From: Nitrosomonas ureae
Lineage (GTDB): Bacteria > Pseudomonadota > Gammaproteobacteria > Burkholderiales > Nitrosomonadaceae
Direction: 5' to 3'
DNA: 64,000 bases
NCBI RefSeq assembly: GCF_900108305.1
Contig: NZ_FNUX01000011.1
Location: forward strand, 1 to 64,000
In this document: in pieces, positions 1-64,000 of the stretch
How the letters are laid out: each line of letters opens with the position of its first letter
Numbering within the stretch: the first letter of the stretch is position 1
The notes under the pieces: generated by a model
The model's database searches: none
What the model was told of the DNA's origin: nothing
What the model saw: the letters and a program-made list of their open reading frames with translations, nothing else
Translations under genes and position numbers: made by a program

Positions 1-56
1 CAGAGTTGGAAAGAGCGTATTATTCGCAACTGAAAGTGTCAGGCATCACAGCTTGA
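1..56 (+). CDS. IS3-family transposase OrfB, C-terminal tail (partial)
   Basis: The frame starting at base 3 encodes 17 residues ending YYSQLKVSGITA before a TGA at 54-56. The pattern of a Glu-rich turn followed by AYY-x-QL matches the C-terminus of IS3-family DDE transposases; the decayed copy at 45 kb has AYYRQL at the same point. The gene starts outside the window, so whether the transposase is intact cannot be judged. Distance to the terminal repeat is 11 bases, normal for this family. Confidence 0.6.
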   Translation, partial: ELERAYYSQLKVSGITA

Positions 57-95
57 CTCAAACTAACGAGTCTCCGGAAAAATCGGGGCGGTTCA
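1..95 (+). mobile_element. Right end of an IS3-family insertion sequence
   Basis: The first 95 bases hold the last codons of a transposase followed by a terminal repeat at 68-95. Read inward from base 95 the repeat begins TGAACCGCCCCGATTTTTCC, which resembles IS3-family ends that I recall from betaproteobacteria. A diverged copy of the same end lies at 45129-45155. Only the right end is inside the window. Its outermost TGA lies in the neighbouring gene at 93-95. Confidence 0.7.
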
Positions 96-794
96 GACTG
101 CACTGCGTCTGATTCTCTTTGTGTGAGCACCACCGGCTACGTCTTGTCCAAGCTTGGCCTTTGATTCACGAGGCGAATTCCAAATTTTTCCTAGCTCCTC
201 GTGCGATCGGCTTCGTAATGCCTCAAAACCAAGGTACCAAGACTGTAGATTGCGCCGTAACATCTCAATCGCATCGGTTGAGACTGGTTGAAGTGCGTAT
301 GCCAATGTTCCAGCCTCTTTCGAGAATTCTGCTTCAACTAAATCAGGTGCAAAAGCACATAGTGCTGCAAGAGGTGCTAGTTCGTGGTCTTCCCAATCAA
401 TGATTTCTACCGGCACTCCTTCTTTCTCACCTTTTTGCATAAGTTCTTGCCGGAGTTGCTCAGGAACATTGCGAGTTGCAATAAGAAACCACGCTTCTAA
501 TGCAATGTCTCGAGCCAGTGCTTGGTCTATTTCACCTAGTAATTCCCGGCCACTCAGACTAGTGGTATCGCTGTACTTCTTACATTCCAACCGGAAACGT
601 CGTCCTTGACGACCTGTTGGACCGGCATCACCGCCATGTTGAAAGCCAGATTTTGCGACCGAAATCGGTACACCGAGAAACCGACTTATTAGAGCTGCTG
701 CCAATTTCTCTAGTTTGGAGTGCTTCTTCGGATCATTCTGCAGCTCGTTTTTTAAATCATTTTGATTTTTCTGGTCTGTTGCGCTTAGGGGCAT
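93..794 (-). pseudogene. Restriction-endonuclease-like protein, 3' end cut off by an IS3 element
   Basis: The 233 residues contain a likely PD-(D/E)xK nuclease core: Asp56 in a GGDAG turn, then Glu70-x-Lys72 in a strand that reads RLECKKY. This layout occurs in Mrr-type and other restriction-endonuclease-fold proteins. The N-terminal 30 residues are polar and probably disordered. The reading frame ends on a TGA that is the outermost triplet of the IS terminal repeat (93-95), and the residues just before it look like the middle of a domain. I infer the original protein was longer, perhaps with an ATPase or effector region. No convincing ribosome-binding site precedes the ATG at 794. Its function, probably in DNA defence, rests on the fold only. 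Confidence 0.6.
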
Positions 795-857
795 AAGTTC
801 TTGCTAAAAATTAAATATATCGAGCTTGCATCTTTCACGTTGCCACTTGTAATCAAA

Positions 858-1135
858 TCACTGCGGCACGATCTGCTCGTCAAATGCATAAAACTTCCCT
901 GAGTCTTCCAATTTCAAGCCGTGGATATCAACGTACCTAGTCCTCTCATGTCGGTCTTGACCTATCCGGCGTGCAGCAGCTCGGCGTTAATTTGATGTGA
1001 ATTTAAATCAATAGCCAGACTTTTCATCGCAATATTGACTGTCGACTTGCTGGAACGGTAGATATAAAAACGCGCCACTATTCGCGGCATATTACCCTAC
1101 AAATTCGAATCCGATGCCGCAGTTTGCGCCTGTAA
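858..1135 (-). pseudogene. Decayed short-chain dehydrogenase/reductase
   Basis: Three fragments of one SDR protein can be read on the minus strand. Near 1096-1135 is a Rossmann start, LITGANCGIGFEFV. Near 985-1045 is the active-site helix with YRSSKSTVNIAMKSLAIDL. Then comes LLHAG, an in-frame TAG where this family usually has Trp, and VKTDM; the tail SGKFYAFDEQIVPQ ends at a TGA at 858-860. The stretch between the first two pieces is far too short, so roughly 120 residues were deleted, with frame changes. No start codon remains. Similar SDRs are cytosolic NAD(P)-dependent oxidoreductases; this copy cannot be functional. Confidence 0.75.
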
Positions 1136-1510
1136 TTAATGTCGTTTTTATGGTTATTCCTCATCTGATTGGATTTGCACTGTTCTCCGGGCTTGCCGAA
1201 CTTGAAGCTGATTCATGCCGTAATGATAGCGCGGTCCTGTCTGTTTGGTTGCAAACTGTAAAATGCCTTGAATATTGTCAGTACTACACCAGCTATAGTT
1301 TTTTGTAATAAGTCTCCGGCTCTGCTAGAGGTGATTTAATTTTATATCTCGGTACCAAGTTTTAGTATTTGAAAAAAGATTGTATGACAATGAATCATAG
1401 CCATATTCTAATTTATCGTTCAACAGGTTATGCTGAAACTTGTTATACCAATTAAGGCAGAATCGAGCTGCAGTACTTGTTCTCTCATTAATGGGATAGC
1501 ATAGTTATTT
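1136..1510. other. Non-coding gap, no feature recognised
   Basis: About 375 AT-rich bases between the SDR remnant and the sugar dehydrogenase stop codon. No codon-biased reading frame, RNA gene or strong hairpin was seen. Confidence 0.5.
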
Positions 1511-3226
1511 TTACTTAACTCGTTCAAATTGCTTGAGTTCGAATGTCAGGTTTGACAGCTCCGGTACTTGCTGCAGCTCAACGGAATAGGTGAATATTTG
1601 TCCGTTGGTATCCGCAACATTAATAAAAGAAAGATTCAGGGCGCCAGTAGATTGATCGAAGGTGGCGCTGTCATCGCGAAAACGATCGGCTAATGTCTCA
1701 GCATCCATCAGTTCAAAACGCATTGGATCGCTTCCCGGAAGATGCTGCAAACGAGCGTGATAAATAGTATTCTCTCCACTCGTTAATGTGACTTTGACTG
1801 CTGGTATTTCAAGTAAATTACCTTCAAAGCTGGCATTGGGAACCAGTTTGTATACCGCGCCGGTGGTTCCAAATGGCGTGCCTGTAGTGTTGCCAAGTAC
1901 ATAAAGTTCGCCATCGCCATCTTGCCCGAAGCCAAGTATCCAGAAACCAGGTTGATCACGATCGGCCAAGTCTAATTCAAGAATTTCACTACCATCGGAA
2001 TAAAAAATCCGGCCATCGGCATTACCGGTTCTGGCGGTATCGCCAAATACATATTTCCCTTGTAATGCCGGGATAGCATTACCACGATAGACAAACCCGC
2101 CAATAATGGCGATGCCTTCGTCATGATCATATTGAATCACCGGATCGATGAAGTTCCCTGCAACAGTGCCATCAGTTACAAATCCAGGGTCGTTACCATT
2201 AGGTTCAAAACGAAAACTGCCTTCTTTCAATCCCCAGCCATAATTTCCTCCGGATTGGATCAGGTTAACTTCTTCAATATCGTTTTGCCCGACATCGGCA
2301 AGCACCAGTGCACCCGTCTGCGAATCGAAAGAAAATCGGAATGGATTGCGAAAGCCATAAGCATAAGTTTCCGGCAGTATGGCACTCGAGCCTACAAAAG
2401 GATTATCAGCCGGTATGCCGTACTTTCCATTACTTGAATTATTACCTAATGGATCGATTCTGAGTAAGCTGCCCAAGGGATTGCCAGGATTTTGCCCGTT
2501 ACCGTCAACACCGTGACCGATCATGGAATTCTGCCCATCACGATCGTCGGCTCCGCCGCCATCGCCAAGCGCAATATATAACATACCATCCGGACCAAAA
2601 TTCAGCGCTCCGCCATTATGATTGAATTGGGGCTGATCAATGGTCAGCAAATCTCGAACCCGCTCTATTGCTGCTGGAGGATCATTTAAACTGGGAGAGA
2701 CGAATCGCCACTCGGCAATGACAGAACGATGATCGGCAGTGGCGTCTGGAGGGATGGTGAAAAAATCGCTAGTATTAATTGCAATTTCTGAATCATAAGT
2801 ATAAAACAATCCATTGTCGGTGTACTGAGGATGAAATGCAAAACCAAGAAAACCGCGTTCATCGTAGGATTCGTCGCCAAATGCTCCCAGCGGTACTTGA
2901 TTCGAAGAAAAGAAATCGATAAGAATTTCTTTGTTGTTTGTAGTCAGATCGATACGCCATAATTTACGATCTTGATCGCTGACGTATAAATGTTCCGTCG
3001 CACCAGGAATGGGAACCGCCCAGTTGGGTGCAGTCAAACCGGCCGCAATTTGTTTCAATCGTAAGCGAATGGAACCTTTCTGAATCGGCTCCGGGATAGG
3101 GTCGTCTACACGATTTCCTGCAGAATTTACAGAAGCTTCAGCAGTATTTTGAATTGCATTGATTGCTAATCCGTCGGTTGCGATACCCAGCAACAATAAA
3201 GTTAATACTGAATAATGGAGTTTCAT
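1511..3226 (-). CDS. Secreted PQQ-dependent sugar dehydrogenase family protein
   Basis: The 571-residue protein has an N-terminal signal peptide (hydrophobic residues 6-21) and a six-bladed beta-propeller of the soluble glucose/aldose dehydrogenase type. Visible family marks are RGFLGFAFHPQY (124-135), QFNHNGG with the presumed catalytic His203, a GDGGGADDRDGQN calcium/PQQ loop (221-233), GFRNPFRFSFD, and a GGNYGWGLKEG segment. Such enzymes oxidise sugars in the periplasm with PQQ as cofactor and pass electrons to the respiratory chain. The C-terminal ~110 residues go beyond the usual ~350-residue propeller and form an unassigned beta-rich extension. The gene stands alone. Substrate cannot be read from the sequence. 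Confidence 0.8.
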   Translation of the reverse strand: MKLHYSVLTLLLLGIATDGLAINAIQNTAEASVNSAGNRVDDPIPEPIQKGSIRLRLKQIAAGLTAPNWAVPIPGATEHLYVSDQDRKLWRIDLTTNNKEILIDFFSSNQVPLGAFGDESYDERGFLGFAFHPQYTDNGLFYTYDSEIAINTSDFFTIPPDATADHRSVIAEWRFVSPSLNDPPAAIERVRDLLTIDQPQFNHNGGALNFGPDGMLYIALGDGGGADDRDGQNSMIGHGVDGNGQNPGNPLGSLLRIDPLGNNSSNGKYGIPADNPFVGSSAILPETYAYGFRNPFRFSFDSQTGALVLADVGQNDIEEVNLIQSGGNYGWGLKEGSFRFEPNGNDPGFVTDGTVAGNFIDPVIQYDHDEGIAIIGGFVYRGNAIPALQGKYVFGDTARTGNADGRIFYSDGSEILELDLADRDQPGFWILGFGQDGDGELYVLGNTTGTPFGTTGAVYKLVPNASFEGNLLEIPAVKVTLTSGENTIYHARLQHLPGSDPMRFELMDAETLADRFRDDSATFDQSTGALNLSFINVADTNGQIFTYSVELQQVPELSNLTFELKQFERVK

Positions 3227-3345
3227 TTTGAGACCTCCCGTGAGTGGAATTCGGTCTTACATGTTTTTTAAATAGTCATTTTTCGAATGCCTTTAGGTTA
3301 ATATGAAAACAGCAGTTTTATTATAAAAGAAAATGATTGTTACTG

Positions 3346-3406
3346 AGAAGCTATCGCGATCAGGTAAGAGCCTACAGCTGCAATGATGTAATTGTTAGAA
3401 GCTATC
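3346..3406. repeat. Direct repeat pair in a long intergenic region
   Basis: AGAAGCTATC occurs at 3346-3355 and 3397-3406, each preceded closely by ATTGTTA, so about 17-20 bases are duplicated imperfectly 51 bases apart. The pair sits in the 343-base divergent region between the sugar dehydrogenase and the ligase gene, where a regulator could bind. No other feature is recognisable in 3227-3569. Confidence 0.3.
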
Positions 3407-3569
3407 ACGGATTAGAACTATGGAAGCTTCGGTTATCAAGCGGAATTACAATAAAGTGACCGTTTTTGACCTGATTGATAATCTTTGCTACATTGCCTTC
3501 AGGTGATGAAATCGTCATCTTGCTGGTATTGGTACCCGATGGATTTTCACCCTTTTATAGATTCCACAT

Positions 3570-4994
3570 ATGGGACAAGAAATTAACCAAACGCATTTTA
3601 ATGAACAGGCCTTTAAAGAATATAATCGCCGTTTACTTAATGAAGCGGAATTGTTGCAAACCCAGCTAACAAAAAGATGCTTTTCGGATATTGGTGAAGT
3701 TTGCGGATATGAACTGGAGTTCTGGCTGATTGATCACAATTATTTTCCGTCTCCGATTAACCAAGCTTTTTTGACTCGCCTTAACAATCCTCTGGTGGTG
3801 CCGGAGCTTTCATGTTTCAATGCGGAACTCAATGGGATTCCTTTGCCGTTAAGGGGGGATGTGTTGATGGCAATCTCCAAGGAATTAAACCAGAACTGGT
3901 TGCAATGCCAGGAAGCTGCGCACGAAATGGATAGCGTGCTAATGATGATTGGGATCTTGCCCACTGTGCGGCAAAAGGATCTTTGTCTCAGCAATATGTC
4001 CGATCTCAAACGTTATCGTGCGTTAAACGAACAAGTGGTAATGCAGCGGATTGGCCGGCCACTTCGTATCCGCATTCAGGGGCGTGAAAATCTGGATATC
4101 AATCATCCGGATGTGATGATGGAAGCTGCTGCAACATCGTTTCAGATTCACTTACAAAGCGCTCAACGCGACGCGGTTCGTTACTTCAATGCCTCGATCA
4201 TAGCAGCAGGGCCTTTGCTGGCGGCGTCAGGAAATTCTCCTTTCTTGTTTGATACCGATCTATGGGATGAAACACGCGTGCCATTGTTTGAGCAGTCGGT
4301 AGAAATCGTGGATGAAGCAAATTTGGAAAATCATCGTGTCAGCTTTGGGCAAGGCTACGCGCGAGAATCCTTGTTTGAGTGCTTTGCACACAACATCGCA
4401 ACCCACCCGGTCTTGCTTCCTACGTTAATGGATACTCCGCCACAGCAGTTTGAACACCTTAGATTGCACAATGGAACCATCTGGCGCTGGATCAGACCTT
4501 TGATTGGTTTCGATCATGATGGTACTCCGCATTTGCGGATTGAACAGCGTGTATTACCCTCCGGTCCGACTATTGTCGATATGGTGGCAAATGCAGCTTT
4601 ATATTTTGGCTTGGTTCGTTTCCTTGCAGATATGGGCGATGCCCCTGAATCCAGGCTCAGTTTTGAGCAGGCGCGCAATAATTTTTATGCTGCGGCACGC
4701 GAAGGATTGCATGCCCGGATGGTGTGGTGGGATGAGAGTGTAATTGATGCAAAGACATTGTTTCTAGAAGAAATTTTACCTATGGCACGACAGGGCCTAA
4801 AAGATCTTAAAATTAACAAGGTAGATATTGATCATTATCTGGGTATTATCGAAATGCGCGTTCAGTCTGGCCAGACTGGTGCCGTTTGGCAGCGGGCTTA
4901 CCGTGAGAAACACCAGGCGAATAATCTACAACTTGTAGCCGCTTATCTTGAAAAACAGCGTAGCGGCGCGCCCGTGTATGAGTGGGAAATATAA
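3570..4994 (+). CDS. Glutamate-cysteine ligase-like protein (GCS2-type carboxylate-amine ligase)
   Basis: The 474-residue protein shows the layout of the GCS2 superfamily (YbdK-like carboxylate-amine ligases): a G-x-E-x-E strand at 46-50 (Glu48, Glu50, expected to bind Mg-ATP), a TSFQIHLQ strand near 187-194 corresponding to the family's THVH-like motif, and an ALYFGLVRF helix later. Members join glutamate to an amine such as cysteine using ATP, but many are not true glutathione enzymes. It is longer than typical YbdK (about 370). The ATG at 3570 is the first start after an in-frame stop and lacks a clear ribosome-binding site. Its stop is followed after two bases by the start of an M14 deacylase, so the two are probably co-translated and act on one metabolite. 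Substrate unknown. Confidence 0.7.
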   Translation: MGQEINQTHFNEQAFKEYNRRLLNEAELLQTQLTKRCFSDIGEVCGYELEFWLIDHNYFPSPINQAFLTRLNNPLVVPELSCFNAELNGIPLPLRGDVLMAISKELNQNWLQCQEAAHEMDSVLMMIGILPTVRQKDLCLSNMSDLKRYRALNEQVVMQRIGRPLRIRIQGRENLDINHPDVMMEAAATSFQIHLQSAQRDAVRYFNASIIAAGPLLAASGNSPFLFDTDLWDETRVPLFEQSVEIVDEANLENHRVSFGQGYARESLFECFAHNIATHPVLLPTLMDTPPQQFEHLRLHNGTIWRWIRPLIGFDHDGTPHLRIEQRVLPSGPTIVDMVANAALYFGLVRFLADMGDAPESRLSFEQARNNFYAAAREGLHARMVWWDESVIDAKTLFLEEILPMARQGLKDLKINKVDIDHYLGIIEMRVQSGQTGAVWQRAYREKHQANNLQLVAAYLEKQRSGAPVYEWEI

Positions 4995-4996
4995 GC

Positions 4997-6016
4997 ATGC
5001 TGACCGAATTGGAAAATTTACCGGATGGCTTGCTGCAAGTTGAAGCTACAGATCTGCATACAGTTTTAGCCGGCCCCACCTTGATTCACCTTCCTGGGCG
5101 CCGGGATGCGCCATTATTTGTATCTGTTTTGCTTCATGGCAATGAAGATACCGGTTTAAAAGCGGTACAGGAAGTATTGAAGAAATATCAAAATGCCGCA
5201 TTGCCACGCGCACTTTCGCTTTTTGTTGGCAATGTTGACGCTGCGCGCCAAGGCGTACGGCGCCTGGAAAGACAATTGGACTATAACCGGATCTGGTCAG
5301 CAGGAAGCGATGATATGGTTCCGGAACATCACATGACGCGAAAGGTGACTGAAATAATGGCGCAACGCGGCGTATTTGCGAGTATAGATATCCATAATAA
5401 CAGCGGATTAAATCCCCACTATGCTTGTATTAATCGCTTGGATAATGCTTTTCTGCACTTGGCTACTATGTTTTCACGCATTGTTGTATATTTCACTTCT
5501 CCTAAGGGCGTGCAATCCGAAGCCTTTGCCGGTCTTTGCCCTGCCGTGACCTTAGAGTGTGGAAAACCCGGGGGGAAAAGTGGAGTGGATCATGCCGCAG
5601 TTTTTGTCGATGGTGCATTGCATCTATCCAATTTTCCAACGCATCCTGTGGCCAAACACGACCTCGATTTATTTCGTAGTGTCGCTGTAGTTACCGTGCC
5701 GGAGGCGGTGAGTTTAAGCATTGGCGCTGGTTCGTCGGATTTGTGTTTGGAAGAGTGCATTGATCAATACAATTTCCGCGAATTAAAGACAGGCACCCGA
5801 TTGGGACGTGTGGCGAATGAAAGTCTAATACCACTTTGCACTCGCAACGCAACTGATCACGATATCAGCAATTATTATTTTGAGATTAAAGCAGGAGAGT
5901 TAATAACCCGGCGTCCTGTCATGCCCGCTATGCTTACGCGGAACACCAGGATCATCCGCCAGGATTGCTTGTGTTATTTGATGGAACGTTTGGAAACGCT
6001 ATCCACTGAAATTTGA
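4997..6016 (+). CDS. M14-family zinc deacylase/carboxypeptidase (succinylglutamate desuccinylase/aspartoacylase-like)
   Basis: The ATG at 4997 follows the previous stop by two bases; an in-frame GTG at 4982 would overlap. The 339-residue product has the AstE/AspA metallopeptidase marks: LLHGNEDTG with zinc ligands His47 and Glu50, LDYNRIW (94-100, substrate carboxylate binding), DIHNNSG with zinc ligand His133, and VTLECGKPGG with presumed catalytic Glu187. These enzymes hydrolyse an amide bond of an N-acyl or gamma-linked amino acid. Coupling to a GCS2-type ligase suggests that the pair makes and breaks, or trims, the same small amide. Cytosolic, with no signal peptide. The precise substrate is not deducible. 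Confidence 0.75.
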   Translation: MLTELENLPDGLLQVEATDLHTVLAGPTLIHLPGRRDAPLFVSVLLHGNEDTGLKAVQEVLKKYQNAALPRALSLFVGNVDAARQGVRRLERQLDYNRIWSAGSDDMVPEHHMTRKVTEIMAQRGVFASIDIHNNSGLNPHYACINRLDNAFLHLATMFSRIVVYFTSPKGVQSEAFAGLCPAVTLECGKPGGKSGVDHAAVFVDGALHLSNFPTHPVAKHDLDLFRSVAVVTVPEAVSLSIGAGSSDLCLEECIDQYNFRELKTGTRLGRVANESLIPLCTRNATDHDISNYYFEIKAGELITRRPVMPAMLTRNTRIIRQDCLCYLMERLETLSTEI

Positions 6017-6081
6017 TGTGATTTCTGTTGCGGGATCTGATCATCGAGATCGAATGCCAGCAATAAGTGATGATAAATTAT

Positions 6082-7197
6082 CTAGAACTTGATACCCGTT
6101 CCAACAAGCTCCGCAGAAATGATTTTGTATGAAAAATTCTCAGGATCGAGATTATCCAGTGAATTTCCATCAATTTCTGCATGAGGATACATGAAGAAAG
6201 GGAATTTGCGGGAACTATTGGGGTTTATCGCTATATCTTCGGCATGATTAAATGTCAGCCAATTCATTTCCCAAGCGCCAAAGAATTTTTCTCTGAGCTG
6301 GATGATTTTTGCATCATCCAGCGTCAGGCCGCCCAATTTTAATACTTGCAGGACATCGGACGGATTGACCGGTATCCAGCCTCGCCCTGCCAGAAAGAAT
6401 TCTGCACGGCAATGCTGAGATTGACTGATATCGCCGTATTGTCCGATACTCTGATGCAAATCCGAATCGTTGATGCGAATACCATACTGGTTTCTTGCCG
6501 GAATACCGGCTGCTTTTAGAAGTGCAACCAACAATGAATTGAGATCAACACATTTGCCGCTTAACTCGTTATTTTCAAGCATATATGTGACATTTCCTTC
6601 ACCGCGTCCACGAGTATTTTCATCATATTGTGTATTATTGATAATCCAGTCGTAGATAGCTCTCGCTTGTTCCAATGGCGTAGAGGCATTTTTCTCCTTG
6701 ATGATTGCGTGCGCGGTTTCGCGCACAATGCCATTGGTTGGCTTCAACTGGGTCGGATTAATATAATTCCTGATACTATTGGGCAATGCCTGGTTTTTAT
6801 TTTCCGGATAAAGCGTCGGATCAATGGCATGATGAATGGTTTTGATAATGCAGTTGACTGTGACATGCCGCCGATCGCTTGGTTCTTTACCGTGCCATTC
6901 GGCTTTAAAAATAGGGAATGGGTCTTTACCTAAGGTAGAGAATGAAGCTTTAGTCGCATTGCCATGCCAGTTGTTACCTTGAGTAAATTGGAAAATAGTG
7001 TCAGCGTCATTGCCGTCGGGCAACGGAAGCCATAAGTGTGCGGATTTACCATGAGCCGGAAGAGCAACTTGGTAAGTTATACGATAACTGGTCCAGTTAC
7101 TGTGATCGGAAGATAGTAATCGCGTCGCGATAGAAGGTGAAGCAGAAAGGGACAAAGCACTGGTGCCGAATAGTTTTATAAAGTCTCTGCGTCTCAT
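6082..7197 (-). CDS. Tat-exported transglutaminase-like (papain-fold) protein
   Basis: The N-terminus MRRRDFIKLFGTSALSLSAS is a twin-arginine signal (RRRDFIK, then a short hydrophobic stretch), so the folded protein is probably sent to the periplasm. The 371-residue protein carries a transglutaminase-core domain: SGKCVDLN with Cys216, QSQHCRAEFF with His262, and IPVNPSDV with Asp281 are in the order and spacing of the catalytic triad. Bacterial members are usually cysteine peptidases or amide hydrolases rather than crosslinkers. The preceding ~130 residues are beta-rich, as in many such proteins. It converges on the M14 deacylase gene and is monocistronic. The role is unknown. Confidence 0.75.
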   Translation of the reverse strand: MRRRDFIKLFGTSALSLSASPSIATRLLSSDHSNWTSYRITYQVALPAHGKSAHLWLPLPDGNDADTIFQFTQGNNWHGNATKASFSTLGKDPFPIFKAEWHGKEPSDRRHVTVNCIIKTIHHAIDPTLYPENKNQALPNSIRNYINPTQLKPTNGIVRETAHAIIKEKNASTPLEQARAIYDWIINNTQYDENTRGRGEGNVTYMLENNELSGKCVDLNSLLVALLKAAGIPARNQYGIRINDSDLHQSIGQYGDISQSQHCRAEFFLAGRGWIPVNPSDVLQVLKLGGLTLDDAKIIQLREKFFGAWEMNWLTFNHAEDIAINPNSSRKFPFFMYPHAEIDGNSLDNLDPENFSYKIISAELVGTGIKF

Positions 7198-7299
7198 AGC
7201 CTTCCTTTGTACTTTGTATTTTCTAATACTTAAATTTAAGTTGAACAGATTTTATCCTATCAATTTATTATGTCAACGTGATGAGGGTTATGGCTATAT

Positions 7300-7992
7300 A
7301 TGATGACAACAACTAAATTTTTACCCGCCGTTGAAATTGAAACAGCTCCTAATCCAGTCTACGCCATTATTTGGTTACATGGATTGGGTGCCGATGGGAA
7401 CGACTTTGTACCCATTGTCAATGAACTAGAGCTATCAGCCGGAAAGCCGACTCGATTTGTTTTTCCACATGCACCCGAGCGCCCAATCAGCATCAATAAT
7501 GGATACATTATGCGTGCCTGGTATGATATTTTTTCTTCTGATTTTAATGATCATCAAGATGAATCAGGTATCCGCAGTTCACAGGTTGCGATAACTGCTT
7601 TGATTGAAAGGGAAATGCAGCGTGGAATGCCAGCAAAAAATATTTTCTTGGCGGGATTTTCTCAAGGAGGGGCTCTGGCATTGCATGTTGGGCTGCGTCA
7701 TCCTTTGCGGCTGGGTGGAGTTGTTGCTTTATCATGCTATTTGCCGCTTGCCGAAACTTTTGCAGCAGAGGTCAATGCAATGAATGCTGCGATACCGATA
7801 TTTATGGCGCATGGCAGTTTTGATACGGTAATCCCTATCGCAAACGCCGTGGTTTCGAGAGAAAAGTTGTTTGCCGCTGATTATCGAATCGAATGGCATG
7901 AGTATCCAATGACGCACTCCGTGTGTGGACAGGAAATAGCTGATATCAGCGATTGGCTCCAGCGAACCATGAATGATAGTGTCGGAATATAG
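7300..7992 (+). CDS. Carboxylesterase / phospholipase-type alpha/beta hydrolase
   Basis: The 230-residue alpha/beta hydrolase matches the carboxylesterase II / acyl-protein thioesterase family in length and motifs: IIWLHGLGADGNDF (23-36, oxyanion loop), GFSQGG with nucleophile Ser121, MAHGSFDTVIP with Asp175, and THSVC with His206. Family members hydrolyse short- to medium-chain esters or lysophospholipids in the cytosol. Two adjacent ATG codons at 7300 and 7303 are both possible starts. The gene stands alone before metK. Confidence 0.85.
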   Translation: MMTTTKFLPAVEIETAPNPVYAIIWLHGLGADGNDFVPIVNELELSAGKPTRFVFPHAPERPISINNGYIMRAWYDIFSSDFNDHQDESGIRSSQVAITALIEREMQRGMPAKNIFLAGFSQGGALALHVGLRHPLRLGGVVALSCYLPLAETFAAEVNAMNAAIPIFMAHGSFDTVIPIANAVVSREKLFAADYRIEWHEYPMTHSVCGQEIADISDWLQRTMNDSVGI

Positions 7993-8265
7993 CTCAAAGC
8001 TAAGCTTTATTGCGCTAGTAAAACCACACCCGGATTGTCATTGTGACTGACTGAATCCAAGAGTGCAATCAGGTATACTTGGCAGGTTGTTGAAAAATAT
8101 TTTCAGGAAAATCGATATTCAACAAGAGCGGGTATGAGGATTTGATAAATGCGTGTATCTTGTGATCGTTTCTAACGTTGTATCGATAATGCAGGCAGTT
8201 CTTCAATTATCCATTTTACTCAAGAAACATTTCACTATTTTTCAAAATTTTTAATTATTATAAAT
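7993..8265. other. metK upstream region with one hairpin
   Basis: The 273 bases before metK contain a perfect 8-bp inverted repeat, TTGTTGAA at 8087-8094 and TTCAACAA at 8118-8125, enclosing 23 bases. I find none of the conserved pieces of the SAM-I, SAM-II or SAM/SAH riboswitch classes here. The 60 bases before the start codon are very AT-rich with no strong ribosome-binding site. Confidence 0.35.
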
Positions 8266-9429
8266 ATGAGCGAATATCTTTTTACGTCTGAATCTGTTTC
8301 TGAAGGGCATCCTGATAAGGTTGCCGATCAAATTTCAGATGCTGTGCTGGATGCGATTCTAAGTCAGGATGCTAATGCCCGGGTTGCGTGTGAAACGCTA
8401 TGCAGTACCGGCTTAATTGTATTATCGGGTGAGATAACAACGCATGCTTCCGTGGATTATAATATTATTGCCCGTGAGACGGTCAAGAATATCGGTTATA
8501 CCAGTTCAAACATAGGCTTTGATTCCACAACTTGTGCGGTTTTGACCGCCTTTAACAAACAATCTCCGGATATTGCTCAAGGGGTCAATCGGTCAAAAGA
8601 AGAAGAAATGGAACAAGGCGCAGGCGATCAAGGTTTGATGTTTGGATTTGCTTGCGATGAAACCCCGCAATTAATGCCGATGCCTATTTTTTATGCACAT
8701 CGTTTGGTTGAACGTCAAGCAGAGCTAAGAAAAAAAGGGCAATTGGCGTGGTTGCGCCCGGATGCTAAATCGCAAGTATCTGTAAGATATCATGATGGGA
8801 AGCCCCAGAGTATTGAAACGGTCGTAATTTCAACTCAGCATGATCCGGATGTTTCATACCAGGCATTGACTGAGGCAGTGATTGAAGAAATTATCAAACC
8901 GGTATTGCCGTCTGAATTGATCAGTAAGCAGATCAAGTATTTGGTCAATCCAACCGGACGTTTTGTAGTGGGTGGCCCGATGGGGGATTGCGGATTGACC
9001 GGACGAAAAATCATTGTGGATAGTTATGGCGGCTCGGCACCTCACGGCGGCGGCGCTTTTTCCGGGAAGGATCCGTCCAAAGTGGATCGGTCAGCAACTT
9101 ATGCCGGGCGGTATGTCGCAAAGAATATCGTGGCTGCCGGAATTGCCAGTAAATGTGAAGTGCAGGTCGCCTATGCTATCGGTGTCGCGCGGCCTGTTTC
9201 GTTAATGGTCAATACATTTGGTACGGGCAAGATTGCGGATGAAAAGATTGTGCAATTGATAGAAAAGCATTTTGATTTGCGTCCTCGCGGTATTATCCAT
9301 TCGCTCCATCTGCTGCGTCCAATTTACGCAAAGACCGCGGCTTATGGGCATTTTGGCCGTGAATTCCCCGAATTTACCTGGGAAGCCACGGATAAAGCCG
9401 CTCAATTACGTATTGATGCCGGGTTATAA
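8266..9429 (+). CDS. metK: S-adenosylmethionine synthetase
   Basis: This enzyme makes S-adenosylmethionine from methionine and ATP in the cytosol. The 387 residues match the family's length. Hallmarks are the N-terminal [14 protein letters not shown] (ATP/Mg binding), [10 protein letters not shown] near 117-126, and [17 protein letters not shown] near 257-273 (the phosphate-binding glycine loop). It begins the methyl-cycle cluster: metK supplies SAM, ahcY clears the S-adenosylhomocysteine left by methylation, and metF makes methyl-tetrahydrofolate for remethylating homocysteine. The SAH riboswitch lies after metK, so it would control ahcY rather than metK. Confidence 0.97.
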
Positions 9430-9484
9430 ATTTAGTTATGTTCTCTTCCCTATTGATTAATAGGTCTTAAATAGATTTTCCCCC

Positions 9485-9558
9485 TGTGGTGAGGAGCGCT
9501 GCAACGGTTTGTTCCGTGAGGCTCATCATGAGCGGGTATAGTTACAACGGCGCTCGTT
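9485..9558 (+). promoter_or_regulatory. SAH riboswitch in the ahcY leader
   Basis: The leader contains the conserved pieces of the S-adenosylhomocysteine riboswitch in order: GAGGAGCGCTGCAACGG at 9491-9507, GAGGCTCA at 9518-9525, and AACGGCGCTC at 9546-9555. GAGCGC (9494-9499) and GCGCTC (9550-9555) are complementary and would close the outer stem. The ribosome-binding site (AGGAG, 9568-9572) and ATG at 9579 follow directly. SAH riboswitches are known as genetic ON switches, raising ahcY expression when SAH builds up. Exact ends are approximate. Confidence 0.9.
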
Positions 9559-9578
9559 CATATTTTTAGGAGATAATT

Positions 9579-11012
9579 ATGAACGCTGTGCTTGATTCCG
9601 ACGGTAATTCCTTTGCCGATTATAAAATTACCGACATTTCATTGGCGGAATGGGGGCGTAAAGAAATTGCGATTGCCGAGACGGAAATGCCCGGCTTAAT
9701 GGCGTTACGCAAAGAGTATGCCAATCAGAAACCACTGGCAGGCGCATGCATTGCAGGTTCTTTGCATATGACAATTCAAACCGCTGTATTGATCGAAACA
9801 TTGGTAGCGTTGGGTGCGGAAGTGCGCTGGGCATCCTGTAATATTTTTTCCACTCAGGATCATGCCGCTGCCGCCATTGCCGCCAGAAATATTCCAGTAT
9901 TTGCCTATAAAGGTGAATCTCTGGATGACTATTGGGAATATGCGCATCAGATCTTTGAGTGGTCGGTTGATGGGCAATCGCAGGGTGCCAATATGATCCT
10001 GGATGACGGTGGTGATGCCACATTGTTGCTCATTCTGGGCGCAAAAGCCGAGAAAGATCCTACAGTAATTGCAAATCCGAATAACGAAGAAGAAATCGCT
10101 TTGTTCGCTTCGATTAAAAACAAATTGGCTTCACAACCTAATTGGTACTCAACGAATCTTGCCAGAATACGGGGGGTGACGGAAGAAACCACGACCGGCG
10201 TGCACCGATTATACGAAATGCATAAGAACGGCGAGTTGCCGTTTCCGGCATTTAATGTGAACGATTCTGTCACCAAATCAAAATTTGATAATCTTTACGG
10301 TTGCAGAGAGTCTTTGGTTGACGGAATCAAGCGCGCAACGGATGTAATGATTGCCGGGAAAATCGCCGTGGTTTGCGGTTATGGAGATGTCGGCAAAGGG
10401 TGTGCACAATCGCTGCGTGGTTTGGGTGCAACAGTATGGATCACCGAGATTGATCCGATTTGTGCCTTACAAGCGGCAATGGAGGGTTATCGCGTCGTTA
10501 CGATGAACGATGCCTGTGAGCAAGCGGATATTTTTGTGACTGCAACGGGAAATTTGCGCGTGATCACGCATGATCATATGGTAAAAATGAAAGATCAGGC
10601 GATAATCTGCAATATTGGCCATTTTGATTCGGAGATCGACATCGCTTCCATTCAGAAATATCAATGGGAGAATATCAAGCCGCAAGTTGATCATGTCATT
10701 TTTCCGACGGGGCGGCGGATCATTGTGTTAGCGCAAGGTAGATTGGTCAATTTGGGGTGCGCTACTGGACATCCTTCTTTTGTTATGTCCAGTTCATTTA
10801 CTAATCAGGTATTAGCGCAAATGGAGTTATGGCAGAATGGGGCGAATTACCCAAAGAATGTTTATGTTTTGCCGAAACGATTGGATGAAAAAGTTGCGCG
10901 ATTGCATATAGGAAAGCTTGGAGTAAAACTTACAGAACTAACGGATGAGCAGGCGAAGTATTTGGGCTTGGATAAGGATGGCCCGTATAAGCCAGAGATG
11001 TATCGATACTAA
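9579..11012 (+). CDS. ahcY: Adenosylhomocysteinase (SAH hydrolase)
   Basis: The 477-residue cytosolic enzyme reversibly splits S-adenosylhomocysteine into adenosine and homocysteine using bound NAD. Visible marks are [17 protein letters not shown] near the N-terminus, a substrate region with [11 protein letters not shown], the Rossmann loop [12 protein letters not shown], and the C-terminal KLDDxVA-like and Tyr-rich end ([10 protein letters not shown]) that closes over NAD. The length corresponds to the long bacterial form that carries the ~40-residue insert. It is preceded by an SAH riboswitch and a good AGGAG site, so product pressure should induce it. It is followed by a long hairpin and then metF. 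Confidence 0.97.
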
Positions 11013-11026
11013 TCATTTAAGATATT

Positions 11027-11067
11027 GAGAGGAACAATTGAATTTTTTTGATTCGATTGTTCCTCTC
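11027..11067 (+). terminator. Strong hairpin after ahcY
   Basis: GAGAGGAACAAT (11027-11038) pairs perfectly with ATTGTTCCTCTC (11056-11067), and the stem can extend inward with one wobble around a T-rich loop. No U-tract follows, so it may stabilise the ahcY mRNA end or act as a weak or factor-dependent terminator ahead of metF. Confidence 0.55.
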
Positions 11068-11149
11068 TGATTGATAGAATCCTGTCAAAATCAGAATAAT
11101 AACGATCGGTATCAATGGTGATCATCTTATAATCTAAAGATTTGCATCG

Positions 11150-12010
11150 ATGGACTCACAGAAAAAATTTTCTCCGACTTTCAGTTTTGAGCTTTTCCCA
11201 CCGCAAACCCCGCAGGGTATCGAAAAATTAAGGTTTACGCGCCAGCAGCTGGCCCAATTTAATCCCAAATTTTTTTCTGTAACTTTCGGTGCGGGTGGAT
11301 CGACTCGTGAGCGAACGTTTGAGACGGTACTTGAAATTCAATCGGAAAAGCATGTGGTTGCGCCTCATTTATCTTGCATCGGATCAACGCAACAAAACAT
11401 TCGCATCATTCTGGAAAAATATTATGAGATAGGCATCCGGCGCATTGTTGCCTTACGTGGCGATCTGCCGTCGGGTATGGCGCAAGCTGGAGAGTTTCGT
11501 TATGCCAGCGAACTGGTCGCTTTCATCCGCAAAGAATTTGGTTCGTCATTTCATATTGAGGTGGCTGCATACCCGGAATACCACCCGCAAGCCAGATCCG
11601 CACAAGCGGATTTTGAGAATTTTAAGCGTAAAATTGAAACGGGTGCAAATTCGGCAATTACCCAGTATTTTTATAACACCGAGGCCTATTTTCATTTCGT
11701 TGATTCTTGCGAATCAGCGGGTTTGAATATTCCGATAGTGCCTGGAATCATGCCGATTAACAAATTTTCTCAGCTTGTCAGATTTTCAGATACTTGCGGT
11801 GCTGAAATTCCCCGATGGATCCGCAAAAAACTGGAAGGGTATAGCGATGATAGCGCATCCATCCAGGCGTTCGGTTTGGATGTGGTAACGGATCTCTGCG
11901 AGCGTTTATTAAAAGCCGGCGCACCCGGGTTACATTTTTATACATTAAATTCAGCCAACCTAACCTCTGTCATTTGGCAACGGCTTAATCTTCAAGAATA
12001 TGTTCAATAA
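11150..12010 (+). CDS. metF: 5,10-methylenetetrahydrofolate reductase
   Basis: The 286-residue protein is a standard bacterial MetF: an FAD-dependent TIM barrel that reduces methylene-THF to 5-methyl-THF, the methyl donor for methionine synthesis. It begins SPTFSFELFPPQTPQG, with the catalytic Glu in FELFPP, and shows TFGAGGSTRERT (folate/FAD site), LRGD, AAYPEYHP and ITQYFYNTEAYFHF, all expected in this family. It lies 137 bases after ahcY beyond a strong hairpin, so it may be partly read through from the SAH-controlled transcript or have its own promoter. Confidence 0.95.
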   Translation: MDSQKKFSPTFSFELFPPQTPQGIEKLRFTRQQLAQFNPKFFSVTFGAGGSTRERTFETVLEIQSEKHVVAPHLSCIGSTQQNIRIILEKYYEIGIRRIVALRGDLPSGMAQAGEFRYASELVAFIRKEFGSSFHIEVAAYPEYHPQARSAQADFENFKRKIETGANSAITQYFYNTEAYFHFVDSCESAGLNIPIVPGIMPINKFSQLVRFSDTCGAEIPRWIRKKLEGYSDDSASIQAFGLDVVTDLCERLLKAGAPGLHFYTLNSANLTSVIWQRLNLQEYVQ

Positions 12011-12014
12011 TTAA

Positions 12015-12070
12015 CACGCCTTTACCCGATTTTGCCCATGATCAAATGCTTCCCCGGAGAAGCAGGCGTG
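12015..12070 (+). terminator. Branched hairpin after metF
   Basis: CACGCCT (12015-12021) pairs with AGGCGTG (12064-12070), and inside it GCTTC and GAAGC form a second short stem around CCCGGA. There is no run of T after it. It could be a metF mRNA end structure or a weak terminator. Confidence 0.35.
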
Positions 12071-12177
12071 GATTTTGCATCAGTAGTGTTTCGGCATGAT
12101 CTTTTTCCTGATCGTGCAAGCCGGTATATAATAGACATCAATGTTTTGATTAAAATAAAAAAGCACGGGGTTATGAG

Positions 12178-12867
12178 ATGAAAGAGAAAAATACCACTGC
12201 CGACAAGGCAATTGTGGACCAACCAGTGTCAGAAACCATGGCTTCAGATATTCCGACTGTGGATGCATGTATCGCACATGCCAGAGAAGTAAAGGCTGCA
12301 CAGCTTGAGCTGATCGCAAGTAAGAATTATGATTTTGCGCCAGAATTTTACGAAATGACAATTCAACTGTACTTGTTCGGCGCGATGTGGAAATTTGCAG
12401 AAAATCTGGGGAATGTGGAGGGTGCGCGTGAATTGGCGTTTGCAGCTTTACTAGGGATGTTAATTCAAGACGGGCTGCATAAACAGAAGGCGCTCAAACG
12501 CATCGATTTTCTGAGGAAGATGTCCAAACTGGAAGATGATCACAATGCCTTGGCAGTGGCCATTGGTTATGAATCTGAAATGGGTGACAATAGTTTGGCT
12601 GAAATATTTGATCATTATGTTGACGATATGCAGGTTTCTGGCGCTTTCTGGCGATTGTATGACCGCGGCCGAAAAATAATGCTTTATGGCGGCTTGCTCA
12701 TAGCCTTTCTGGTCATTTGGTTCGTAACCTTATTCATGCCAGGAAATAGTACGATTGCGATTCTTGCGGCGGGACTTATTGCAGCGGCGCTTTTTGTGAT
12801 ACCGGTATTCTTGATCGGTATCTTTATATACCGTACAAAAATTAGAAAGGCAAAACAAGCCCATTAA
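12178..12867 (+). CDS. Unknown membrane protein with two C-terminal transmembrane helices
   Basis: I do not recognise this 229-residue protein. Residues 1-165 are soluble and mainly helical, with a charged N-terminal 30 residues that look disordered. Two hydrophobic helices follow at about 168-187 and 192-217, then a basic tail RTKIRKAKQAH, which suggests a cytosolic N-domain anchored by a hairpin. No catalytic motif is visible. A TATAAT sequence lies about 50 bases upstream of the ATG. It is not tightly linked to metF or folD, so its position says little about its role. Confidence 0.65.
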   Translation: MKEKNTTADKAIVDQPVSETMASDIPTVDACIAHAREVKAAQLELIASKNYDFAPEFYEMTIQLYLFGAMWKFAENLGNVEGARELAFAALLGMLIQDGLHKQKALKRIDFLRKMSKLEDDHNALAVAIGYESEMGDNSLAEIFDHYVDDMQVSGAFWRLYDRGRKIMLYGGLLIAFLVIWFVTLFMPGNSTIAILAAGLIAAALFVIPVFLIGIFIYRTKIRKAKQAH

Positions 12868-12874
12868 TTGTAGA

Positions 12875-12907
12875 GCAGAGGTATTAATAACCTGCTTTAG
12901 GTTTTTC
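12875..12907 (+). terminator. Candidate terminator before folD
   Basis: GCAG-a-GGT (12875-12882) pairs with ACCTGC (12890-12895) with one bulge and a 7-base loop, then TTTAGGTTTTT follows. It is a modest intrinsic terminator candidate for the membrane-protein gene upstream. Confidence 0.35.
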
Positions 12908-12959
12908 AATATAAAGCGTTAAATTCACCGTAATGAACCAAATTGGCTGTTGAAATTAG

Positions 12960-13826
12960 ATGAGCGCTCAAATTCTTGATGGCAAGAAAATAGCTGAGTT
13001 GGTGCGTTCTGAATGGAAAGCCCGTGCTGACAAGCTGGCCCAGTCAGGCATCAAACCAGGTCTGGCCGTGATTATCGTCGGCAATAATGCGGCATCTGCA
13101 ATTTATGTCAGGAATAAAATCAAGGCCTGTAGCGATATTGGCATTTATTCGGAGGTACATAGCTTTCCAGAGCATGCAACACAAGATGAAGTGCTGGATT
13201 GCATTCAATCGCTCAATGAGAATTCGCATATTCATGGTATTTTAGTGCAGCTGCCGCTCCCGGCGCATTTTGAGAATAATTGTGTTATAACTTCTATTGC
13301 CAGTGAGAAGGATGTGGATGGTTTTCATCTGTATAACGTAGGGGCATTGGTTACCGGGAACACGGTCTTTTCACCCTGCACTCCCTATGGTGTAATGGTG
13401 ATGCTGGAAAGAAACCATATTCCAATAGAAGGCCAGCATGGCGTAGTGGTCGGGCGCAGTAATATTGTTGGGAAACCAATGGCATTCATGTTGTTAGAGC
13501 AAGGAGCTACGGTTACTATCTGTACTTCGAAAACAGCTGACTTATCGCAATTTACCAGGAGCGCCGATATTCTGGTAGTTGCAACAGGAAAGCCACGCAT
13601 GATTACTGCTAAAATGGTAAAACCAGGGGCTGTGGTCGTCGATGTGGGTATTAATCGATTACCGGACGGCAGGCTCTGTGGCGACGTCGATTTTGAATCC
13701 GTCAAAGAGGTTGCCAGTTATATTACGCCAGTTCCTGGCGGCGTGGGGCCCATGACAATTACCATGTTGCTATGCAATACCATCCTGGCCGCAGAGCGAG
13801 CCCAAGCCAGCGTTAAGCAGTTTTAA
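12960..13826 (+). CDS. folD: Bifunctional methylenetetrahydrofolate dehydrogenase/cyclohydrolase
   Basis: The 288-residue FolD interconverts methylene-, methenyl- and formyl-THF with NADP, supplying one-carbon units for purines and for MetF nearby. The protein shows [14 protein letters not shown] with the catalytic Lys, [16 protein letters not shown], the Rossmann segment [13 protein letters not shown], and the C-terminal [14 protein letters not shown], all diagnostic. Its start ATG at 12960 opens the conserved N-terminus [15 protein letters not shown]. It sits 33 bases before the pyruvate dehydrogenase E1 gene. Confidence 0.97.
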
Positions 13827-13859
13827 GTCAATTAATAATCTTTGAAAGTGCCCTTGGAA

Positions 13860-16520
13860 ATGGAATTACAACCTGATATTGATCCGCAGGAAACGCAAGA
13901 GTGGTTGGATGCACTGGATTCAGTGATTGCCAGTTCCGGTGGAGAACGCGCCCATTTTTTGTTGGAAAAATTGATTGAAAAAGCGCGTCGTTCGGGTGCT
14001 TATTTACCTTATAGCGCCAGAACCGCTTATATCAACACGATTCCTACAGGTAAAGAAGCACGTTCACCGGGTAATAACGCAATCGAACACAAAGTTCGTT
14101 CGTATGTTCGTTGGAACGCCATGGCGATGGTATTGCGTGCTAATAAAGAAACTAATGTTGGTGGGCACATAGCAAGTTTTGCATCCGCAGCAACCCTCTA
14201 TGATGTTGGTTACAATCATTTCTGGCATGCGCCGAGCGAAACTCACGGCGGAGATTTGGTTTATGTGCAAGGACATTCCTCCCCGGGTATTTATGCGTAT
14301 GCATTCTTGTGGGAAGAATTAAGCCAGGATCAATTGGATAATTTTCGTCAAGAAACGGACGGGAATGGCTTGTCTTCTTATCCGCATCCCTGGCTAATGC
14401 CTACTTTCTGGAAATTCCCAACGGTTTCAATGGGATTGGGGCCGTTAATGGCGATTTATCAAGCGCGATTCATGAAATATCTCGGCAGCCGGGGAATGGT
14501 CAACACCGAAGGGCGGAAAATATGGGCATTCATGGGTGATGGCGAAATGGACGAGCCTGAGTCGCTCGGTGCAATTTCACTGGCATCGCGTGAAAATTTG
14601 GATAATCTCATTTTTGTAGTGAACTGTAATCTTCAGCGTCTGGATGGTCCAGTACGAGGAAATGGAAAAATCATCCAGGAGTTGGAAGGTGCTTTCCGGG
14701 GTGCCGGATGGAATGTGATCAAAGTGATTTGGGGATCCTATTGGGACCCCTTATTAGCTAAAGATACTAAAGGGTTATTGCAGAAACGCATGATGGAATG
14801 CGTGGATGGCGAATATCAGAACTTTAAATCGAGAGACGGGGCATATGTGCGTGAGCACTTTTTTGGAAAGTACCCTGAATTATTGGAAATGGTTGCCAAT
14901 ATGTCGGATGACGATATCTGGCGGTTAAACCGGGGTGGGCACGATCCTTATAAAGTATTTGCGGCTTATGCAGCGGCGGTAAAACATACTGGTCAACCTA
15001 CGGTGATACTCGCTAAAACCATTAAGGGATATGGTATGGGGGAGGCCGGAGAAGCACAGAACATTACACATCAGCAGAAAAAAATGGGAACCACCTCGTT
15101 AAAGGCATTTCGTAACCGTTTTGGTTTGGATATTCCGGATGACAAGATAGACGAAGTGCCTTATCTGACTTTTGCCAAAGATTCTCCGGAATTTACCTAC
15201 ATGAAAGAGCGGCGTAAAGCACTGGGGGGGGCTTTTCATCGCCGTGCAACCAAGGCGCAGCCATTGCAGGTGCCGCCATTGTCTGCTTTTGAAGCGTTAT
15301 TGAAAGCCAGCGCAGAGGGGCATGAGTCGTCAACTACCATGGCTTATGTACGCATTCTGAGTCTTCTGGTCAAGGACAAAAAAATTAATAAGCATATCGT
15401 CCCCATAGTCGCCGATGAGTCGCGCACATTTGGAATGGAAGGTATGTTCCGGCAACTGGGGATCTGGTCTTCGGTAGGTCAATTGTACACGCCGCAAGAT
15501 GCTGATCAATTGATGTACTACAAAGAAGACAAGAATGGGCAGATTCTTCAGGAAGGCATTAACGAGGCGGGAGCGATGTCATCCTGGATAGCGGCTGCGA
15601 CAGCTTATAGTACCCATGGAATTCAGATGATTCCATTCTTTATTTTTTATTCCATGTTTGGTTTTCAGCGTATCGGTGATTTAGCTTGGGCAGCAGGGGA
15701 CATGCGTTGCCGTGGTTTTTTGCTGGGAGGGACGGCGGGTCGTACAACATTGAATGGTGAAGGGCTGCAGCATGAAGATGGACATAGTCATATCGTTGCA
15801 TCAACGATTCCAAATTGCGTATCGTATGATCCGGCATTTGCCTATGAGCTGGCTGTTATTATCCAGGATGGATTGCGCCGGATGTATCAGGAACAAGAGG
15901 ACATTTATTATTATATTACGGTAATGAATGAAAACTACTCTCATCCTGGAATGCCCGCTGGCGCTGAAAGAGACATTCTGCAAGGAATGTATCTGTTTAA
16001 ACCAGGAAGTAAGAACAGCAAAGAGCCGCACGTTCAGTTACTAGGGGCGGGAACAATATTGCGCGAGGTGATTGCAGCTGCCGAAATACTTAAGCAAGAA
16101 TATAATGTTAGCGCGGCTATCTGGAGCGTCACCAGCTTCAATGAATTGAGGCGTGAGGCGCTGGGGGTTATGCGTTGGAATATGTTGCATCCTACGCAAC
16201 CGGCTAAACTGTCTCATGTACAAAATTGCCTTAAAGGACACATAGGACCGGTAGTTGCTGCAACCGATTATATGAAAATTTATGCCGATCAAATCCGTGA
16301 ATTTATTCCAGGACGATATTATGTTCTCGGAACGGATGGTTTTGGACGCTCCGATACGCGCGAGAAATTGCGCCGTTTTTTTGAGGTCGACCGCTTCTAT
16401 ATTACCGTTGCAGCACTTAAGGCATTGGCGGAAGAAGGAAAAATTCCACATCAACAGGTTGCGGATGCGATACAAAAATACGGTATTGACCCTGAGAAGC
16501 CGAATCCTGCAATAAGCTAG
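13860..16520 (+). CDS. aceE: Pyruvate dehydrogenase E1 component (homodimeric type)
   Basis: This is the thiamine-diphosphate enzyme that decarboxylates pyruvate and acetylates the E2 lipoyl group. From the ATG at 13860 the product is 886 residues, the same as classical proteobacterial AceE (about 887); in-frame TTG (13842) and GTG (13848) are possible but less likely starts. DPQETQEWLDALDSV is the expected N-terminal E2-binding region. GDGEMDEPES begins the ThDP/Mg motif, closing with NCNLQRLDGPV. LAKTIKGYG and the C-terminal half (DESRTFGMEGMFRQLGIW) also match. It is followed by aceF after 84 bases; no lpd (E3) is present, so E3 must be encoded elsewhere. Confidence 0.96.
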   Translation: MELQPDIDPQETQEWLDALDSVIASSGGERAHFLLEKLIEKARRSGAYLPYSARTAYINTIPTGKEARSPGNNAIEHKVRSYVRWNAMAMVLRANKETNVGGHIASFASAATLYDVGYNHFWHAPSETHGGDLVYVQGHSSPGIYAYAFLWEELSQDQLDNFRQETDGNGLSSYPHPWLMPTFWKFPTVSMGLGPLMAIYQARFMKYLGSRGMVNTEGRKIWAFMGDGEMDEPESLGAISLASRENLDNLIFVVNCNLQRLDGPVRGNGKIIQELEGAFRGAGWNVIKVIWGSYWDPLLAKDTKGLLQKRMMECVDGEYQNFKSRDGAYVREHFFGKYPELLEMVANMSDDDIWRLNRGGHDPYKVFAAYAAAVKHTGQPTVILAKTIKGYGMGEAGEAQNITHQQKKMGTTSLKAFRNRFGLDIPDDKIDEVPYLTFAKDSPEFTYMKERRKALGGAFHRRATKAQPLQVPPLSAFEALLKASAEGHESSTTMAYVRILSLLVKDKKINKHIVPIVADESRTFGMEGMFRQLGIWSSVGQLYTPQDADQLMYYKEDKNGQILQEGINEAGAMSSWIAAATAYSTHGIQMIPFFIFYSMFGFQRIGDLAWAAGDMRCRGFLLGGTAGRTTLNGEGLQHEDGHSHIVASTIPNCVSYDPAFAYELAVIIQDGLRRMYQEQEDIYYYITVMNENYSHPGMPAGAERDILQGMYLFKPGSKNSKEPHVQLLGAGTILREVIAAAEILKQEYNVSAAIWSVTSFNELRREALGVMRWNMLHPTQPAKLSHVQNCLKGHIGPVVAATDYMKIYADQIREFIPGRYYVLGTDGFGRSDTREKLRRFFEVDRFYITVAALKALAEEGKIPHQQVADAIQKYGIDPEKPNPAIS

Positions 16521-16604
16521 ATTTGCAGGAAAATAGCATTAATCGTTTAAGAAGAAATACTTGCATCATTATTTCTTTCTAGTGGAGCAATTTGAGGAAA
16601 ACAT

Positions 16605-17915
16605 GTGGCTGAATTAAGAAAAGTCTTTATTCCGGATATCGGGGATTTCAAAGATGTGCCTGTGATTGAGATCCTGGTTAAAGCGGGCGATGCTGTTAAA
16701 GCAGAGGATTCGCTTATTACATTGGAATCCGACAAGGCCGCAATCGAGATTCCATCGCCTTTCAGTGGTCTGATCAAGGAAATTCTTGTCAAATCCGGGG
16801 ATAAAGTATCGGAGGGCACGGCAATCTTAACCATCGAAGATTCTGGCGATACCCAAATTGAACCACCGCCTCAAGCCGCAGCAGAAGAAAATGCCCACAA
16901 GAATGTTGTCGAAGTTACGCCTGAGGTTGAGGTCAAACCGAATAATGTTCAGTCAGCGCAAAACACGCCACAACCGATATCCACTAGAGACGATATTTCT
17001 TCCAGGGCGCATGCCAGTCCATCGATTCGCCGCTTTGCACGGGAGCTGGGCGTTAATCTGGAGCTAGTCACAGGAAGTGGTCCTAAACAGCGTATCCTGA
17101 AAGAAGATGTGCAAGCCTATGTAAAAGTGGAATTATCGAAATCTGAAAATAGAAATTCAGGAACGGTATTTGATTTACCGCCATGGCCTGAAGTCAATTT
17201 CGCTAAATACGGCTCCATTGAGTCAAGAAGCCTGACACGGATTAAACAAATCTCTGGCGCCAATTTACATCGCAACTGGGTAATGATTCCACACGTAACC
17301 CAGTTCGATGAGGCGGATATTACTGATTTGGAAGCGTTGCGAAAGAAATCCAACGAGAATCAGAATAACAATAAGGTGAAATTGACTTTGCTGGCATTTG
17401 TGCTAAAGGCATTGATCTCATCATTAAAGAAATTTCCGGAATTTAATGCATCACTCGATAATCGTACAGGAAGCGAGGCCAGTTTAATCATCAAGCATTA
17501 TTATCATATCGGCTTCGCAGTGGATACGGTCAATGGACTAGTTGTGCCCGTAATCAAAGACGTGGATCAGAAAGGAGTTATTGCGATTGCCGAAGAACTA
17601 ACCCGGTTATCTTCATTGGCGCGCGAAGGCAAACTGAAACCCACCGATATGCAAGGCGCCAGTTTTACCATATCAAGCTTGGGTGGAATTGGCGGAACAG
17701 CATTTACACCTATTATCAATGCCCCCGAAGTCGCTATTCTGGGAATTTCAAAGGCCGATATTAAGCCGGTTTATCAAGATCACCAGTTTGTTCCGCGTTT
17801 AATACTCCCCCTGTCGCTTTCCTACGATCATCGCGTCATTGATGGCGCCACTGCAGCGCGTTTCACTGTACATTTGTCAGGGGTGTTAACAGATATGCGG
17901 CTTGCTTTACTATGA
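16605..17915 (+). CDS. aceF: Pyruvate dehydrogenase E2, dihydrolipoamide acetyltransferase
   Basis: The start is GTG at 16605, preceded by GAGGA; an ATG at 16603 is in another frame and closes at once. The 436-residue protein has one N-terminal lipoyl domain (ESDKAAIEIP, lipoylated Lys44), an Ala/Pro/Glu-rich linker, a peripheral-subunit-binding domain at about 133-170 (HASPSIRRFARELGV), and the acetyltransferase core ending in SYDHRVIDGA with the catalytic His-x3-Asp. E. coli AceF carries three lipoyl domains; single-lipoyl forms are common in other bacteria. It moves the acetyl group to CoA as the core of the cytosolic complex. Confidence 0.95.
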   Translation: MAELRKVFIPDIGDFKDVPVIEILVKAGDAVKAEDSLITLESDKAAIEIPSPFSGLIKEILVKSGDKVSEGTAILTIEDSGDTQIEPPPQAAAEENAHKNVVEVTPEVEVKPNNVQSAQNTPQPISTRDDISSRAHASPSIRRFARELGVNLELVTGSGPKQRILKEDVQAYVKVELSKSENRNSGTVFDLPPWPEVNFAKYGSIESRSLTRIKQISGANLHRNWVMIPHVTQFDEADITDLEALRKKSNENQNNNKVKLTLLAFVLKALISSLKKFPEFNASLDNRTGSEASLIIKHYYHIGFAVDTVNGLVVPVIKDVDQKGVIAIAEELTRLSSLAREGKLKPTDMQGASFTISSLGGIGGTAFTPIINAPEVAILGISKADIKPVYQDHQFVPRLILPLSLSYDHRVIDGATAARFTVHLSGVLTDMRLALL

Positions 17916-17934
17916 TGTATCCTAAATCTTTAGA

Positions 17935-18621
17935 TTGAGAAAGGGGGGAATTATCGATAAGTTTCCTCTAACCGGGATCTATGGCGGTACATTTGATCCT
18001 ATTCATTATGGTCACCTACGTATCGCTGAAGAATTGCTCGATAATGCCGGTTTGAAGCGTATTCTTTTTATTCCTTCAGGCGTGCCTCGATTGCGGGTTG
18101 CTCCGGCTGCATCGAGAGGCCACCGTTCAGCCATGGTGCGTTTGGCCATTCAAGACAACACCAGGTTTTCTCTTGACGAACGTGAAGTTAATCGTCCCGG
18201 CATTAGCACAACGATTCAATCGCTACGTGAGTTCAGGTGCGAACTTGGTGATCATGCGGCACTTTGTTTTATCCTGGGGATTGATGCGTTTGTTAAAATA
18301 GATCACTGGGTGGAATGGAAGGAGTTATTTGCTTTGTGCCATATCATTTTGGTTGTCCGCCCGGGTTATGTTCCGATTGGCAAGAACAAGGCGTTATCTC
18401 CAGAAATAAAAAAGGAATTTTTGTCTCGTTCTGTCACCTATGCGAGCGATCTCGAATCACAATCCAATGGTTTTATTTATACCGCCCGGACATCATTACT
18501 GGAAATTTCGGCGTCGCATATACGATCATTGATAAAAAACAATAAAAGCATACGCTATTTATTACCTGAGAATGTCATTGATTATATTCAAACCAATCGG
18601 TTATACACTGGAAATTTATGA
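17935..18621 (+). CDS. nadD: Nicotinate-nucleotide adenylyltransferase
   Basis: NadD adenylates nicotinate mononucleotide in NAD synthesis. GIYGGTFDPIHYGHLRIAEEL holds the nucleotidyltransferase (T/H)xGH site, and EISASHIRSLIK is the C-terminal ISSTxIR-like motif. The start is unclear: the only canonical codon upstream is TTG at 17935, which lacks a ribosome-binding site, while a purine-rich AAGGGGGGA (17941-17949) sits directly before ATT (17950) and ATC (17953). A rare non-ATG start is possible. The 3' end overlaps rsfS by 4 bases (ATGA), part of a nadD-rsfS-rlmH-maf-rng block. Confidence 0.93.
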   Translation: MRKGGIIDKFPLTGIYGGTFDPIHYGHLRIAEELLDNAGLKRILFIPSGVPRLRVAPAASRGHRSAMVRLAIQDNTRFSLDEREVNRPGISTTIQSLREFRCELGDHAALCFILGIDAFVKIDHWVEWKELFALCHIILVVRPGYVPIGKNKALSPEIKKEFLSRSVTYASDLESQSNGFIYTARTSLLEISASHIRSLIKNNKSIRYLLPENVIDYIQTNRLYTGNL

Positions 18622-18965
18622 ATTCTGAAAAGCTTATTACGGTCATAATCGATGCACTGGAGGAAATTAAAGCGCACGATATCGATGTAATCAATGTCAC
18701 AAAAATAACTTCGATGTTTGAATACATCATTATTGCCAGCGCGGATTCAACGCGCCAGACAAAGTCTCTGGCAAGCAATGTGCAAGAAAAGGTGAAAGCT
18801 GCTGGAGGAAATGTTTTCAGTGTGGAAGGAGAGCAATCAGGTGACTGGCTTCTGGTTGACTTGGGTGATGTGATCGTGCACATCATGCTACCGGCAGTTC
18901 GCGAATACTACAATTTAAAAGCGTTATGGTGCGAGAGGAATGAATCTTCACCGGATCATGCATGA
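18618..18965 (+). CDS. rsfS: Ribosomal silencing factor
   Basis: The 115-residue protein belongs to the RsfS/Iojap family, which binds ribosomal protein uL14 and blocks subunit joining when nutrients are scarce. Typical marks are ALEEIKAHDIDVINV, YIIIASADSTRQTKSLA, and the SGDWLLVDLGDVIVHIM strand pair. The ATG overlaps the nadD stop (ATGA), so translation is coupled, as is usual for this pair in proteobacteria. rlmH follows 12 bases later. Confidence 0.95.
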   Translation: MNSEKLITVIIDALEEIKAHDIDVINVTKITSMFEYIIIASADSTRQTKSLASNVQEKVKAAGGNVFSVEGEQSGDWLLVDLGDVIVHIMLPAVREYYNLKALWCERNESSPDHA

Positions 18966-18977
18966 TTTCTTCAGATT

Positions 18978-19448
18978 ATGAAATGTTTTATACTCGCGGT
19001 CGGGCATAAGATACCAGACTGGGTCAATACGGGTTATCTTGAATATATCAAACGCATACCGCGGGAAATATCGGTGAATTTGATTGAAATAAAGCCGGAA
19101 AAACGTGTTGCCGGAAAACCGGTTGAACAGCTTCTTTTGGCAGAATCTCACCGTATTCGTGCAGTTCTGCCGCATCATTGCCGGATTCAGGTCTTGGATG
19201 AAAGTGGTCAACAATGGACAACGAAACGATTTGCCAATGAAATGCAAGGATGGATGGATAGCGGCGATGCGATCGCCTTTGTTATTGGGGGAGCAGATGG
19301 TTTGCATGGTGATATCAAACACACTGCCAACGAATTGATCGCTGTATCGAAGTTTACGCTGCCCCATGGGCTTGCCCGTGTAGTGCTGGCAGAGCAACTC
19401 TATCGAGCCATATCAATTATAAAAAAGCATCCTTACCACAGGGATTGA
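18978..19448 (+). CDS. rlmH: 23S rRNA pseudouridine-1915 N3-methyltransferase
   Basis: RlmH (YbeA) is a SPOUT-class methyltransferase that methylates pseudouridine 1915 in helix 69 of 23S rRNA using SAM. The 156 residues match the family's length. The trefoil-knot SAM site is seen in [12 protein letters not shown], and the C-terminus runs [20 protein letters not shown] with the tail HPYHRD that reaches the active site. It follows rsfS closely in the conserved operon. Confidence 0.96.
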
Positions 19449-19555
19449 AAAACGAGAATGCATTCACTCACTTTTCTGCTGCATTTTAGATACGATGAGT
19501 AAACTGTTATTGATATCGAATTCTGCGTTTACTGATTAAAACCATATTGACTGAA

Positions 19556-20173
19556 ATGTTTCCAGAGAACCAAATATATCTTGCCTCAAGAAGCCCTAGA
19601 AGACGTGAATTATTAAGACAGGTTGGCGTGCGATTTAATCTTCTGATGATGCGCGAAGCCTTAGGCCGCGCTATCGATATCGATGAACAGTCATTTGAAA
19701 ATGAAGCGCCTACTGATTATATTTACCGGATTACACAGTATAAAGCTAGCGAAAGCTGGAAAAGGCTATTGCAACGTCGGCTGCCGGTATTGCCTGTCCT
19801 GGCCGCAGATACGATTGTTACGATTGACGGCACCATATTGGGTAAACCCAGAGATAAAATGCACGCAACTGATATGCTAAAAACTTTATCCGGGCGGTCA
19901 CATCAGGTATTAACCGCTATCAGTGTTGGAATCAGAGATAATATTCAAGTAAAGCTATCGACTTCAACCGTACGATTTCGTGAAATTACCGAGCAGGAAA
20001 TACACCGATACCTGGAAAACAATAATGTTCTGGACAAAGCGGGCGCTTATGCAATTCAGGGTATGGCGGCCGCATTTATTGCTGAAATATCAGGGAGCTA
20101 TAGTGGAATTATGGGCTTGCCGCTGTATGAAACCATACAATTGCTAGAGGAAACTGGCATACAGGTTGTATAG
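19556..20173 (+). CDS. maf: Maf-family nucleotide pyrophosphatase
   Basis: The Maf protein hydrolyses non-canonical or excess nucleoside triphosphates such as dTTP/UTP or modified pyrimidines. ASRSPRRRELLRQVG is the N-terminal phosphate-binding motif and AADTIV the metal/base site; the C-terminus YAIQGMAAAFIAEISGSYSGIMGLPLYE is diagnostic. The ATG at 19556 gives 205 residues; an upstream TTG at 19547 is in frame but less likely. Maf is commonly encoded beside rng in betaproteobacteria, as here. Confidence 0.93.
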   Translation: MFPENQIYLASRSPRRRELLRQVGVRFNLLMMREALGRAIDIDEQSFENEAPTDYIYRITQYKASESWKRLLQRRLPVLPVLAADTIVTIDGTILGKPRDKMHATDMLKTLSGRSHQVLTAISVGIRDNIQVKLSTSTVRFREITEQEIHRYLENNNVLDKAGAYAIQGMAAAFIAEISGSYSGIMGLPLYETIQLLEETGIQVV

Positions 20174-20284
20174 TTGAAATGCCAGGATTGAATTTATCCT
20201 GCGATATTTTGCGAGGAATGCTGTAACGATCTCTGGCTTTAGAATTCAATTGACTGATTTCAATAAGAATAATATGTATCGGAT

Positions 20285-21739
20285 ATGAGTAACGAAATTC
20301 TAGTCAATATCACGCCGCAAGAAACCAGGGTAGCTATACTCGAACAAGGCGTAACACAAGAACTGCATATCGAGCGCACCAGTGGACGCGGTATCGTAGG
20401 AAATATTTATAACGGCCGGGTGAGCCGTGTGCTGCCAGGTATGCAATCGGCGTTTGTAGATATTGGCCTTGACCGGGCGGCTTTCCTACATGTGGCTGAT
20501 ATTCGGGATCCCAAGCCGGAAGGGGATGCTATGAAACCGATCGAGAAGCTGCTTTACGAAGGCAATAGTATCGTGGTTCAAGTGATCAAGGATGCAATAA
20601 GCACCAAGGGCGCTCGTCTTTCCACTCAGATAAGCCTGGCGGGCCGTTTATTGGTTTATCTTCCGCAAGAATCCCATATTGGTATCTCGCAGCGCATTGA
20701 AGATGACAGCGAGCGTGAGTTATTACGTGAAAAGTTGCGGCAGATTCTTCCTGAAGATGAAGAGGGTGGTTATATCATCCGGACCATGGCAGAAACTGCG
20801 GATGAAAATGATCTGCGCGCTGATTTAGCGTATTTGCATCGATTATGGCGCGACATTCAACAAAAGTCAGCGACCATTTCTGCGCCAGTATTGCTTTATC
20901 AGGATTTGGATCTTAGCCATCGCGTATTACGCGATTTTATTGATGAAGATACAGCCCGCATTCTGGTCGATTCACGTGAGAATTATCAGAAGCTGGTGAA
21001 ATTTTCACAAAGCTACATGACGTGTATCGCGGAGCGTATAACTTTGTATACCGGCGATCGACCATTATTTGATTTGTATGCCGTAGAAGAAGAAATTGAA
21101 AGATCTCTGGCCAAGCGGGTTAATTTAAAATCCGGCGGATATTTAATCATTGATCAAACTGAAGCGCTCACCACAATGGATGTCAATACCGGTGGTTTTA
21201 TTGGTGTGCGCAATTTCGACGATACTGTATTTAAAACCAATCTCGAGGCGGCGCAGGTCATTGCCAGACAACTGCGCATGCGTAATCTGGGAGGAATTAT
21301 CATCATTGACTTCATCGATATGGAGTCTGAGGATCACAAAAATGCGGTTCTGGCTGAATTCAATAAAGCATTGTCAAAAGATCGTACACGCATAACCGTC
21401 AATGGTTTCAGTACATTAGGCCTGGTTGAAATGACGCGTAAGCGTACCCGCGAAAGTTTGGCGCATGTGCTCTGTGAAATTTGCCCAACTTGCCAAGGGC
21501 GCGGCGAAGTCAGGACGGCGCAAACCATCTGCTATGAGATTTTGCGGGAGCTACTTCGGGAATCGAGGCAGTTTGATGCAAATGAATTTAGAATTCTGGC
21601 ATCACAGCAAGTTATCGATTTGTTTCTTGATGAGGAATCGCAAAGTTTGGCTCAGTTGGGTGACTTCATAGCCAAGCCCATAAGCCTGCAAATTGAGGAG
21701 TCCTACTCACAAGAACAATACGATGTGATATTGATGTAA
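20285..21739 (+). CDS. rng: Ribonuclease G
   Basis: RNase G is a single-strand-specific endoribonuclease that trims the 5' end of 16S rRNA and degrades some mRNAs. The 484-residue protein has the N-terminal S1 domain (RGIVGNIYNGRVSRVLPGMQ, AFVDIGLDRAAFLH), the catalytic region with TTMDVNTGGF and IIDFIDME (Mg-binding Asp residues), and the zinc-link-like CPTCQGRG. It lacks the long C-terminal scaffold of RNase E. It closes the nadD-to-rng block. Confidence 0.95.
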   Translation: MSNEILVNITPQETRVAILEQGVTQELHIERTSGRGIVGNIYNGRVSRVLPGMQSAFVDIGLDRAAFLHVADIRDPKPEGDAMKPIEKLLYEGNSIVVQVIKDAISTKGARLSTQISLAGRLLVYLPQESHIGISQRIEDDSERELLREKLRQILPEDEEGGYIIRTMAETADENDLRADLAYLHRLWRDIQQKSATISAPVLLYQDLDLSHRVLRDFIDEDTARILVDSRENYQKLVKFSQSYMTCIAERITLYTGDRPLFDLYAVEEEIERSLAKRVNLKSGGYLIIDQTEALTTMDVNTGGFIGVRNFDDTVFKTNLEAAQVIARQLRMRNLGGIIIIDFIDMESEDHKNAVLAEFNKALSKDRTRITVNGFSTLGLVEMTRKRTRESLAHVLCEICPTCQGRGEVRTAQTICYEILRELLRESRQFDANEFRILASQQVIDLFLDEESQSLAQLGDFIAKPISLQIEESYSQEQYDVILM

Positions 21740-21926
21740 CGAATCTTTGGGTGAGAGGTTCGGGGTTTTCGATCAAATATCAAATGAGCTGTAAAATCCG
21801 GGGAAGAGTGTATTGCTGGTTTAACCCTGTTAGCGTCATATTTGACAGCCTATCAGGCTTTCAGTATATTTAATAAAACATCAAAGTATTTTGATTTCTG
21901 CCTTAAATTTTTTTGTTTGATCTTGT

Positions 21927-23144
21927 ATGCGTATCGTTGTTACTGGAATGGGGGTTGTTTCACCGATCGGTACCGGCATCGATCAGTTCTGGAATGCAGC
22001 GATTAGAGGTACGAGCGGAATCAGTGGTATTCAGTGTTTTGATGCATCCGGCCTAAGATCCCGCATAGCCGGTCAAATTACAGAATTCAATCCAGCCATT
22101 TTTCTGACAGCAAAACAGTTGGAACAGACTGATCGGTTTGCACAATTAGCATTATGCGCGGCAATCCAAGCACTGGCGGATGCAGGCAGTATGGAAAATT
22201 ATGAGCCACGGCGTCTGGCTGTAAGTCTGGGTTCCGGCATGGGCGGATTTTCAACCTTTGAATCTTCAGCAGCACGCAAGTTTCAGAACAAATCCATGCC
22301 ACCGTTTACCGTACCTCGCATTATGGCCAATTCCGCGGCCGCCTGGATTGCCACAAAATATGGATTTAAAGGTACCAATCTGACGTGCAGCACAGCCTGT
22401 TCGTCTGGTGCGAATGCCATCGGCATGGGGTTGGATTTGTTGCGCACTGGAAAAGCAGATGCCGTTGTTGCGGGTGGTACGGAAGCATGCGTATTGCCCT
22501 TGACTATAGCAGGTTTCGAAGCGTTGCATGCATTATCCACCGGATTTAACACCGATCCGGCGCATGCATCACGCCCATTTGCCCAAAGACGTGACGGCTT
22601 TGTCATTGGAGAAGGTGCAGGTATATTAGTTCTGGAAAAAGAAGAACAGGCACAACAACGCGGAGCCAAAATTTATGCACAAATCGCCGGGTATGGTTGT
22701 GCTTGTGATGCGGCGCATATCGTTGCGCCTGACATGAACGGACAAGTGGCGGCAATGCAGGCTGCGATCGAGGATGCCGGAATAGCCCCTGACCAGGTGG
22801 ATTACATAAACGCGCATGCAACTTCCACGCCACTGGGTGATGTGATTGAGACCAAGGCGATCAAGCAGCTTTTCGGTGTACATGCAGAGGAAATCTCCAT
22901 CAGCGCGACTAAGTCGATGATCGGTCATACCATCGGTGCATCGGCAGCAATCGGCAGCATCGCCACCATCATGACACTGCATACCGGCATGATCCATCCG
23001 ACGATAAATCTGGATGAGGCTGATCCTGAATGTGATCTTGACTATACGCCCAATCATGCAGTGCAAAGACAAGTACAGGCAGGTATGTGTAATGCATTTG
23101 GTTTTGGGGGCAATAATGCCAGTATCGTCTTTACAATTCCTTGA
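21927..23144 (+). CDS. fabF: 3-oxoacyl-ACP synthase II-type ketosynthase
   Basis: A condensing enzyme of 405 residues with the KAS-II triad: Cys in TCSTACSSGA, His in NAHATSTPLGD, and His in SMIGHTIGAS. It elongates acyl chains by decarboxylative condensation of malonyl-ACP. Its only partner here is the acyl carrier protein gene 15 bases downstream; fabD, fabG and fabH are absent, so this is likely a second, specialised ketosynthase/ACP pair rather than the housekeeping set. A 187-base AT-rich leader separates it from rng, suggesting its own promoter. Which acyl product it makes is unknown. Confidence 0.88.
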   Translation: MRIVVTGMGVVSPIGTGIDQFWNAAIRGTSGISGIQCFDASGLRSRIAGQITEFNPAIFLTAKQLEQTDRFAQLALCAAIQALADAGSMENYEPRRLAVSLGSGMGGFSTFESSAARKFQNKSMPPFTVPRIMANSAAAWIATKYGFKGTNLTCSTACSSGANAIGMGLDLLRTGKADAVVAGGTEACVLPLTIAGFEALHALSTGFNTDPAHASRPFAQRRDGFVIGEGAGILVLEKEEQAQQRGAKIYAQIAGYGCACDAAHIVAPDMNGQVAAMQAAIEDAGIAPDQVDYINAHATSTPLGDVIETKAIKQLFGVHAEEISISATKSMIGHTIGASAAIGSIATIMTLHTGMIHPTINLDEADPECDLDYTPNHAVQRQVQAGMCNAFGFGGNNASIVFTIP

Positions 23145-23159
23145 TATGGGTACCGATAT

Positions 23160-23414
23160 ATGGATACAGCAGAACTTGAAAAAAAAGTGATCCGCTTTAT
23201 TACGGAAAAAGTTGAGAATGCGAACGCTTTAACGATTACTGGTGCATCAAAATTTGAAGAACTTGGACTCGATTCGATGGATACGATCCAACTCCTGTTT
23301 GATGCGGAAGATGCTTTTGGCATTAGTTTTGAAGGTGAAGAAACCAAAGGATTCCGCAGCGTAGGGGATATTATCGACTATATTAGCAAGCATCCGCCGG
23401 AATCGAAACGTTGA
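23160..23414 (+). CDS. Acyl carrier protein paired with the ketosynthase
   Basis: The 84-residue protein is an ACP-fold carrier with the phosphopantetheine attachment Ser39 in ELGLDSMDTIQLLFDAEDAF. It is acidic, as usual. The DSMD motif and the sequence FGISFEGEETKGFRSV differ from the housekeeping AcpP type (which has DSLD and IPDEEAE), supporting a dedicated carrier for the adjoining ketosynthase. The two genes are separated by 15 bases and are surely co-transcribed. No other acyl-chain enzyme is beside them. Confidence 0.88.
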   Translation: MDTAELEKKVIRFITEKVENANALTITGASKFEELGLDSMDTIQLLFDAEDAFGISFEGEETKGFRSVGDIIDYISKHPPESKR

Positions 23415-23531
23415 TAGAGAATTTTGTTACATGTTGATTTAATTTGAACTTCAATAAATGGCGGGAATGTCTGGTTCTGAGTTTTCTCCGTCCCTGATAA
23501 AAATACTTCCCTGTTTCTGATTTTTGCAGAT

Positions 23532-23773
23532 CTAACCTAAGCCGATTATGATGATGGTTAATCGATTTGAAACAAGTTGAAAACTTTTTGATATTGCCGG
23601 TGCGGCTTAGGTTGGTGCGCGGGACAAATGCCGCCTTTAAGCCGGATAACTTATTGGACAGTGCCGCTTACCAGGAACGAGGGCTTCTTTTTCTACAACG
23701 ATACATTCCGATTCAAAAGATTCAGTACGATAAACCTGATAATTCATTCTGATCGTCCATTGTAAAGCGGCAC
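23532..23773. repeat. Two inverted repeats in the gap before rnk
   Basis: The 428 bases between the ACP gene and rnk hold no convincing gene. CTAACCTAAGCCG (23532-23544) is the near-perfect reverse complement of CGGCTTAGGTTGG (23603-23615), and GTGCCGCTT (23661-23669) is the exact reverse complement of AAGCGGCAC (23765-23773). The region could form a structured RNA or rnk leader. Confidence 0.35.
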
Positions 23774-23842
23774 GGCTTAACTCAAGCGCCGGGCAATGGC
23801 CTCGGCATAATTTTTTTGTTTACAATTCAAGAGGATAAAACC

Positions 23843-24253
23843 ATGCAGAACATGCCACCTATCATTATAACCAGCCTGGATCAGGCGCGTCTTGAGCGCT
23901 TGTTCAGTTCCAGGAACTATAGTCAACTTCCCGGAATTGATGCGCTCATTGATGAAATTGATCGCGCATCAGTCGTAGAACCCACCGAAGTTCCGCCTGA
24001 TGTGATTACCATGAATTCGACGATTCGTTTTGTTGATGATACGAATGGTTCGGAGTATCAGCTTACGCTCGTTTATCCTGACGAGGCAGGCGCGCAAGAT
24101 ACAATCTCTATCGCAGCCCCTGTCGGAAGCGCCTTGCTCGGATTGTCTGTAGGCCAATCAATCATGTGGCAAGTTCCAGGAGGGCGGGAGCTGAATCTGC
24201 GTGTACTTGAGGTCATTCGACAGCCGGAAGCAATGGGAGAGTATCTCCGTTGA
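23843..24253 (+). CDS. rnk: Regulator of nucleoside diphosphate kinase
   Basis: From the ATG at 23843, which has a GAGGA site 8 bases upstream, the product is 136 residues. It has a short N-terminal helical part and a C-terminal GreA/GreB-like FKBP-type domain (STIRFVDDTNGSEYQLTLVY, ISIAAPVGSALLGLSVGQSI). Rnk binds RNA polymerase near the secondary channel and in E. coli affects nucleoside diphosphate kinase levels. It lacks the Gre coiled coil. A longer in-frame start (TTG, 23816) has no site and is unlikely. The gene converges with the RTX protein gene, 15 bases apart. Confidence 0.85.
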   Translation: MQNMPPIIITSLDQARLERLFSSRNYSQLPGIDALIDEIDRASVVEPTEVPPDVITMNSTIRFVDDTNGSEYQLTLVYPDEAGAQDTISIAAPVGSALLGLSVGQSIMWQVPGGRELNLRVLEVIRQPEAMGEYLR

Positions 24254-24268
24254 ACCCGGTATTTTCAT

Positions 24269-25456
24269 TTAAATGGAAGTCAATAAATACTCCAGTCCGG
24301 TTTGGGATAATTCCGCAAGATTAATGTTTTCCTCATTGAGAACAGTATCTGCAGCCATAATTCCAATAGAGGCAACGGTATGAATGCCTGAATCCAGCAA
24401 ACCTACATAGTAGGCCTCGTCTGCCGCAGAAGGTGCAAGGCCGACCACATTCTCATATAACAGATTCACAACAGCCGTATGATTTTTTACGTTGTCGCCA
24501 AGTGCGGCATTGATTGCAAATTGCATTAAGGCTTCGTAACTCATGTCGTCATCAAGCAAGCTCAAGCCAATACCGGAAAAGGTTTCGTTTGACACTGATT
24601 CCCGGCCAAAAACAGCGCCCAGCGTTTTGGCCGTGATGCCGGCCTTGCCGTCAAGATCAAGTGCTAATGAAATATCAGCGTATTGAATGCGTTCGATTTG
24701 ATTGAGTGTGTCTGTTCCGTCTATTCCCCCATTCTTGTGGATAACCGTCCAGCTTCCATCAGCATTATGATGGATGTCGTAATCACTAAAGCGGCCACGG
24801 TAAATGGCGGTGTCAGTATTTTCATTTCCATTTAACGTGTCATTACCTCCAAACCCGGTCAATGTATCCTTTCCTGTTCCTCCCGCAATCGATTCGGTTT
24901 TGTTATGATCGGCAGCGAAAGGCGTTTGGAAGCCCGCGAAAGAAATCATAAAGGTATTGGCTGTGGTTCCATTTCCATCCGCCTTGCTGAAAATCGCTCC
25001 CGACTGCAGATAGCCTTTCAAACCAGCTGTTTCAGATGAGGTGCTTCCTGCACCGACAAGATGTGCAGCTGCCAGAATTCCGGAGATTGTTACTTGATTG
25101 CCATTAAGGATCTGTCCTTCGTATTTATCAAGCTCCAGAAACTTTATTCTTTCCCATAAAATATCGTGCCAGTCCCGGATGATTATTTCCTGTATGGCGC
25201 CATTGCTGAAGTAATCCTGCTTGCTATGGATTCCATTCTTGCCTGACCAGTTGCCAACCCAATCGTTTCTGAATAAATTGTGGTCACTATGATCAATGCC
25301 ATAGTATCCGAGATCAAAAAGAGCCGCTTCCCCGAATTGATATTTTCCGATATAACCAAATGGATTTTCAGTGCCATAGTTTTGCGCACCACCGGGAATA
25401 CTGGACGATTCTTTGAAACCCAATTCATCAAAATAATCTTGATAGGTTTTAGTCAT
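24269..25456 (-). CDS. RTX-type secreted protein with lysozyme-like N-domain and DUF4214-like C-domain
   Basis: The 395-residue protein has three parts. Residues 1-185 resemble phage-type muramidase/lytic transglycosylase domains: FKESSS with a candidate catalytic Glu, then GYIGKYQFGEAALFDLGYY. Residues about 195-215 hold a short RTX calcium-binding nonapeptide run (GGTGKDTLTGFGGNDTLNG), a mark of type I secretion. The last ~110 residues look like DUF4214 (LLYENVVGLAPSAADEAYYVGLLDSG). There is no N-terminal signal peptide, as expected for a type I substrate, and no type I exporter gene is in the window. I infer a secreted wall-active enzyme; activity is not proven. Confidence 0.65.
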   Translation of the reverse strand: MTKTYQDYFDELGFKESSSIPGGAQNYGTENPFGYIGKYQFGEAALFDLGYYGIDHSDHNLFRNDWVGNWSGKNGIHSKQDYFSNGAIQEIIIRDWHDILWERIKFLELDKYEGQILNGNQVTISGILAAAHLVGAGSTSSETAGLKGYLQSGAIFSKADGNGTTANTFMISFAGFQTPFAADHNKTESIAGGTGKDTLTGFGGNDTLNGNENTDTAIYRGRFSDYDIHHNADGSWTVIHKNGGIDGTDTLNQIERIQYADISLALDLDGKAGITAKTLGAVFGRESVSNETFSGIGLSLLDDDMSYEALMQFAINAALGDNVKNHTAVVNLLYENVVGLAPSAADEAYYVGLLDSGIHTVASIGIMAADTVLNEENINLAELSQTGLEYLLTSI

Positions 25457-25503
25457 GATTATTTCTCGTTAAGTAAAATAGCATTGATAACACAAACAAC
25501 CGA

Positions 25504-26025
25504 TCAGCCTCTGAGCGCTGGCAATTGCTCTTCTTTTGGTACGAAATTAAGCGCAATACCATTATTACACCAGCGTTCTCCGCGAGGAGGCGGGCCATCC
25601 GTGAATACATGGCCTTGATGACCTCCGCAGCGTGTGCAGTGGTATTCCGTGCGCGGCCAGATCATCTTGAAGTCGATTCTGGTTGCTATATGCCCGGCTA
25701 TCGGCTGGGTAAAACTGGGCCAACCGGTCCAACTCTCATATTTATGGGCGCTTTCAAACAACGGAAGATAACAGGCGGCGCAAATAAAGGTGCCTTCACG
25801 ATCCTCATAAACCAGATTACTCGATTCCGGACGTTCGGTTGCTTCCTCAAACAGGATCTGATAGGCCTTGGGCGAGACCAGTTCACGCCATTCCTTACGA
25901 GGTTTGTTGATGGACGGAATGGGGCTGGCTGCCTCGCCAACCATCGGCGTGCGCAAACATGCCGGCATTAGGGGAAGCACGGTTGCGACAGTCAGCGTTT
26001 TAAATAAAAAGGTGCGTCGTTTCAT
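25504..26025 (-). CDS. msrB: Peptide-methionine (R)-S-oxide reductase, exported lipoprotein form
   Basis: MsrB reduces the R form of methionine sulfoxide in proteins. The ATG at 26025 is preceded by GGAGAAATTTT and opens MKRRTFLFKTLTVATVLPLMPAC, a lipoprotein signal with Cys23 in the lipobox (the KRRTF start is also Tat-like). The MsrB domain shows two zinc-binding CxxC pairs (CAAC, CTRC), GWPSF, GGHQGHVF and the catalytic Cys in RWCNNGIAL. An envelope-located MsrB repairs proteins outside the cytosol. A longer frame from 26052 exists but has no ribosome-binding site. Confidence 0.9.
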   Translation of the reverse strand: MKRRTFLFKTLTVATVLPLMPACLRTPMVGEAASPIPSINKPRKEWRELVSPKAYQILFEEATERPESSNLVYEDREGTFICAACYLPLFESAHKYESWTGWPSFTQPIAGHIATRIDFKMIWPRTEYHCTRCGGHQGHVFTDGPPPRGERWCNNGIALNFVPKEEQLPALRG

Positions 26026-26290
26026 AAAATTTCTCCAATTCAACAGAATCATCGTGCGCTCAATTATGTGCCGATGCGTTCCTTTTTCAGCCTGAAAACC
26101 CGGTTGAGCACAAATAGCATGATTACGATTTGATCGTGTTACAGCAGGAAATCATATGTTTTAATTATAATTAATAACAGAAAAAGCGTGATCAAATGAA
26201 TTAAGGTTTAGTTCCTACTAAAAAAGCATTAAATTAAACATATTGATGTGGTTGCATTAAACCGGACACATTCTTTAAGCTGTTTTTTCA

Positions 26291-26431
26291 TCACGGAACA
26301 ATGTAGGTACGTCCGAACAACTTATCACCAAGGTACCAATAATAATCTCCTGCGGCAAGCGCAGTTGTCTTACTATGACGCGGTGTTGGTTGATATAATT
26401 CTCCGTTATTCCTATTCGTCAGTAAAAAATA
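26291..26431 (-). pseudogene. Possible gene fragment without a start codon
   Basis: The 380-base gap 26053-26433 contains a minus-strand frame of 46 sense codons ending in AAGDYYWYLGDKLFGRTYIVP at a stop at 26291. The aromatic-rich end looks protein-like, but no ATG, GTG or TTG with a ribosome-binding site precedes it. I treat it as a possible remnant of unknown origin. The rest of the gap is AT-rich with nothing recognised. Confidence 0.25.
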
Positions 26432-26433
26432 CT

Positions 26434-27033
26434 ATGTTTATCCGTTCAAGATTTTCATCCCATAAATTTATGTTTGTAATTTTGATCGGAATCATATTTT
26501 CCGTCCTGGCATTTGGCATGTTCTATGGTACAAGTTCACAAGGCGATTCAGCCGAAACTTATCCAAAAGGTTTTCGCGGCGGTGCCTGCACCATAGAAAC
26601 CGAGAATCTAATCATTGGCTATTCAGGATATTATCTCCCGGAAGGCTACGAGTCACCTGAAGATACCCTGCGGTCACCCCATGTTCCTGTTCAATGCGGG
26701 AAAGTACCCGAACCGTCGGCAGTAAATATTTCGATCGACTTGCTGTATCCGGAATCGGCACGAAATTTTCTGTTATCTCAACGCCTGGTTAGGATAGTAA
26801 CTGTTGATGACATGGAAAAAGAACTCGAAATATTGTCTGCGCCCATGCAGCAGCACCCATCGGGCGTAATCACCCAGGCCTTTAAACTGAGTGAAGCGGG
26901 GCAATATATTTTGTATTTGGAAGGAAAAAATACCGAGAATGCAAGCATTCAAGTGAAAGTGCCATTAAAAGTCGGACTGGATTGGCAAGATCATTTCAAA
27001 AAGCTTTTCTCAACATTTCTAAAAAAAGATTAA
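26434..27033 (+). CDS. Unknown secreted or membrane-anchored protein
   Basis: The likely start is the ATG at 26434, giving 199 residues; upstream in-frame codons back to 26248 do not look coding. Residues 11-32 form one hydrophobic helix (an uncleaved anchor or signal peptide), and the rest is soluble and beta-rich, with two cysteines (GGACTIE, PVQCGKV) that could form a disulfide outside the cytosol. The C-terminus is basic and helical (DHFKKLFSTFLKKD). I do not recognise the family. It stands alone between the msrB promoter side and yjfB. Confidence 0.55.
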   Translation: MFIRSRFSSHKFMFVILIGIIFSVLAFGMFYGTSSQGDSAETYPKGFRGGACTIETENLIIGYSGYYLPEGYESPEDTLRSPHVPVQCGKVPEPSAVNISIDLLYPESARNFLLSQRLVRIVTVDDMEKELEILSAPMQQHPSGVITQAFKLSEAGQYILYLEGKNTENASIQVKVPLKVGLDWQDHFKKLFSTFLKKD

Positions 27034-27172
27034 TCCTCGCAACCTCAAGAAATGATTCATGCCGCTATGAGCAATAAGCAATTTTAATCTGGAAGAATGA
27101 AAATCCTGAGGACTCCTAAAAGATAGAACAATACCTGCCGTAATGATCTTTATAAAAATTGGGAGAAATTTC

Positions 27173-27376
27173 ATGGACGTAACCGGTATAGCAAGAATAG
27201 CAACTGAAATGGCGAACTTTAATACCAAAGAAGCCGTTGGTATTGCAGTCCTTAAAAAGGCCATGGATATTAACGCTGCAAGTGCTCTCGCATTAATTGA
27301 GGCCATTCCTGATAATTCTCAATCTGCACCAAACCTGCCTTTAAATCTCGGGCGAAATATAAATACGACCGCCTAA
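27173..27376 (+). CDS. YjfB-like small protein
   Basis: The ATG at 27173 is preceded by GGGAGAAATTTC. The 67-residue product, beginning MDVTGIARIATEMANFNTKE and ending in LGRNINTTA, matches the YjfB family, annotated as putative motility proteins with no proven function. It is helical in its first 50 residues with a loose, Asn/Pro-rich tail. No flagellar genes are nearby. An IS remnant begins just after its stop. Confidence 0.7.
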   Translation: MDVTGIARIATEMANFNTKEAVGIAVLKKAMDINAASALALIEAIPDNSQSAPNLPLNLGRNINTTA

Positions 27377-27451
27377 TTTCGTATCCATTTCCAATGCCAG
27401 GTTGATTGGATCAAATTTGTATTCCTTTGTGTATTGCTTTCTCGTTACCAT
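27377..27451 (-). pseudogene. IS3-family transposase OrfA remnant, N-terminal 25 codons
   Basis: A minus-strand frame starting at the ATG at 27451, with GGAGG just upstream, reads MVTRKQYTKEYKFDPINLAL and five more residues, the N-terminus of an IS3-family OrfA helix-turn-helix protein. It runs into the end of the YjfB gene and carries no further OrfA sequence, so the element is truncated. The remaining bases to 27736 show no gene; 27477-27510 may include the decayed left end of the element. Confidence 0.6.
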
Positions 27452-27736
27452 TTCTTCCTCCAGTTAATGCTATTTTCTCTTAACTGGACTGTACGGATTC
27501 ATTAGACCAGGCAATCTGTCTCCTTAATTTGAGTTGGCTCATCAGCCTAGCATGCAAACGAATGGTTATTTCAGGTGCCTGCAAATTCTTCGACGGCTAA
27601 AACGCAGGGCCTGATAGGCGATTGAAAACCGTCATGTCACTTTTCAACTGAGACGCTACCGGATTCCCATCAATGTTTCTTTTTAATTATTGGTTTAATA
27701 TAATTGACGATCACAAAGCTTAAGGAGAAAAATATA

Positions 27737-28141
27737 ATGAATATTCCATTCCAAAATGATGCATTGGGGAAATTAACATTACGGCTTACCGTTGGCGTAC
27801 TAATGCTATTTCATGGTGTGTATAAGGTGCTCAATCCAGGTTCTCTCGATTTTATCGGCAAACAGCTTGCCAGCGTGGATTTACCTCAGGCTTTAGTTTA
27901 CGGTGTATATTTGGGAGAAGTTGTCGCAGCGCTTATGATCATTCTTGGAATTTTTTCCCGGATTGGCGGGTTGCTTGTGTTCGGCAATATGATATTTGCA
28001 ATCGTGCTGGCACATCGCAGTCAATTATTCACATTAGCCGATCACGGCGGATATGCTTTGGAATTGCAGGTTTTCTTCATGCTTACAGGACTTGCAGTAT
28101 TCTTTCTTGGAAGTGGCAGATTTGCCGTTAAACCTGATTAG
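27737..28141 (+). CDS. DoxX family membrane protein
   Basis: The ATG at 27737 follows AAGGAG by 8 bases and gives 134 residues with four predicted transmembrane helices. LTLRLTVGVLMLFHGVYKV (first helix with the family's LRxxxGxxFlxHGxxK pattern), GEVVAALMIILGIFSRIGG and ELQVFFMLTGLAVFFLG match DoxX. Family members sit in the inner membrane and are linked to quinone or sulfur redox chemistry or oxidative stress, with little proven for this subgroup. An in-frame earlier start at 27704 is less likely. Monocistronic. Confidence 0.85.
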   Translation: MNIPFQNDALGKLTLRLTVGVLMLFHGVYKVLNPGSLDFIGKQLASVDLPQALVYGVYLGEVVAALMIILGIFSRIGGLLVFGNMIFAIVLAHRSQLFTLADHGGYALELQVFFMLTGLAVFFLGSGRFAVKPD

Positions 28142-28224
28142 ATTTACCCCTGTCCTTCAGAACAGGTGTTCAACGAAAGTATTAAATGCTTGCCAGTCAG
28201 TTCAATAATCCTTTGAGGAAAAGG

Positions 28225-28824
28225 CTATTTTCTTTCAGTAGAGTTAGCTTTCTCCAATTGATGACGAAATTCATCCAATTGCCGTATTAGTTCATCACTA
28301 AAAGATTTAACCTGGTTTTCAAAAAGCGGTATTTGCTGCTCCAGCTTCTTGTTAATGACATCGCCAATTGCCCGTAAACTATTAATAACCTCTCCGAAAG
28401 GCAGGATTGAGAGATTATTGAGGGTTTTCTGATAATCTACTTTCCATACATCGTCTTCTTTCAATAAAACAGTATCGAAAGTTAACGTCTTATTGTTTTC
28501 GTGATTTTTCAGCATAACGACAGTTGCCACCTTTGCATTAGGACCATCAATGACGATCATGCCGGTCTTTTCCAGTGACGCTCCCATAATATTTTCTTGT
28601 TTAACCACAAGAGCTTGAGTTTCTCGTGCTGTGTATTTTTTGGCGGATTCGAGTTCACCATTTACCATTGCCTTCCAGAATGCTGTAGTGGTTTGTTCAG
28701 GGCTTAACGTCGTTTGACAACCGTTGAGTATGAATAATAGACCGAGAACGCCTATCAATCTTGGCGTCTTATGATTTGTGCAATACTGGCGCAAAATCTG
28801 TAATAGGCTTTTATATTTTATCAT
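28225..28824 (-). CDS. Putative lipoprotein with NTF2-like domain
   Basis: The 199-residue product has a signal region with a lipobox, VLGLLFILNGCQTT (Cys36), so it is predicted to be lipid-anchored in the envelope. Residues 40-145 have the helix-then-strands layout of DUF4878/NTF2-like folds (TTTAFWKAMVNGELESAKKY at the start; VLLKEDDVWKVDY at the end). The last 50 residues form an amphipathic, probably coiled-coil helix. Function unknown. The signal peptide is unusually long because the first ~20 residues are basic; a start further in would also work. Confidence 0.6.
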   Translation of the reverse strand: MIKYKSLLQILRQYCTNHKTPRLIGVLGLLFILNGCQTTLSPEQTTTAFWKAMVNGELESAKKYTARETQALVVKQENIMGASLEKTGMIVIDGPNAKVATVVMLKNHENNKTLTFDTVLLKEDDVWKVDYQKTLNNLSILPFGEVINSLRAIGDVINKKLEQQIPLFENQVKSFSDELIRQLDEFRHQLEKANSTERK

Positions 28825-29117
28825 TGGAACCTCCAGGGTTACTCAAGCAACAATCTTTCGCACAGGGAATAATCTTATAACGCCACGCTATTAATAATTT
28901 TCAATTATTCTGAAGCATAGACCTGGCTAATGTTAACAGCATCACAGCAAAATATCTGTCTCATTTTATTCCACCAAAAGTAATGCCGGATGCGTGTCGT
29001 CAGCGTAAGCTGTGTCGATCACCGTTAAGAATCTGCCTGGCAATATTGGCAACATGCTTTCAGAACTTTCCACCGCAGAAAATATTTTTATCCTGAATCA
29101 GTGCGGGTATAAAAATC

Positions 29118-29417
29118 ATGGAAGCAAAGAGACTCATTGAATATCCTAGAGGAAATAACTTCACTGTTAAAGCTGATGGTGACTATCTTGAATTATCGCC
29201 ATCTGAGAAAGTAACTGATGAATTGATTAACCGTTTACGAAAATACAAACCGGCAATTGTCAACGGAAATATAACTGGATCGTTATTGGAAGTGTTTCGT
29301 TCGTTGTCTCATCAGAATACCGGTTACCTAAGCCATGTTAGCTGGTATCTGACTCATACCAGCGCGCACCTTTGGCATTCCAAAAGTCATGCGTGCTGGT
29401 TTTTTATTATGGGTTGA
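29118..29417 (+). CDS. Small ORF with TubC-docking-like N-terminus, probably a gene remnant
   Basis: Residues 15-55 (FTVKADGDYLELSPSEKV, then TDELINRLRKYKPAIV) resemble the small alpha-beta TubC-like domain that opens many plasmid primases, phage proteins and NRPS subunits. Nothing like a following catalytic domain is seen, and the last ~35 codons run through a strong terminator-type hairpin (29341-29405), so that part is unlikely to be natural protein. I read this as the 5' fragment of a mobile-element gene. The 293 bases upstream (28825-29117) hold nothing recognisable. Confidence 0.4.
   Translation: MEAKRLIEYPRGNNFTVKADGDYLELSPSEKVTDELINRLRKYKPAIVNGNITGSLLEVFRSLSHQNTGYLSHVSWYLTHTSAHLWHSKSHACWFFIMG
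29341..29405 (+). terminator. Intrinsic terminator with an overlapping alternative hairpin
   Basis: CCAGCGCGCA (29359-29368) pairs with TGCGTGCTGG (29390-29399, one G-T wobble), with an inner TTTGG/CCAAA stem, followed by six T: a good intrinsic terminator. The upstream arm GCTGGTAT (29341-29348) pairs perfectly with ATACCAGC (29356-29363), which uses the same CCAGC bases. The two hairpins exclude each other, as in attenuators. Confidence 0.55.
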
Positions 29418-29433
29418 GTTGGCCTTACAAGCA

Positions 29434-29553
29434 GAACCATTAATTGCTGCCAAGGCTAAAGAACAACAAATTAGAAAGCCTGGATCTGATTTGGCAAATT
29501 TGCCCGAACAAAATCCTGTAAATACCCGTCTAGCCACAATGCCTGGCGTATCG
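29434..29553 (+). pseudogene. Fragment of a plasmid/phage-type DNA-binding protein
   Basis: About 40 codons read EPLIAAKAKEQQIRKPGSD and, further on, LPEQNPVNTRLATMPGVS. This pattern (a basic helix, a Gln/Asn-rich spacer, then TR-x-L-A-x-x-x-GVS opening a helix-turn-helix) is familiar from ParB-like and integrated-element regulators. No start codon of its own and no continuation after GVS are present, so it is a remnant. Confidence 0.4.
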
Positions 29554-29570
29554 GCATACCGGAATTTCGT

Positions 29571-30038
29571 TCATTTTGATTCCGCATATTCAATAGAATA
29601 ATCCCAGACTACCTTATTCTCGACATTCTGGTTTGAGTATAGATAGATTTCCTTTTTAAAATCTCTGGCTTGTCCGGGAGGTATGGAAATATAAATATAT
29701 TCATTGGTCTCTGAGAAAATCACGCAGTTATCTTCATTATTTACACAATCTTTCGCGATAATTTTTAACTGTACGCCACTCAAATTATATTTTTCTGAGT
29801 TATTGTAAATGCGCCCTGTCATTTGATAGTTATTTCCGATGGGATCAAAAGATATTTTTCTTAAAACTACCTCTGACGGAAGAATTCGGGTTTTGGATTT
29901 GCTCTCTTCATATTCCTGGTATTGCCAAACCATGAGACCTATAGTCAAGGAAATCATAGCAAGATATCCTGCAAATATTCTGAAACGTACAGAAACTATC
30001 AATAAGATCAATATGATAATTACTAGAAACACTTTCAT
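29571..30038 (-). CDS. Unknown membrane-anchored protein
   Basis: The 155-residue product starts with two closely spaced hydrophobic helices (about 2-20 and 24-41), followed by a soluble beta-rich domain of about 110 residues with one cysteine pair (KDCVNNEDNC). The pattern QMTGRIYNNSEKYNLSGVQLKIIAKDC recalls FxLYD-like domains that accompany membrane anchors. I do not recognise a specific family. It lies between mobile-element debris and the restriction operon and may belong to the same accessory segment. Confidence 0.5.
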   Translation of the reverse strand: MKVFLVIIILILLIVSVRFRIFAGYLAMISLTIGLMVWQYQEYEESKSKTRILPSEVVLRKISFDPIGNNYQMTGRIYNNSEKYNLSGVQLKIIAKDCVNNEDNCVIFSETNEYIYISIPPGQARDFKKEIYLYSNQNVENKVVWDYSIEYAESK

Positions 30039-30369
30039 AAATAATTTCTCATGAAGTAGAGCGGAGAGTTAAGGCAAACTCAAGGGTAACACTATTTCTT
30101 AAAGAAAAAACCCCAAAGTAACCACATCACCGCTAGCCGAGATTGATGCGACTGAAGGATCAGTAATTCCTCATATTTTGTTTGATCTGGTTGATGAGAT
30201 AGTTGTAGGCATTAATAAGGTCTACCGTATGATTTTATTAATTCGGAAATTAAGTGTGTAGTCCTTGGATATTCTTATTTCAGTATTTTTATGTTACCTA
30301 TACCATTAGGGTAAAGAGAATACCAATCAGCAGCAAAAATAATAAAAATCGGAATTAAGGAAAGGATGT
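30039..30369. other. Gap upstream of hsdM
   Basis: About 330 AT-rich bases. The last 20 carry the hsdM ribosome-binding site (AAGGAAAGG, 30359-30367 region). A start-less frame at about 30112-30261 reads SVIPHILFDLVDEIVVGINK but lacks any other sign of being a gene. No promoter could be assigned with confidence. Confidence 0.35.
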
Positions 30370-32112
30370 ATGAATCATCAATCTCTCTCAGCCTTCATTT
30401 GGTCGGTCGCCGATCTGTTGCGTGGCGATTACAAGCAATCCGATTATGGCAAGATCATCCTGCCGTTTACCGTGTTGCGCCGTTTGGATTGCGTTTTGGA
30501 ATCTACCAAAGCTGCCGTGCTGGCGGAACATGAAGAAAAGAAAAAACTCGGCTTAAACGCCGATCCCTTCCTGCTCCGCAAAGCCAGGCAAAGTTTCTAT
30601 AACATTTCGCCCCTGGATATGAAGAAGCTGATGGGCGACCAGGACCATATCAAGGAAAACCTGTTTTCTTATATCCACGGGTTTTCTGAAGCGGTGCGGG
30701 ATATTTTCGAGCGTTTTGAGTTTTATGCCCAGATCGACAAACTGGCTAAATCTGGGCTTCTGTATCAAATCACTGAAAAGTTCGTCAATGTCGACTTGCA
30801 CCCCGGTAAAGTCAGTAACAGCCAAATGGGGCTGGTGTTTGAAGAACTTATCCGCAAGTTTGCTGAAATCTCCAACGAAACCGCAGGAGAGCATTTCACC
30901 CCGCGTGAAGTGATCCGCCTGATGGTCAATCTGCTGTTTATCGAAGATGATCAAGTGCTGGCAAAAGCGGGGGTCGTCCGCACCATTTACGACCCCACCG
31001 CAGGAACGGGCGGGATGCTGTCGGTCGCGGGTGAATATCTGGAAGAACACAATCCCGAGGCCCGCCTCACCATGTTTGGGCAGGAGTTGAACCCGGAATC
31101 CTATGCCATCTGCAAAGCCGATATGCTGATAAAAGGGCAGAATGTCGCCAATATCGTGTTCGGCAATACTTTTTCAGAAGACGGCCACCCGCATAAGAAG
31201 TTTGACTATATGCTGTCCAATCCGCCCTTTGGTGTGGAATGGAAGAAGGTCGAAAAAGAAGTCCGTAAGGAATATGAGCAGCAAGGATTCAATGGCCGAT
31301 TCGGGGCGGGCTTGCCGCGTGTGTCTGACGGTTCGCTGCTGTTTCTCATGCACCTGATCAGCAAAATGCGTCCGGCCAACGATGGCGGTAGTCGCTTTGG
31401 CATTGTCCTCAACGGTTCGCCACTGTTCACGGGTGGTGCGGGTTCGGGCGAAAGTGAAATCCGCCGCTATGTGCTGGAGAACGACCTTGTGGAAGCCATT
31501 ATTGGCTTGCCGACCGATATGTTTTATAACACGGGCATTAGCACTTATGTCTGGATACTCAGCAATCGCAAGCTGGCGCATCGCAAAGGCACAGTGCAAT
31601 TGATTGATGCGAGTGGCTTCTGGCAGAAGATGCGAAAAAGCCTTGGCTCGAAGCGTAAAGAATTATCGGATGACCATATTACCGGGATTACCCGCCTGTT
31701 CGGGCAATTCATCGAGGCCAGCGAGGGTAAAAAGCCGATTTCCAGAATCTTCAAGAACAGTGATTTTGGTTATCGCACCATCACCGTTGAACGTCCGTTA
31801 AAAGACGGGAACGGCAAAATCATTCTCGGTGAAAAAGGCAAGCTGAAAGGCAAACCGCAACCGGATTCCAGTCTACGCGATACTGAAAACGTGCCGCTCA
31901 ATCAAGACGTGGAAACCTATTTCAAGCGCGAAGTGCTGCCCCATGCGCCGGATGCGTGGATAGACCATGACAAAACCAAAGTCGGCTATGAAATCCCGTT
32001 CAACCGGCATTTCTATGTGTTCGAGCCGCCGCGTGAACTGGCGGCGATTGATGCGGACTTGAAGCAATGCACGGATCGTATTCTGGCCATGATTAAAGGG
32101 CTGACGGCATGA
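30370..32112 (+). CDS. hsdM: Type I restriction-modification methyltransferase subunit
   Basis: The 580-residue HsdM methylates adenine in the target site using SAM, and with HsdS forms the protecting methylase. It has the helical N-terminal domain ([30 protein letters not shown]), the SAM-binding motif [10 protein letters not shown] near 208-217, and the catalytic NPPFGVEW near 285-292 (N-P-P-F of gamma-class N6-adenine methylases). Its stop overlaps the start of a small four-cysteine ORF (ATGA), and hsdS and hsdR lie downstream on the same strand, making one operon. GC content by eye is higher than in the flanking chromosome, consistent with horizontal transfer. Confidence 0.95.
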
Positions 32113-32225
32113 GCGTGGCGCGGCAGTTTTGCGAAACTTGCAAGATGATGGAAAGTCTCACCACTGGTGAGACAATAACTTGTAACAACATTAATTGCGC
32201 CAGTACCGAATACACACTTTTTTAA
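32109..32225 (+). CDS. Putative 38-residue four-cysteine (zinc-ribbon-like) protein in the hsd operon
   Basis: The ATG at 32109 overlaps the hsdM stop (ATGA). The 38 residues carry Cys8-x2-Cys11 and Cys25-x4-Cys30, a spacing that could bind zinc. The ORF is too short for length alone to prove coding, but start-stop coupling is used repeatedly in this operon and the cysteine pattern is regular. It ends 27 bases before the antitoxin gene. Function unknown; it could be a remnant of a larger protein. Confidence 0.45.
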
Positions 32226-32252
32226 AACTTTTCTAACTATCATGAGACATCC

Positions 32253-32534
32253 ATGCAAACCGTCTACAAACTAAATGCCGATGAACTGAATAATGAGTTT
32301 TTGGAATCAATCAAAACCCTATTCCCTCATAAAACCATCGAAGTTGTCATTCATGAAATTGATGATGTAGACCAGAGCCCACCGAGGGTTGGCCTGCAAC
32401 ATGCAAAATTCTCCCCGCTTCCGGCCCGCTTGAAATTGACCCACGATGAGTTACATGACAGAAAGCCGGATTATCTGACCCTACCAGTCGATGAAATCAT
32501 CATGCCATCCAGAGATGAGCGTTATGAACGCTAG
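32253..32534 (+). CDS. Probable antitoxin of a PIN-domain toxin
   Basis: The 93-residue product begins MQTVYKLNADELNNEFLESI and is acidic in its first half, with a loose Pro-rich middle and an acidic tail ending PSRDERYER. This size and layout match antitoxins found directly before PIN toxins in many bacterial chromosomes. It overlaps the toxin gene by 11 bases. It should bind and block the toxin and repress the pair. No DNA-binding fold is obvious by eye, so assignment rests mainly on position and the family pattern. Confidence 0.7.
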   Translation: MQTVYKLNADELNNEFLESIKTLFPHKTIEVVIHEIDDVDQSPPRVGLQHAKFSPLPARLKLTHDELHDRKPDYLTLPVDEIIMPSRDERYER

Positions 32535-32946
32535 GCTATTTGCAGATACCAATGTTTGGATATACGCCCATCTGCAACGGGCAAACGATCCGCGCTGCCA
32601 ACGGGCTGCCGAGATGGTGAAGGTATTGCCGTTAATTATCAGCAATCAAGTAATTAACGAGTATTACAGTGTCATGCTCAAAAACAAGGCCAGCGATGCT
32701 TTTATTCAGGTCAATATCAAAAACATGCTTTGGCATTGTGATGTGTTTTGTCTCAACTTGGAAACCTTGGCTGCCGCCTTTGAGATACGGGAGCGTTACC
32801 GCTTTTCATGGTGGGATAGCCTGATTGTGGCTTCTGCTTTAGAAACCGAATGCGAGCAGTTATATACCGAAGACCTGCAACACGGACAAATAATCGAAGA
32901 CCGGTTGCGGATCGTCAATCCATTTTTAGAAACGACGCAAACATGA
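32524..32946 (+). CDS. PIN-domain (VapC-like) toxin ribonuclease
   Basis: The ATG at 32524 gives 140 residues. PIN hallmarks are FADTNVWIYAH with the first catalytic Asp, a Glu in NQVINEYYSVM, the Asp in SWWDSLIVASAL, and an Asp in LYTEDLQHGQII. Such toxins cut RNA with Mg or Mn when the antitoxin is degraded. The gene overlaps the antitoxin by 11 bases and hsdS by 4 (ATGA), so the toxin-antitoxin pair is built into the restriction operon rather than merely next to it. Confidence 0.85.
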   Translation: MNARLFADTNVWIYAHLQRANDPRCQRAAEMVKVLPLIISNQVINEYYSVMLKNKASDAFIQVNIKNMLWHCDVFCLNLETLAAAFEIRERYRFSWWDSLIVASALETECEQLYTEDLQHGQIIEDRLRIVNPFLETTQT

Positions 32947-34226
32947 GTTTTCCGCGTTACGAAAGTTACAAAGATAGTGGTGTTGAATGGCTGGGAGAGG
33001 TGCCGGAGCATTGGGAAATAGCATCACTATCGAGATTGTTTAGTATAAAAGCGGGAGGGGATGTTAAAACGGAGTTCTTTTCCGAATTCCAAACCGAGAA
33101 TCATCCTTATCCCATTTATACTAACGCTAATAACGAAAATGCAGTTTATGGCTATACAAGCAAATGTAATTATTCTCCAAACACTATTACCGTAAGTGGT
33201 CGTGGTGAAGTTGGTTTTGCCGTATACAGAGATCATCCGTATGATGCAATTATTCGCTTGCTAGTATTGTCTCCATTTGGAACTGGCAATTGTAAATTTT
33301 TTTCGTATTTTATTAACGTTGTAATAAATTTTAGCGTTCAAAGTTCAGCGATAGGACAGCTTTCAACGCAGCAAATATCCCCTTATAAAGTAGCGTTTCC
33401 ATCCTTTGAGGAACAACAATCCATCACCAATTTCCTCGACTGCGAAACCGTGAAAATTGATGCACTAATTGCCGAACAACAAAGGCTGATCGAATTGCTC
33501 AAGGAAAAGCGTCAGTCAGTTATTTCCCACGCCGTCACCAAAGGCCTAAACCCCAACGCACCGATGAAGGATTCGGGTATCGAATGCCTGGGCAAAGTGC
33601 CGGAGCATTGGGAAGTCTGTGCAATAAAACGGATGACGCTTTTAATTACTGATGGGGCGCACATATCTCCTGAAACTGGAGGTGGTGTATACGACTTTAT
33701 TTCGACTAAAGATATTAGCGATAAAGGTATTGATTTTGAAGGATGCCTCAAAACAACATCCTCAAGTTATGAATACCTTGTGCGGACTGGTTGCCAGCCA
33801 ATTTGCGGAGATATTTTATTTAGCAAAGATGGCACAATTGGAAGAACAGTAGTCATCAAAGAACAACGTGATTTTGTTGTAGCTTCGTCGTTAATAATTA
33901 TTCGACCGGATAGCGATATTTTAGATTCCAGTTACTTCAACTATCTTTGTCAGTCATCTATTGTAGTTCAGCAAGTTGAAGGCTTTGTTAAAGGCGCAGG
34001 TTTGCCTCGTCTTTCGATTCAGAATCTACTTAAAGTATTTGGTGTGTTTCCATCATTTGTTGAACAACACTCTATCGTCACATTTCTCGACAATGAAACC
34101 GCCAAACTCGATACCCTAACCACGGAAGCCAAAACCGCCATTACCCTGCTCCAGGAACGCCGCACCGCCCTGATTTCCGCCACCGTGACCGGGAAAATTG
34201 ACGTGCGTGGGGCTGGTCTCAGCTAA
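32943..34226 (+). CDS. hsdS: Type I restriction-modification specificity subunit
   Basis: The ATG at 32943 (overlapping the PIN gene stop) gives 427 residues. HsdS recognises the two halves of the target sequence. Two target-recognition domains are visible, each introduced by the same spacer: YKDSGVEWLGEVPEHWE near the start and MKDSGIECLGKVPEHWE near 205-221. Each is followed by a conserved helix (NFLDCETVKIDALIAEQQRL and TFLDNETAKLDTLTTEAKTA) that sets the spacing. Codon use in the recognition domains looks more AT-rich than the conserved parts, typical of swapped TRDs. The target sequence cannot be predicted. Confidence 0.93.
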   Translation: MSFPRYESYKDSGVEWLGEVPEHWEIASLSRLFSIKAGGDVKTEFFSEFQTENHPYPIYTNANNENAVYGYTSKCNYSPNTITVSGRGEVGFAVYRDHPYDAIIRLLVLSPFGTGNCKFFSYFINVVINFSVQSSAIGQLSTQQISPYKVAFPSFEEQQSITNFLDCETVKIDALIAEQQRLIELLKEKRQSVISHAVTKGLNPNAPMKDSGIECLGKVPEHWEVCAIKRMTLLITDGAHISPETGGGVYDFISTKDISDKGIDFEGCLKTTSSSYEYLVRTGCQPICGDILFSKDGTIGRTVVIKEQRDFVVASSLIIIRPDSDILDSSYFNYLCQSSIVVQQVEGFVKGAGLPRLSIQNLLKVFGVFPSFVEQHSIVTFLDNETAKLDTLTTEAKTAITLLQERRTALISATVTGKIDVRGAGLS

Positions 34227-34253
34227 AACGGAAGTAAAAGCGGAAACCGTGCC

Positions 34254-34295
34254 TTGTTAATTTAGCCGTATTAGCTATAATACCTGTATTAGCTA
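34254..34295 (+). promoter_or_regulatory. Promoter and operator of the second toxin-antitoxin pair
   Basis: TTGTTA (34254-34259) and TATAAT (34276-34281) lie 16 bases apart, a good sigma-70 promoter. GTATTAGCTA occurs twice, at 34268-34277 and 34286-34295, 18 bases apart and covering the -10 box; the second copy forms the palindrome ATTAGCTAAT. This is the expected layout for autorepression by a Phd-type antitoxin. A ribosome-binding site (GGAG) follows. Confidence 0.65.
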
Positions 34296-34310
34296 ATTGG
34301 AGAAAAAACC

Positions 34311-34586
34311 ATGCGTACTATGACCTCTGTTGAAGCCCAAAACCATTTTGGCGAATTGCTGGATACAGCGCAACGCGAACCGATAACCATTACTCGCCGT
34401 GGACGTCCTGTGGCGTTTATGGTTTCCTGCCTGGATATGGAGGAACTCATGGAAATCCGTAAGCAGCGTTCCAAAGCGGTGGCGGCTTTCGAAAGTTTTT
34501 TCGCTGAAACCGATAAAAAATTAACGCCGGAAGCGGATGCCTTAACCGTTGAAGCTGTCAAGCAGTTGGTCAATGAGCTTCGCTAA
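34311..34586 (+). CDS. Phd/YefM-family antitoxin
   Basis: The 91-residue product opens with the Phd/YefM DNA-binding fold: MTSVEAQNHFGELLDTAQREPITITRRGRP. The C-terminal half is a charged helix that should wrap the toxin. Such antitoxins neutralise their toxin and repress the promoter, here probably through the two GTATTAGCTA boxes upstream. It overlaps the following PIN toxin gene by 14 bases. It has its own promoter inside the restriction operon, so hsdR can be transcribed from it too. Confidence 0.88.
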   Translation: MRTMTSVEAQNHFGELLDTAQREPITITRRGRPVAFMVSCLDMEELMEIRKQRSKAVAAFESFFAETDKKLTPEADALTVEAVKQLVNELR

Positions 34587-34995
34587 ACGAATTGTCATTG
34601 ATACCAGCACGTTGATCAGTACATTGTTAAAACCGCAGTCAGTTCCCAGGCAAGCCTTCAATTATGCCTTGGCAACCGGAACGCTTTGCGTTTCGCCTGC
34701 TATGCTGGCTGAGTTGGAAAACGTTTTGTTGCCCGATAAGTTTGATCGTTACGTTGATCGGGAAAGCCGCCTGGGTTTTTTACAGCTTTATCATGCTGCA
34801 AGCGCTCTATTCCCGGTCACTCTTGACGAGGAAAAAATCCTGACACCGCCATGCCGGGATTCTCGCGACAACAAGTTTTTGGCTTTGGCATTGCATTGTT
34901 CGGCACAGACTGTGATTTCAAGCGATGAGGATTTGCTTATCCTGAACCCTTGGCATGAAATTGCAATTGTTAGCCCTGCCCGATTTTTGTCATGA
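34573..34995 (+). CDS. PIN-domain toxin partner of the Phd-like antitoxin
   Basis: The ATG at 34573 gives 140 residues. IVIDTSTLISTLLKP holds the first PIN aspartate; the middle SPAMLAELENVLL gives the Glu; CRDSRDNKFLALALH gives the Asp pair; and VISSDEDLLIL the last acidic residues. It belongs to the COG1569-like PIN group, different from the VapC-like toxin at 32.5 kb, so the two modules were acquired separately. It should cut RNA. Its stop overlaps the hsdR start (ATGA). Confidence 0.85.
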   Translation: MSFAKRIVIDTSTLISTLLKPQSVPRQAFNYALATGTLCVSPAMLAELENVLLPDKFDRYVDRESRLGFLQLYHAASALFPVTLDEEKILTPPCRDSRDNKFLALALHCSAQTVISSDEDLLILNPWHEIAIVSPARFLS

Positions 34996-37900
34996 GCGAT
35001 TTACATAAGGAAATCAATTTCGAGGTTGAAATCTGTGATCATCTGGCCGCTAACGGCTGGCTGACTGCGCAAGGCGATGCGGCAAACTATGACCGCACAC
35101 GGGCATTATTTCCGGCAGATGTGCTGGCTTGGGTGCAGGATACCCAACCGAAGGCATGGGAAGCACTGGTGAAGAACCACGGCGCACAGGCGGCGGATGT
35201 GTTGCTGGGGCGGTTGCGGGATTCACTCAACCAGCGCGGCACGTTAGACGTTTTACGCCACGGAATTGAACTGCTTGGGCTTAGGCAACCGCTCATGCTT
35301 GCCCAATTCAAACCCGCCTTGGCTATGAACCCGGATATTCTCGTCAAATACGCCGCTAATCGGCTGCGGGTTGTGCGGCAATTGCGCTATTCGCTGCACA
35401 ATGAGAATTCGCTTGATTTGGGTTTGTTTCTGAACGGGATTCCGGTTGCTACGTCGGAATTAAAAACCAACTTCACTCAGTCGGTGGAGGATGCGATTGA
35501 TCAATATCGCTTCGATCGCGAACCGCGCCCGAAGGGGCAGGGCAGTGCTGAACCGTTATTGTCTTTCCCCAATGGCGCATTGGTGCATTTCGCGGTGAGT
35601 AATAGCGAAGTGCATATGACCACGCGGCTGGAAGGAGCAGCAACGCGCTTTTTGCCATTCAACCGGGGCGATAACGGCGCGGCGGGCAATCCACCCAACG
35701 AACAAGGGTATCGCACCGCTTATTTATGGGAAGAAATCTGGGCGCGGAATAGCTGGCTGGAGATTTTGGGCCGGTATCTGGTGACGCAGAAGGACGAGAA
35801 AAAACAGATTAAGAAAATCATCTTCCCGCGTTTTCATCAGTTGGATGCAACGCGCAAGCTGCTGGCGGCGGTGTTGCAGGAAGGCGCGGGCGGTAAATAC
35901 CTGATCCAGCATTCGGCGGGCTCAGGCAAAACCAATTCAATTGCATGGTCGGCGCATTTTCTGGCCGATTTGCACAATGCCGGCCATGAAAAACTGTTTG
36001 ATACCGTGTTGGTGGTTTCTGACCGCACTGTGCTGGATGATCAGTTACAGGAAGCGATTTTCGATTTTGAGCGCACCGCTGGCGTGGTCGCCACGATCAA
36101 AGGGGAGGGCGCTAGTAAAAGTGCGGAATTGGCGGCGGCGCTGTCCGGCGGCAAGAAAATTGTGGTTTGCACCATCCAGACTTTCCCTTTCGCGCTTAAG
36201 GCCGTGCAGGAATTGGCTGCAACGCACGGTAAGCGCTTTGCTGTAATTGCGGATGAAGCGCATTCGTCGCAAACCGGAGAGGCTGCGGCCAAACTGAAAG
36301 CCGTGCTATCGGCGGAAGAATTGCAAGAACTGGCCGACGGCGGGGAAATCAGCACCGAAGACATACTGGCCGTGCAAATGGAAAACAGGGCGGCGGAAAG
36401 CGGCATTACCTATGTGGCTTTTACCGCGACACCCAAAGCCAAAACCCTTGAACTGTTTGGACGATTGCCCAATCCTGATTTGCCAGCCGGTGCGGACAAT
36501 CTGCCTGCGCCGTTTCATGTCTATTCGATGCGGCAAGCCATTGAAGAAGGCTTCATCCTCGATGTGCTGCAAAACTATACCCCTTATAAATTAGCGTTCA
36601 AACTCGCGCATGATGGCAAAGAACTGGATGATAAAGAAGTCGAGCGTAACGAAGCCCTGAAAGGCATTATGCGCTGGGTCAGGCTGCATCCTTACAATAT
36701 CAGCCAGAAAGTGCAGGTGGTGGTCGAACATTTCCGCGAAAATGTAGCCCTTTTGCTGAATGGCAAAGCAAAAGCCATGGTGGTGGTCGGAAGCCGCATT
36801 GAAGCGGTGCGCTGGCGGCTGGCGATTGATGTCTATATCAAAGCCCAAGGCTACAAAATCGGCACGCTGGTGGCGTTTTCCGGTGAGGTCAACGATAGCC
36901 AGTCAGGCAGCGAGCCGTTCAGCGAAACCAGCAGGACCATGAACCCGAACCTGAAAGGGCAGGGTATCCGTGAGGCTTTCAATACAGAAGACTATCAAAT
37001 CCTGCTGGTTGCCAACAAATTTCAAACCGGATTCGATCAGCCCCTGTTGTGCGGGATGTATGTCGATAAACGGCTGGCAGGCATTACGGCGGTGCAAACC
37101 TTATCTCGCCTCAATCGCGCCCATCAGGGCAAAGATACTACTTATGTGGTGGACTTCGTGAATGACCCGGAAGAAATTCTGACCGCCTTCCTTGCCTATT
37201 ACGAAACCGCAGAATTAGCCAACGTCACCGACCCGCACCTGGTTTATGATTTACGCATGAAGCTGGACGCGGCGGGTTTTTATGATGAGTTTGAGGTCAA
37301 TCGTGTGGTTGAGGTGGAGTTTAACCCGAAGGCCAGGCAAAGCGATCTGGCCGGAGCGGTAGAGCCAGTCGTCGCCCGGATTTTGCATCGTTACAAAGCG
37401 GCTCAGGAAAAGCTGAAAGCGGCCAATGCCAGGGAAGATGGCAAAGCAGCCGAAGATGCCGAGAACGAAATGAACGCGCTTATCCTGTTCAAACATGATA
37501 TGGGCGCATTCCAGCGTATGTATGCGTTCCTTTCCCAGATATTCGATTATGGCAACACCGCCATTGAGAAACGTTTTATCTTCTACAAAAGATTGATTCC
37601 ACTGCTGGAGTTCGGACGGGAACGAGAAGGGCTTGACCTCTCCAAGGTCATGCTGACGCACCATAACCTGAAAGTTGAGGGAAAGCGGACATTAGCCCTG
37701 GTCGATGGCGAATATCCAAAACTGATGCCAATGGAAGGCGCAGGTACCGGGCAAGTTCGGGAAAAAGAAACAGCATATCTGGTGGAAATTATTGCCAGGG
37801 TGAACGATTTGTTTGAAGGTGAATTGTCCGATGACGACCAGCTTATTTATGTTAACAATGTCATCAAAGGTAAGTTGCTGGAATCGAAAACACTGGTTCA

Positions 37901-38114
37901 GCAAGCTGCCAACAACACCAAACAGCAGTTTGCCAACTCGCCTGACCTGTCCAACGAGTTGATGAATGCCATTATGGATGCCTTGGCCGCCCATAGCACC
38001 ATGAGCAAACAAGCCCTGGAGTCAGAAAAAGTGCGCAGCGGATTGCGGGATATTTTGCTCGGCCCGGCACAACTTTATGAGGCGCTTAGGGAAAAATCGG
38101 AAGGACATCCGTGA
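34992..38114 (+). CDS. hsdR: Type I restriction enzyme motor/nuclease subunit
   Basis: The 1040-residue HsdR translocates DNA with ATP and cuts it away from the recognition site. The N-terminal nuclease shows ATSELKTNFTQSVEDAIDQY near 150-170 (the E-x-K of PD-(D/E)xK). The helicase part has Walker A QHSAGSGKTNS near 305-315, VIADEAHSSQ (DEAH) near 418-427, and AFTATPK. The C-terminal helical part binds HsdM. It appears complete and the ATGA overlap links it to the upstream PIN gene. An OLD-type ATPase remnant overlaps its stop. Confidence 0.95.
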   Translation: MSDLHKEINFEVEICDHLAANGWLTAQGDAANYDRTRALFPADVLAWVQDTQPKAWEALVKNHGAQAADVLLGRLRDSLNQRGTLDVLRHGIELLGLRQPLMLAQFKPALAMNPDILVKYAANRLRVVRQLRYSLHNENSLDLGLFLNGIPVATSELKTNFTQSVEDAIDQYRFDREPRPKGQGSAEPLLSFPNGALVHFAVSNSEVHMTTRLEGAATRFLPFNRGDNGAAGNPPNEQGYRTAYLWEEIWARNSWLEILGRYLVTQKDEKKQIKKIIFPRFHQLDATRKLLAAVLQEGAGGKYLIQHSAGSGKTNSIAWSAHFLADLHNAGHEKLFDTVLVVSDRTVLDDQLQEAIFDFERTAGVVATIKGEGASKSAELAAALSGGKKIVVCTIQTFPFALKAVQELAATHGKRFAVIADEAHSSQTGEAAAKLKAVLSAEELQELADGGEISTEDILAVQMENRAAESGITYVAFTATPKAKTLELFGRLPNPDLPAGADNLPAPFHVYSMRQAIEEGFILDVLQNYTPYKLAFKLAHDGKELDDKEVERNEALKGIMRWVRLHPYNISQKVQVVVEHFRENVALLLNGKAKAMVVVGSRIEAVRWRLAIDVYIKAQGYKIGTLVAFSGEVNDSQSGSEPFSETSRTMNPNLKGQGIREAFNTEDYQILLVANKFQTGFDQPLLCGMYVDKRLAGITAVQTLSRLNRAHQGKDTTYVVDFVNDPEEILTAFLAYYETAELANVTDPHLVYDLRMKLDAAGFYDEFEVNRVVEVEFNPKARQSDLAGAVEPVVARILHRYKAAQEKLKAANAREDGKAAEDAENEMNALILFKHDMGAFQRMYAFLSQIFDYGNTAIEKRFIFYKRLIPLLEFGREREGLDLSKVMLTHHNLKVEGKRTLALVDGEYPKLMPMEGAGTGQVREKETAYLVEIIARVNDLFEGELSDDDQLIYVNNVIKGKLLESKTLVQQAANNTKQQFANSPDLSNELMNAIMDALAAHSTMSKQALESEKVRSGLRDILLGPAQLYEALREKSEGHP

Positions 38115-38250
38115 ATATTCTTATTGATACCATCCGGGTTGCTGGTTTTAGAGGCATTAAAAATCTTGAGATTTCATTACCGCGTAAACTGTGTTGATTG
38201 GTGCCAATAATTCAGGCAAGACCTCGTTAATAATGGTGCGCTTGGCATAA
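38111..38250 (+). pseudogene. OLD-family ATPase remnant, frameshifted after 24 codons
   Basis: A GTG at 38111 overlaps the hsdR stop (GTGA) and reads MNILIDTIRVAGFRGIKNLE, then a strand that breaks at a TGA. In the next frame the protein resumes as TVLIGANNSGKTSLI, the Walker A loop of OLD/RecF-type ATPases, and stops at 38250. One base appears lost in an A-run near 38187-38190. Nothing of the rest of the gene remains. Complete relatives are ATPases, often with Toprim nuclease, used in phage defence; this fragment shows the ancestral operon carried one. Confidence 0.75.
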
Positions 38251-38253
38251 ATT

Positions 38254-38673
38254 CTAAGCATGTATATTTTTTGTTAATTTTCGTTTTAGCTTTTTATTGG
38301 AAATTGACTTTAAATATTTTTTCAAACTTACCAGCTTACGTTTGCGGTCATGAATTTCCGGCCAGAACTTCAATGTACGTTTGACGTAGAGCAAAAAGAT
38401 CGTTGTTTTACGCTTGTTCTTGCCACTGGGGCTTTGCAGTAACACCTGTTCTCTGAAATGTTTGTCAAGCTTGCCGAGAATGCCGGCTTCTTCAAACGCT
38501 TCCAGTGCCGCTACCTGCCGGTTACTGAGTTTTTTCTCCAGTTTCCCAGTGGGGATAATCCATTGGCGTTCCTGCCGGCTGGTAATCAGATATACCTTAA
38601 GCTTTGTTTTGCTCATGACGACAGGTACTACCGCGATGCGCTTTTTCTTATGATGTTGTTTCTTGCTAGTCAT
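38254..38673 (-). CDS. Basic Nudix hydrolase (diphosphoinositol-polyphosphate-phosphohydrolase-like)
   Basis: The 139-residue protein has a Nudix fold: RQWIIPTGKLEKKLS then AALEAFEEAGILGKL, with the EExG part of the Nudix box intact (Glu61, Glu62, Gly64). The usual Arg before the box helix is replaced by Leu, and the first box Glu is not in its normal place, so the box is imperfect. The ends are strikingly basic: MTSKKQHHKKKR at the start and KRKLVSLKKYLKSISNKKLK near the end, which fits binding to a polyanion. It lies 142 bases after a ParA-like gene and a CHAD gene on the same strand. A polyphosphate or diphosphoinositol-type substrate is inferred, not shown. Confidence 0.75.
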   Translation of the reverse strand: MTSKKQHHKKKRIAVVPVVMSKTKLKVYLITSRQERQWIIPTGKLEKKLSNRQVAALEAFEEAGILGKLDKHFREQVLLQSPSGKNKRKTTIFLLYVKRTLKFWPEIHDRKRKLVSLKKYLKSISNKKLKRKLTKNIHA

Positions 38674-38815
38674 AACCCCGCTTACTTTCTGCCGCTAGAT
38701 GGGCGTTTTGATAGCGTTTATTATCAGCCACAGCTATCAATACAAATCAAATAGAATTCTATCGTTATATCGAACCCATAATTCCCGATCCGGTTTCATA
38801 TTTCAAGCGCTACAT

Positions 38816-39568
38816 TTATGCTAGCTTTTTGGCGGTTTCTGAAACCTCTTCCCAAAGTTCGTGATAGGCGTAGCTAGCTTGCCTGGACTTAGCAAAAGTA
38901 TCAACAGGTGCTTTGTGCACGCCCATTTTCTCGATATCCGATGAATAAGGAATGACCGTATTCAAAAATATTTTATATCTCGCAGACATGGCTTCCATTG
39001 TTGCTTTATGCAGAGATTTTTGCGCCTGAACCATCGAGAAAAAAGGAATGATCTTATCTTGCGGATAATCATTATCCTTAAAAAAAGCCATCAGTTGCTC
39101 AAAAGTCCGTTCTGAAAGCGTAGTGGGTATAACGGGAACCAGTACCATATCGGATGCAATAAATATGGATTCCGACAGATGGCTAATAGATGGAGGACAA
39201 TCCAATACCACTAAGTCATATTCTTTGTTGAAGCCTTTTAATACGCGTTTCAAACGATTCTTGCGTTTATTGAAACCGGCCAGTAGCGTGTCAAAGTTAC
39301 GGAAACTCAAGTGTGCCGGAATAATATCCAGATTTTCAAAGTCACTTGCTTTAATGTGTTTTACCAGGTTTTCATAAGCTTTAAAAAAGCGCTTAGCCCA
39401 TTTCTTTGAGGATGGTTGGACTCTGAAATAAAAGGACGATGCACCCTGAGGATCCAAGTCGATGAGTAATGTTTTTGCCCCGGATTTGGCAGCCCAATAG
39501 GCAAGATTGACTGAAGTAGCCGTTTTTCCAACACCTCCCTTCATGCTATAGCAAGCAATCACTTTCAT
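38816..39568 (-). CDS. ParA/MinD-family P-loop ATPase without a ParB partner
   Basis: The 250-residue protein begins MKVIACYSMKGGVGKTATSV with the deviant Walker A KGGVGKTA typical of ParA/MinD; LLIDLDPQGASSF (Walker A') and LVVLDCPPSI (Walker B) follow. It has no N-terminal helix-turn-helix and no C-terminal amphipathic membrane helix, so it resembles nucleoid-gliding, cargo-positioning ParA proteins. It starts 4 bases inside the CHAD gene stop (ATGA), and no parB-like gene is present. I infer that the CHAD protein, or a particle it coats, is the cargo. Confidence 0.85.
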   Translation of the reverse strand: MKVIACYSMKGGVGKTATSVNLAYWAAKSGAKTLLIDLDPQGASSFYFRVQPSSKKWAKRFFKAYENLVKHIKASDFENLDIIPAHLSFRNFDTLLAGFNKRKNRLKRVLKGFNKEYDLVVLDCPPSISHLSESIFIASDMVLVPVIPTTLSERTFEQLMAFFKDNDYPQDKIIPFFSMVQAQKSLHKATMEAMSARYKIFLNTVIPYSSDIEKMGVHKAPVDTFAKSRQASYAYHELWEEVSETAKKLA

Positions 39569-41085
39569 TTTGAATCTCCTGTTTTTGCCGCCTCAAATAC
39601 CAGATCAAACTCAATGGTCATGTTTTCCGTGAAAAAATCCGCTAATGCATTCTCAACTTTAGGGCGCTCTTCTAATTTTTTTTGATGCAAGATTGCTACC
39701 AAACCACTCAACGCTTTAGACATTTCGATCCGGGTATCATCAACATAGCTGCTTAAAAATTCTATTTGGATGCAATAATCATTGTAGTTACCTAATATTG
39801 TTTGTATCTTTTTAATTTTACCGGCTATTTTTCCTGTACGTCTCTTTGGTAATAAATCAGCAAAAAATTCGATCAAGTAGCGTAGCTTCTTAAATTCAAT
39901 ACGTAATTCATGAATTTTTTCATCGGCTGACTGACTATCAATAGCCGCACTCATTGCCAGCATTTTATGATAGCGCTTTAACAATAATTTTTTTACCACT
40001 TGCAATACTGGTGTTGATGCCATTGGTGTCTGATAAGCGGAGTGCTGGGATAATTCTGCGGTACAGATAGCCAGATCGGCCCTGTAGTTGTCAGAAGACA
40101 AATATCCCGCCACTTTATTTTTTTCTTGTTTACGCTGTTTCTTAATTAAACTATAAAGCTCGGTTAAGCCACTTCCAAAATTTTCTGGCAACATCGCACG
40201 ATAATTGTCCTGGGCCAGTAAAAATACGTCCAGATCCCGCAGCTTATTCGTTTTGCTTGCAATTGAAGAGAGTCTGGGTCTTAGCGCATCAATCATTGTT
40301 GCCGGCAATGCTTTTTTTAACAGACTGATTAATGATCTTAATTTTCGAATGTTCACTCGAAATTGATGCAAAAACTCGGTATCGGTATCTGCAATTACGC
40401 CGCCAACATGAAGTCTTGCCTGATCAAGCATCGCAACAGCCATTGCTCGCACCGCTGGTTCTGTTTGCATATCCTCGGTCAAGGGCGGCAGACTATATTG
40501 TTTTGGTTCAAGGGCATGGATAGCTTGCCCCATTAATAAAAATCTCAATCCGAAATCATTAACTTTTGCTTTAATGCAAGGTCTGAGTAACCGTACAGCG
40601 CTGGTGTAATATTTTGCATACCCGCGCAATGCCTGGAGTGTGAAATAACAGGTAATTTTGCCGCCAACCGCCGATTGTGTTAAACGACCCTTCACCACGA
40701 TTTTTTGATTGTCATTGCGCAGTGAAAAATCCGTTTCAAGCAAGTTTAGAGATGCGATCGGTAATACTGCGCGTAAACCAATTAATTTTTGCAATTTATT
40801 CTTAACCGGACTCTCTGAAAATTCCCACCAGAATCTAACATCGCTTGTTGCTTTTACTTCGTCAATGCAACCAGAGTGGTCAAGGAGTTGAAACTTCTGC
40901 TTATCCACTTGGTAAAGCAAATAACCCGCGTGCCATAGATGAGCATCAAAATCATCGTAAAATTGCAGCGTCGACGCTGTAGCCGGATTAGCATCAGTAT
41001 CAAATTCAGATGATATTGCCGTGAGGATGTCGGTGTTCTTGATCGCCTCGTTTAATTCCCAGGTATTTACCGGTAAAGAATTCAT
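39565..41085 (-). CDS. CHAD-domain protein with CYTH-like N-terminal region
   Basis: The 506 residues divide into an N-terminal ~200-residue part with strands like QFYDDFDAHLWHAGYLLYQV that resembles a degenerate CYTH (triphosphate tunnel) domain, and a helical CHAD domain from about 215 to 495. CHAD marks are FLHQFRVNIRKLRSLISLL, LRDLDVFLL, KIHELRIEFKKLRYLIEFF and TILGNYND: helices lined with conserved His, Arg and Lys. CHAD proteins bind polyphosphate, and in Ralstonia they attach to polyphosphate granules. Here it is the first gene of a CHAD-ParA-Nudix series. Cytosolic; whether the CYTH-like part is catalytic is doubtful. Confidence 0.85.
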   Translation of the reverse strand: MNSLPVNTWELNEAIKNTDILTAISSEFDTDANPATASTLQFYDDFDAHLWHAGYLLYQVDKQKFQLLDHSGCIDEVKATSDVRFWWEFSESPVKNKLQKLIGLRAVLPIASLNLLETDFSLRNDNQKIVVKGRLTQSAVGGKITCYFTLQALRGYAKYYTSAVRLLRPCIKAKVNDFGLRFLLMGQAIHALEPKQYSLPPLTEDMQTEPAVRAMAVAMLDQARLHVGGVIADTDTEFLHQFRVNIRKLRSLISLLKKALPATMIDALRPRLSSIASKTNKLRDLDVFLLAQDNYRAMLPENFGSGLTELYSLIKKQRKQEKNKVAGYLSSDNYRADLAICTAELSQHSAYQTPMASTPVLQVVKKLLLKRYHKMLAMSAAIDSQSADEKIHELRIEFKKLRYLIEFFADLLPKRRTGKIAGKIKKIQTILGNYNDYCIQIEFLSSYVDDTRIEMSKALSGLVAILHQKKLEERPKVENALADFFTENMTIEFDLVFEAAKTGDSK

Positions 41086-41460
41086 TTTTTAATTTCTAAA
41101 TGTCCTTATATATCATTGTCAGTTTCAATTTGGATGGAAGTCAAATTGAGGTTGTAATCCTATTCAGGAAATTCATTTCCACGATGATAACGGTTTTTAA
41201 GATAAGAGGTAACTATTCCAACCTGATGATTCTTTTTATTAGAAATTAGCTGGTTACAATTCCTATGGTTGCGTGATTAATACCTGGCGAGAAAGAGTTT
41301 GGATTATCTTTTCAGGTTTGTATGCTTATAGCGCCTCATCTGTATTCCTTCTATTTGATCGTTCGAGATGTTTAAATGGTAACGCAGCTTGCCTTCTGCT
41401 AATCTTACAAAAGTTGCACTTCAAACTTGAATTCGTCGAACAATAAGCGATCGTAATATC
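41086..41460. other. Divergent intergenic region, CHAD gene and rlpA
   Basis: About 375 AT-rich bases carrying the promoters of two divergent units. No clear promoter boxes, repeats or small genes could be assigned. Confidence 0.4.
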
Positions 41461-42168
41461 ATGAAAATAAAGTGTATCTACAGTCTTCTCACCTTACTTC
41501 TCTGCGGATGCGCAACAACGTCATGGCAGAGCGATACTTTACCTTCACCACTATCTGGCGATGAAATAGCGGTTAATCACAGTACTGAACGAATACTCGA
41601 AGCACGTGAGCAGATATTAAACGAACCTAAGCAAACAAAAGTTTCAGCCCCATCGGTTATTAGCCAGGGAAAAACAGAAGACTCGGCACAAAAGCCTCTG
41701 TGGCCATCTGAAACAGGCATCGCAACTTACTATGCCCATGATATGGAAGGGCGCACCACTGCAAGTGGCGAACCTTATGACCCTGAGCAATTGACAGCAG
41801 CTCATCGCACAATACCCATCGGCAGCAGTGTGCGGGTGATTAATCTGAAAACCAGGCAGCAAGCCATAGTACGTATTAATGATCGTTGGGGCGGCGGTGG
41901 GGACCGAATTATTAACCTATCAAAGCAGGCCTCAATTCAACTTGGTTTTGGCTCTGCTGGTACCGTGCCTGTGCAGCTTGATGTGGAATCACTTCCATCC
42001 GGTGCCCAACCAAGAGCCAGAATTCAAACATTACCGTCCCGCATCGAAGAGAGCAGTGCAAAAAATCAATCGAGATTAAAAATTTGTCAAAATGAAGCAG
42101 ATATCCTTGGGTTAACCGAAAATTTCTATCGCAATCATGTGACAGCCTGTTTATCACGTCGTGAATAG
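41461..42168 (+). CDS. rlpA: RlpA-family lipoprotein
   Basis: The 235-residue product has a lipoprotein signal MKIKCIYSLLTLLLCGCATT (lipobox LCGC) and a double-psi beta-barrel of the RlpA type: GIATYYAHDMEGRTTASGEP, LTAAHRTIPIGSSVRVINL, VRINDRWGGGGDRIINLSKQ. RlpA proteins act at the septum; some are lytic transglycosylases cutting peptide-stripped glycan. The usual VNDRGPF segment reads INDRWGGGG here, so activity may differ. No SPOR domain is present; instead there is a ~70-residue basic tail. It precedes the EF-hand membrane protein by 140 bases. Confidence 0.85.
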   Translation: MKIKCIYSLLTLLLCGCATTSWQSDTLPSPLSGDEIAVNHSTERILEAREQILNEPKQTKVSAPSVISQGKTEDSAQKPLWPSETGIATYYAHDMEGRTTASGEPYDPEQLTAAHRTIPIGSSVRVINLKTRQQAIVRINDRWGGGGDRIINLSKQASIQLGFGSAGTVPVQLDVESLPSGAQPRARIQTLPSRIEESSAKNQSRLKICQNEADILGLTENFYRNHVTACLSRRE

Positions 42169-42308
42169 AATTTTCAAAAAATCAGTTCACCCAATAATTG
42201 AAATTAGCATATATTCGTTTTATCACTAAGAGGCATGTCTGGGGCTAGCTTGATTCAACAGTGGATGCATCACATTTATTAATCAACCGATATCACAAAA
42301 AGGAAATT

Positions 42309-44681
42309 ATGGATACTTCACATAAATGGCGTTTTTTTCGTTCCGGTGGCTTTGATCAGGTCCGCCTAGAAACGGAAGGAGATTTAAAATCTCTCGGTGA
42401 GCTTGATCCAAAGCTCTGGGCAGCACTGAGTTGCCCAACTAGCAATCTTGAATTCGATAGCAAAACACTTGAATTCATCGATGCCGATGCTGATGGTCAT
42501 ATCCGTGTACCCGAAATTATTGCAGCCGCTAATTGGGCGACATCATTGCTTAAAAATCCTGAAGATCTTACTCATGGATCGGATACCCTGCCCCTGAATT
42601 CTATTGATGATAGTTCTCCAGAAGGAGCTGCGTTGCTTGCTTCAGCAAGACAAATTTTGCTGAACATTGGCAAAAACGATGAACTTGCCATCTCAATTGA
42701 AGATACTGCCGATTTGAATAAGATTTATGCGAGCACAAAATTCAATGGTGACGGCATTATTCCGTCCAGCGCAGCCACCGACGCTGATACACAAACAGTC
42801 ATTGAAGAAATCATTACTTGTGTAGGTGCGGAAGAAGATCGTTCGGGATTAGCCGGTGTTTCGGAAGAGAAGATCATTCAATTCTTTACGGAAGCTAATG
42901 CTCATTCGGAATGGTGGCAATTAGCCGAACATCATGCAGCCAACATTCTTCCGTTAGGAGAAGAGACTCAAGCTGCTAAGAAAGCTTTTGATAGCGTCAA
43001 AGCCAAAATTGACGATTATTTTACGCGTTGTCGGCTTGCAGAATTCGATCAACGGGCCGGTGAGCCACTCAATCCCGCAATCACAGAATATGAAGCGCTG
43101 GCCAATAAAAATTTATCTGCTGAATCCGAACAAGTCGTCTCCTTACCTGTAGCAAAAATTGAAGCGAATAAACCGCTGCCGCTTGCCGCAGGAATTAATC
43201 CTGCGTGGATACATGCGATCACTGAATTTAGAGATAAAGTTATCAGTCCGCTTCTGGGCAGTAAAGAAAATCTGAGTAGTGAAGAATGGCAACAATTGTG
43301 CAATAAGTTTTCAACTCATCAAGCATGGTTGGATGTTAAACGAGGGGCTATCGTTGAATCGTTAGGAATCAAACGCATTCGCACCATTCTGGCTGGTGGC
43401 TTTCAAGAGAAAATCATGTCTCTGATCCATAAGGATAAATCTCTTGCTTATGCATGGGATGCCATTAATTCTGTTGAAAAATTGATTCGCTACCACCGCG
43501 ATCTTTTTCAGTTATTGAATAATTTTGTATCGTTCCGCGATTTTTATACGGCTCAGCACAAGGCCATATTTCAGGCAGGATCATTATATTTGGATGGCCG
43601 CAGCTGTGATTTTTGCCTGCGTGTGACGGATATCAATAAGCATAGCGGCATGGCCAATTTAAGTGGCACTTACCTTGCCTATTGTGATTGTCAACGCCGA
43701 GGTGGCGATGAGAAAATGAGCATTGCTGCGGCTTTTACCAATGGGGATGCGGATAATCTTATGGTTGGTCGTAATGGTGTATTTTATGACCGCAAAGGAC
43801 AGGACTGGGACGCGACCATCGTCAAAATTATCGAACACCCGATTAGCGTGCGCCAAGCCTTCTGGTATCCGTACAAGCGGATTGGCAAGATGATTGGAGA
43901 GCAAATCGAAAAAATGGCAAGTGCGCGAGAGAAATCAGTTCAAGACCAGGCAACATCAGGTATCGCAAACACTGCACAAGCTACCGAAGCTGGTAAAGCA
44001 CCTCCTGCTCCATTCGACGTCGGCAAGTTCGCAGGGATTTTTGCGGCGATTGGTCTGGCCATTGGAGCCATTGGCACCGCGATCGCAGCCGTCGTAACAG
44101 GTTTTATCAGTTTAATCTGGTGGCAAATGCCATTGGCTATTGTTGGATTATTCCTATTAATCTCTGGTCCATCAGTTCTCCTTGCTTTTCTCAAGCTACG
44201 TAAGCGTAACCTGGCTCCATTACTGGATGGCAATGGCTGGGCTGTCAATACTCGCGCTATTATTAATATTCCGTTTGGTGCGTCACTGACACAAATGGCT
44301 ACCTTACCACCCGGCGCTCAGCGTTCACTCACCGATCCTTATGCGGAAAAGAAAAGTCCATGGAAGTCTTATTTCTTTATTTTGTTACTGTTAGGGAGTA
44401 TCGCTTATCTCTGGCATAGCGGTTACCTGAATCACGACGTTCTGGAAACAGTACGCAAGCAATTTTCAACGAATAAAAGTGAAGCAACAATCGAAAATAA
44501 AGTTAAACCTGATACAGATATTCCGGCCGTGCCTCAATCAGATGCTGCTCCAAGTGATCATAAGCCAGCTACAAAAGATGAACCACAATCTAGTGCAGAA
44601 TTTTCAGAAGTTTTACCTGATATACAGCCAACATCAGTACCAATATTAACTGCACCAGCATCTAAGCCAGTTAATCGCTGA
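42309..44681 (+). CDS. Large EF-hand-containing membrane protein of unknown function
   Basis: The ATG at 42309 (AGGAAATT upstream) gives 790 residues; an in-frame GTG at 42261 is less likely. One complete EF-hand loop is seen at 58-69: Asp58, Asp60, Asp62, Gly63, Ile65 and Glu69 at the canonical positions. A second calcium-like loop, FNGDGI, lies near 160. Two cysteine pairs, GRSCDFCLR and LAYCDCQRR, could bind a metal. Residues about 575-645 hold two or three transmembrane helices, another lies near 690-705, and the C-terminus is a disordered Pro/Ser/Ala-rich tail. I do not recognise a named family. It stands alone and ends at a strong terminator. Confidence 0.75.
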   Translation: MDTSHKWRFFRSGGFDQVRLETEGDLKSLGELDPKLWAALSCPTSNLEFDSKTLEFIDADADGHIRVPEIIAAANWATSLLKNPEDLTHGSDTLPLNSIDDSSPEGAALLASARQILLNIGKNDELAISIEDTADLNKIYASTKFNGDGIIPSSAATDADTQTVIEEIITCVGAEEDRSGLAGVSEEKIIQFFTEANAHSEWWQLAEHHAANILPLGEETQAAKKAFDSVKAKIDDYFTRCRLAEFDQRAGEPLNPAITEYEALANKNLSAESEQVVSLPVAKIEANKPLPLAAGINPAWIHAITEFRDKVISPLLGSKENLSSEEWQQLCNKFSTHQAWLDVKRGAIVESLGIKRIRTILAGGFQEKIMSLIHKDKSLAYAWDAINSVEKLIRYHRDLFQLLNNFVSFRDFYTAQHKAIFQAGSLYLDGRSCDFCLRVTDINKHSGMANLSGTYLAYCDCQRRGGDEKMSIAAAFTNGDADNLMVGRNGVFYDRKGQDWDATIVKIIEHPISVRQAFWYPYKRIGKMIGEQIEKMASAREKSVQDQATSGIANTAQATEAGKAPPAPFDVGKFAGIFAAIGLAIGAIGTAIAAVVTGFISLIWWQMPLAIVGLFLLISGPSVLLAFLKLRKRNLAPLLDGNGWAVNTRAIINIPFGASLTQMATLPPGAQRSLTDPYAEKKSPWKSYFFILLLLGSIAYLWHSGYLNHDVLETVRKQFSTNKSEATIENKVKPDTDIPAVPQSDAAPSDHKPATKDEPQSSAEFSEVLPDIQPTSVPILTAPASKPVNR

Positions 44682-44722
44682 ACTTATACACGTTAACGGG
44701 ATTTTTCAAGTTTATGGAGAGC

Positions 44723-44776
44723 AGATTGGCGCAATCTTTATAAAACTAGTTTTTTCGGGATTGCGCCAATCTTTTC
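44723..44776 (+). terminator. Strong bidirectional-type intrinsic terminator
   Basis: AGATTGGCGCAATC (44723-44736) is a perfect 14-bp complement of GATTGCGCCAATCT (44759-44772), with a 22-base loop and a T-run after the stem. It ends the EF-hand protein transcript. Confidence 0.8.
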
Positions 44777-44903
44777 ATTCCACAAACTGAGGAGTGTTGT
44801 CAAATATGTAGCTTATTGTATTAGGCGGCGAGTGGGTTTTTACATGCTATGGTAATCCTCCCATTTTTAATAGGGGCTTGCAGTAGAGAGTTTTAGTTTA
44901 AAA

Positions 44904-45155
44904 GCTTCTGTTGGCAGTGCCGGAGATTCTTATGACAATGCGCTGGCCGAAAAATTAACGGATTATACAAGCCGGGGTCATAAGGTATCGCGGCCCCTGG
45001 CGCAATATTGACGATGTGGAGTGTGCTACCTTGGAATAGGTAGATTGGTTTAACAATCACCGGTTACTGGAGCCGATCGGAAATATTCCATCAGTGGAAT
45101 TTGAAATGGCATATTATCGGCAACTAAGGGAGTCAGTTCAAACCCGGGGCGATTC
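44904..45155 (+). mobile_element. Decayed 3' end of an IS3-family element
   Basis: The DDE transposase C-terminal part can be read in two frames. The first gives ASVGSAGDSYDNALAEKL to about 44999; the second gives GPWRNIDDVECATLE, an in-frame TAG, then VDWFNNHRLLEPIGNIP and MAYYRQLRESVQ. Both a frameshift and a stop break it. It ends in a terminal repeat (45129-45155) whose outer end, read inward, is TGAATCGCCCCGGGTTT, close to the one at 68-95. No OrfA is left, so the copy is immobile. Confidence 0.85.
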
Positions 45156-45208
45156 ACTTATCTTTCAGCTGGTTTTCAATTCCGGTTAACCAGGAGGATT
45201 CGGGTTGA

Positions 45209-46459
45209 TCATTTTTGAGCGCGCGCCCAGCGTTTTCTTTGCCAGATAATAACGCCTGTTACTGAAAGCATAGCAACGAGTAATCCCAGCACGGAGATCA
45301 TGATGCGTCCGGGCAGACCAAGGATTCGGCCGGAGTGTAGCGGAAATTGAGCGTCCAGAAAGATATCGCCTGCACTTCCGGTTCCAGGTATTTTTTCTCC
45401 TAATAAAGAGCCATCCTGGCCGTCGAAATAAAGCCACGGATTACCAAGGCCGAATTCTGCATGGTCTTGTCCCGGTTCATGAAATGTAACGCCATAGACA
45501 CCATATTCCGGATTATAAAACATGCCTCCAGGCGGCGTGCTCCAATTTCTTTTTTGGGATTCCGTATTGGCCAATTCGATGATTTCGTTACGGCCGATCA
45601 TGGGTTCTATGGGCTCATCATGTGGGTTGGGGGTACGTATTGCAAAGGGATCGGGGGCAAGTGTGGAAAAAATTGAAACAATGGGGCGCGTGATTTCAAG
45701 TTTAAGATTCATCGAAACTGCAGTCACGGCAAGTATCAATAATAATCCCCATAGCCATACTCCACCGGAGCGGTGCAGGTCAAAATTCAGCTTATAATTG
45801 CCTTGCCGCCAGCGGAAAGCAAATGATTTTCGCCAGACTTCAAAGTTAGGAAATGAAATCCATAATGCAATGAAGCAATCGATGGACCACACAATTGCTA
45901 AAATGCCCATTAGTACAATGCCTAATTCAATATCGAAAGCATCCGGAATATGCATGCTATAGTGCAGTTTATACAGGAAGGGGATGAAATTTTCACGAGC
46001 GAGCGAGATTTCTCCCCACATGCGGGAGCCGCGTAATTCTCCACTCGCAGGGTCCAGCGCGATTTGATTGAACCTCAAATCAAATGCCCTGCCTGTACTC
46101 GGATCTATGCGCCCTGTTACACCCAACCCCAGGTTCTGATCAGGCTCGATAGTTAACGGTAGCCATGTGATGAGTATTCTGGGATCAGCTGCTTCAAGTT
46201 GATCCGCAAGCATGGTTGGAGGAAGAGGATCCTCCTGGCCCTGTCTGTCGAATAATTGCGGATTTAACCATTCATCGAGTTCATGATCCCAGGAGATGAT
46301 TGCGCCGGTTAGGCCTGAAACAAACAGGAAGAGTGCCAGAAAAAGACCGGCCCAGCGATGTAGCAGTGTAAGAATCTGACGACCTATTCTGGATTTTCCG
46401 GATTGAGTGTCTTGTTGCCCAATCGCAGCTGGTATTGCAGATTCAATGTATTTTTTCAT
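45209..46459 (-). CDS. PepSY-domain inner-membrane protein (iron-uptake associated)
   Basis: The 416-residue protein has the PepSY-associated membrane layout: a first helix after LHRWAGLFLALFLFVSGLTG, a periplasmic PepSY domain with WDHELDEWLNPQLF, the conserved LHYSMHIPDAF, then helices near 185-205, 240-260 and 380-400. Relatives near siderophore genes act as membrane reductases that free iron from ferric siderophores, using haem ligated by conserved His. It follows the exporter gene by 4 bases on the minus strand, so both form one unit. A broken paralogue closes the other end of the locus (60.1 kb). Confidence 0.8.
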   Translation of the reverse strand: MKKYIESAIPAAIGQQDTQSGKSRIGRQILTLLHRWAGLFLALFLFVSGLTGAIISWDHELDEWLNPQLFDRQGQEDPLPPTMLADQLEAADPRILITWLPLTIEPDQNLGLGVTGRIDPSTGRAFDLRFNQIALDPASGELRGSRMWGEISLARENFIPFLYKLHYSMHIPDAFDIELGIVLMGILAIVWSIDCFIALWISFPNFEVWRKSFAFRWRQGNYKLNFDLHRSGGVWLWGLLLILAVTAVSMNLKLEITRPIVSIFSTLAPDPFAIRTPNPHDEPIEPMIGRNEIIELANTESQKRNWSTPPGGMFYNPEYGVYGVTFHEPGQDHAEFGLGNPWLYFDGQDGSLLGEKIPGTGSAGDIFLDAQFPLHSGRILGLPGRIMISVLGLLVAMLSVTGVIIWQRKRWARAQK

Positions 46460-46463
46460 AATG

Positions 46464-48134
46464 TTAAGCTGCGCTATGGGCTGTTATCAGCGATGAGGTG
46501 ATTGTTTCAGATTCGGTTTCTGATGGTTGTGCATTAATATGGGTCAAACGACCGTTTTCCATGCGTATAAGACGATCAGCCAAGTGAAAATAACGATCAT
46601 CGTGGGAAATCACTAATATTGTTTTGCCCATTGCACGTAACTCGGGAAGCAATTCATGATAGAAGATTTCCTTAAAAACAGGATCCTGATCAGCTGCCCA
46701 TTCATCAAATACCAGAAATGGGCGATTCTCAAGATAAGTGATCGCAAGAGCCAGGCGTTTGCGTTGTCCTTGCGATAACGTAAGCGTGGTAAAGGCGCCA
46801 TCTTGAACTTTTACTTTATGCTGCAGATGCAATTTTGTTAAAAGTTCGTTCCCTTTTTTATCCAAATCTGTTTCATGGTTTGTTTCAAGTAATCGATCAA
46901 AAAGATGGAAATCGGAAAAAATTGTCGAAAAAAATTGTCTGTAATAATCACGATTCACATCATCGATAATTGTTTCATTAAGGATGATCTTTCCTTCTTC
47001 CGGAGGATAAAGACCTACCAGCAATTTTGCTAAAGTTGTTTTGCCGCTGCCATTACCTCCAACCAGGAAAATAATTTCTCCAGGATGAAATTGCAAATCT
47101 ATTGGACCTAGTGTAAACATTTCATCTTTCTGTTCGTGATAATAGCGGTGTAACACACTCTCCAGCCTAATGGATTGCAGTGGTGGCAATTCAATTTTAT
47201 GGGTTTGCGATTCGGAAGAGGACATGGAACGCGTAATTTCATCGATGCGCTCAGCCGAAACTTGTGCCAGATTTGCACGGGGAATATTCAATAACAGAGC
47301 TTCAAGCGGCCCCAACATATAAACAAATACCAGCGCATATCCCGTCATGATCAATGTTCGATCGGGAACGTCGCCAACCAGCATGAACAGCACCATGCCA
47401 ATAAATGCATAAATCAGAAAATTCCCCCAGCCTGCTGAAGCCACAAAAATGGACATGCCAAGCGTTCGTTCTTTACGTACTTTCTCGATTGATTGCCCGA
47501 GTACATCATTATAGAAAGCAGTGCGCTTGCCTCGATTGAGACGTAATTCCTTTGCGCCGTCCGTGAGTGAACGAAAATAGGCGAATAAGTTATCCTGTTC
47601 CTCAGCGGCAATATCCAGGTGCTGTATGGCGCGAAGGTGGGCAAGATGATATCCAAGCGAACCAAATCCGATGACAAGGAGCGCTAATAAGAAAACCTGC
47701 CATGATAGAAAAGCCATGTAAACCAAGCAGCCGGCAACTACGACGGCATTTGTCAGAATTACAGGAAAGCTAACGAAAAATTCGGCTACACGGGTGCAAT
47801 GTTCGGAAAGAGCGGACTGTATACGCGCTGCGCCCAGTAATTCGAGTTGCCGGTAATCGGCCACAATGACGCGTTTTGCGATAAAACCGCGAAGCTCGGC
47901 GTGTGCGCGTTGTCCTAATCGCTCAAATAAAATAGCAGCTACCACATAACTTACCATGACGCAGGATGCTGTTGCTGCGAATATGAGTGCCATTTTTCCG
48001 TTATCCGATTCGGCGGTTGTCAGTGCGGCGCTGATTTGTGCAAGCAGAAGAACACTGCAAATTCCATGCACTATGCTGGCAATCGACGCGCTTAAAAGTA
48101 GAGGCTTGGATTGTTTAATAAGATATTTCAACAT
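46464..48134 (-). CDS. Cyclic-peptide/siderophore exporter, ABC type (PvdE/SyrD-like)
   Basis: The 556-residue half-transporter fuses six transmembrane helices (first ~320 residues) to an ATPase domain: FLVGGNGSGKTTLAKLLVGL (Walker A), TLSQGQRKRLALA (signature) and FLVFDEWAADQDP (Walker B). The unusual DEWAADQDP and LSQGQRKR sequences mark the PvdE/SyrD cyclic-peptide exporter group, which moves pyoverdine-type siderophore precursors or lipopeptides across the inner membrane. It diverges from the acyltransferase gene across a 296-base control region and is followed by the PepSY gene. Confidence 0.85.
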   Translation of the reverse strand: MLKYLIKQSKPLLLSASIASIVHGICSVLLLAQISAALTTAESDNGKMALIFAATASCVMVSYVVAAILFERLGQRAHAELRGFIAKRVIVADYRQLELLGAARIQSALSEHCTRVAEFFVSFPVILTNAVVVAGCLVYMAFLSWQVFLLALLVIGFGSLGYHLAHLRAIQHLDIAAEEQDNLFAYFRSLTDGAKELRLNRGKRTAFYNDVLGQSIEKVRKERTLGMSIFVASAGWGNFLIYAFIGMVLFMLVGDVPDRTLIMTGYALVFVYMLGPLEALLLNIPRANLAQVSAERIDEITRSMSSSESQTHKIELPPLQSIRLESVLHRYYHEQKDEMFTLGPIDLQFHPGEIIFLVGGNGSGKTTLAKLLVGLYPPEEGKIILNETIIDDVNRDYYRQFFSTIFSDFHLFDRLLETNHETDLDKKGNELLTKLHLQHKVKVQDGAFTTLTLSQGQRKRLALAITYLENRPFLVFDEWAADQDPVFKEIFYHELLPELRAMGKTILVISHDDRYFHLADRLIRMENGRLTHINAQPSETESETITSSLITAHSAA

Positions 48135-48344
48135 GGTTTATCTATTTCGAAAAAGATATCAATAGTGACGAATGGTGAAAGCAAATGTTTACTCTCTTGG
48201 GCTAACGTATGCGGTAGTTTTGGGTAGCTTAACGATTAACTGAAGAAGTATTTGTGGCCGGTCATTTCTCGCTATTTGTCAATAGCATGGCCATTTTCTA
48301 ATTTTATTGAGATGTCACTGAAAGTGAGGGGAATGGTCATCAAA

Positions 48345-48380
48345 AATAATAAATAATAAATAATAATACTTCTCATTCGT
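48345..48380. promoter_or_regulatory. Possible Fur box beside an AATAATA tandem repeat
   Basis: In the divergent promoter region of the iron locus, AATAATA repeats three times (48345-48365). The adjoining 19-mer at 48362-48380, AATAATACTTCTCATTCGT, matches the E. coli Fur consensus at about 11 of 19 positions. A Fur-controlled iron response is expected for these genes, but this match is only moderate. Confidence 0.35.
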
Positions 48381-48430
48381 CTTCAAAAACAGATAAAGAA
48401 ATTACAAAAATAATCTCTCATTGGAAATGA

Positions 48431-49537
48431 ATGAAACAGTTTCAATTAAATGATCGGTCGAGTGAATTATTGGTGGAGCAAGCGACGCTTCCGGTTCACT
48501 TGATATCTCGTCCGGATCAAATTTGCTATGGCGTCACGTATGAAGATGAAACTTTACGCGTGAAAGAAAATGAAAATGGGAGAGAAACGGTCTGGCATTT
48601 ATATAAACAATCTGACCAATTAAGATTGGAATGGACAGATTGTTCTTATGAATATCCTGAAGCGACTGAATTGTTGGCGGCAATAGAGGCTTCGGTGGTG
48701 AACTATCCGCATCAGAAAAAATTATCTCTTTTGATTCCAAGCGACCACCTCAAGGCGTTATTTGATTCAGGTGTTTTGATTAAGGGTGCGGATAATCAGA
48801 TTTCTGTTTATGTAGATATTTTTTGGCAGCAAGCCAGAGTATGGCGTCTTTCAACGTCTGTTCAGGTTTTTCCCATTCACTATGTCGTTAGTCATGGGCG
48901 GAGCCATCCGCTTCGCCCGCCCAAACCCATCGGTAAAGTTTATCAGCGGTATATTTCGTGGTTGGGCCGTACCTTGATTTTCCGGGCAATCGATCCAGCA
49001 ACTGATCTGAGCTGCTTCAACCGCTGGATGAATGATCCAGTCGTAGCGGAGTTCTGGCAGGAAGAAGGGGATTTATCCAAACATCATGCTTATCTTGCTG
49101 CCATCGAAGTTGATCCTCATGCAATGGGTTTGATGGGTTGTTTTGATGATGAGCCATTCGGTTATTTCGAAATTTATTGGGCACAGGAAGACCGGATTTC
49201 TCCTCATTACGATGCAAATGATTTTGATCGTGGCTGGCACGTGTTGATCGGGGAGCCGCATATGCGCGGCAAGCCTTTTGTTACAGCCTGGCTACCCTCC
49301 ATTTCGCATTATTTGTTTCTTGATGATGATAGAACACAACGTGTTGTGATCGAGCCGCGCATTGATAACCATAAGATGATACGGAATCTTGCGCAGTGCG
49401 GCTATGCAAGCATCAAGGAATTTGATTTTCCTCACAAGCGCGCGATGCTTGGCATGTTGTCACGTAAACGTTTTTTTGCTGAACAACTATGGGTGCCGCG
49501 TCGCGTTTCGTTACCCCAGTCTGTCGCCTTATCTTAA
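48431..49537 (+). CDS. Siderophore N-acyltransferase (IucB-like GNAT)
   Basis: The 368-residue protein has an unassigned N-terminal ~190 residues and a C-terminal GNAT domain of the siderophore type: DLSCFNRWMNDPVVAEFW, GLMGCFDDEPFGYFEIYWA, DRGWHVLIGEPHMRGKPF, RVVIEPRIDNHKMIRNLAQCGY. Such enzymes put an acetyl or other acyl group on the N-hydroxy amine of lysine or ornithine to make a hydroxamate iron ligand. It is followed after 7 bases by the hydroxylase that would make its substrate. ATG at 48431. Confidence 0.85.
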   Translation: MKQFQLNDRSSELLVEQATLPVHLISRPDQICYGVTYEDETLRVKENENGRETVWHLYKQSDQLRLEWTDCSYEYPEATELLAAIEASVVNYPHQKKLSLLIPSDHLKALFDSGVLIKGADNQISVYVDIFWQQARVWRLSTSVQVFPIHYVVSHGRSHPLRPPKPIGKVYQRYISWLGRTLIFRAIDPATDLSCFNRWMNDPVVAEFWQEEGDLSKHHAYLAAIEVDPHAMGLMGCFDDEPFGYFEIYWAQEDRISPHYDANDFDRGWHVLIGEPHMRGKPFVTAWLPSISHYLFLDDDRTQRVVIEPRIDNHKMIRNLAQCGYASIKEFDFPHKRAMLGMLSRKRFFAEQLWVPRRVSLPQSVALS

Positions 49538-49544
49538 GGATTTC

Positions 49545-50849
49545 ATGATGAAAATTTTTGATTTGATCGGTATTGGTTTTGGCCCGTCCAATATAGCGCT
49601 TGCCATTACGCTCGAAGAGAAAAAACAGGCTGGTTATCCCACCGAGTCCTTTTTTATTGAGAAGCAGCCCGGTTTTGCGTGGCATGCAAACATGATGCTG
49701 GATAACGCACATATGCAGGTCTCTTTTCTTAAAGATTTAGCCACGATGCGCAATCCGGCCAGTCATTTCACATTTATCAATTACTTACACGAGAAGAGCA
49801 GATTGCAGGATTTTATCAATCTGAAAACTTTCTTTCCGAGTCGTCGTGAATTTAATGATTATCTTGCGTGGGCCGCGGGGCATTTTGATCATTGCTGCGC
49901 ATATGGTGAAGAGGTGATTGAAGTGTTACCGGAAAAATTCAGTGGTGAGATTTCATTGTTGCGAGTCCGGTCCCGCGATAAAAGGCAAATTGTTCATGAG
50001 CGATTAACTCGAAGCCTGGTGATCAGCATCGGTGGTCAACCCAGGATTCCGGAAAGTTTTGTGCAAATAAAAGATGATCCGAGGGTTTTTCATTCAAATG
50101 ATTATCTGAAGCAGATTAAACAGCATGCGCATGCCATAAAAATAGCTGTAGTTGGAGCAGGGCAGAGCGCCTCAGAAATTTTTATGGATTTACATCATCG
50201 TTCTCACGCCACGCAAATTGATTTGATCATGCGCGCCCGTTCAATCAAACCATCGGATGATAGTCCATTTGTCAATGAAATTTTTAATACCGATTTTACC
50301 AATTTTGTTTTTAATACCCCAGAACAGGAGCGGGGAAGAATACTCGGTGAATTTTGGCATACCAACTATGCAGCACCCGATCTGGTTCTGATAGAACAAA
50401 TTTATAACGTGTTGTATCAGCAAAAAGTTGCTGATACAAAGCGGCATCGTTTTTTACGACGCCATGTAGTCAGAAAAGCCATCGCCCAATCAGATGGGAT
50501 TCAATTCACTCTCCAGGACTTGAATAACGATTGCGAGAAAACCTCAATCTATGACGCGGTGGTATTGGCAACAGGGTATCACCGCGATCATTACAAATCG
50601 TTACTAGCGCCGCTCATGCCTTATTTGCAGGATTGTTCAGTTAATCGCCAATACCGGATAAGCAGCGTGCCGTCATTTAAGCCGGCAATTTTTCTTCAAG
50701 GTGCTTGTGAGAGCAGCCATGGCTTAAGCGATACCTTGTTGTCAGTAACAGCGGTGCGTACTGATGAAATAGCACAAGAATTGATGAACATCATCAATCA
50801 ATCAAACAGTACACAACCTCAGCGTACAGTAACTTCCGCGTTGGCTTAG
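49545..50849 (+). CDS. pvdA: L-ornithine N5-monooxygenase-like siderophore hydroxylase
   Basis: From the ATG at 49545 (AAGGA upstream) the product is 434 residues. It is a flavin-dependent N-hydroxylase: GIGFGPSNIALAI (FAD loop), FAWHANMMLDNAHMQVSFLK and FFPSRREFNDYLAWA (both much closer to PvdA/SidA ornithine enzymes than to the lysine enzyme IucD), and AVVGAGQSASEIF (NADPH loop). It hydroxylates the side-chain amine of ornithine with O2 and NADPH, the first step of hydroxamate siderophore synthesis. Ornithine rather than lysine is inferred from motif similarity. A longer frame starting at 49389 overlaps the acyltransferase and is not used. Confidence 0.88.
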   Translation: MMKIFDLIGIGFGPSNIALAITLEEKKQAGYPTESFFIEKQPGFAWHANMMLDNAHMQVSFLKDLATMRNPASHFTFINYLHEKSRLQDFINLKTFFPSRREFNDYLAWAAGHFDHCCAYGEEVIEVLPEKFSGEISLLRVRSRDKRQIVHERLTRSLVISIGGQPRIPESFVQIKDDPRVFHSNDYLKQIKQHAHAIKIAVVGAGQSASEIFMDLHHRSHATQIDLIMRARSIKPSDDSPFVNEIFNTDFTNFVFNTPEQERGRILGEFWHTNYAAPDLVLIEQIYNVLYQQKVADTKRHRFLRRHVVRKAIAQSDGIQFTLQDLNNDCEKTSIYDAVVLATGYHRDHYKSLLAPLMPYLQDCSVNRQYRISSVPSFKPAIFLQGACESSHGLSDTLLSVTAVRTDEIAQELMNIINQSNSTQPQRTVTSALA

Positions 50850-50893
50850 TTAGTGTATGAAAAATAAGTAGCTAATTTTTTGTGAAATTTAAG

Positions 50894-53155
50894 ATGAAAC
50901 TCCAGAACAATATTAAAATTATTCCGAAATACGCATTAATGTTTTTCGCTTCGCAGTTGATGACTTTTTTACTATCTATTGATAGCTATGCGCAATCCAA
51001 ACAAGAGTCTTCAGGACAATCTGCTGCATCAGGCAACCCGCAACCCGCATCGGTTTCTGAACCTAAAACCGAATCTGAAAAAGCCGATCCACCTGTTTTT
51101 CCTATGGTTACAGTCGAAGGGAAGGCCGCTGATGAAATTGCCGGGTATGTAGCCAAGCGTAGTATCACCGCAACAAAGACGGATACGCCGATTCTGGAGA
51201 TTCCACAATCAATTTCTGTGGTAACGCGCCATGAAATGGATATGCGAAGTGTGCAGAATTTTACCGAAGCCTTACGCTATGTTCCTGGTGTTACTGTTGA
51301 TCAGTTTGGATTTGATGGCCGTGGCTTCGAGTATGTGCTGATGCGTGGTTTCAACGGCAATCCGAATGCAAATTTTCGTGATGGATTGAGTAATGCAGCG
51401 CAAGGGTTATTTTTTAATTCTTTCATCACGGAAACCTATGGCTTAGAGCGAATTGATGTGCTGCGCGGTCCTTCTTCAGTTATGTTTGGTCGCGGCGATG
51501 CCGGCGGTATCATCAATCGCGTTACTAAGAGGCCCAATGCTAATCCAGTGCGTGAAATTGAGTTTCAGTACGGAAATTTTGACCGTAAGCGGATTGCGGC
51601 TGATGTGGGTGCTGTCAGTAAGGATGGAACTATAATGTTTCGATTAGTCACAACGGCACTAGAGACTGATACGCAAGTCAGATATCCCAACACCGGTGGT
51701 GAACGTGCGCAGAATGAACGTTTTTATATTGCTCCATCAATAACCTGGCGTCCTACAAATGCTACATCCATTACACTGATGGGTGACATACTTCATAATC
51801 GTAGTGGTTCATCGCCTTTTTACATTGCCGCGCCCGATGGCGGCTTCTCAAATGTACTGCAAAGCGATCCGAAATTCGCACGATACAATACCAATCAATC
51901 CTCGTTCAGTTATCAAATTGAACATCATTTCAATGAATTTCTTACCGCACGTCAGAATTTTCGCTATACACAGCAAACGGGGCGTTTCCAGGATTTGTTT
52001 TCTACCGGATTCAATACGGTTGACCAACCTGCATTGGCTGACAGGGATGCTTATGCTACCAATGAGAGGTTGAGTCAGATTGTTCTTGATACGCATTTGC
52101 AAGCAAAACTTAATACCGGTCCGTTTAATCATACCGTGTTATTGGGGGCGGATTGGAATCAAACCAATGCCACTCTCAAATATTTCCAAGGTTACAACAA
52201 TGGGTTTATTCCGCCTAGCATTGATATTTTGAATCCTGTTTATGGCGTACCGATTCCGCGCCCGGATGTGCTTGGGATAAATGCAAAACAAAGAATTGAT
52301 CAACTGGGTTTTTATATTCAAGATCAAATACGTTATAACGAAAATTGGATTCTGACGCTAAGCGGACGGTATGACAGAATTCATTCCAGGGATAATGATT
52401 TTTTAAGTGTTTCAACCACTAAAGTCAAAGATAGCGCATTTACCGGGCGGGCTGGTTTGACCTATCTGTTTTCAAATGGCATTGCGCCTTATTTCAGTTA
52501 TTCACAATCTTTCTTGCCTCAAGCCGGGTTTGATTCCAGTGATAAACCTTTTGATCCAACACGCGGTGAACAATTTGAGGCGGGCATCAAGTACCAACCT
52601 GTGGGAGGAAGGAGTTTATACACAGTTGCATTTTTTGATCTTTCCAAAACAAATGTTTTATCACGGGATCCAGCCGATGAAACGGGTTTTCGTTTTATGC
52701 AATTGGGCAAAGTAAGATCACGCGGGGTTGAACTGGAAGCCCGTGCTGAATTGTTGCGTGGTTTGAATATGATCGGTTCTTTTACTTATCATGATGTGGA
52801 AAACGTCAAGGATACCGATTTCAAAGGCAAGATGCCCGTGCAAGTGCCAACGACTATGACATCCGGGTGGCTGGACTATTCCTTTGGAGCATTGGGCATC
52901 GACTGGTTGCGGGGATTTGGATTGGGTGGCGGGGTGCGTTATATCGGTAGAGTCTTTAATGAAGAACAAAATATAAGCTCAACGCCAGCATTTACATTAT
53001 TCGATGCAACGCTACGCTATGAAAGAGGCCCCATGCTTTTTACCGTCAATGCCAGCAATATCTTTGATAATAGATATATCGCCTCGACATTTTTCGGTAG
53101 GCACTATCTAGGTACCGAACGCACGGTGATCGGTACGTTGGCTTTTAGATTCTAG
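50894..53155 (+). CDS. TonB-dependent siderophore receptor
   Basis: The outer-membrane receptor is about 753 residues from the ATG at 50894 (a GTG at 50882 is also possible; neither has a clear ribosome-binding site). It has a signal peptide ending near SYAQ, a Ser/Pro-rich spacer, a plug domain (VVTRHEMDMRSVQNFTEALR, YVPGVTVDQFG, LRGPSSVMFGRGDAGGIINRV), and a 22-strand barrel ending in the terminal Phe of TVIGTLAFRF. The plug resembles FpvA/FoxA-class hydroxamate receptors. It imports the ferric siderophore with energy from TonB, in the same direction as the biosynthesis genes. Confidence 0.93.
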   Translation: MKLQNNIKIIPKYALMFFASQLMTFLLSIDSYAQSKQESSGQSAASGNPQPASVSEPKTESEKADPPVFPMVTVEGKAADEIAGYVAKRSITATKTDTPILEIPQSISVVTRHEMDMRSVQNFTEALRYVPGVTVDQFGFDGRGFEYVLMRGFNGNPNANFRDGLSNAAQGLFFNSFITETYGLERIDVLRGPSSVMFGRGDAGGIINRVTKRPNANPVREIEFQYGNFDRKRIAADVGAVSKDGTIMFRLVTTALETDTQVRYPNTGGERAQNERFYIAPSITWRPTNATSITLMGDILHNRSGSSPFYIAAPDGGFSNVLQSDPKFARYNTNQSSFSYQIEHHFNEFLTARQNFRYTQQTGRFQDLFSTGFNTVDQPALADRDAYATNERLSQIVLDTHLQAKLNTGPFNHTVLLGADWNQTNATLKYFQGYNNGFIPPSIDILNPVYGVPIPRPDVLGINAKQRIDQLGFYIQDQIRYNENWILTLSGRYDRIHSRDNDFLSVSTTKVKDSAFTGRAGLTYLFSNGIAPYFSYSQSFLPQAGFDSSDKPFDPTRGEQFEAGIKYQPVGGRSLYTVAFFDLSKTNVLSRDPADETGFRFMQLGKVRSRGVELEARAELLRGLNMIGSFTYHDVENVKDTDFKGKMPVQVPTTMTSGWLDYSFGALGIDWLRGFGLGGGVRYIGRVFNEEQNISSTPAFTLFDATLRYERGPMLFTVNASNIFDNRYIASTFFGRHYLGTERTVIGTLAFRF

Positions 53156-53206
53156 GTAACGTGCGCTGGATTCGTATCATCGTCCCCCATTCTTTGGAGA
53201 ATATTC

Positions 53207-54172
53207 ATGCCACTTGATGAGGATTTGGCGGCATTTCTTGAGCTTGTTGAGAAAAGCATAATTTGCGGGGAAAAAACCGTGATGCCTATGTTGGGACCTG
53301 AAAAGGCGCGATTGGATTACGACCTTTCAACACAGATACTGGATGCTTCCGGACCGGCCGTTGCGAGTGTGGCGGAAATTTCTATTCCGTGCCGTGACGG
53401 AGAATCAATTGATGCGCGGCTATATAAGCCAATCGAGTTTACGCAAGTTACAGATCCCCGTCCGGTGTTACTCTATTTTCACGGGGGCGGGTACTGCATT
53501 GGCGGGCTTGAGTCGCACGATTCGCTGTGCCGGTCTTTGGCGGCATTGACACCTTGTTATGTGCTGAATGTGGCTTATCGCTTGGCACCAGAACATCGTT
53601 TTCCTACAGCAGTACATGATGCACAGGACGCCTATCAATGGATAATATCAACCGGAGCCGAATATTCTTTGGATCCAGTACGGTTGGCAGTGGGGGGCGA
53701 TAGTGCCGGCGGAACATTGGCCACCGGATTGACGATTACCGCTCGGGAAGAAATGTGGCCACGACCAGTTTGTCAGATATTGCTCTATCCTTGTACAAGT
53801 GCTTGGCAGGATACCGAATCCCATCGGCGTTATGCGCAAGGGTATTTGCTTGAAGAAGCGACGTTGCAATGGATGTTTATGAATTACCTTCGCGATGAAG
53901 CCGATCGAACCGATTGGCGTTTTGCACCGCTGCAAGCGAGTAGTTTATGTAACCTTGCTCCCGTATTTTTGCTTCTGGCGGAATTCGATCCTTTACTGGA
54001 CGAAGGAATCGAATATGCGAATAAAATGAAAGCCGCGGGTGTTTCTACTCGTGTCAAAATTTATCCTGGAATGATTCACGATTTCGCCCGCCTTGGAAAC
54101 ATTGTGAATGAGGCCCATCAAGTGCGAAAGGATATTGCGGATGTCCTCGCGAGTACATTCTATTCAAAATAG
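53207..54172 (+). CDS. Hormone-sensitive-lipase-family esterase
   Basis: The 321-residue alpha/beta hydrolase has the HSL-family HGGG oxyanion motif in YFHGGGYCIGGLESHDSLC, the nucleophile in GGDSAGGTLA, Asp in FDPLLDEG, and His in PGMIHDFARLG. It has no signal peptide, so it acts in the cytosol. Its place between the receptor and the efflux genes, with a good GGAG site before the ATG at 53207, suggests it works on the siderophore, for example cleaving an ester-linked ferric siderophore after import, but HSL esterases are diverse and this is inference. Confidence 0.85.
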   Translation: MPLDEDLAAFLELVEKSIICGEKTVMPMLGPEKARLDYDLSTQILDASGPAVASVAEISIPCRDGESIDARLYKPIEFTQVTDPRPVLLYFHGGGYCIGGLESHDSLCRSLAALTPCYVLNVAYRLAPEHRFPTAVHDAQDAYQWIISTGAEYSLDPVRLAVGGDSAGGTLATGLTITAREEMWPRPVCQILLYPCTSAWQDTESHRRYAQGYLLEEATLQWMFMNYLRDEADRTDWRFAPLQASSLCNLAPVFLLLAEFDPLLDEGIEYANKMKAAGVSTRVKIYPGMIHDFARLGNIVNEAHQVRKDIADVLASTFYSK

Positions 54173-54225
54173 AAGTAAAACTGATGAAGAAGCATATTTT
54201 CTATTTAAAGATTGGATTAATTTAG

Positions 54226-55596
54226 GTGATTGGGGTATTTATTCGTTTGGCATTATTTCTCATCTTGACGGGGTGCAATACTCTACCTCAGCGAGACCAG
54301 CAAGAAGTAGGCGCGAAGCTTCCGGATCAATGGAGTGAGGGACAACCAGGGATCAGTCAAGCGATACCCGAACAATGGGTGGAAGTTTTTGATGATTTAC
54401 AACTACGGGGTTTGATTAAAGCCGCTCTGGCCAATAATTATGAACTGAAGGCGGCTGCGGCACGAGTGGATGCGGCTATTGCGCAGGCAAGGATTGATGG
54501 ATCAGGGCGCTGGCCGCAAATCTTCTTTAGCGCCGATCACCAGCAGGTGCAGATACGCGAGGCGGGTTTTGGTTCGTCGAGATTTGGTGTATTTGAAGCG
54601 CTGTTTGGTGTTAGCTGGGAAGTGGATGTATGGGGGCGGATACGCGATTTCCAGCAAGCGGCGATGTCGGAAGCCGATGCCACCCATACCGATTTCTATG
54701 GCGTACGATTGTCTCTGGCAGCGCGAGTGACACAAAGCTATTTCGAATTAATTGAAGCGAAATTGCAGGCGGCAGTGGTCGAGCAATCGATCAAAGACCG
54801 TACCGTCATTGCCGACCTGGTGCGCGGGCGCTTCCAACGCGGCTTGGTGCGTGGCTTGGATCTGCGTTTGGCACTGACTGATCTGGCCAATGCGGAAGCA
54901 GAACTGAAAAGAACTCGTAACCGGATTCAAGCCACTGCGCGCCGTTTGGAAATTTTGCTGGGCCGTTATCCGCAAGGAGACGAGCTGCAAGCAACTACTT
55001 TGCCTTCTTTGCCTGGCGTTATTGCAGCGGGATTGCCCGCCGAGCTACTGGAACGCAGGCCTGATGTGGCCGCTGCATTCAGCCGCTTGCAAGCAGCGGA
55101 TTTTCGTGCTTCAAGCTCAAGAAAATTACGCCTGCCGCGCATTACACTCACTGCGGCAGGTGGCACACGCAGTACGGATCTAACCGAACTGGTTGACCCC
55201 AGATCAGTGGCTTGGAACGTGTTTGCGGGGCTTATGCAACCCCTGTTCACGGGCGGGCGGATCGAAGGCGAAATCTTCCGTAATCAAGCACGTGCAGAGG
55301 AAGCTTTGAATCTCTACAAAAATACCGCGCTCAATGCTTTCCGCGAAGTAGAACAGGCTCTGGCAGCTGAAGAATGGTTGCGGGAGCAAGAAGTCTCGCT
55401 CAGGAAGGCAGTTGAACAAACCGAAGCGAGCCAGAAGCTGGCGGTTTATTCCTATCGCAATGGCCTGATTCAAATCCTTACGCTGCTCGATAGTTACCGC
55501 AGCACCCTTATCGCGCAAAGCGCGTATCTGTCGATTACCCGGCAGCTACTCAGTAACCGCATTAATCTTTACCTGGCATTAGGTGGAAATGTATAA
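54226..55596 (+). CDS. TolC-type outer-membrane efflux lipoprotein (NodT family)
   Basis: The start is probably GTG at 54226, giving 456 residues with a lipoprotein signal (LALFLILTGCNT, Cys17). Two homologous TolC repeats are seen: NYELKAAAARVDAAIAQARI, FGVSWEVDVWGR, and later ERRPDVAAAFSRLQAADF. It forms the outer-membrane exit duct of a tripartite pump with the adaptor and RND pump encoded next. The three genes are in order OMF-adaptor-pump. Confidence 0.9.
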   Translation: MIGVFIRLALFLILTGCNTLPQRDQQEVGAKLPDQWSEGQPGISQAIPEQWVEVFDDLQLRGLIKAALANNYELKAAAARVDAAIAQARIDGSGRWPQIFFSADHQQVQIREAGFGSSRFGVFEALFGVSWEVDVWGRIRDFQQAAMSEADATHTDFYGVRLSLAARVTQSYFELIEAKLQAAVVEQSIKDRTVIADLVRGRFQRGLVRGLDLRLALTDLANAEAELKRTRNRIQATARRLEILLGRYPQGDELQATTLPSLPGVIAAGLPAELLERRPDVAAAFSRLQAADFRASSSRKLRLPRITLTAAGGTRSTDLTELVDPRSVAWNVFAGLMQPLFTGGRIEGEIFRNQARAEEALNLYKNTALNAFREVEQALAAEEWLREQEVSLRKAVEQTEASQKLAVYSYRNGLIQILTLLDSYRSTLIAQSAYLSITRQLLSNRINLYLALGGNV

Positions 55597-55644
55597 AAGG
55601 CATGATACGGTGATCGCACGGCGCAATTTTATGACTACCGGCGT

Positions 55645-56835
55645 ATGAGGATGCGGAGCCAATTGCTCATCGCACTTTTGCTTGCGATTGCCGGGGTATT
55701 GACTGCCATTGCTATTGTCAGCTTTCCTCCTCAAGTCGATCAACAGGAAAATATTGTTAAACCTCCTCCGGTGCAGTTTATTAAGATAAAGCCGCAACGA
55801 TTGCAGATGGACGTGCGTTCGCAAGGCCGTGTAATGGCGCAAACTGAAATAGATCTGGTGACGGGTGTCTCGGGTAATATCATTAAGGTTTCACCGGTAT
55901 TTGTCAGTGGCGGATTTTTTAGCAAGGGCGATTTACTGGTTGCAATCGATCCGGCGGAATATGACTTACGCGTAGCCCAAGCGCAAGCCAGAGTGATGGA
56001 GGCGCAATATCAGTTGACACGGGAAGAGGCCGAGGCAGAGCAAGCCCATGATGAGTGGCAACAGTTGGGGCAGGGGGATCCGAATCCGCTGAGCTTGAGG
56101 ATTCCGCAGCTGAAGGAAAAAAAAGCTAAGCTTGCGGCCGAACAAGAAGAATTGAGAAATGCTCGTTTGTTACGCCAACGTACAGACATAAAGGCGCCTT
56201 TTAACGGCCGGGTACGCAGCAAGGAAATCGGGCTGGGGCAATATATTGATGATGGCACTATCCTGGGCAGGATTTACAGCAGTGATATCGTTGAAGTGCG
56301 GTTGCCTATCAGTACGCACGAATTGGCTTTTATTGATTTCCCTGACTTACCTCAGCACAAACCATCCGCACAGCCGGCAATCGTGAAATTGGCGGCTAAC
56401 TATCAAGGTCAACAGCAAATTTGGTCAGGAAAGATTGTGCGCAGCGAAGGTGTTATTGATCAAGACACCGGAATGATCATCATCATTGCGCAGGTCACTG
56501 ATCCTTTTGGGTTGGCAGTCAGGAAGAATCAATCTGCCGGGGAAAAATCACTTACCTCCATCTTGCCGGTGGGTTTATTTGTAGAAGCAATTATTGAAGG
56601 ACGCTGGTTTGATGATTTAGTCGTTATACCTGCCAATGCATTGTACAAGGAACAACGCGTTGCGATCATTGATTCCGGGAATCGATTGCGATTCCGCAGT
56701 GTGGAGGTATTCAAGCGGGAGCGGGAACAGGTGATCATCAAAACCGGATTGAATGAAGGTGAGCGAGTACTGATAGCCGGACTTCATCACCCGGTTGAAG
56801 GGATGGAAGTTGTACCGGCTGAGTTTATTCCATGA
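55645..56835 (+). CDS. RND efflux periplasmic adaptor (HlyD/MFP family)
   Basis: The 396-residue adaptor has an N-terminal membrane anchor or signal (LLIALLLAIAGVLTAIAIV), a barrel-sandwich hybrid domain (VSGNIIKVSPVFVSGGFFSKGDLL; FNGRVRSKEIGLGQYIDDGT), a helical hairpin of about 80 residues between them, and C-terminal beta-barrel and membrane-proximal domains. It bridges the RND pump and the TolC-type duct. Its stop overlaps the pump start (ATGA). ATG at 55645; 55651 is an alternative. Confidence 0.9.
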   Translation: MRMRSQLLIALLLAIAGVLTAIAIVSFPPQVDQQENIVKPPPVQFIKIKPQRLQMDVRSQGRVMAQTEIDLVTGVSGNIIKVSPVFVSGGFFSKGDLLVAIDPAEYDLRVAQAQARVMEAQYQLTREEAEAEQAHDEWQQLGQGDPNPLSLRIPQLKEKKAKLAAEQEELRNARLLRQRTDIKAPFNGRVRSKEIGLGQYIDDGTILGRIYSSDIVEVRLPISTHELAFIDFPDLPQHKPSAQPAIVKLAANYQGQQQIWSGKIVRSEGVIDQDTGMIIIIAQVTDPFGLAVRKNQSAGEKSLTSILPVGLFVEAIIEGRWFDDLVVIPANALYKEQRVAIIDSGNRLRFRSVEVFKREREQVIIKTGLNEGERVLIAGLHHPVEGMEVVPAEFIP

Positions 56836-59800
56836 AATTGATCGTCTGGTTTGCCAAGAATCCGATAGCCGCCAATTTCCTGATGCTGATCATTATCGCG
56901 GGTGGCGTGCTGGGTTTAACGATTTCTAAACGATATACGATTCCTCCTGCACCTCAGAATCAATTGAAGATAGAAATTGCTTATCCTGGTGCGAGTCCTG
57001 CAGAAATAGAGCAGGCGTTATGTATTCCGATTGAAGCGGCTGTGAATGATTTGGAAGGCATCCGGCATATCAATTCGGTTGCTGATCAGACAGAATGCGA
57101 AGTGATTGTAGAGTTTGATCCGGAGATTGACGCGGCACGCTTCCAGGCAAATGTACAAGCCAGAATGGATCGCATCGCGGTTTTTCCGAAAGGAACCGAG
57201 AAATTAAAAATCGAGGAATTGAGTACTGAAAAAATTGCAGTGACAATCATGGTGCATGGCGAAGTCGATAAACGTACTCTGATGCATCAACGCGATAAAT
57301 TGCAGGCCATGCTGAGCAGACATCCAGATATTGGAAAACTAGTCGTTTGGCCAGTGTTACCTTATGAAATTTCGATTGAAATTACGGAATCCGATTTACG
57401 TCGTTATGGGTTAAGTTTTGAAGATATCGCTCAAGCTATTCGAGCTGCTTCCAATAATATCCCTGCAGGAGAGCTTAAAAAATCGGATGGTAAATTATTA
57501 TTAAGAAGTAAAAACCAAGCAGTGACGGTGGCTGATTTTGCTGCGATTAATCTGCGATCCGATCAGAATGGTGTGCGTTTGCTGCTTGGGGATATTGCGC
57601 AGATCCGTGAAACAGTGGACGAACAAGATGTTCTGGCAAGAATCGACGGTAAGTCGGCCGCGCCAATATACGTTATGACAAAAGACCGTATCACGACTAC
57701 AGTGGAAGCGGTCAATGAAGTTATTGCGGAACTTTATCCTGAATTACCTGATGGTGTAGGCATAACGACTTGGGATGATTGGTCGAAATACTATGAGCAA
57801 AACATGTCGATGCTCATGTCTTCAGCTTTGTCCGGTTTTTGTCTGATCTTTCTGATATTGGCATTAATCTTGCGATTCCGTCTGGCGCTTTGGGTAAGCA
57901 GCGGGATTCTGATATCGATCATGGGTGCTTTCTGGATGATGCCGATACTGGGTATTTCATTGAATACCTATTCAATTGCGGCGTTAATTCTTGTATTGGG
58001 CATTGTGGTTGATGATGCTATTGTGGTAGGTGAGAATATCTATACCCATGAACAGCGAGGGTATATCGGCTTATCAGGAGCAATCAATGGAACGCTGGAA
58101 GTTGCTCCGTTAGTGATCATTATGGTGTTATCGACAATGATTGCTTTTATCCCCGGTATTTTTTTGCCCGGGATGAGCGGTCATTTGATGTATAACGTTT
58201 CAGCCGTGGTTATTTTAACGCTGATGTTCTCTATTTTGGAAGCGCTACTGATATTGCCTTCCCATTTGGCGGCATACTATAGCCCAAATGCCGATCAATC
58301 TCAGAATGGTTTGATGGTTTTTTTTAACGCACTCCGAAGAAAGGTCGATGCAGGGCTGCATTGGTTAATTAACAGCGTATATATTCCGACCCTTGGAGTA
58401 TTATTGTGTTTTCGTTATATCACGTTATCAGTATTTGCCATTGTCCTATTGATTGCTATTGCACTGGTCTCTTCCGGGCGTGTTCAGAGTATTATGGACA
58501 TGCCGGTGAGTGATTATTACGTGTTCGCTGTTCTTCAGCTGGCCCCAGGTACTCCGTTTGAGGTGGTCAATCATGAGGTGATGCGCCTGGAGCAGATAGC
58601 CAATGATATCCGGCTTGAATTGAATACGGAACTCGGGATCGATGCAACGACCCCATTGAAAGATAGTTTCCAGCATATTATCGCAGTGATGCATGACAAT
58701 TCCGGTTTTGTGGACATTGAAATAGCTATTGATGAACGTATTCGTTCGCGGGTCGATAGCATCAAACAAAAATGGCAGGAGCGTTTTGGCGAACTTCCCG
58801 TTGATGCGACTTTATCTATCCAGACTTACTGGCCAAGAAATCTTGGGTTGCCAGCAACGCAATCGGCAAGCGCAATCGAATTGAAATTGATCGCACCAGA
58901 TACAGCAAGTCAAAGCGCTGCTAGTGAGATACTCAAAACCAGGCTTTCTTCTTATGCCGGAGTTCACAGCGTAACTGGCTCCATGCAAACTGGAAAGCCT
59001 GAATTGAATCTCAAATTAAAACCTGAAGCTGCACTCCACGGATTAACAATGAGAGATCTGGGAGAGCAGGTACGCAGCGGTTTTCTGGGGCTCGAGGTGC
59101 AGAGATTCTTTCTTGAGCGTGATGAAGTTCGAGTGATGCTGCGCTTTCCTTCGGAATATCGCCGCTCTGTGGATGATTTGAATCACATGCCGATAAAACT
59201 GGCTAATGGTAAAACCGTGCCTTTTTTTACGGTTGCAGAAGTGGAATATGCGCCAGGTTTTGTCAGTATTACTCGTCAGAATCGTGAACGTATACAACTG
59301 ATCAGCGCAGAAGTGTATAAAGAGGAAGCGAGTGTTGAGGCTATTCTTGCTAGTTTGCGTACGAATGAAATTCCGAAACTGGAGGCGCAATACCCAGGGC
59401 TTAAAATTGAACCAGGTCAATCCAGGCAGAAGCAAGAAGAAACGATGTCAGCGTTGTGGGGTTATGGCGCATTAGCAATTCTCGGAATTTACGCACTTCT
59501 GGCGGTGCCGTTGCGTTCTTATGTACAACCGCTAATAATTATGCTGGCAATTCCATTTGGTTTTATCGGTGCAGTATTAGGCCATTTGCTTTTGAATATA
59601 CCGCTATCGTTGGAATCTTATGTGGCGTTGTTTGCGGTTGGAGGAATAGTTATTAATGATAGTCTGATATTGGTTGCAAAAATCAATGAGATTTCACAAA
59701 ATGATACATCAGTTCATAATGCTGTAATTTCTGCCGGCAAAGCACGATTTCGTGCAATATTCCTTATGACTACAACCACCTTCGTGGGATTGTTGCCGCT

Positions 59801-59966
59801 AATTAATGCACAAAGTTCAGATGCGGAAAAAATTATGCCGATGGTGGTCACCCTTGCATTTGGCATATTGTTCTCGTTTTTGGTTACTTTATTTCTAATA
59901 CCAACCGCTTGTGCCATTTTAAAAGAAATATCTTATCAAAAGCCTATCCATAAGATTTCCGGGTAG
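56832..59966 (+). CDS. RND-family efflux pump (AcrB-like permease)
   Basis: The 1044-residue protein has the two-fold repeat of HAE1-type RND pumps: an N-terminal helix (IAANFLMLIIIAGGVLGLTI), a large porter loop (YPGASPAEIEQ, VQARMDRI), TM2-7 with the proton-relay DD in LVLGIVVDDAIVVGEN, a second loop, and TM8-12 (VALFAVGGIVINDSLILVAK). It exports substrates by proton antiport through the adaptor and TolC-type duct. In siderophore loci such pumps can export the finished siderophore (compare PvdRT-type systems, which are ABC-based), so this role is inferred from location. The substrate is unknown. Confidence 0.92.
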   Translation: MKLIVWFAKNPIAANFLMLIIIAGGVLGLTISKRYTIPPAPQNQLKIEIAYPGASPAEIEQALCIPIEAAVNDLEGIRHINSVADQTECEVIVEFDPEIDAARFQANVQARMDRIAVFPKGTEKLKIEELSTEKIAVTIMVHGEVDKRTLMHQRDKLQAMLSRHPDIGKLVVWPVLPYEISIEITESDLRRYGLSFEDIAQAIRAASNNIPAGELKKSDGKLLLRSKNQAVTVADFAAINLRSDQNGVRLLLGDIAQIRETVDEQDVLARIDGKSAAPIYVMTKDRITTTVEAVNEVIAELYPELPDGVGITTWDDWSKYYEQNMSMLMSSALSGFCLIFLILALILRFRLALWVSSGILISIMGAFWMMPILGISLNTYSIAALILVLGIVVDDAIVVGENIYTHEQRGYIGLSGAINGTLEVAPLVIIMVLSTMIAFIPGIFLPGMSGHLMYNVSAVVILTLMFSILEALLILPSHLAAYYSPNADQSQNGLMVFFNALRRKVDAGLHWLINSVYIPTLGVLLCFRYITLSVFAIVLLIAIALVSSGRVQSIMDMPVSDYYVFAVLQLAPGTPFEVVNHEVMRLEQIANDIRLELNTELGIDATTPLKDSFQHIIAVMHDNSGFVDIEIAIDERIRSRVDSIKQKWQERFGELPVDATLSIQTYWPRNLGLPATQSASAIELKLIAPDTASQSAASEILKTRLSSYAGVHSVTGSMQTGKPELNLKLKPEAALHGLTMRDLGEQVRSGFLGLEVQRFFLERDEVRVMLRFPSEYRRSVDDLNHMPIKLANGKTVPFFTVAEVEYAPGFVSITRQNRERIQLISAEVYKEEASVEAILASLRTNEIPKLEAQYPGLKIEPGQSRQKQEETMSALWGYGALAILGIYALLAVPLRSYVQPLIIMLAIPFGFIGAVLGHLLLNIPLSLESYVALFAVGGIVINDSLILVAKINEISQNDTSVHNAVISAGKARFRAIFLMTTTTFVGLLPLINAQSSDAEKIMPMVVTLAFGILFSFLVTLFLIPTACAILKEISYQKPIHKISG

Positions 59967-60080
59967 ATTCTGCGGATGCAATCTTTATGATTATCCTGGA
60001 AAGATACTAAATTAATGGTTAAGCAAATAATCTTTGGAAATATTTTCCTTGCGAAATAATACAAATAACAAGGAGGGATC

Positions 60081-60469
60081 TTGCGTAGATTTATTTCCCT
60101 GATTCATCGGTATGTTGGTTTGATCATGGCGGTTTTCTGCTGATTACCGGACTAACAGGAGCAATATTGGCATGGTATCACGAGCTTGATGCTGTGCTAA
60201 ATCCTCGGTTAATGCAAATCCAAGCGCCATCCCCAGATGCACAACCTTTAAATCCTTTTATTTTGCACGAACAGGTGAAAGTTCACTATCCGGATGCATG
60301 GGTAAATTTTAAACCGGTATCAATAGTAAATCATCAGTTCCAATTCCTGTTGCTACTAATGTGCTATTTTTCACTATCTCGAATTCGAGGCATGCGAACT
60401 GCCGGTTCGAGGGCTTCAGGTGAATACATTGCTTCATTGTCTCAAGAAATCGAGTACTCATTCAGCTGA
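60081..60469 (+). pseudogene. Broken PepSY-domain protein
   Basis: A strong AAGGAGG precedes TTG at 60081, and the frame reads LRRFISLIHRYVGLIMAVF before a shift; the next frame continues LLITGLTGAILAWYHELDAVLNP. This is the first helix and start of the PepSY domain, as in the intact paralogue at 45.2-46.5 kb. After about 60297 the sequence loses similarity and ends. At least one frameshift and a large deletion make it non-functional. It closes the iron locus downstream of the RND pump. Confidence 0.75.
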
Positions 60470-60592
60470 ATGTATGAGAGATCTTTTTATATTCCAGAAA
60501 TATCAGGAGAAATTATTTCTAATCCAGAATTTAATTTATAGGTTTTATGGTTTACTGGAAACATTTCCAATGACCCAGTGAAGAGGCTTGCC

Positions 60593-60814
60593 ATGATGAA
60601 GAGTAAGTTATTGCATAATAATATCTATGATATAGATCCTGAAGCTATGAGCTTTGATGACGAAGATGCATTGGCTGATGGCATGATTCCAGATAGCCGG
60701 ATTGCCAAACTTATTGATGAGTTGGAAACTGGTGATGATGATTTGTGTGTTGTGGAGGAATCTGAGATCGCAATAAAATCATTGGGGTTTCACCAATATT
60801 ACAACTACGAGTAA
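60593..60814 (+). CDS. Small acidic protein of unknown function
   Basis: From the ATG at 60593 the product is 73 residues, very acidic (DPEAMSFDDEDALADGMIPD, DELETGDDDL), with no hydrophobic stretch and a Tyr-rich end. A weak GAGG lies 8 bases upstream. I do not recognise it. The 120 bases between it and the PepSY remnant have no gene. Acidic small proteins can be antitoxins or chaperones, but nothing here supports either. Confidence 0.45.
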   Translation: MMKSKLLHNNIYDIDPEAMSFDDEDALADGMIPDSRIAKLIDELETGDDDLCVVEESEIAIKSLGFHQYYNYE

Positions 60815-60883
60815 TGAGAGAATAATTCGATATAAACTCTCAGAGTGCTGCTGCTGATATTGGGGTATTTTTTTGTATTATTT

Positions 60884-62590
60884 TCAGTTGGATAGATCTG
60901 GATAGACGCGGTTACGTCCCTTCTTCTTGGCGTGATATAGTTGCCGATCCGCTTGTGCGATTAATTCGTTCAGAGATACGTTAATATCTTGAGCGGTCGC
61001 AACGCCAAAGCTTGCGGTGAATGAGATTTTCTCGTCATTATCAATTGAAATTTGAATAGTCGTGATTTTTTTACGCATCCTATCTGCAATGGTTATTGCA
61101 TCCGTCAATTGCGTTTCCGGCAGAAAAATAAGAAATTCTTCGCCCCCCCAGCGTGCCAGAATATCGCCGCTGCGTGCTTCTTTCTGAATTGTTTCAGCCA
61201 GCCGCACCAGAACACGATCGCCTGCAGGATGACCATAATTATCATTCAGTAATTTGAAATCATCGATATCCAGTATGATTACCGAGGTGTAGCTTTTGCT
61301 GCGCAAGCTAATGGCCCACAGCGGCTGCACGAATTTGTAAAAGGCCCGTCGGTTATTTAAGTTGGTTAATAAATCAATATCAGCTCTTCTTTCAGCGGCC
61401 AGCTTCTCGCTCTGGTTGATGTTAAAACGCTCAGCAAGTGCAAGCGCTAGCAAAATCGCATCCGCCACCATCCCAATTTCTGTGGCTCGGTAAGTGAGCC
61501 AGTTGAAAGGAATGAAACCCAATACCGCATTAGCTGTAATGATGCCGCCACAAATCGCAAAAATTGATGCTAAGAGAAAATATTGAGCGAATCTGTTTTG
61601 TGCTCGCAGAGAAATAATACCCAATATGACAGCAAGAATATAAAAATAGAATATGAAGAACAATGATATAAATAGCGTTACTATGAATTCTCCGGCTAAG
61701 GTTGCAATTAATGTTAATACGCTAAAGCCGAGACAGCAGACGACGACTGACTGATAGATGCGAGGACTGGCGGTTTTGATATTCAAGAAGTTCAATGCAA
61801 ATGCACAGCCGCTTAAGGTACATGCCACGATCAATACCGGATTGGACCATTGTTGCCAGTACGGTGAATCAGGCCATAACCACTGATAGCCATGACCAGT
61901 ATAGGCTGCATTGAGTAGCAGAAATAATAAGAGATAGAGTGAGTAAAAAAAATAGGGACCAGAGCGTAATCCGATATACAGCATGAAATTGTAGACTACC
62001 AAAGCCAGAATAATTCCATATATCAATCCGTAGCTATATGCTTGCAGCATATTTCTGTCAGTTGTTTCTTCTGAGGTAAAAAAATAAATGGGTAAAACCA
62101 TTGCGTCGTCAGACTCAACGCGGATTAGCACGGTAGTGTCACCGGTTCCAAAATCATGCCCGATAATAAAAAATCGATGGTTAAGCGGTCGTTGCGAAAA
62201 TGGTTGGCTGTCGCCCATATGATAGCTATTAACTAACTGATTTTCATGAATATGATAAACATCAATCTTGTCCAGCCAGGAAGTTTCAAGCAATATATTT
62301 CGAAGTGCATGGCCATGCGTATTATTTTTGACGCGAAACGCAAGCCACACTGGTTTTGCGCCGATGCCAAAATTGAGCACGGAATCCGCGGATTGCGAAA
62401 AGGCGCCATTCTTGAATGCGTCATATGCACTTTGCATGCTTAGATGAGCATCGTCATTTTGATAAAACTGAATATGTTGTCCAATCGGTTCTTGGTATTT
62501 TTTAGAAACATCAATATCTTGTGCGTTTGCCAGTAAGCTCCAGAATGAGCACATGAACATCATGGCTAGCAATGCGGATATTTTTTTCAT
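60884..62590 (-). CDS. Membrane diguanylate cyclase (7TMR-DISM sensor)
   Basis: The ATG at 62590 gives 568 residues with signal peptide MKKISALLAMMFMCSFWSLLANA; a TTG at 62614 is an alternative. The order is a periplasmic 7TMR-DISM extracellular-2-like domain (~150 residues, with VWLAFRVKNNTHGHALRNIL), seven transmembrane helices, then a GGDEF domain: DLLTNLNNRRAF, DIDDFKLLNDNYGHPAGD and RWGGEEFLIFLP. RSGD, five residues before GGEEF, is an inhibitory I-site for c-di-GMP. It should make c-di-GMP at the membrane in response to a periplasmic signal. No partner gene is beside it. Confidence 0.92.
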   Translation of the reverse strand: MKKISALLAMMFMCSFWSLLANAQDIDVSKKYQEPIGQHIQFYQNDDAHLSMQSAYDAFKNGAFSQSADSVLNFGIGAKPVWLAFRVKNNTHGHALRNILLETSWLDKIDVYHIHENQLVNSYHMGDSQPFSQRPLNHRFFIIGHDFGTGDTTVLIRVESDDAMVLPIYFFTSEETTDRNMLQAYSYGLIYGIILALVVYNFMLYIGLRSGPYFFYSLYLLLFLLLNAAYTGHGYQWLWPDSPYWQQWSNPVLIVACTLSGCAFALNFLNIKTASPRIYQSVVVCCLGFSVLTLIATLAGEFIVTLFISLFFIFYFYILAVILGIISLRAQNRFAQYFLLASIFAICGGIITANAVLGFIPFNWLTYRATEIGMVADAILLALALAERFNINQSEKLAAERRADIDLLTNLNNRRAFYKFVQPLWAISLRSKSYTSVIILDIDDFKLLNDNYGHPAGDRVLVRLAETIQKEARSGDILARWGGEEFLIFLPETQLTDAITIADRMRKKITTIQISIDNDEKISFTASFGVATAQDINVSLNELIAQADRQLYHAKKKGRNRVYPDLSN

Positions 62591-62855
62591 GAACTGCTTG
62601 TGTGCGATAGTCAAGTATGAAGAGCAGTTGCGTTAAGCGGATTAAATTCGCGTTATCTTAAGTTTCATAAACAGATATCTGGCGTACGTGCATTTCTAAG
62701 TATAATGGTAATTGTGGATAGGTTATACCGTTTCTCCGTAAGGCAAAAAAATAGGGTCAATAATTTCATGTCATGAAAACAATATGGACAAAAAATTGCA
62801 GCATAAAACACTTGGTTTTATTTTTGGGTATCTGAAATTTTCTTGATCAGGTGCA

Positions 62856-63023
62856 TTGATAGCAGTATTATCGGCAGTCGGCTATCATCAAAGTACTGCG
62901 AACCGAATCATATCATTCACAAAGTCGAATCTGGCTAACCTCTGGAAAGTAGGTTATTCCGATCCGAATTCAATCGCTGTGGATCGACCCTATGCTCAGA
63001 TTCTTGAGCGGAAGTTATATTGA
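62856..63023 (+). CDS. Weak candidate small ORF
   Basis: In the ~740-base gap before mrpA a frame from TTG at 62856 encodes 55 residues, hydrophobic at first (LIAVLSAVGYHQ) and then mixed (LWKVGYSDPNSIAVDRPYAQ). There is no ribosome-binding site and I recognise no family. It may be a gene remnant or chance. Confidence 0.2.
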   Translation: MIAVLSAVGYHQSTANRIISFTKSNLANLWKVGYSDPNSIAVDRPYAQILERKLY

Positions 63024-63187
63024 CAAAAAATGTGACCGGGAAGCTGTGGTTTTTCTGGTGAGTGACAGAATTAGGATATAGGTAGTAGTGATATCATTTC
63101 GTAAATTATTTTCGATTCTGGTTTTTGTTGAGATCTGATGTTTTTATTTGACAGAATTTATTTCATCTTAGTCTGATGGGATAAATT

Positions 63188-63265
63188 ATGAAGAAATCTA
63201 GAAATGTTTATAAGGTGGCAGTGCGCAAAATAATTGTATTATTCCTGCAAATTATATTTAAGTAA
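63188..63265 (+). CDS. Possible 25-residue leader peptide upstream of mrpA
   Basis: An ATG at 63188, preceded by GGGA, opens a 25-codon frame with a basic N-terminal half and a hydrophobic end (KIIVLFLQIIFK), closing at 63265, 65 bases before mrpA. The composition is that of small membrane peptides or leader peptides. Too short to be sure. Nothing else is recognised in 62591-63330. Confidence 0.25.
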   Translation: MKKSRNVYKVAVRKIIVLFLQIIFK

Positions 63266-63330
63266 TTAATGTTGAAAAGAGTTATATGAATTAAGCAGGA
63301 AATACCCAACAGCTAATCAATATCCTATCT

Positions 63331-64000
63331 ATGAATTTATCGCTTGTCGCGCTTATACCTTTTGCCGGCGCCATTTTTGTTGCATCCATTTCCCGTTTGG
63401 GTCGATTGCATGCCGCTTGGGGCGCCGGTTTCGTGACGCTACTTGCGCTAGCTATTTTATACCCGATGATTGCTGATGTTTTTTCAGGGCAAATTATCAT
63501 TCAGCGCTTTAGTTGGATACCGGTGCGCGGCTTGGATGTGGTTTTTCGTCTCGATGGATTGGGTTTGCTGTTTTCGCTGATGATCTTGGGTATTGGCCTG
63601 CTTATTATCCTTTATGCCCGGTATTACTTGTCCGAGCGGGACGATATGGGGCGTTTTTTTGCTTATTTGCTGATGTTCATGGGTTCCATGCTGGGAATTG
63701 TGATATCAGAAAATATTATTCAGCTATTGATTTTCTGGGAATTGACCAGTCTGTCATCGTTTTTGCTCATCAGTTACTGGCAACACCGGCAAGAATCACG
63801 CAGCGGCGCGCGTATGGCATTGGCCGTTACTGGCGGCGGCGGTCTGGCATTGCTCGGCGGATTTCTGCTATTGGGTGAAATTTGCAACAGCTATGATTTA
63901 TCCGTGATTTTGATATCAGGCGACAGTATTCGTGCCCATGCGTTATATCTGCCGATGTTGATACTGGTATTACTTGGTGCTTTTACTAAATCAGCCCAGT
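63331..64000 (+). CDS. mrpA: Mrp-type Na+/H+ antiporter subunit A, 5' part (partial)
   Basis: The frame from ATG 63331 stays open to the window's end (223 codons). It is almost all transmembrane helices: LVALIPFAGAIFVASI, FVTLLALAILY, then FRLDGLGLLFSLMILGIGLL, ARYYLSERD, and IQLLIFWELTSLSSFLLISYW. RLDGL and the ExTSxxS pattern mark the NuoL/MrpA proton-translocating antiporter family. MrpA with other Mrp subunits exchanges cytosolic Na+ for protons in the inner membrane. Later subunits (mrpB-G) would follow outside the window. Assignment to MrpA rather than another NuoL-like subunit rests on the N-terminal pattern. Confidence 0.8.
   Translation, partial: MNLSLVALIPFAGAIFVASISRLGRLHAAWGAGFVTLLALAILYPMIADVFSGQIIIQRFSWIPVRGLDVVFRLDGLGLLFSLMILGIGLLIILYARYYLSERDDMGRFFAYLLMFMGSMLGIVISENIIQLLIFWELTSLSSFLLISYWQHRQESRSGARMALAVTGGGGLALLGGFLLLGEICNSYDLSVILISGDSIRAHALYLPMLILVLLGAFTKSAQ

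Follow-up and report, generated by a model that had tools for sequence, protein, structure and literature searches.

In the McdA-McdB system, which positions carboxysomes, a ParA-type ATPase acts with a cargo-bound partner on a cargo other than DNA (PMC13052382), and in H. neapolitanus ParA/MinD ATPases position cargo that is encoded alongside them (PMC10241942). The known partners of such ATPases carry a positively charged, disordered N-terminus (PMC10241942). Polyphosphate (polyP) granules are a widespread form of storage in bacteria, and a 2025 review considers it yet to be established whether their localisation requires energy (PMC13052382). Even spacing of these granules in Pseudomonas aeruginosa requires AlgP (PMC9239181), described there as a histone H1-like protein with KPAA repeats and, unlike ParA, no ATPase.

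Adjacency of CHAD, parA and ppk genes is already in print for Acidithiobacillus, where a folD-ppk-parA-CHAD neighbourhood, highly conserved in the genus, places CHAD and parA beside ppk1 (PMC10892726, PMC6416229). Its CHAD protein is a CYTH-CHAD protein, its ParA is termed a plasmid/chromosome partition protein, and the passages describing the neighbourhood do not raise granule positioning. In Streptomyces, the polyP operon ppk-pptA-SLI_4382 (PMC8003754) begins with ppk, followed by a gene for a CHAD protein and then a Nudix gene; ParA is not among its three genes, and deletion of the Nudix gene is described as having no obvious phenotype. CtCHAD of Chlorobium tepidum was crystallised with polyP, in a construct of residues 208-522 only, and CHAD domains bind long polyP (PMC6537752). 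The DIPP-type Nudix protein Ddp1 is an endopolyphosphatase with a polyP-coordinating arginine, and acts on Ap5A and Ap6A as well (PMC8064635). The original prediction for the locus discussed below held that no three-part system of its kind had been described; the Acidithiobacillus and Streptomyces neighbourhoods qualify that claim. Searches of the open-licence PMC literature gave no proposal of a ParA for polyP granules.

The locus lies in a window of 64,000 nucleotides (the whole stretch of DNA analysed) from Nitrosomonas ureae. Its three genes are confirmed to lie on the same strand at 38254-41085, in the order CHAD, ParA, Nudix:

39565..41085, minus strand: CHAD protein gene, first of the unit (506 aa; PF05235, E 1.1e-48, residues 218-444)
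39754..40434, minus strand: CHAD domain, polyphosphate-binding module (HxxRxxxR motif; conserved H240, R243 and R247)
40450..41085, minus strand: N-terminal ~212 aa of the CHAD protein (no Pfam match, fast-evolving; candidate ParA-contact region)
38816..39568, minus strand: ParA-type ATPase of a basic, CHAD-linked subfamily (250 aa; AAA_31, E 4.7e-39)
39565..39568, minus strand: ATGA overlap of CHAD stop and ParA start (4 nt)
38254..38673, minus strand: DIPP-like Nudix hydrolase, accessory gene (139 aa; PF00293, E 9.1e-6)

Two further features claimed for the locus, the 4-nt overlap and a ParA unaccompanied by ParB, likewise proved correct. Whereas the window belongs to contig C31, the genome's five ParB_N matches are spread over C27, C6, C21, C24 and C22, and the strongest, on C27, adjoins a different ParA. 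The Nudix gene starts 142 nt past the end of ParA and is therefore not coupled to it as CHAD and ParA are to each other. Searches for promoters and terminators gave no excess over shuffled sequence.

The neighbourhood of this ParA was compared in the best 80 of 565 relatives, picked by similarity to ParA alone and thus its closest relatives. A CHAD gene is present in 75 of these best 80 (of 565) loci and lies directly upstream on the same strand in 74, so that the partner gene stands beside the ATPase as in McdAB-like positioning systems. Among the next-best ParA loci of the order sample, which served as generic control, CHAD is beside 0/22, the flanks being about 1.5 kb in the control and often 6 kb in the CHAD-linked loci. 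Outside Nitrosomonas, the gap between CHAD and ParA is exactly -4 nt in 29/69 relatives; the strongly negative gaps (9/75) are probably over-long ORFs, as ORFs were called from the first start codon and exact starts are approximate. The order of the two genes is conserved in records from several phyla. In the ParA tree, a single clade holds 113 CHAD-linked and 8 unlinked tips, with 12 label changes vs at least 59 in 200 shuffles, which ignore shared ancestry. Divergence of CHAD and ParA is correlated over 76 pairs (Mantel r 0.855; maximum of 999 permutations 0.18; shared ancestry ignored). Mantel, Fisher and label-shuffle statistics, all of which ignore kinship, speak here for association and not for independent origins. 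Because of the adjacency, the tree and the controls, the linkage goes beyond chance: CHAD and ParA form a conserved, widespread two-gene unit without ParB.

ParA of this kind, its sister group included, was found in 56/370 sampled class genomes and 59/397 sampled phylum genomes. In the class and phylum samples together, CHAD is beside 40/44 loci that reach at least 300 bits against the ParA profile vs 6/67 below 300 bits. A rule that CHAD always accompanies such ParA was thus given up outside the high-scoring clade, 61/67 loci below 300 bits being without a CHAD neighbour by a CHAD HMM that overlooks some (genome G729 has a Pfam CHAD adjoining ParA). The sister ParA group is likewise basic and mostly without a detected CHAD neighbour; this group and the 8 unlinked clade members are observations that tell against positioning. 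A CHAD gene occurs somewhere in 50/63 genomes with sister-group ParA, which does not decide whether that ParA has a partner in trans, because CHAD is common (97/125 genomes of the family).

Several observations connect the pair with polyP. A profile of 51 CHAD relatives matches CtCHAD (3e0s/6qv7, E 7e-98) best among solved structures, and in a Chlorobiaceae genome a CHAD protein 78% identical to CtCHAD is encoded 2 nt upstream of such a ParA. The basic residues H240 (74/76), R243 (75/76) and R247 (75/76), as in a CHAD phosin, are conserved; through the common HxxRxxxR motif we equate them with CtCHAD H253, R256 and R260, for which polyP-binding roles are described (PMC6537752). PPK1 is found in 53/56 class genomes with such ParA vs 175/314 without (shared ancestry ignored), and the three PPK1-less genomes with such ParA have at least two PPK2 matches each. 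In one locus (L239), the PPK1 gene ends 7 nt ahead of a related ParA. For Nitrosomonas ureae itself, no granule data were found in the open-licence PMC literature.

The ParA has retained the residues of a deviant Walker A ATPase, K10 and K15 being kept in 76/76 proteins; we take these to be the signature and P-loop lysines. Median net charge is +11 in CHAD-linked ParA (n=76) vs -1.5 in generic ParA (n=22), and basic positions 49, 90, 154, 184 and 219 are specific to the CHAD-linked subfamily. In the PDB, it is matched best by Soj and by an unnamed protein of the ParA family, while McdA scores much lower. Judged by its sequence, the CHAD-linked ParA is no nearer McdA than Soj, and that it is not especially close to McdA is a further observation against positioning. 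A family of long ParA ORFs carries an extra C-terminal domain, Pfam recognising the ATPase portion alone. This domain was dropped as proof of contact with CHAD, its match to the CHAD N-terminal domain being weak (hhalign E 0.0028, probability 11%).

Unlike McdB-type partners, the CHAD protein is large, binds polyP and has no basic N-terminus. Over its first 15 residues, 76 proteins have a mean charge of -0.12 and so lack the positive charge of known ParA partners, which also weighs against positioning; the test covered charge, and the starts are ORF calls, some of them uncertain. At least one Lys or Arg lies within residues 2-12 in 45/76, and an EXEXK motif is absent from the first 60 aa in 71/76. 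Mean identity is 22% in the N-terminal region vs 42% in the CHAD domain. The N-terminal region is collinear with the same genome's CYTH-CHAD paralogue in a weak hhalign match (E 0.0027, probability 11%), and may perhaps be a degenerate CYTH/TTM-like domain.

The third gene is not a constant of the system. A Nudix gene follows CHAD-ParA in 4/20 Nitrosomonas loci examined and in 12/69 loci outside Nitrosomonas; in most relatives the third position is taken by CYTH, a SixA-type phosphatase or PPK, or has no gene of these kinds, and in 39/69 loci a CYTH, Nudix, SixA-type or PPK gene lies within 5 kb of the pair. A fixed order in relatives, which the original prediction set out as a check, thus holds for CHAD-ParA and fails for Nudix, and a fixed three-gene system is rejected, as the third gene differs between clades. 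The Nudix protein is strongly basic (net +29), with the polybasic ends that had been noted (first 15 residues +6, last 35 +11). Of its 19 best PDB sequences (first E 1.3e-20), 18 bear the name DIPP or DDP1 and one, 2duk, the name MS0616; its nearest solved relatives are thus DIPPs, and we call the protein DIPP-like. Its E58, E61, E62, E106 and R110, kept in 13/13, are the counterparts of Ddp1 E80, E83, E84, E148 and R152, so that the glutamates and the polyP-coordinating arginine are common to both (PMC8064635). In contrast, none of the 13 has the arginine that precedes the first glutamate of the Nudix box in Ddp1 (R79); its place is taken by L (8), Q (3), E (1) or M (1). The suggestion that the enzyme trims polyP has gained support from its kinship with the endopolyphosphatase Ddp1, the activity being a prediction from sequence.

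Granule positioning is what we infer as the best reading of the CHAD-ParA pair, and we lean slightly towards a CHAD-ParA core dedicated to polyP granules, spacing them and ensuring their inheritance via a ParA gradient, often with an interchangeable phosphate enzyme. The CHAD domain would hold the granule, and the ATP-bound ParA dimer would sit on the nucleoid via its conserved basic surface. The granule-bound CHAD protein, perhaps by its N-terminal domain, would stimulate ATP hydrolysis by ParA and its local release; granules would follow the ParA gradient and thereby be spaced and inherited, and the Nudix enzyme, or the CYTH, SixA-type or PPK protein that stands in its place in other loci, would trim or make polyP or related compounds. 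Alternatively, ParA may be a polyP-linked ATP switch that sets, with CHAD, granule nucleation, size or the access of PPK and hydrolases, position being a by-product. The free exchange of hydrolases and kinases beside the pair, PPK1 just ahead of ParA in L239, an unusually basic ParA that could itself bind polyP, and a CHAD protein without a basic partner tail would all suit such a switch; however, the ATPase signature residues are kept, and the ATPases of H. neapolitanus (PMC10241942) position cargo encoded alongside, and we hold the switch to be possible but somewhat unlikely. On a bolder reading, this ParA would be a separate branch of its family with polyP itself as ligand of the ATPase, a doubtful proposal in our estimate. 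Its basic positions (49, 55, 90, 184 and 219, plus 154 and 214, which are Glu in generic ParA) would bind polyP and DNA, the ATPase would cycle between or bridge nucleoid and granule with CHAD as granule receptor, and in some lineages it would be fused to an extra, perhaps CYTH-like, cargo-contact domain.

Two further explanations have less in their favour. The operon might serve soluble phosphoanhydrides (tripolyphosphate, Ap5A/Ap6A) or phosphohistidine signalling, with CHAD as a sensor and granules incidental. Enzymes of the CYTH and SixA types have other phosphate compounds as substrates. Ap5A and Ap6A are also Ddp1 substrates (PMC8064635), but long polyP is bound by CHAD domains (PMC6537752), PPK1 or PPK2 co-occurs with such ParA, and ParA would be left unexplained, which makes this explanation improbable. 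Membership in the ParA family and the name of partition protein in the Acidithiobacillus papers (PMC10892726, PMC6416229) would fit a remnant of plasmid or chromosome partition; yet the order of the genes is kept in several phyla, CHAD and ParA diverge in a correlated manner, and the window's contig has no ParB match. With no ParB linked to this ParA, partition was rejected as the main reading, and a chance neighbourhood is excluded by the linkage data; we give such origins hardly any credence. If granule positioning holds true, with a dedicated ATPase linked to a receptor for polyP, the ParA family would gain a new cargo, and the question is testable in Methylotuvimicrobium buryatense 5G (L128) and Nitrosomonas europaea (L107), in whose records the pair is present.

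The CHAD, ParA and Nudix genes of the window occupy one strand, as originally predicted:

41085-39565, minus strand, CHAD gene
39568-38816, minus strand, ParA gene
38673-38254, minus strand, Nudix gene

The predicted 4-nt overlap is an ATGA common to the CHAD and ParA genes, and the predicted absence of a partner ParB also agrees with the genome, as a host ParB adjoins another ParA on a different contig. The Nudix gene starts 142 nt past ParA, and Nudix ORFs start 287, 288, and 410 nt past ParA in three close relatives; because of this spacing, the Nudix gene may possess its own promoter. A promoter and terminator scan gave no more matches than in shuffled sequences. The host genome contains one PPK1 and one PPK2, the latter directly adjoining a second CHAD gene (locus L052, contig C33), which resembles CYTH-CHAD with an EIELK start and has no ParA neighbor.

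CHAD-ParA is well supported as a gene unit. The window CHAD protein was matched in 97 of 125 genomes of the family. Among 30 loci fetched there (L003-L032), the best 21, including L012, which is cut by a contig end, all have a CHAD-linked ParA (i.e., of the same basic subfamily as in the window) adjoining CHAD, and no such ParA was found within the flanks examined in the remaining nine. We also scanned named genomes with the ParA alignment as query, using patterns from ParA only. The best 80 of 565 relatives are labeled mostly as proteobacterial or deltaproteobacterial groups, with some Chlorobiaceae, Gemmatimonadota, KSB1, Pontiella, and Rubripirellula. Of these 80 loci, 75 contain CHAD; in line with the predicted neighborhood of the two genes, it lies directly upstream of ParA on the same strand in 74, with a gap of 149 nt in L081 and at most 50 nt in the others. 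In L125, it lies 881 nt from ParA with a SixA-type gene between, and no CHAD was found in L058, L064, L069, L120, and L123. When six Nitrosomonas loci are left out, the gap is at most 50 nt (overlaps counted) in 67 of 69 loci and exactly -4 in 29. CHAD is absent from all 22 of the ParA loci that rank next in the order sample ("generic ParA"; ~1.5 kb flanks examined). One genome (G068) has two CHAD-ParA copies (L038 and L039), both with the CHAD frame split into two ORFs.

The CHAD-linked ParA is a distinct, basic subfamily. Among the 399 genomes of the order sample, eight have a ParA with an E value no higher than 3.2e-77, and the next best match is at 4.4e-41; scores are more continuous in the class and phylum samples, where CHAD-linked-type ParA was matched in 56 of 370 and 59 of 397 genomes, respectively. 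Across 111 class and phylum loci, CHAD adjoins ParA in 29/30 at ≥330 bits, 11/14 at 300-330, 5/33 at 270-300, 0/20 at 240-270, and 1/14 at 190-240 bits. In a FastTree phylogeny of 211 ParA sequences (leaving out three Nitrosomonas loci, L054-L056), the best clade (support 0.88) contains 113 of the CHAD-linked tips along with 8 that are unlinked, another 6 CHAD-linked tips fall elsewhere, and the CHAD-link label changes 12 times vs. at least 59 in 200 shuffles. Median net charge is +11 in CHAD-linked ParA (n = 76) vs. -1.5 in generic ParA (n = 22), and +8 in ParA without a CHAD neighbor (n = 66, a few inside the CHAD-linked clade). Position 154 is Arg in 117/119 and Glu in 22/22 generic sequences, and basic residues occupy positions 49, 90, 184, and 219 in 91-99% vs. 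0/22 generic. CHAD and ParA travel together, as shown by their distances over 76 pairs (r 0.855; largest of 999 permutations 0.18), a kind of correlation that can come from shared descent alone; the CHAD domain correlates best with ParA (0.858), and the N-terminal part at 0.728.

The polyphosphate (polyP) binding originally attributed to the CHAD family fits these proteins well. Their profile matches the solved Chlorobium tepidum structure (CtCHAD) at E 7e-98, and counterparts of its polyP-contact residues are nearly invariant; CtCHAD was crystallized with polyP and its contacts mutated (PMC6537752). A Chlorobiaceae CHAD protein 78% identical to CtCHAD over 315 aligned positions adjoins a CHAD-linked ParA (L122). 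Further, PPK1 is present in 53/56 class genomes with CHAD-linked-type ParA (cut-off E 1e-55, including genomes where ParA has no CHAD neighbor) vs. 175/314 without (Fisher p 1.6e-9, kinship ignored). The three without PPK1 (G595, G702, and G787) belong to one common family, all have CHAD-ParA-Nudix, and contain at least two PPK2 matches each.

The fixed three-part order of the original prediction was not borne out. Nudix is third in only 4 of 20 Nitrosomonas loci (the window and L033-L051), where the third gene is SixA-type in 9, CYTH in 2, and none of these in 5 (including L037, which ends 418 nt past ParA). In the 69 other loci from the best 80 of 565, same-strand downstream genes include Nudix in only 12, CYTH in 22 (both in 5), and PPK1 in 1, and upstream genes include PPK2 in 3, SixA-type in 3, and PPK1 in 1. 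At least 900 nt of downstream sequence is present in 63 of the 69, and 27 of these have CYTH, Nudix, or PPK1 there. On either strand within 5 kb, CYTH, Nudix, SixA-type, or PPK occurs in 39/69 vs. 0/22 controls, which have shorter flanks. Pfam matches verify examples of each type, and L124 encodes a CYTH-Nudix fusion whose Nudix half is slightly under the Pfam cut-off. Since Granulosicoccus (L057) has the order CHAD-ParA-CYTH-Nudix, the window trio may derive from a four-gene set by CYTH loss; the L057 ParA identity (77%) is the highest among those of the best 80 of 565 records not labeled Nitrosomonas or AOB.

In single-sequence and profile searches with the window Nudix, DIPPs, the group including the endopolyphosphatase Ddp1, rank first. 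The Ddp1 active site has E80, E83, and E84, and R152 is described as essential for inositide or polyP coordination (PMC8064635). Counterparts of all four are invariant in 13/13 Nudix partners, that of R152 being assigned by the common PE-x3-R spacing; the partners differ from Ddp1 at R79, which is replaced in 13/13.

The CHAD-linked ParA keeps its ATPase signatures, and CHAD can hold polyP. The open-licence literature searched yielded no suggestion that a ParA serves polyP granules; we therefore rate CHAD-ParA as a candidate ParA cargo system whose cargo would be of a new kind, with a putative positioner role. Related elements are already in print: folD-ppk-parA-CHAD in Acidithiobacillus, with CHAD and parA together as here and ParA termed only a partition protein in the accessible part of that text; AlgP, which helps space granules in Pseudomonas aeruginosa; and a 2025 review that leaves open whether polyP granule placement uses energy. 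Known ParA partners reportedly act through an N-terminus that is disordered and carries positive charge (PMC10241942), whereas such charge was looked for and not found at the N-termini of the CHAD proteins here. ParA might instead contact the fast-evolving CHAD N-terminal domain, or the basic ParA could recognize polyP directly. In L139 and L140, ~530-aa ParA proteins, their C-terminal part without a Pfam match, lie beside CHAD genes. They have many full-length relatives among 120 listed of 518 matches, annotated in some cases as BcsQ or chromosome partitioning protein. Their extra domain may be CYTH-like, a weak match, and the arrangement would suit the N-terminal contact.

The 66 loci without a CHAD neighbor detected by HMM encode basic ParA proteins, mostly of a sister group; in one (L239), ParA starts 7 nt past PPK1. 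In L120 (1546-4050), a CHAD-less member of the CHAD-linked clade directly precedes a carbohydrate phosphorylase gene, and its candidate cargo is perhaps a storage polymer other than polyP.

For an 806-aa ORF elsewhere in the window (42261-44681, plus strand), neither Pfam nor NCBIfam gave a match at E 0.1. Two overlapping genes (34311-34995, plus strand), one for a Phd/YefM antitoxin and one for a PIN-domain protein, sit inside a type I restriction cluster, between hsdS (32850-34226) and hsdR (34992-38114). Overlapping the hsdR end, a short open frame (38111-38197, plus strand) that soon stops (VNILIDTIRVAGFRGIKNLEISLPRKLC) resembles the first part of a truncated RecF/SMC-type ATPase gene, the family being assigned by eye.
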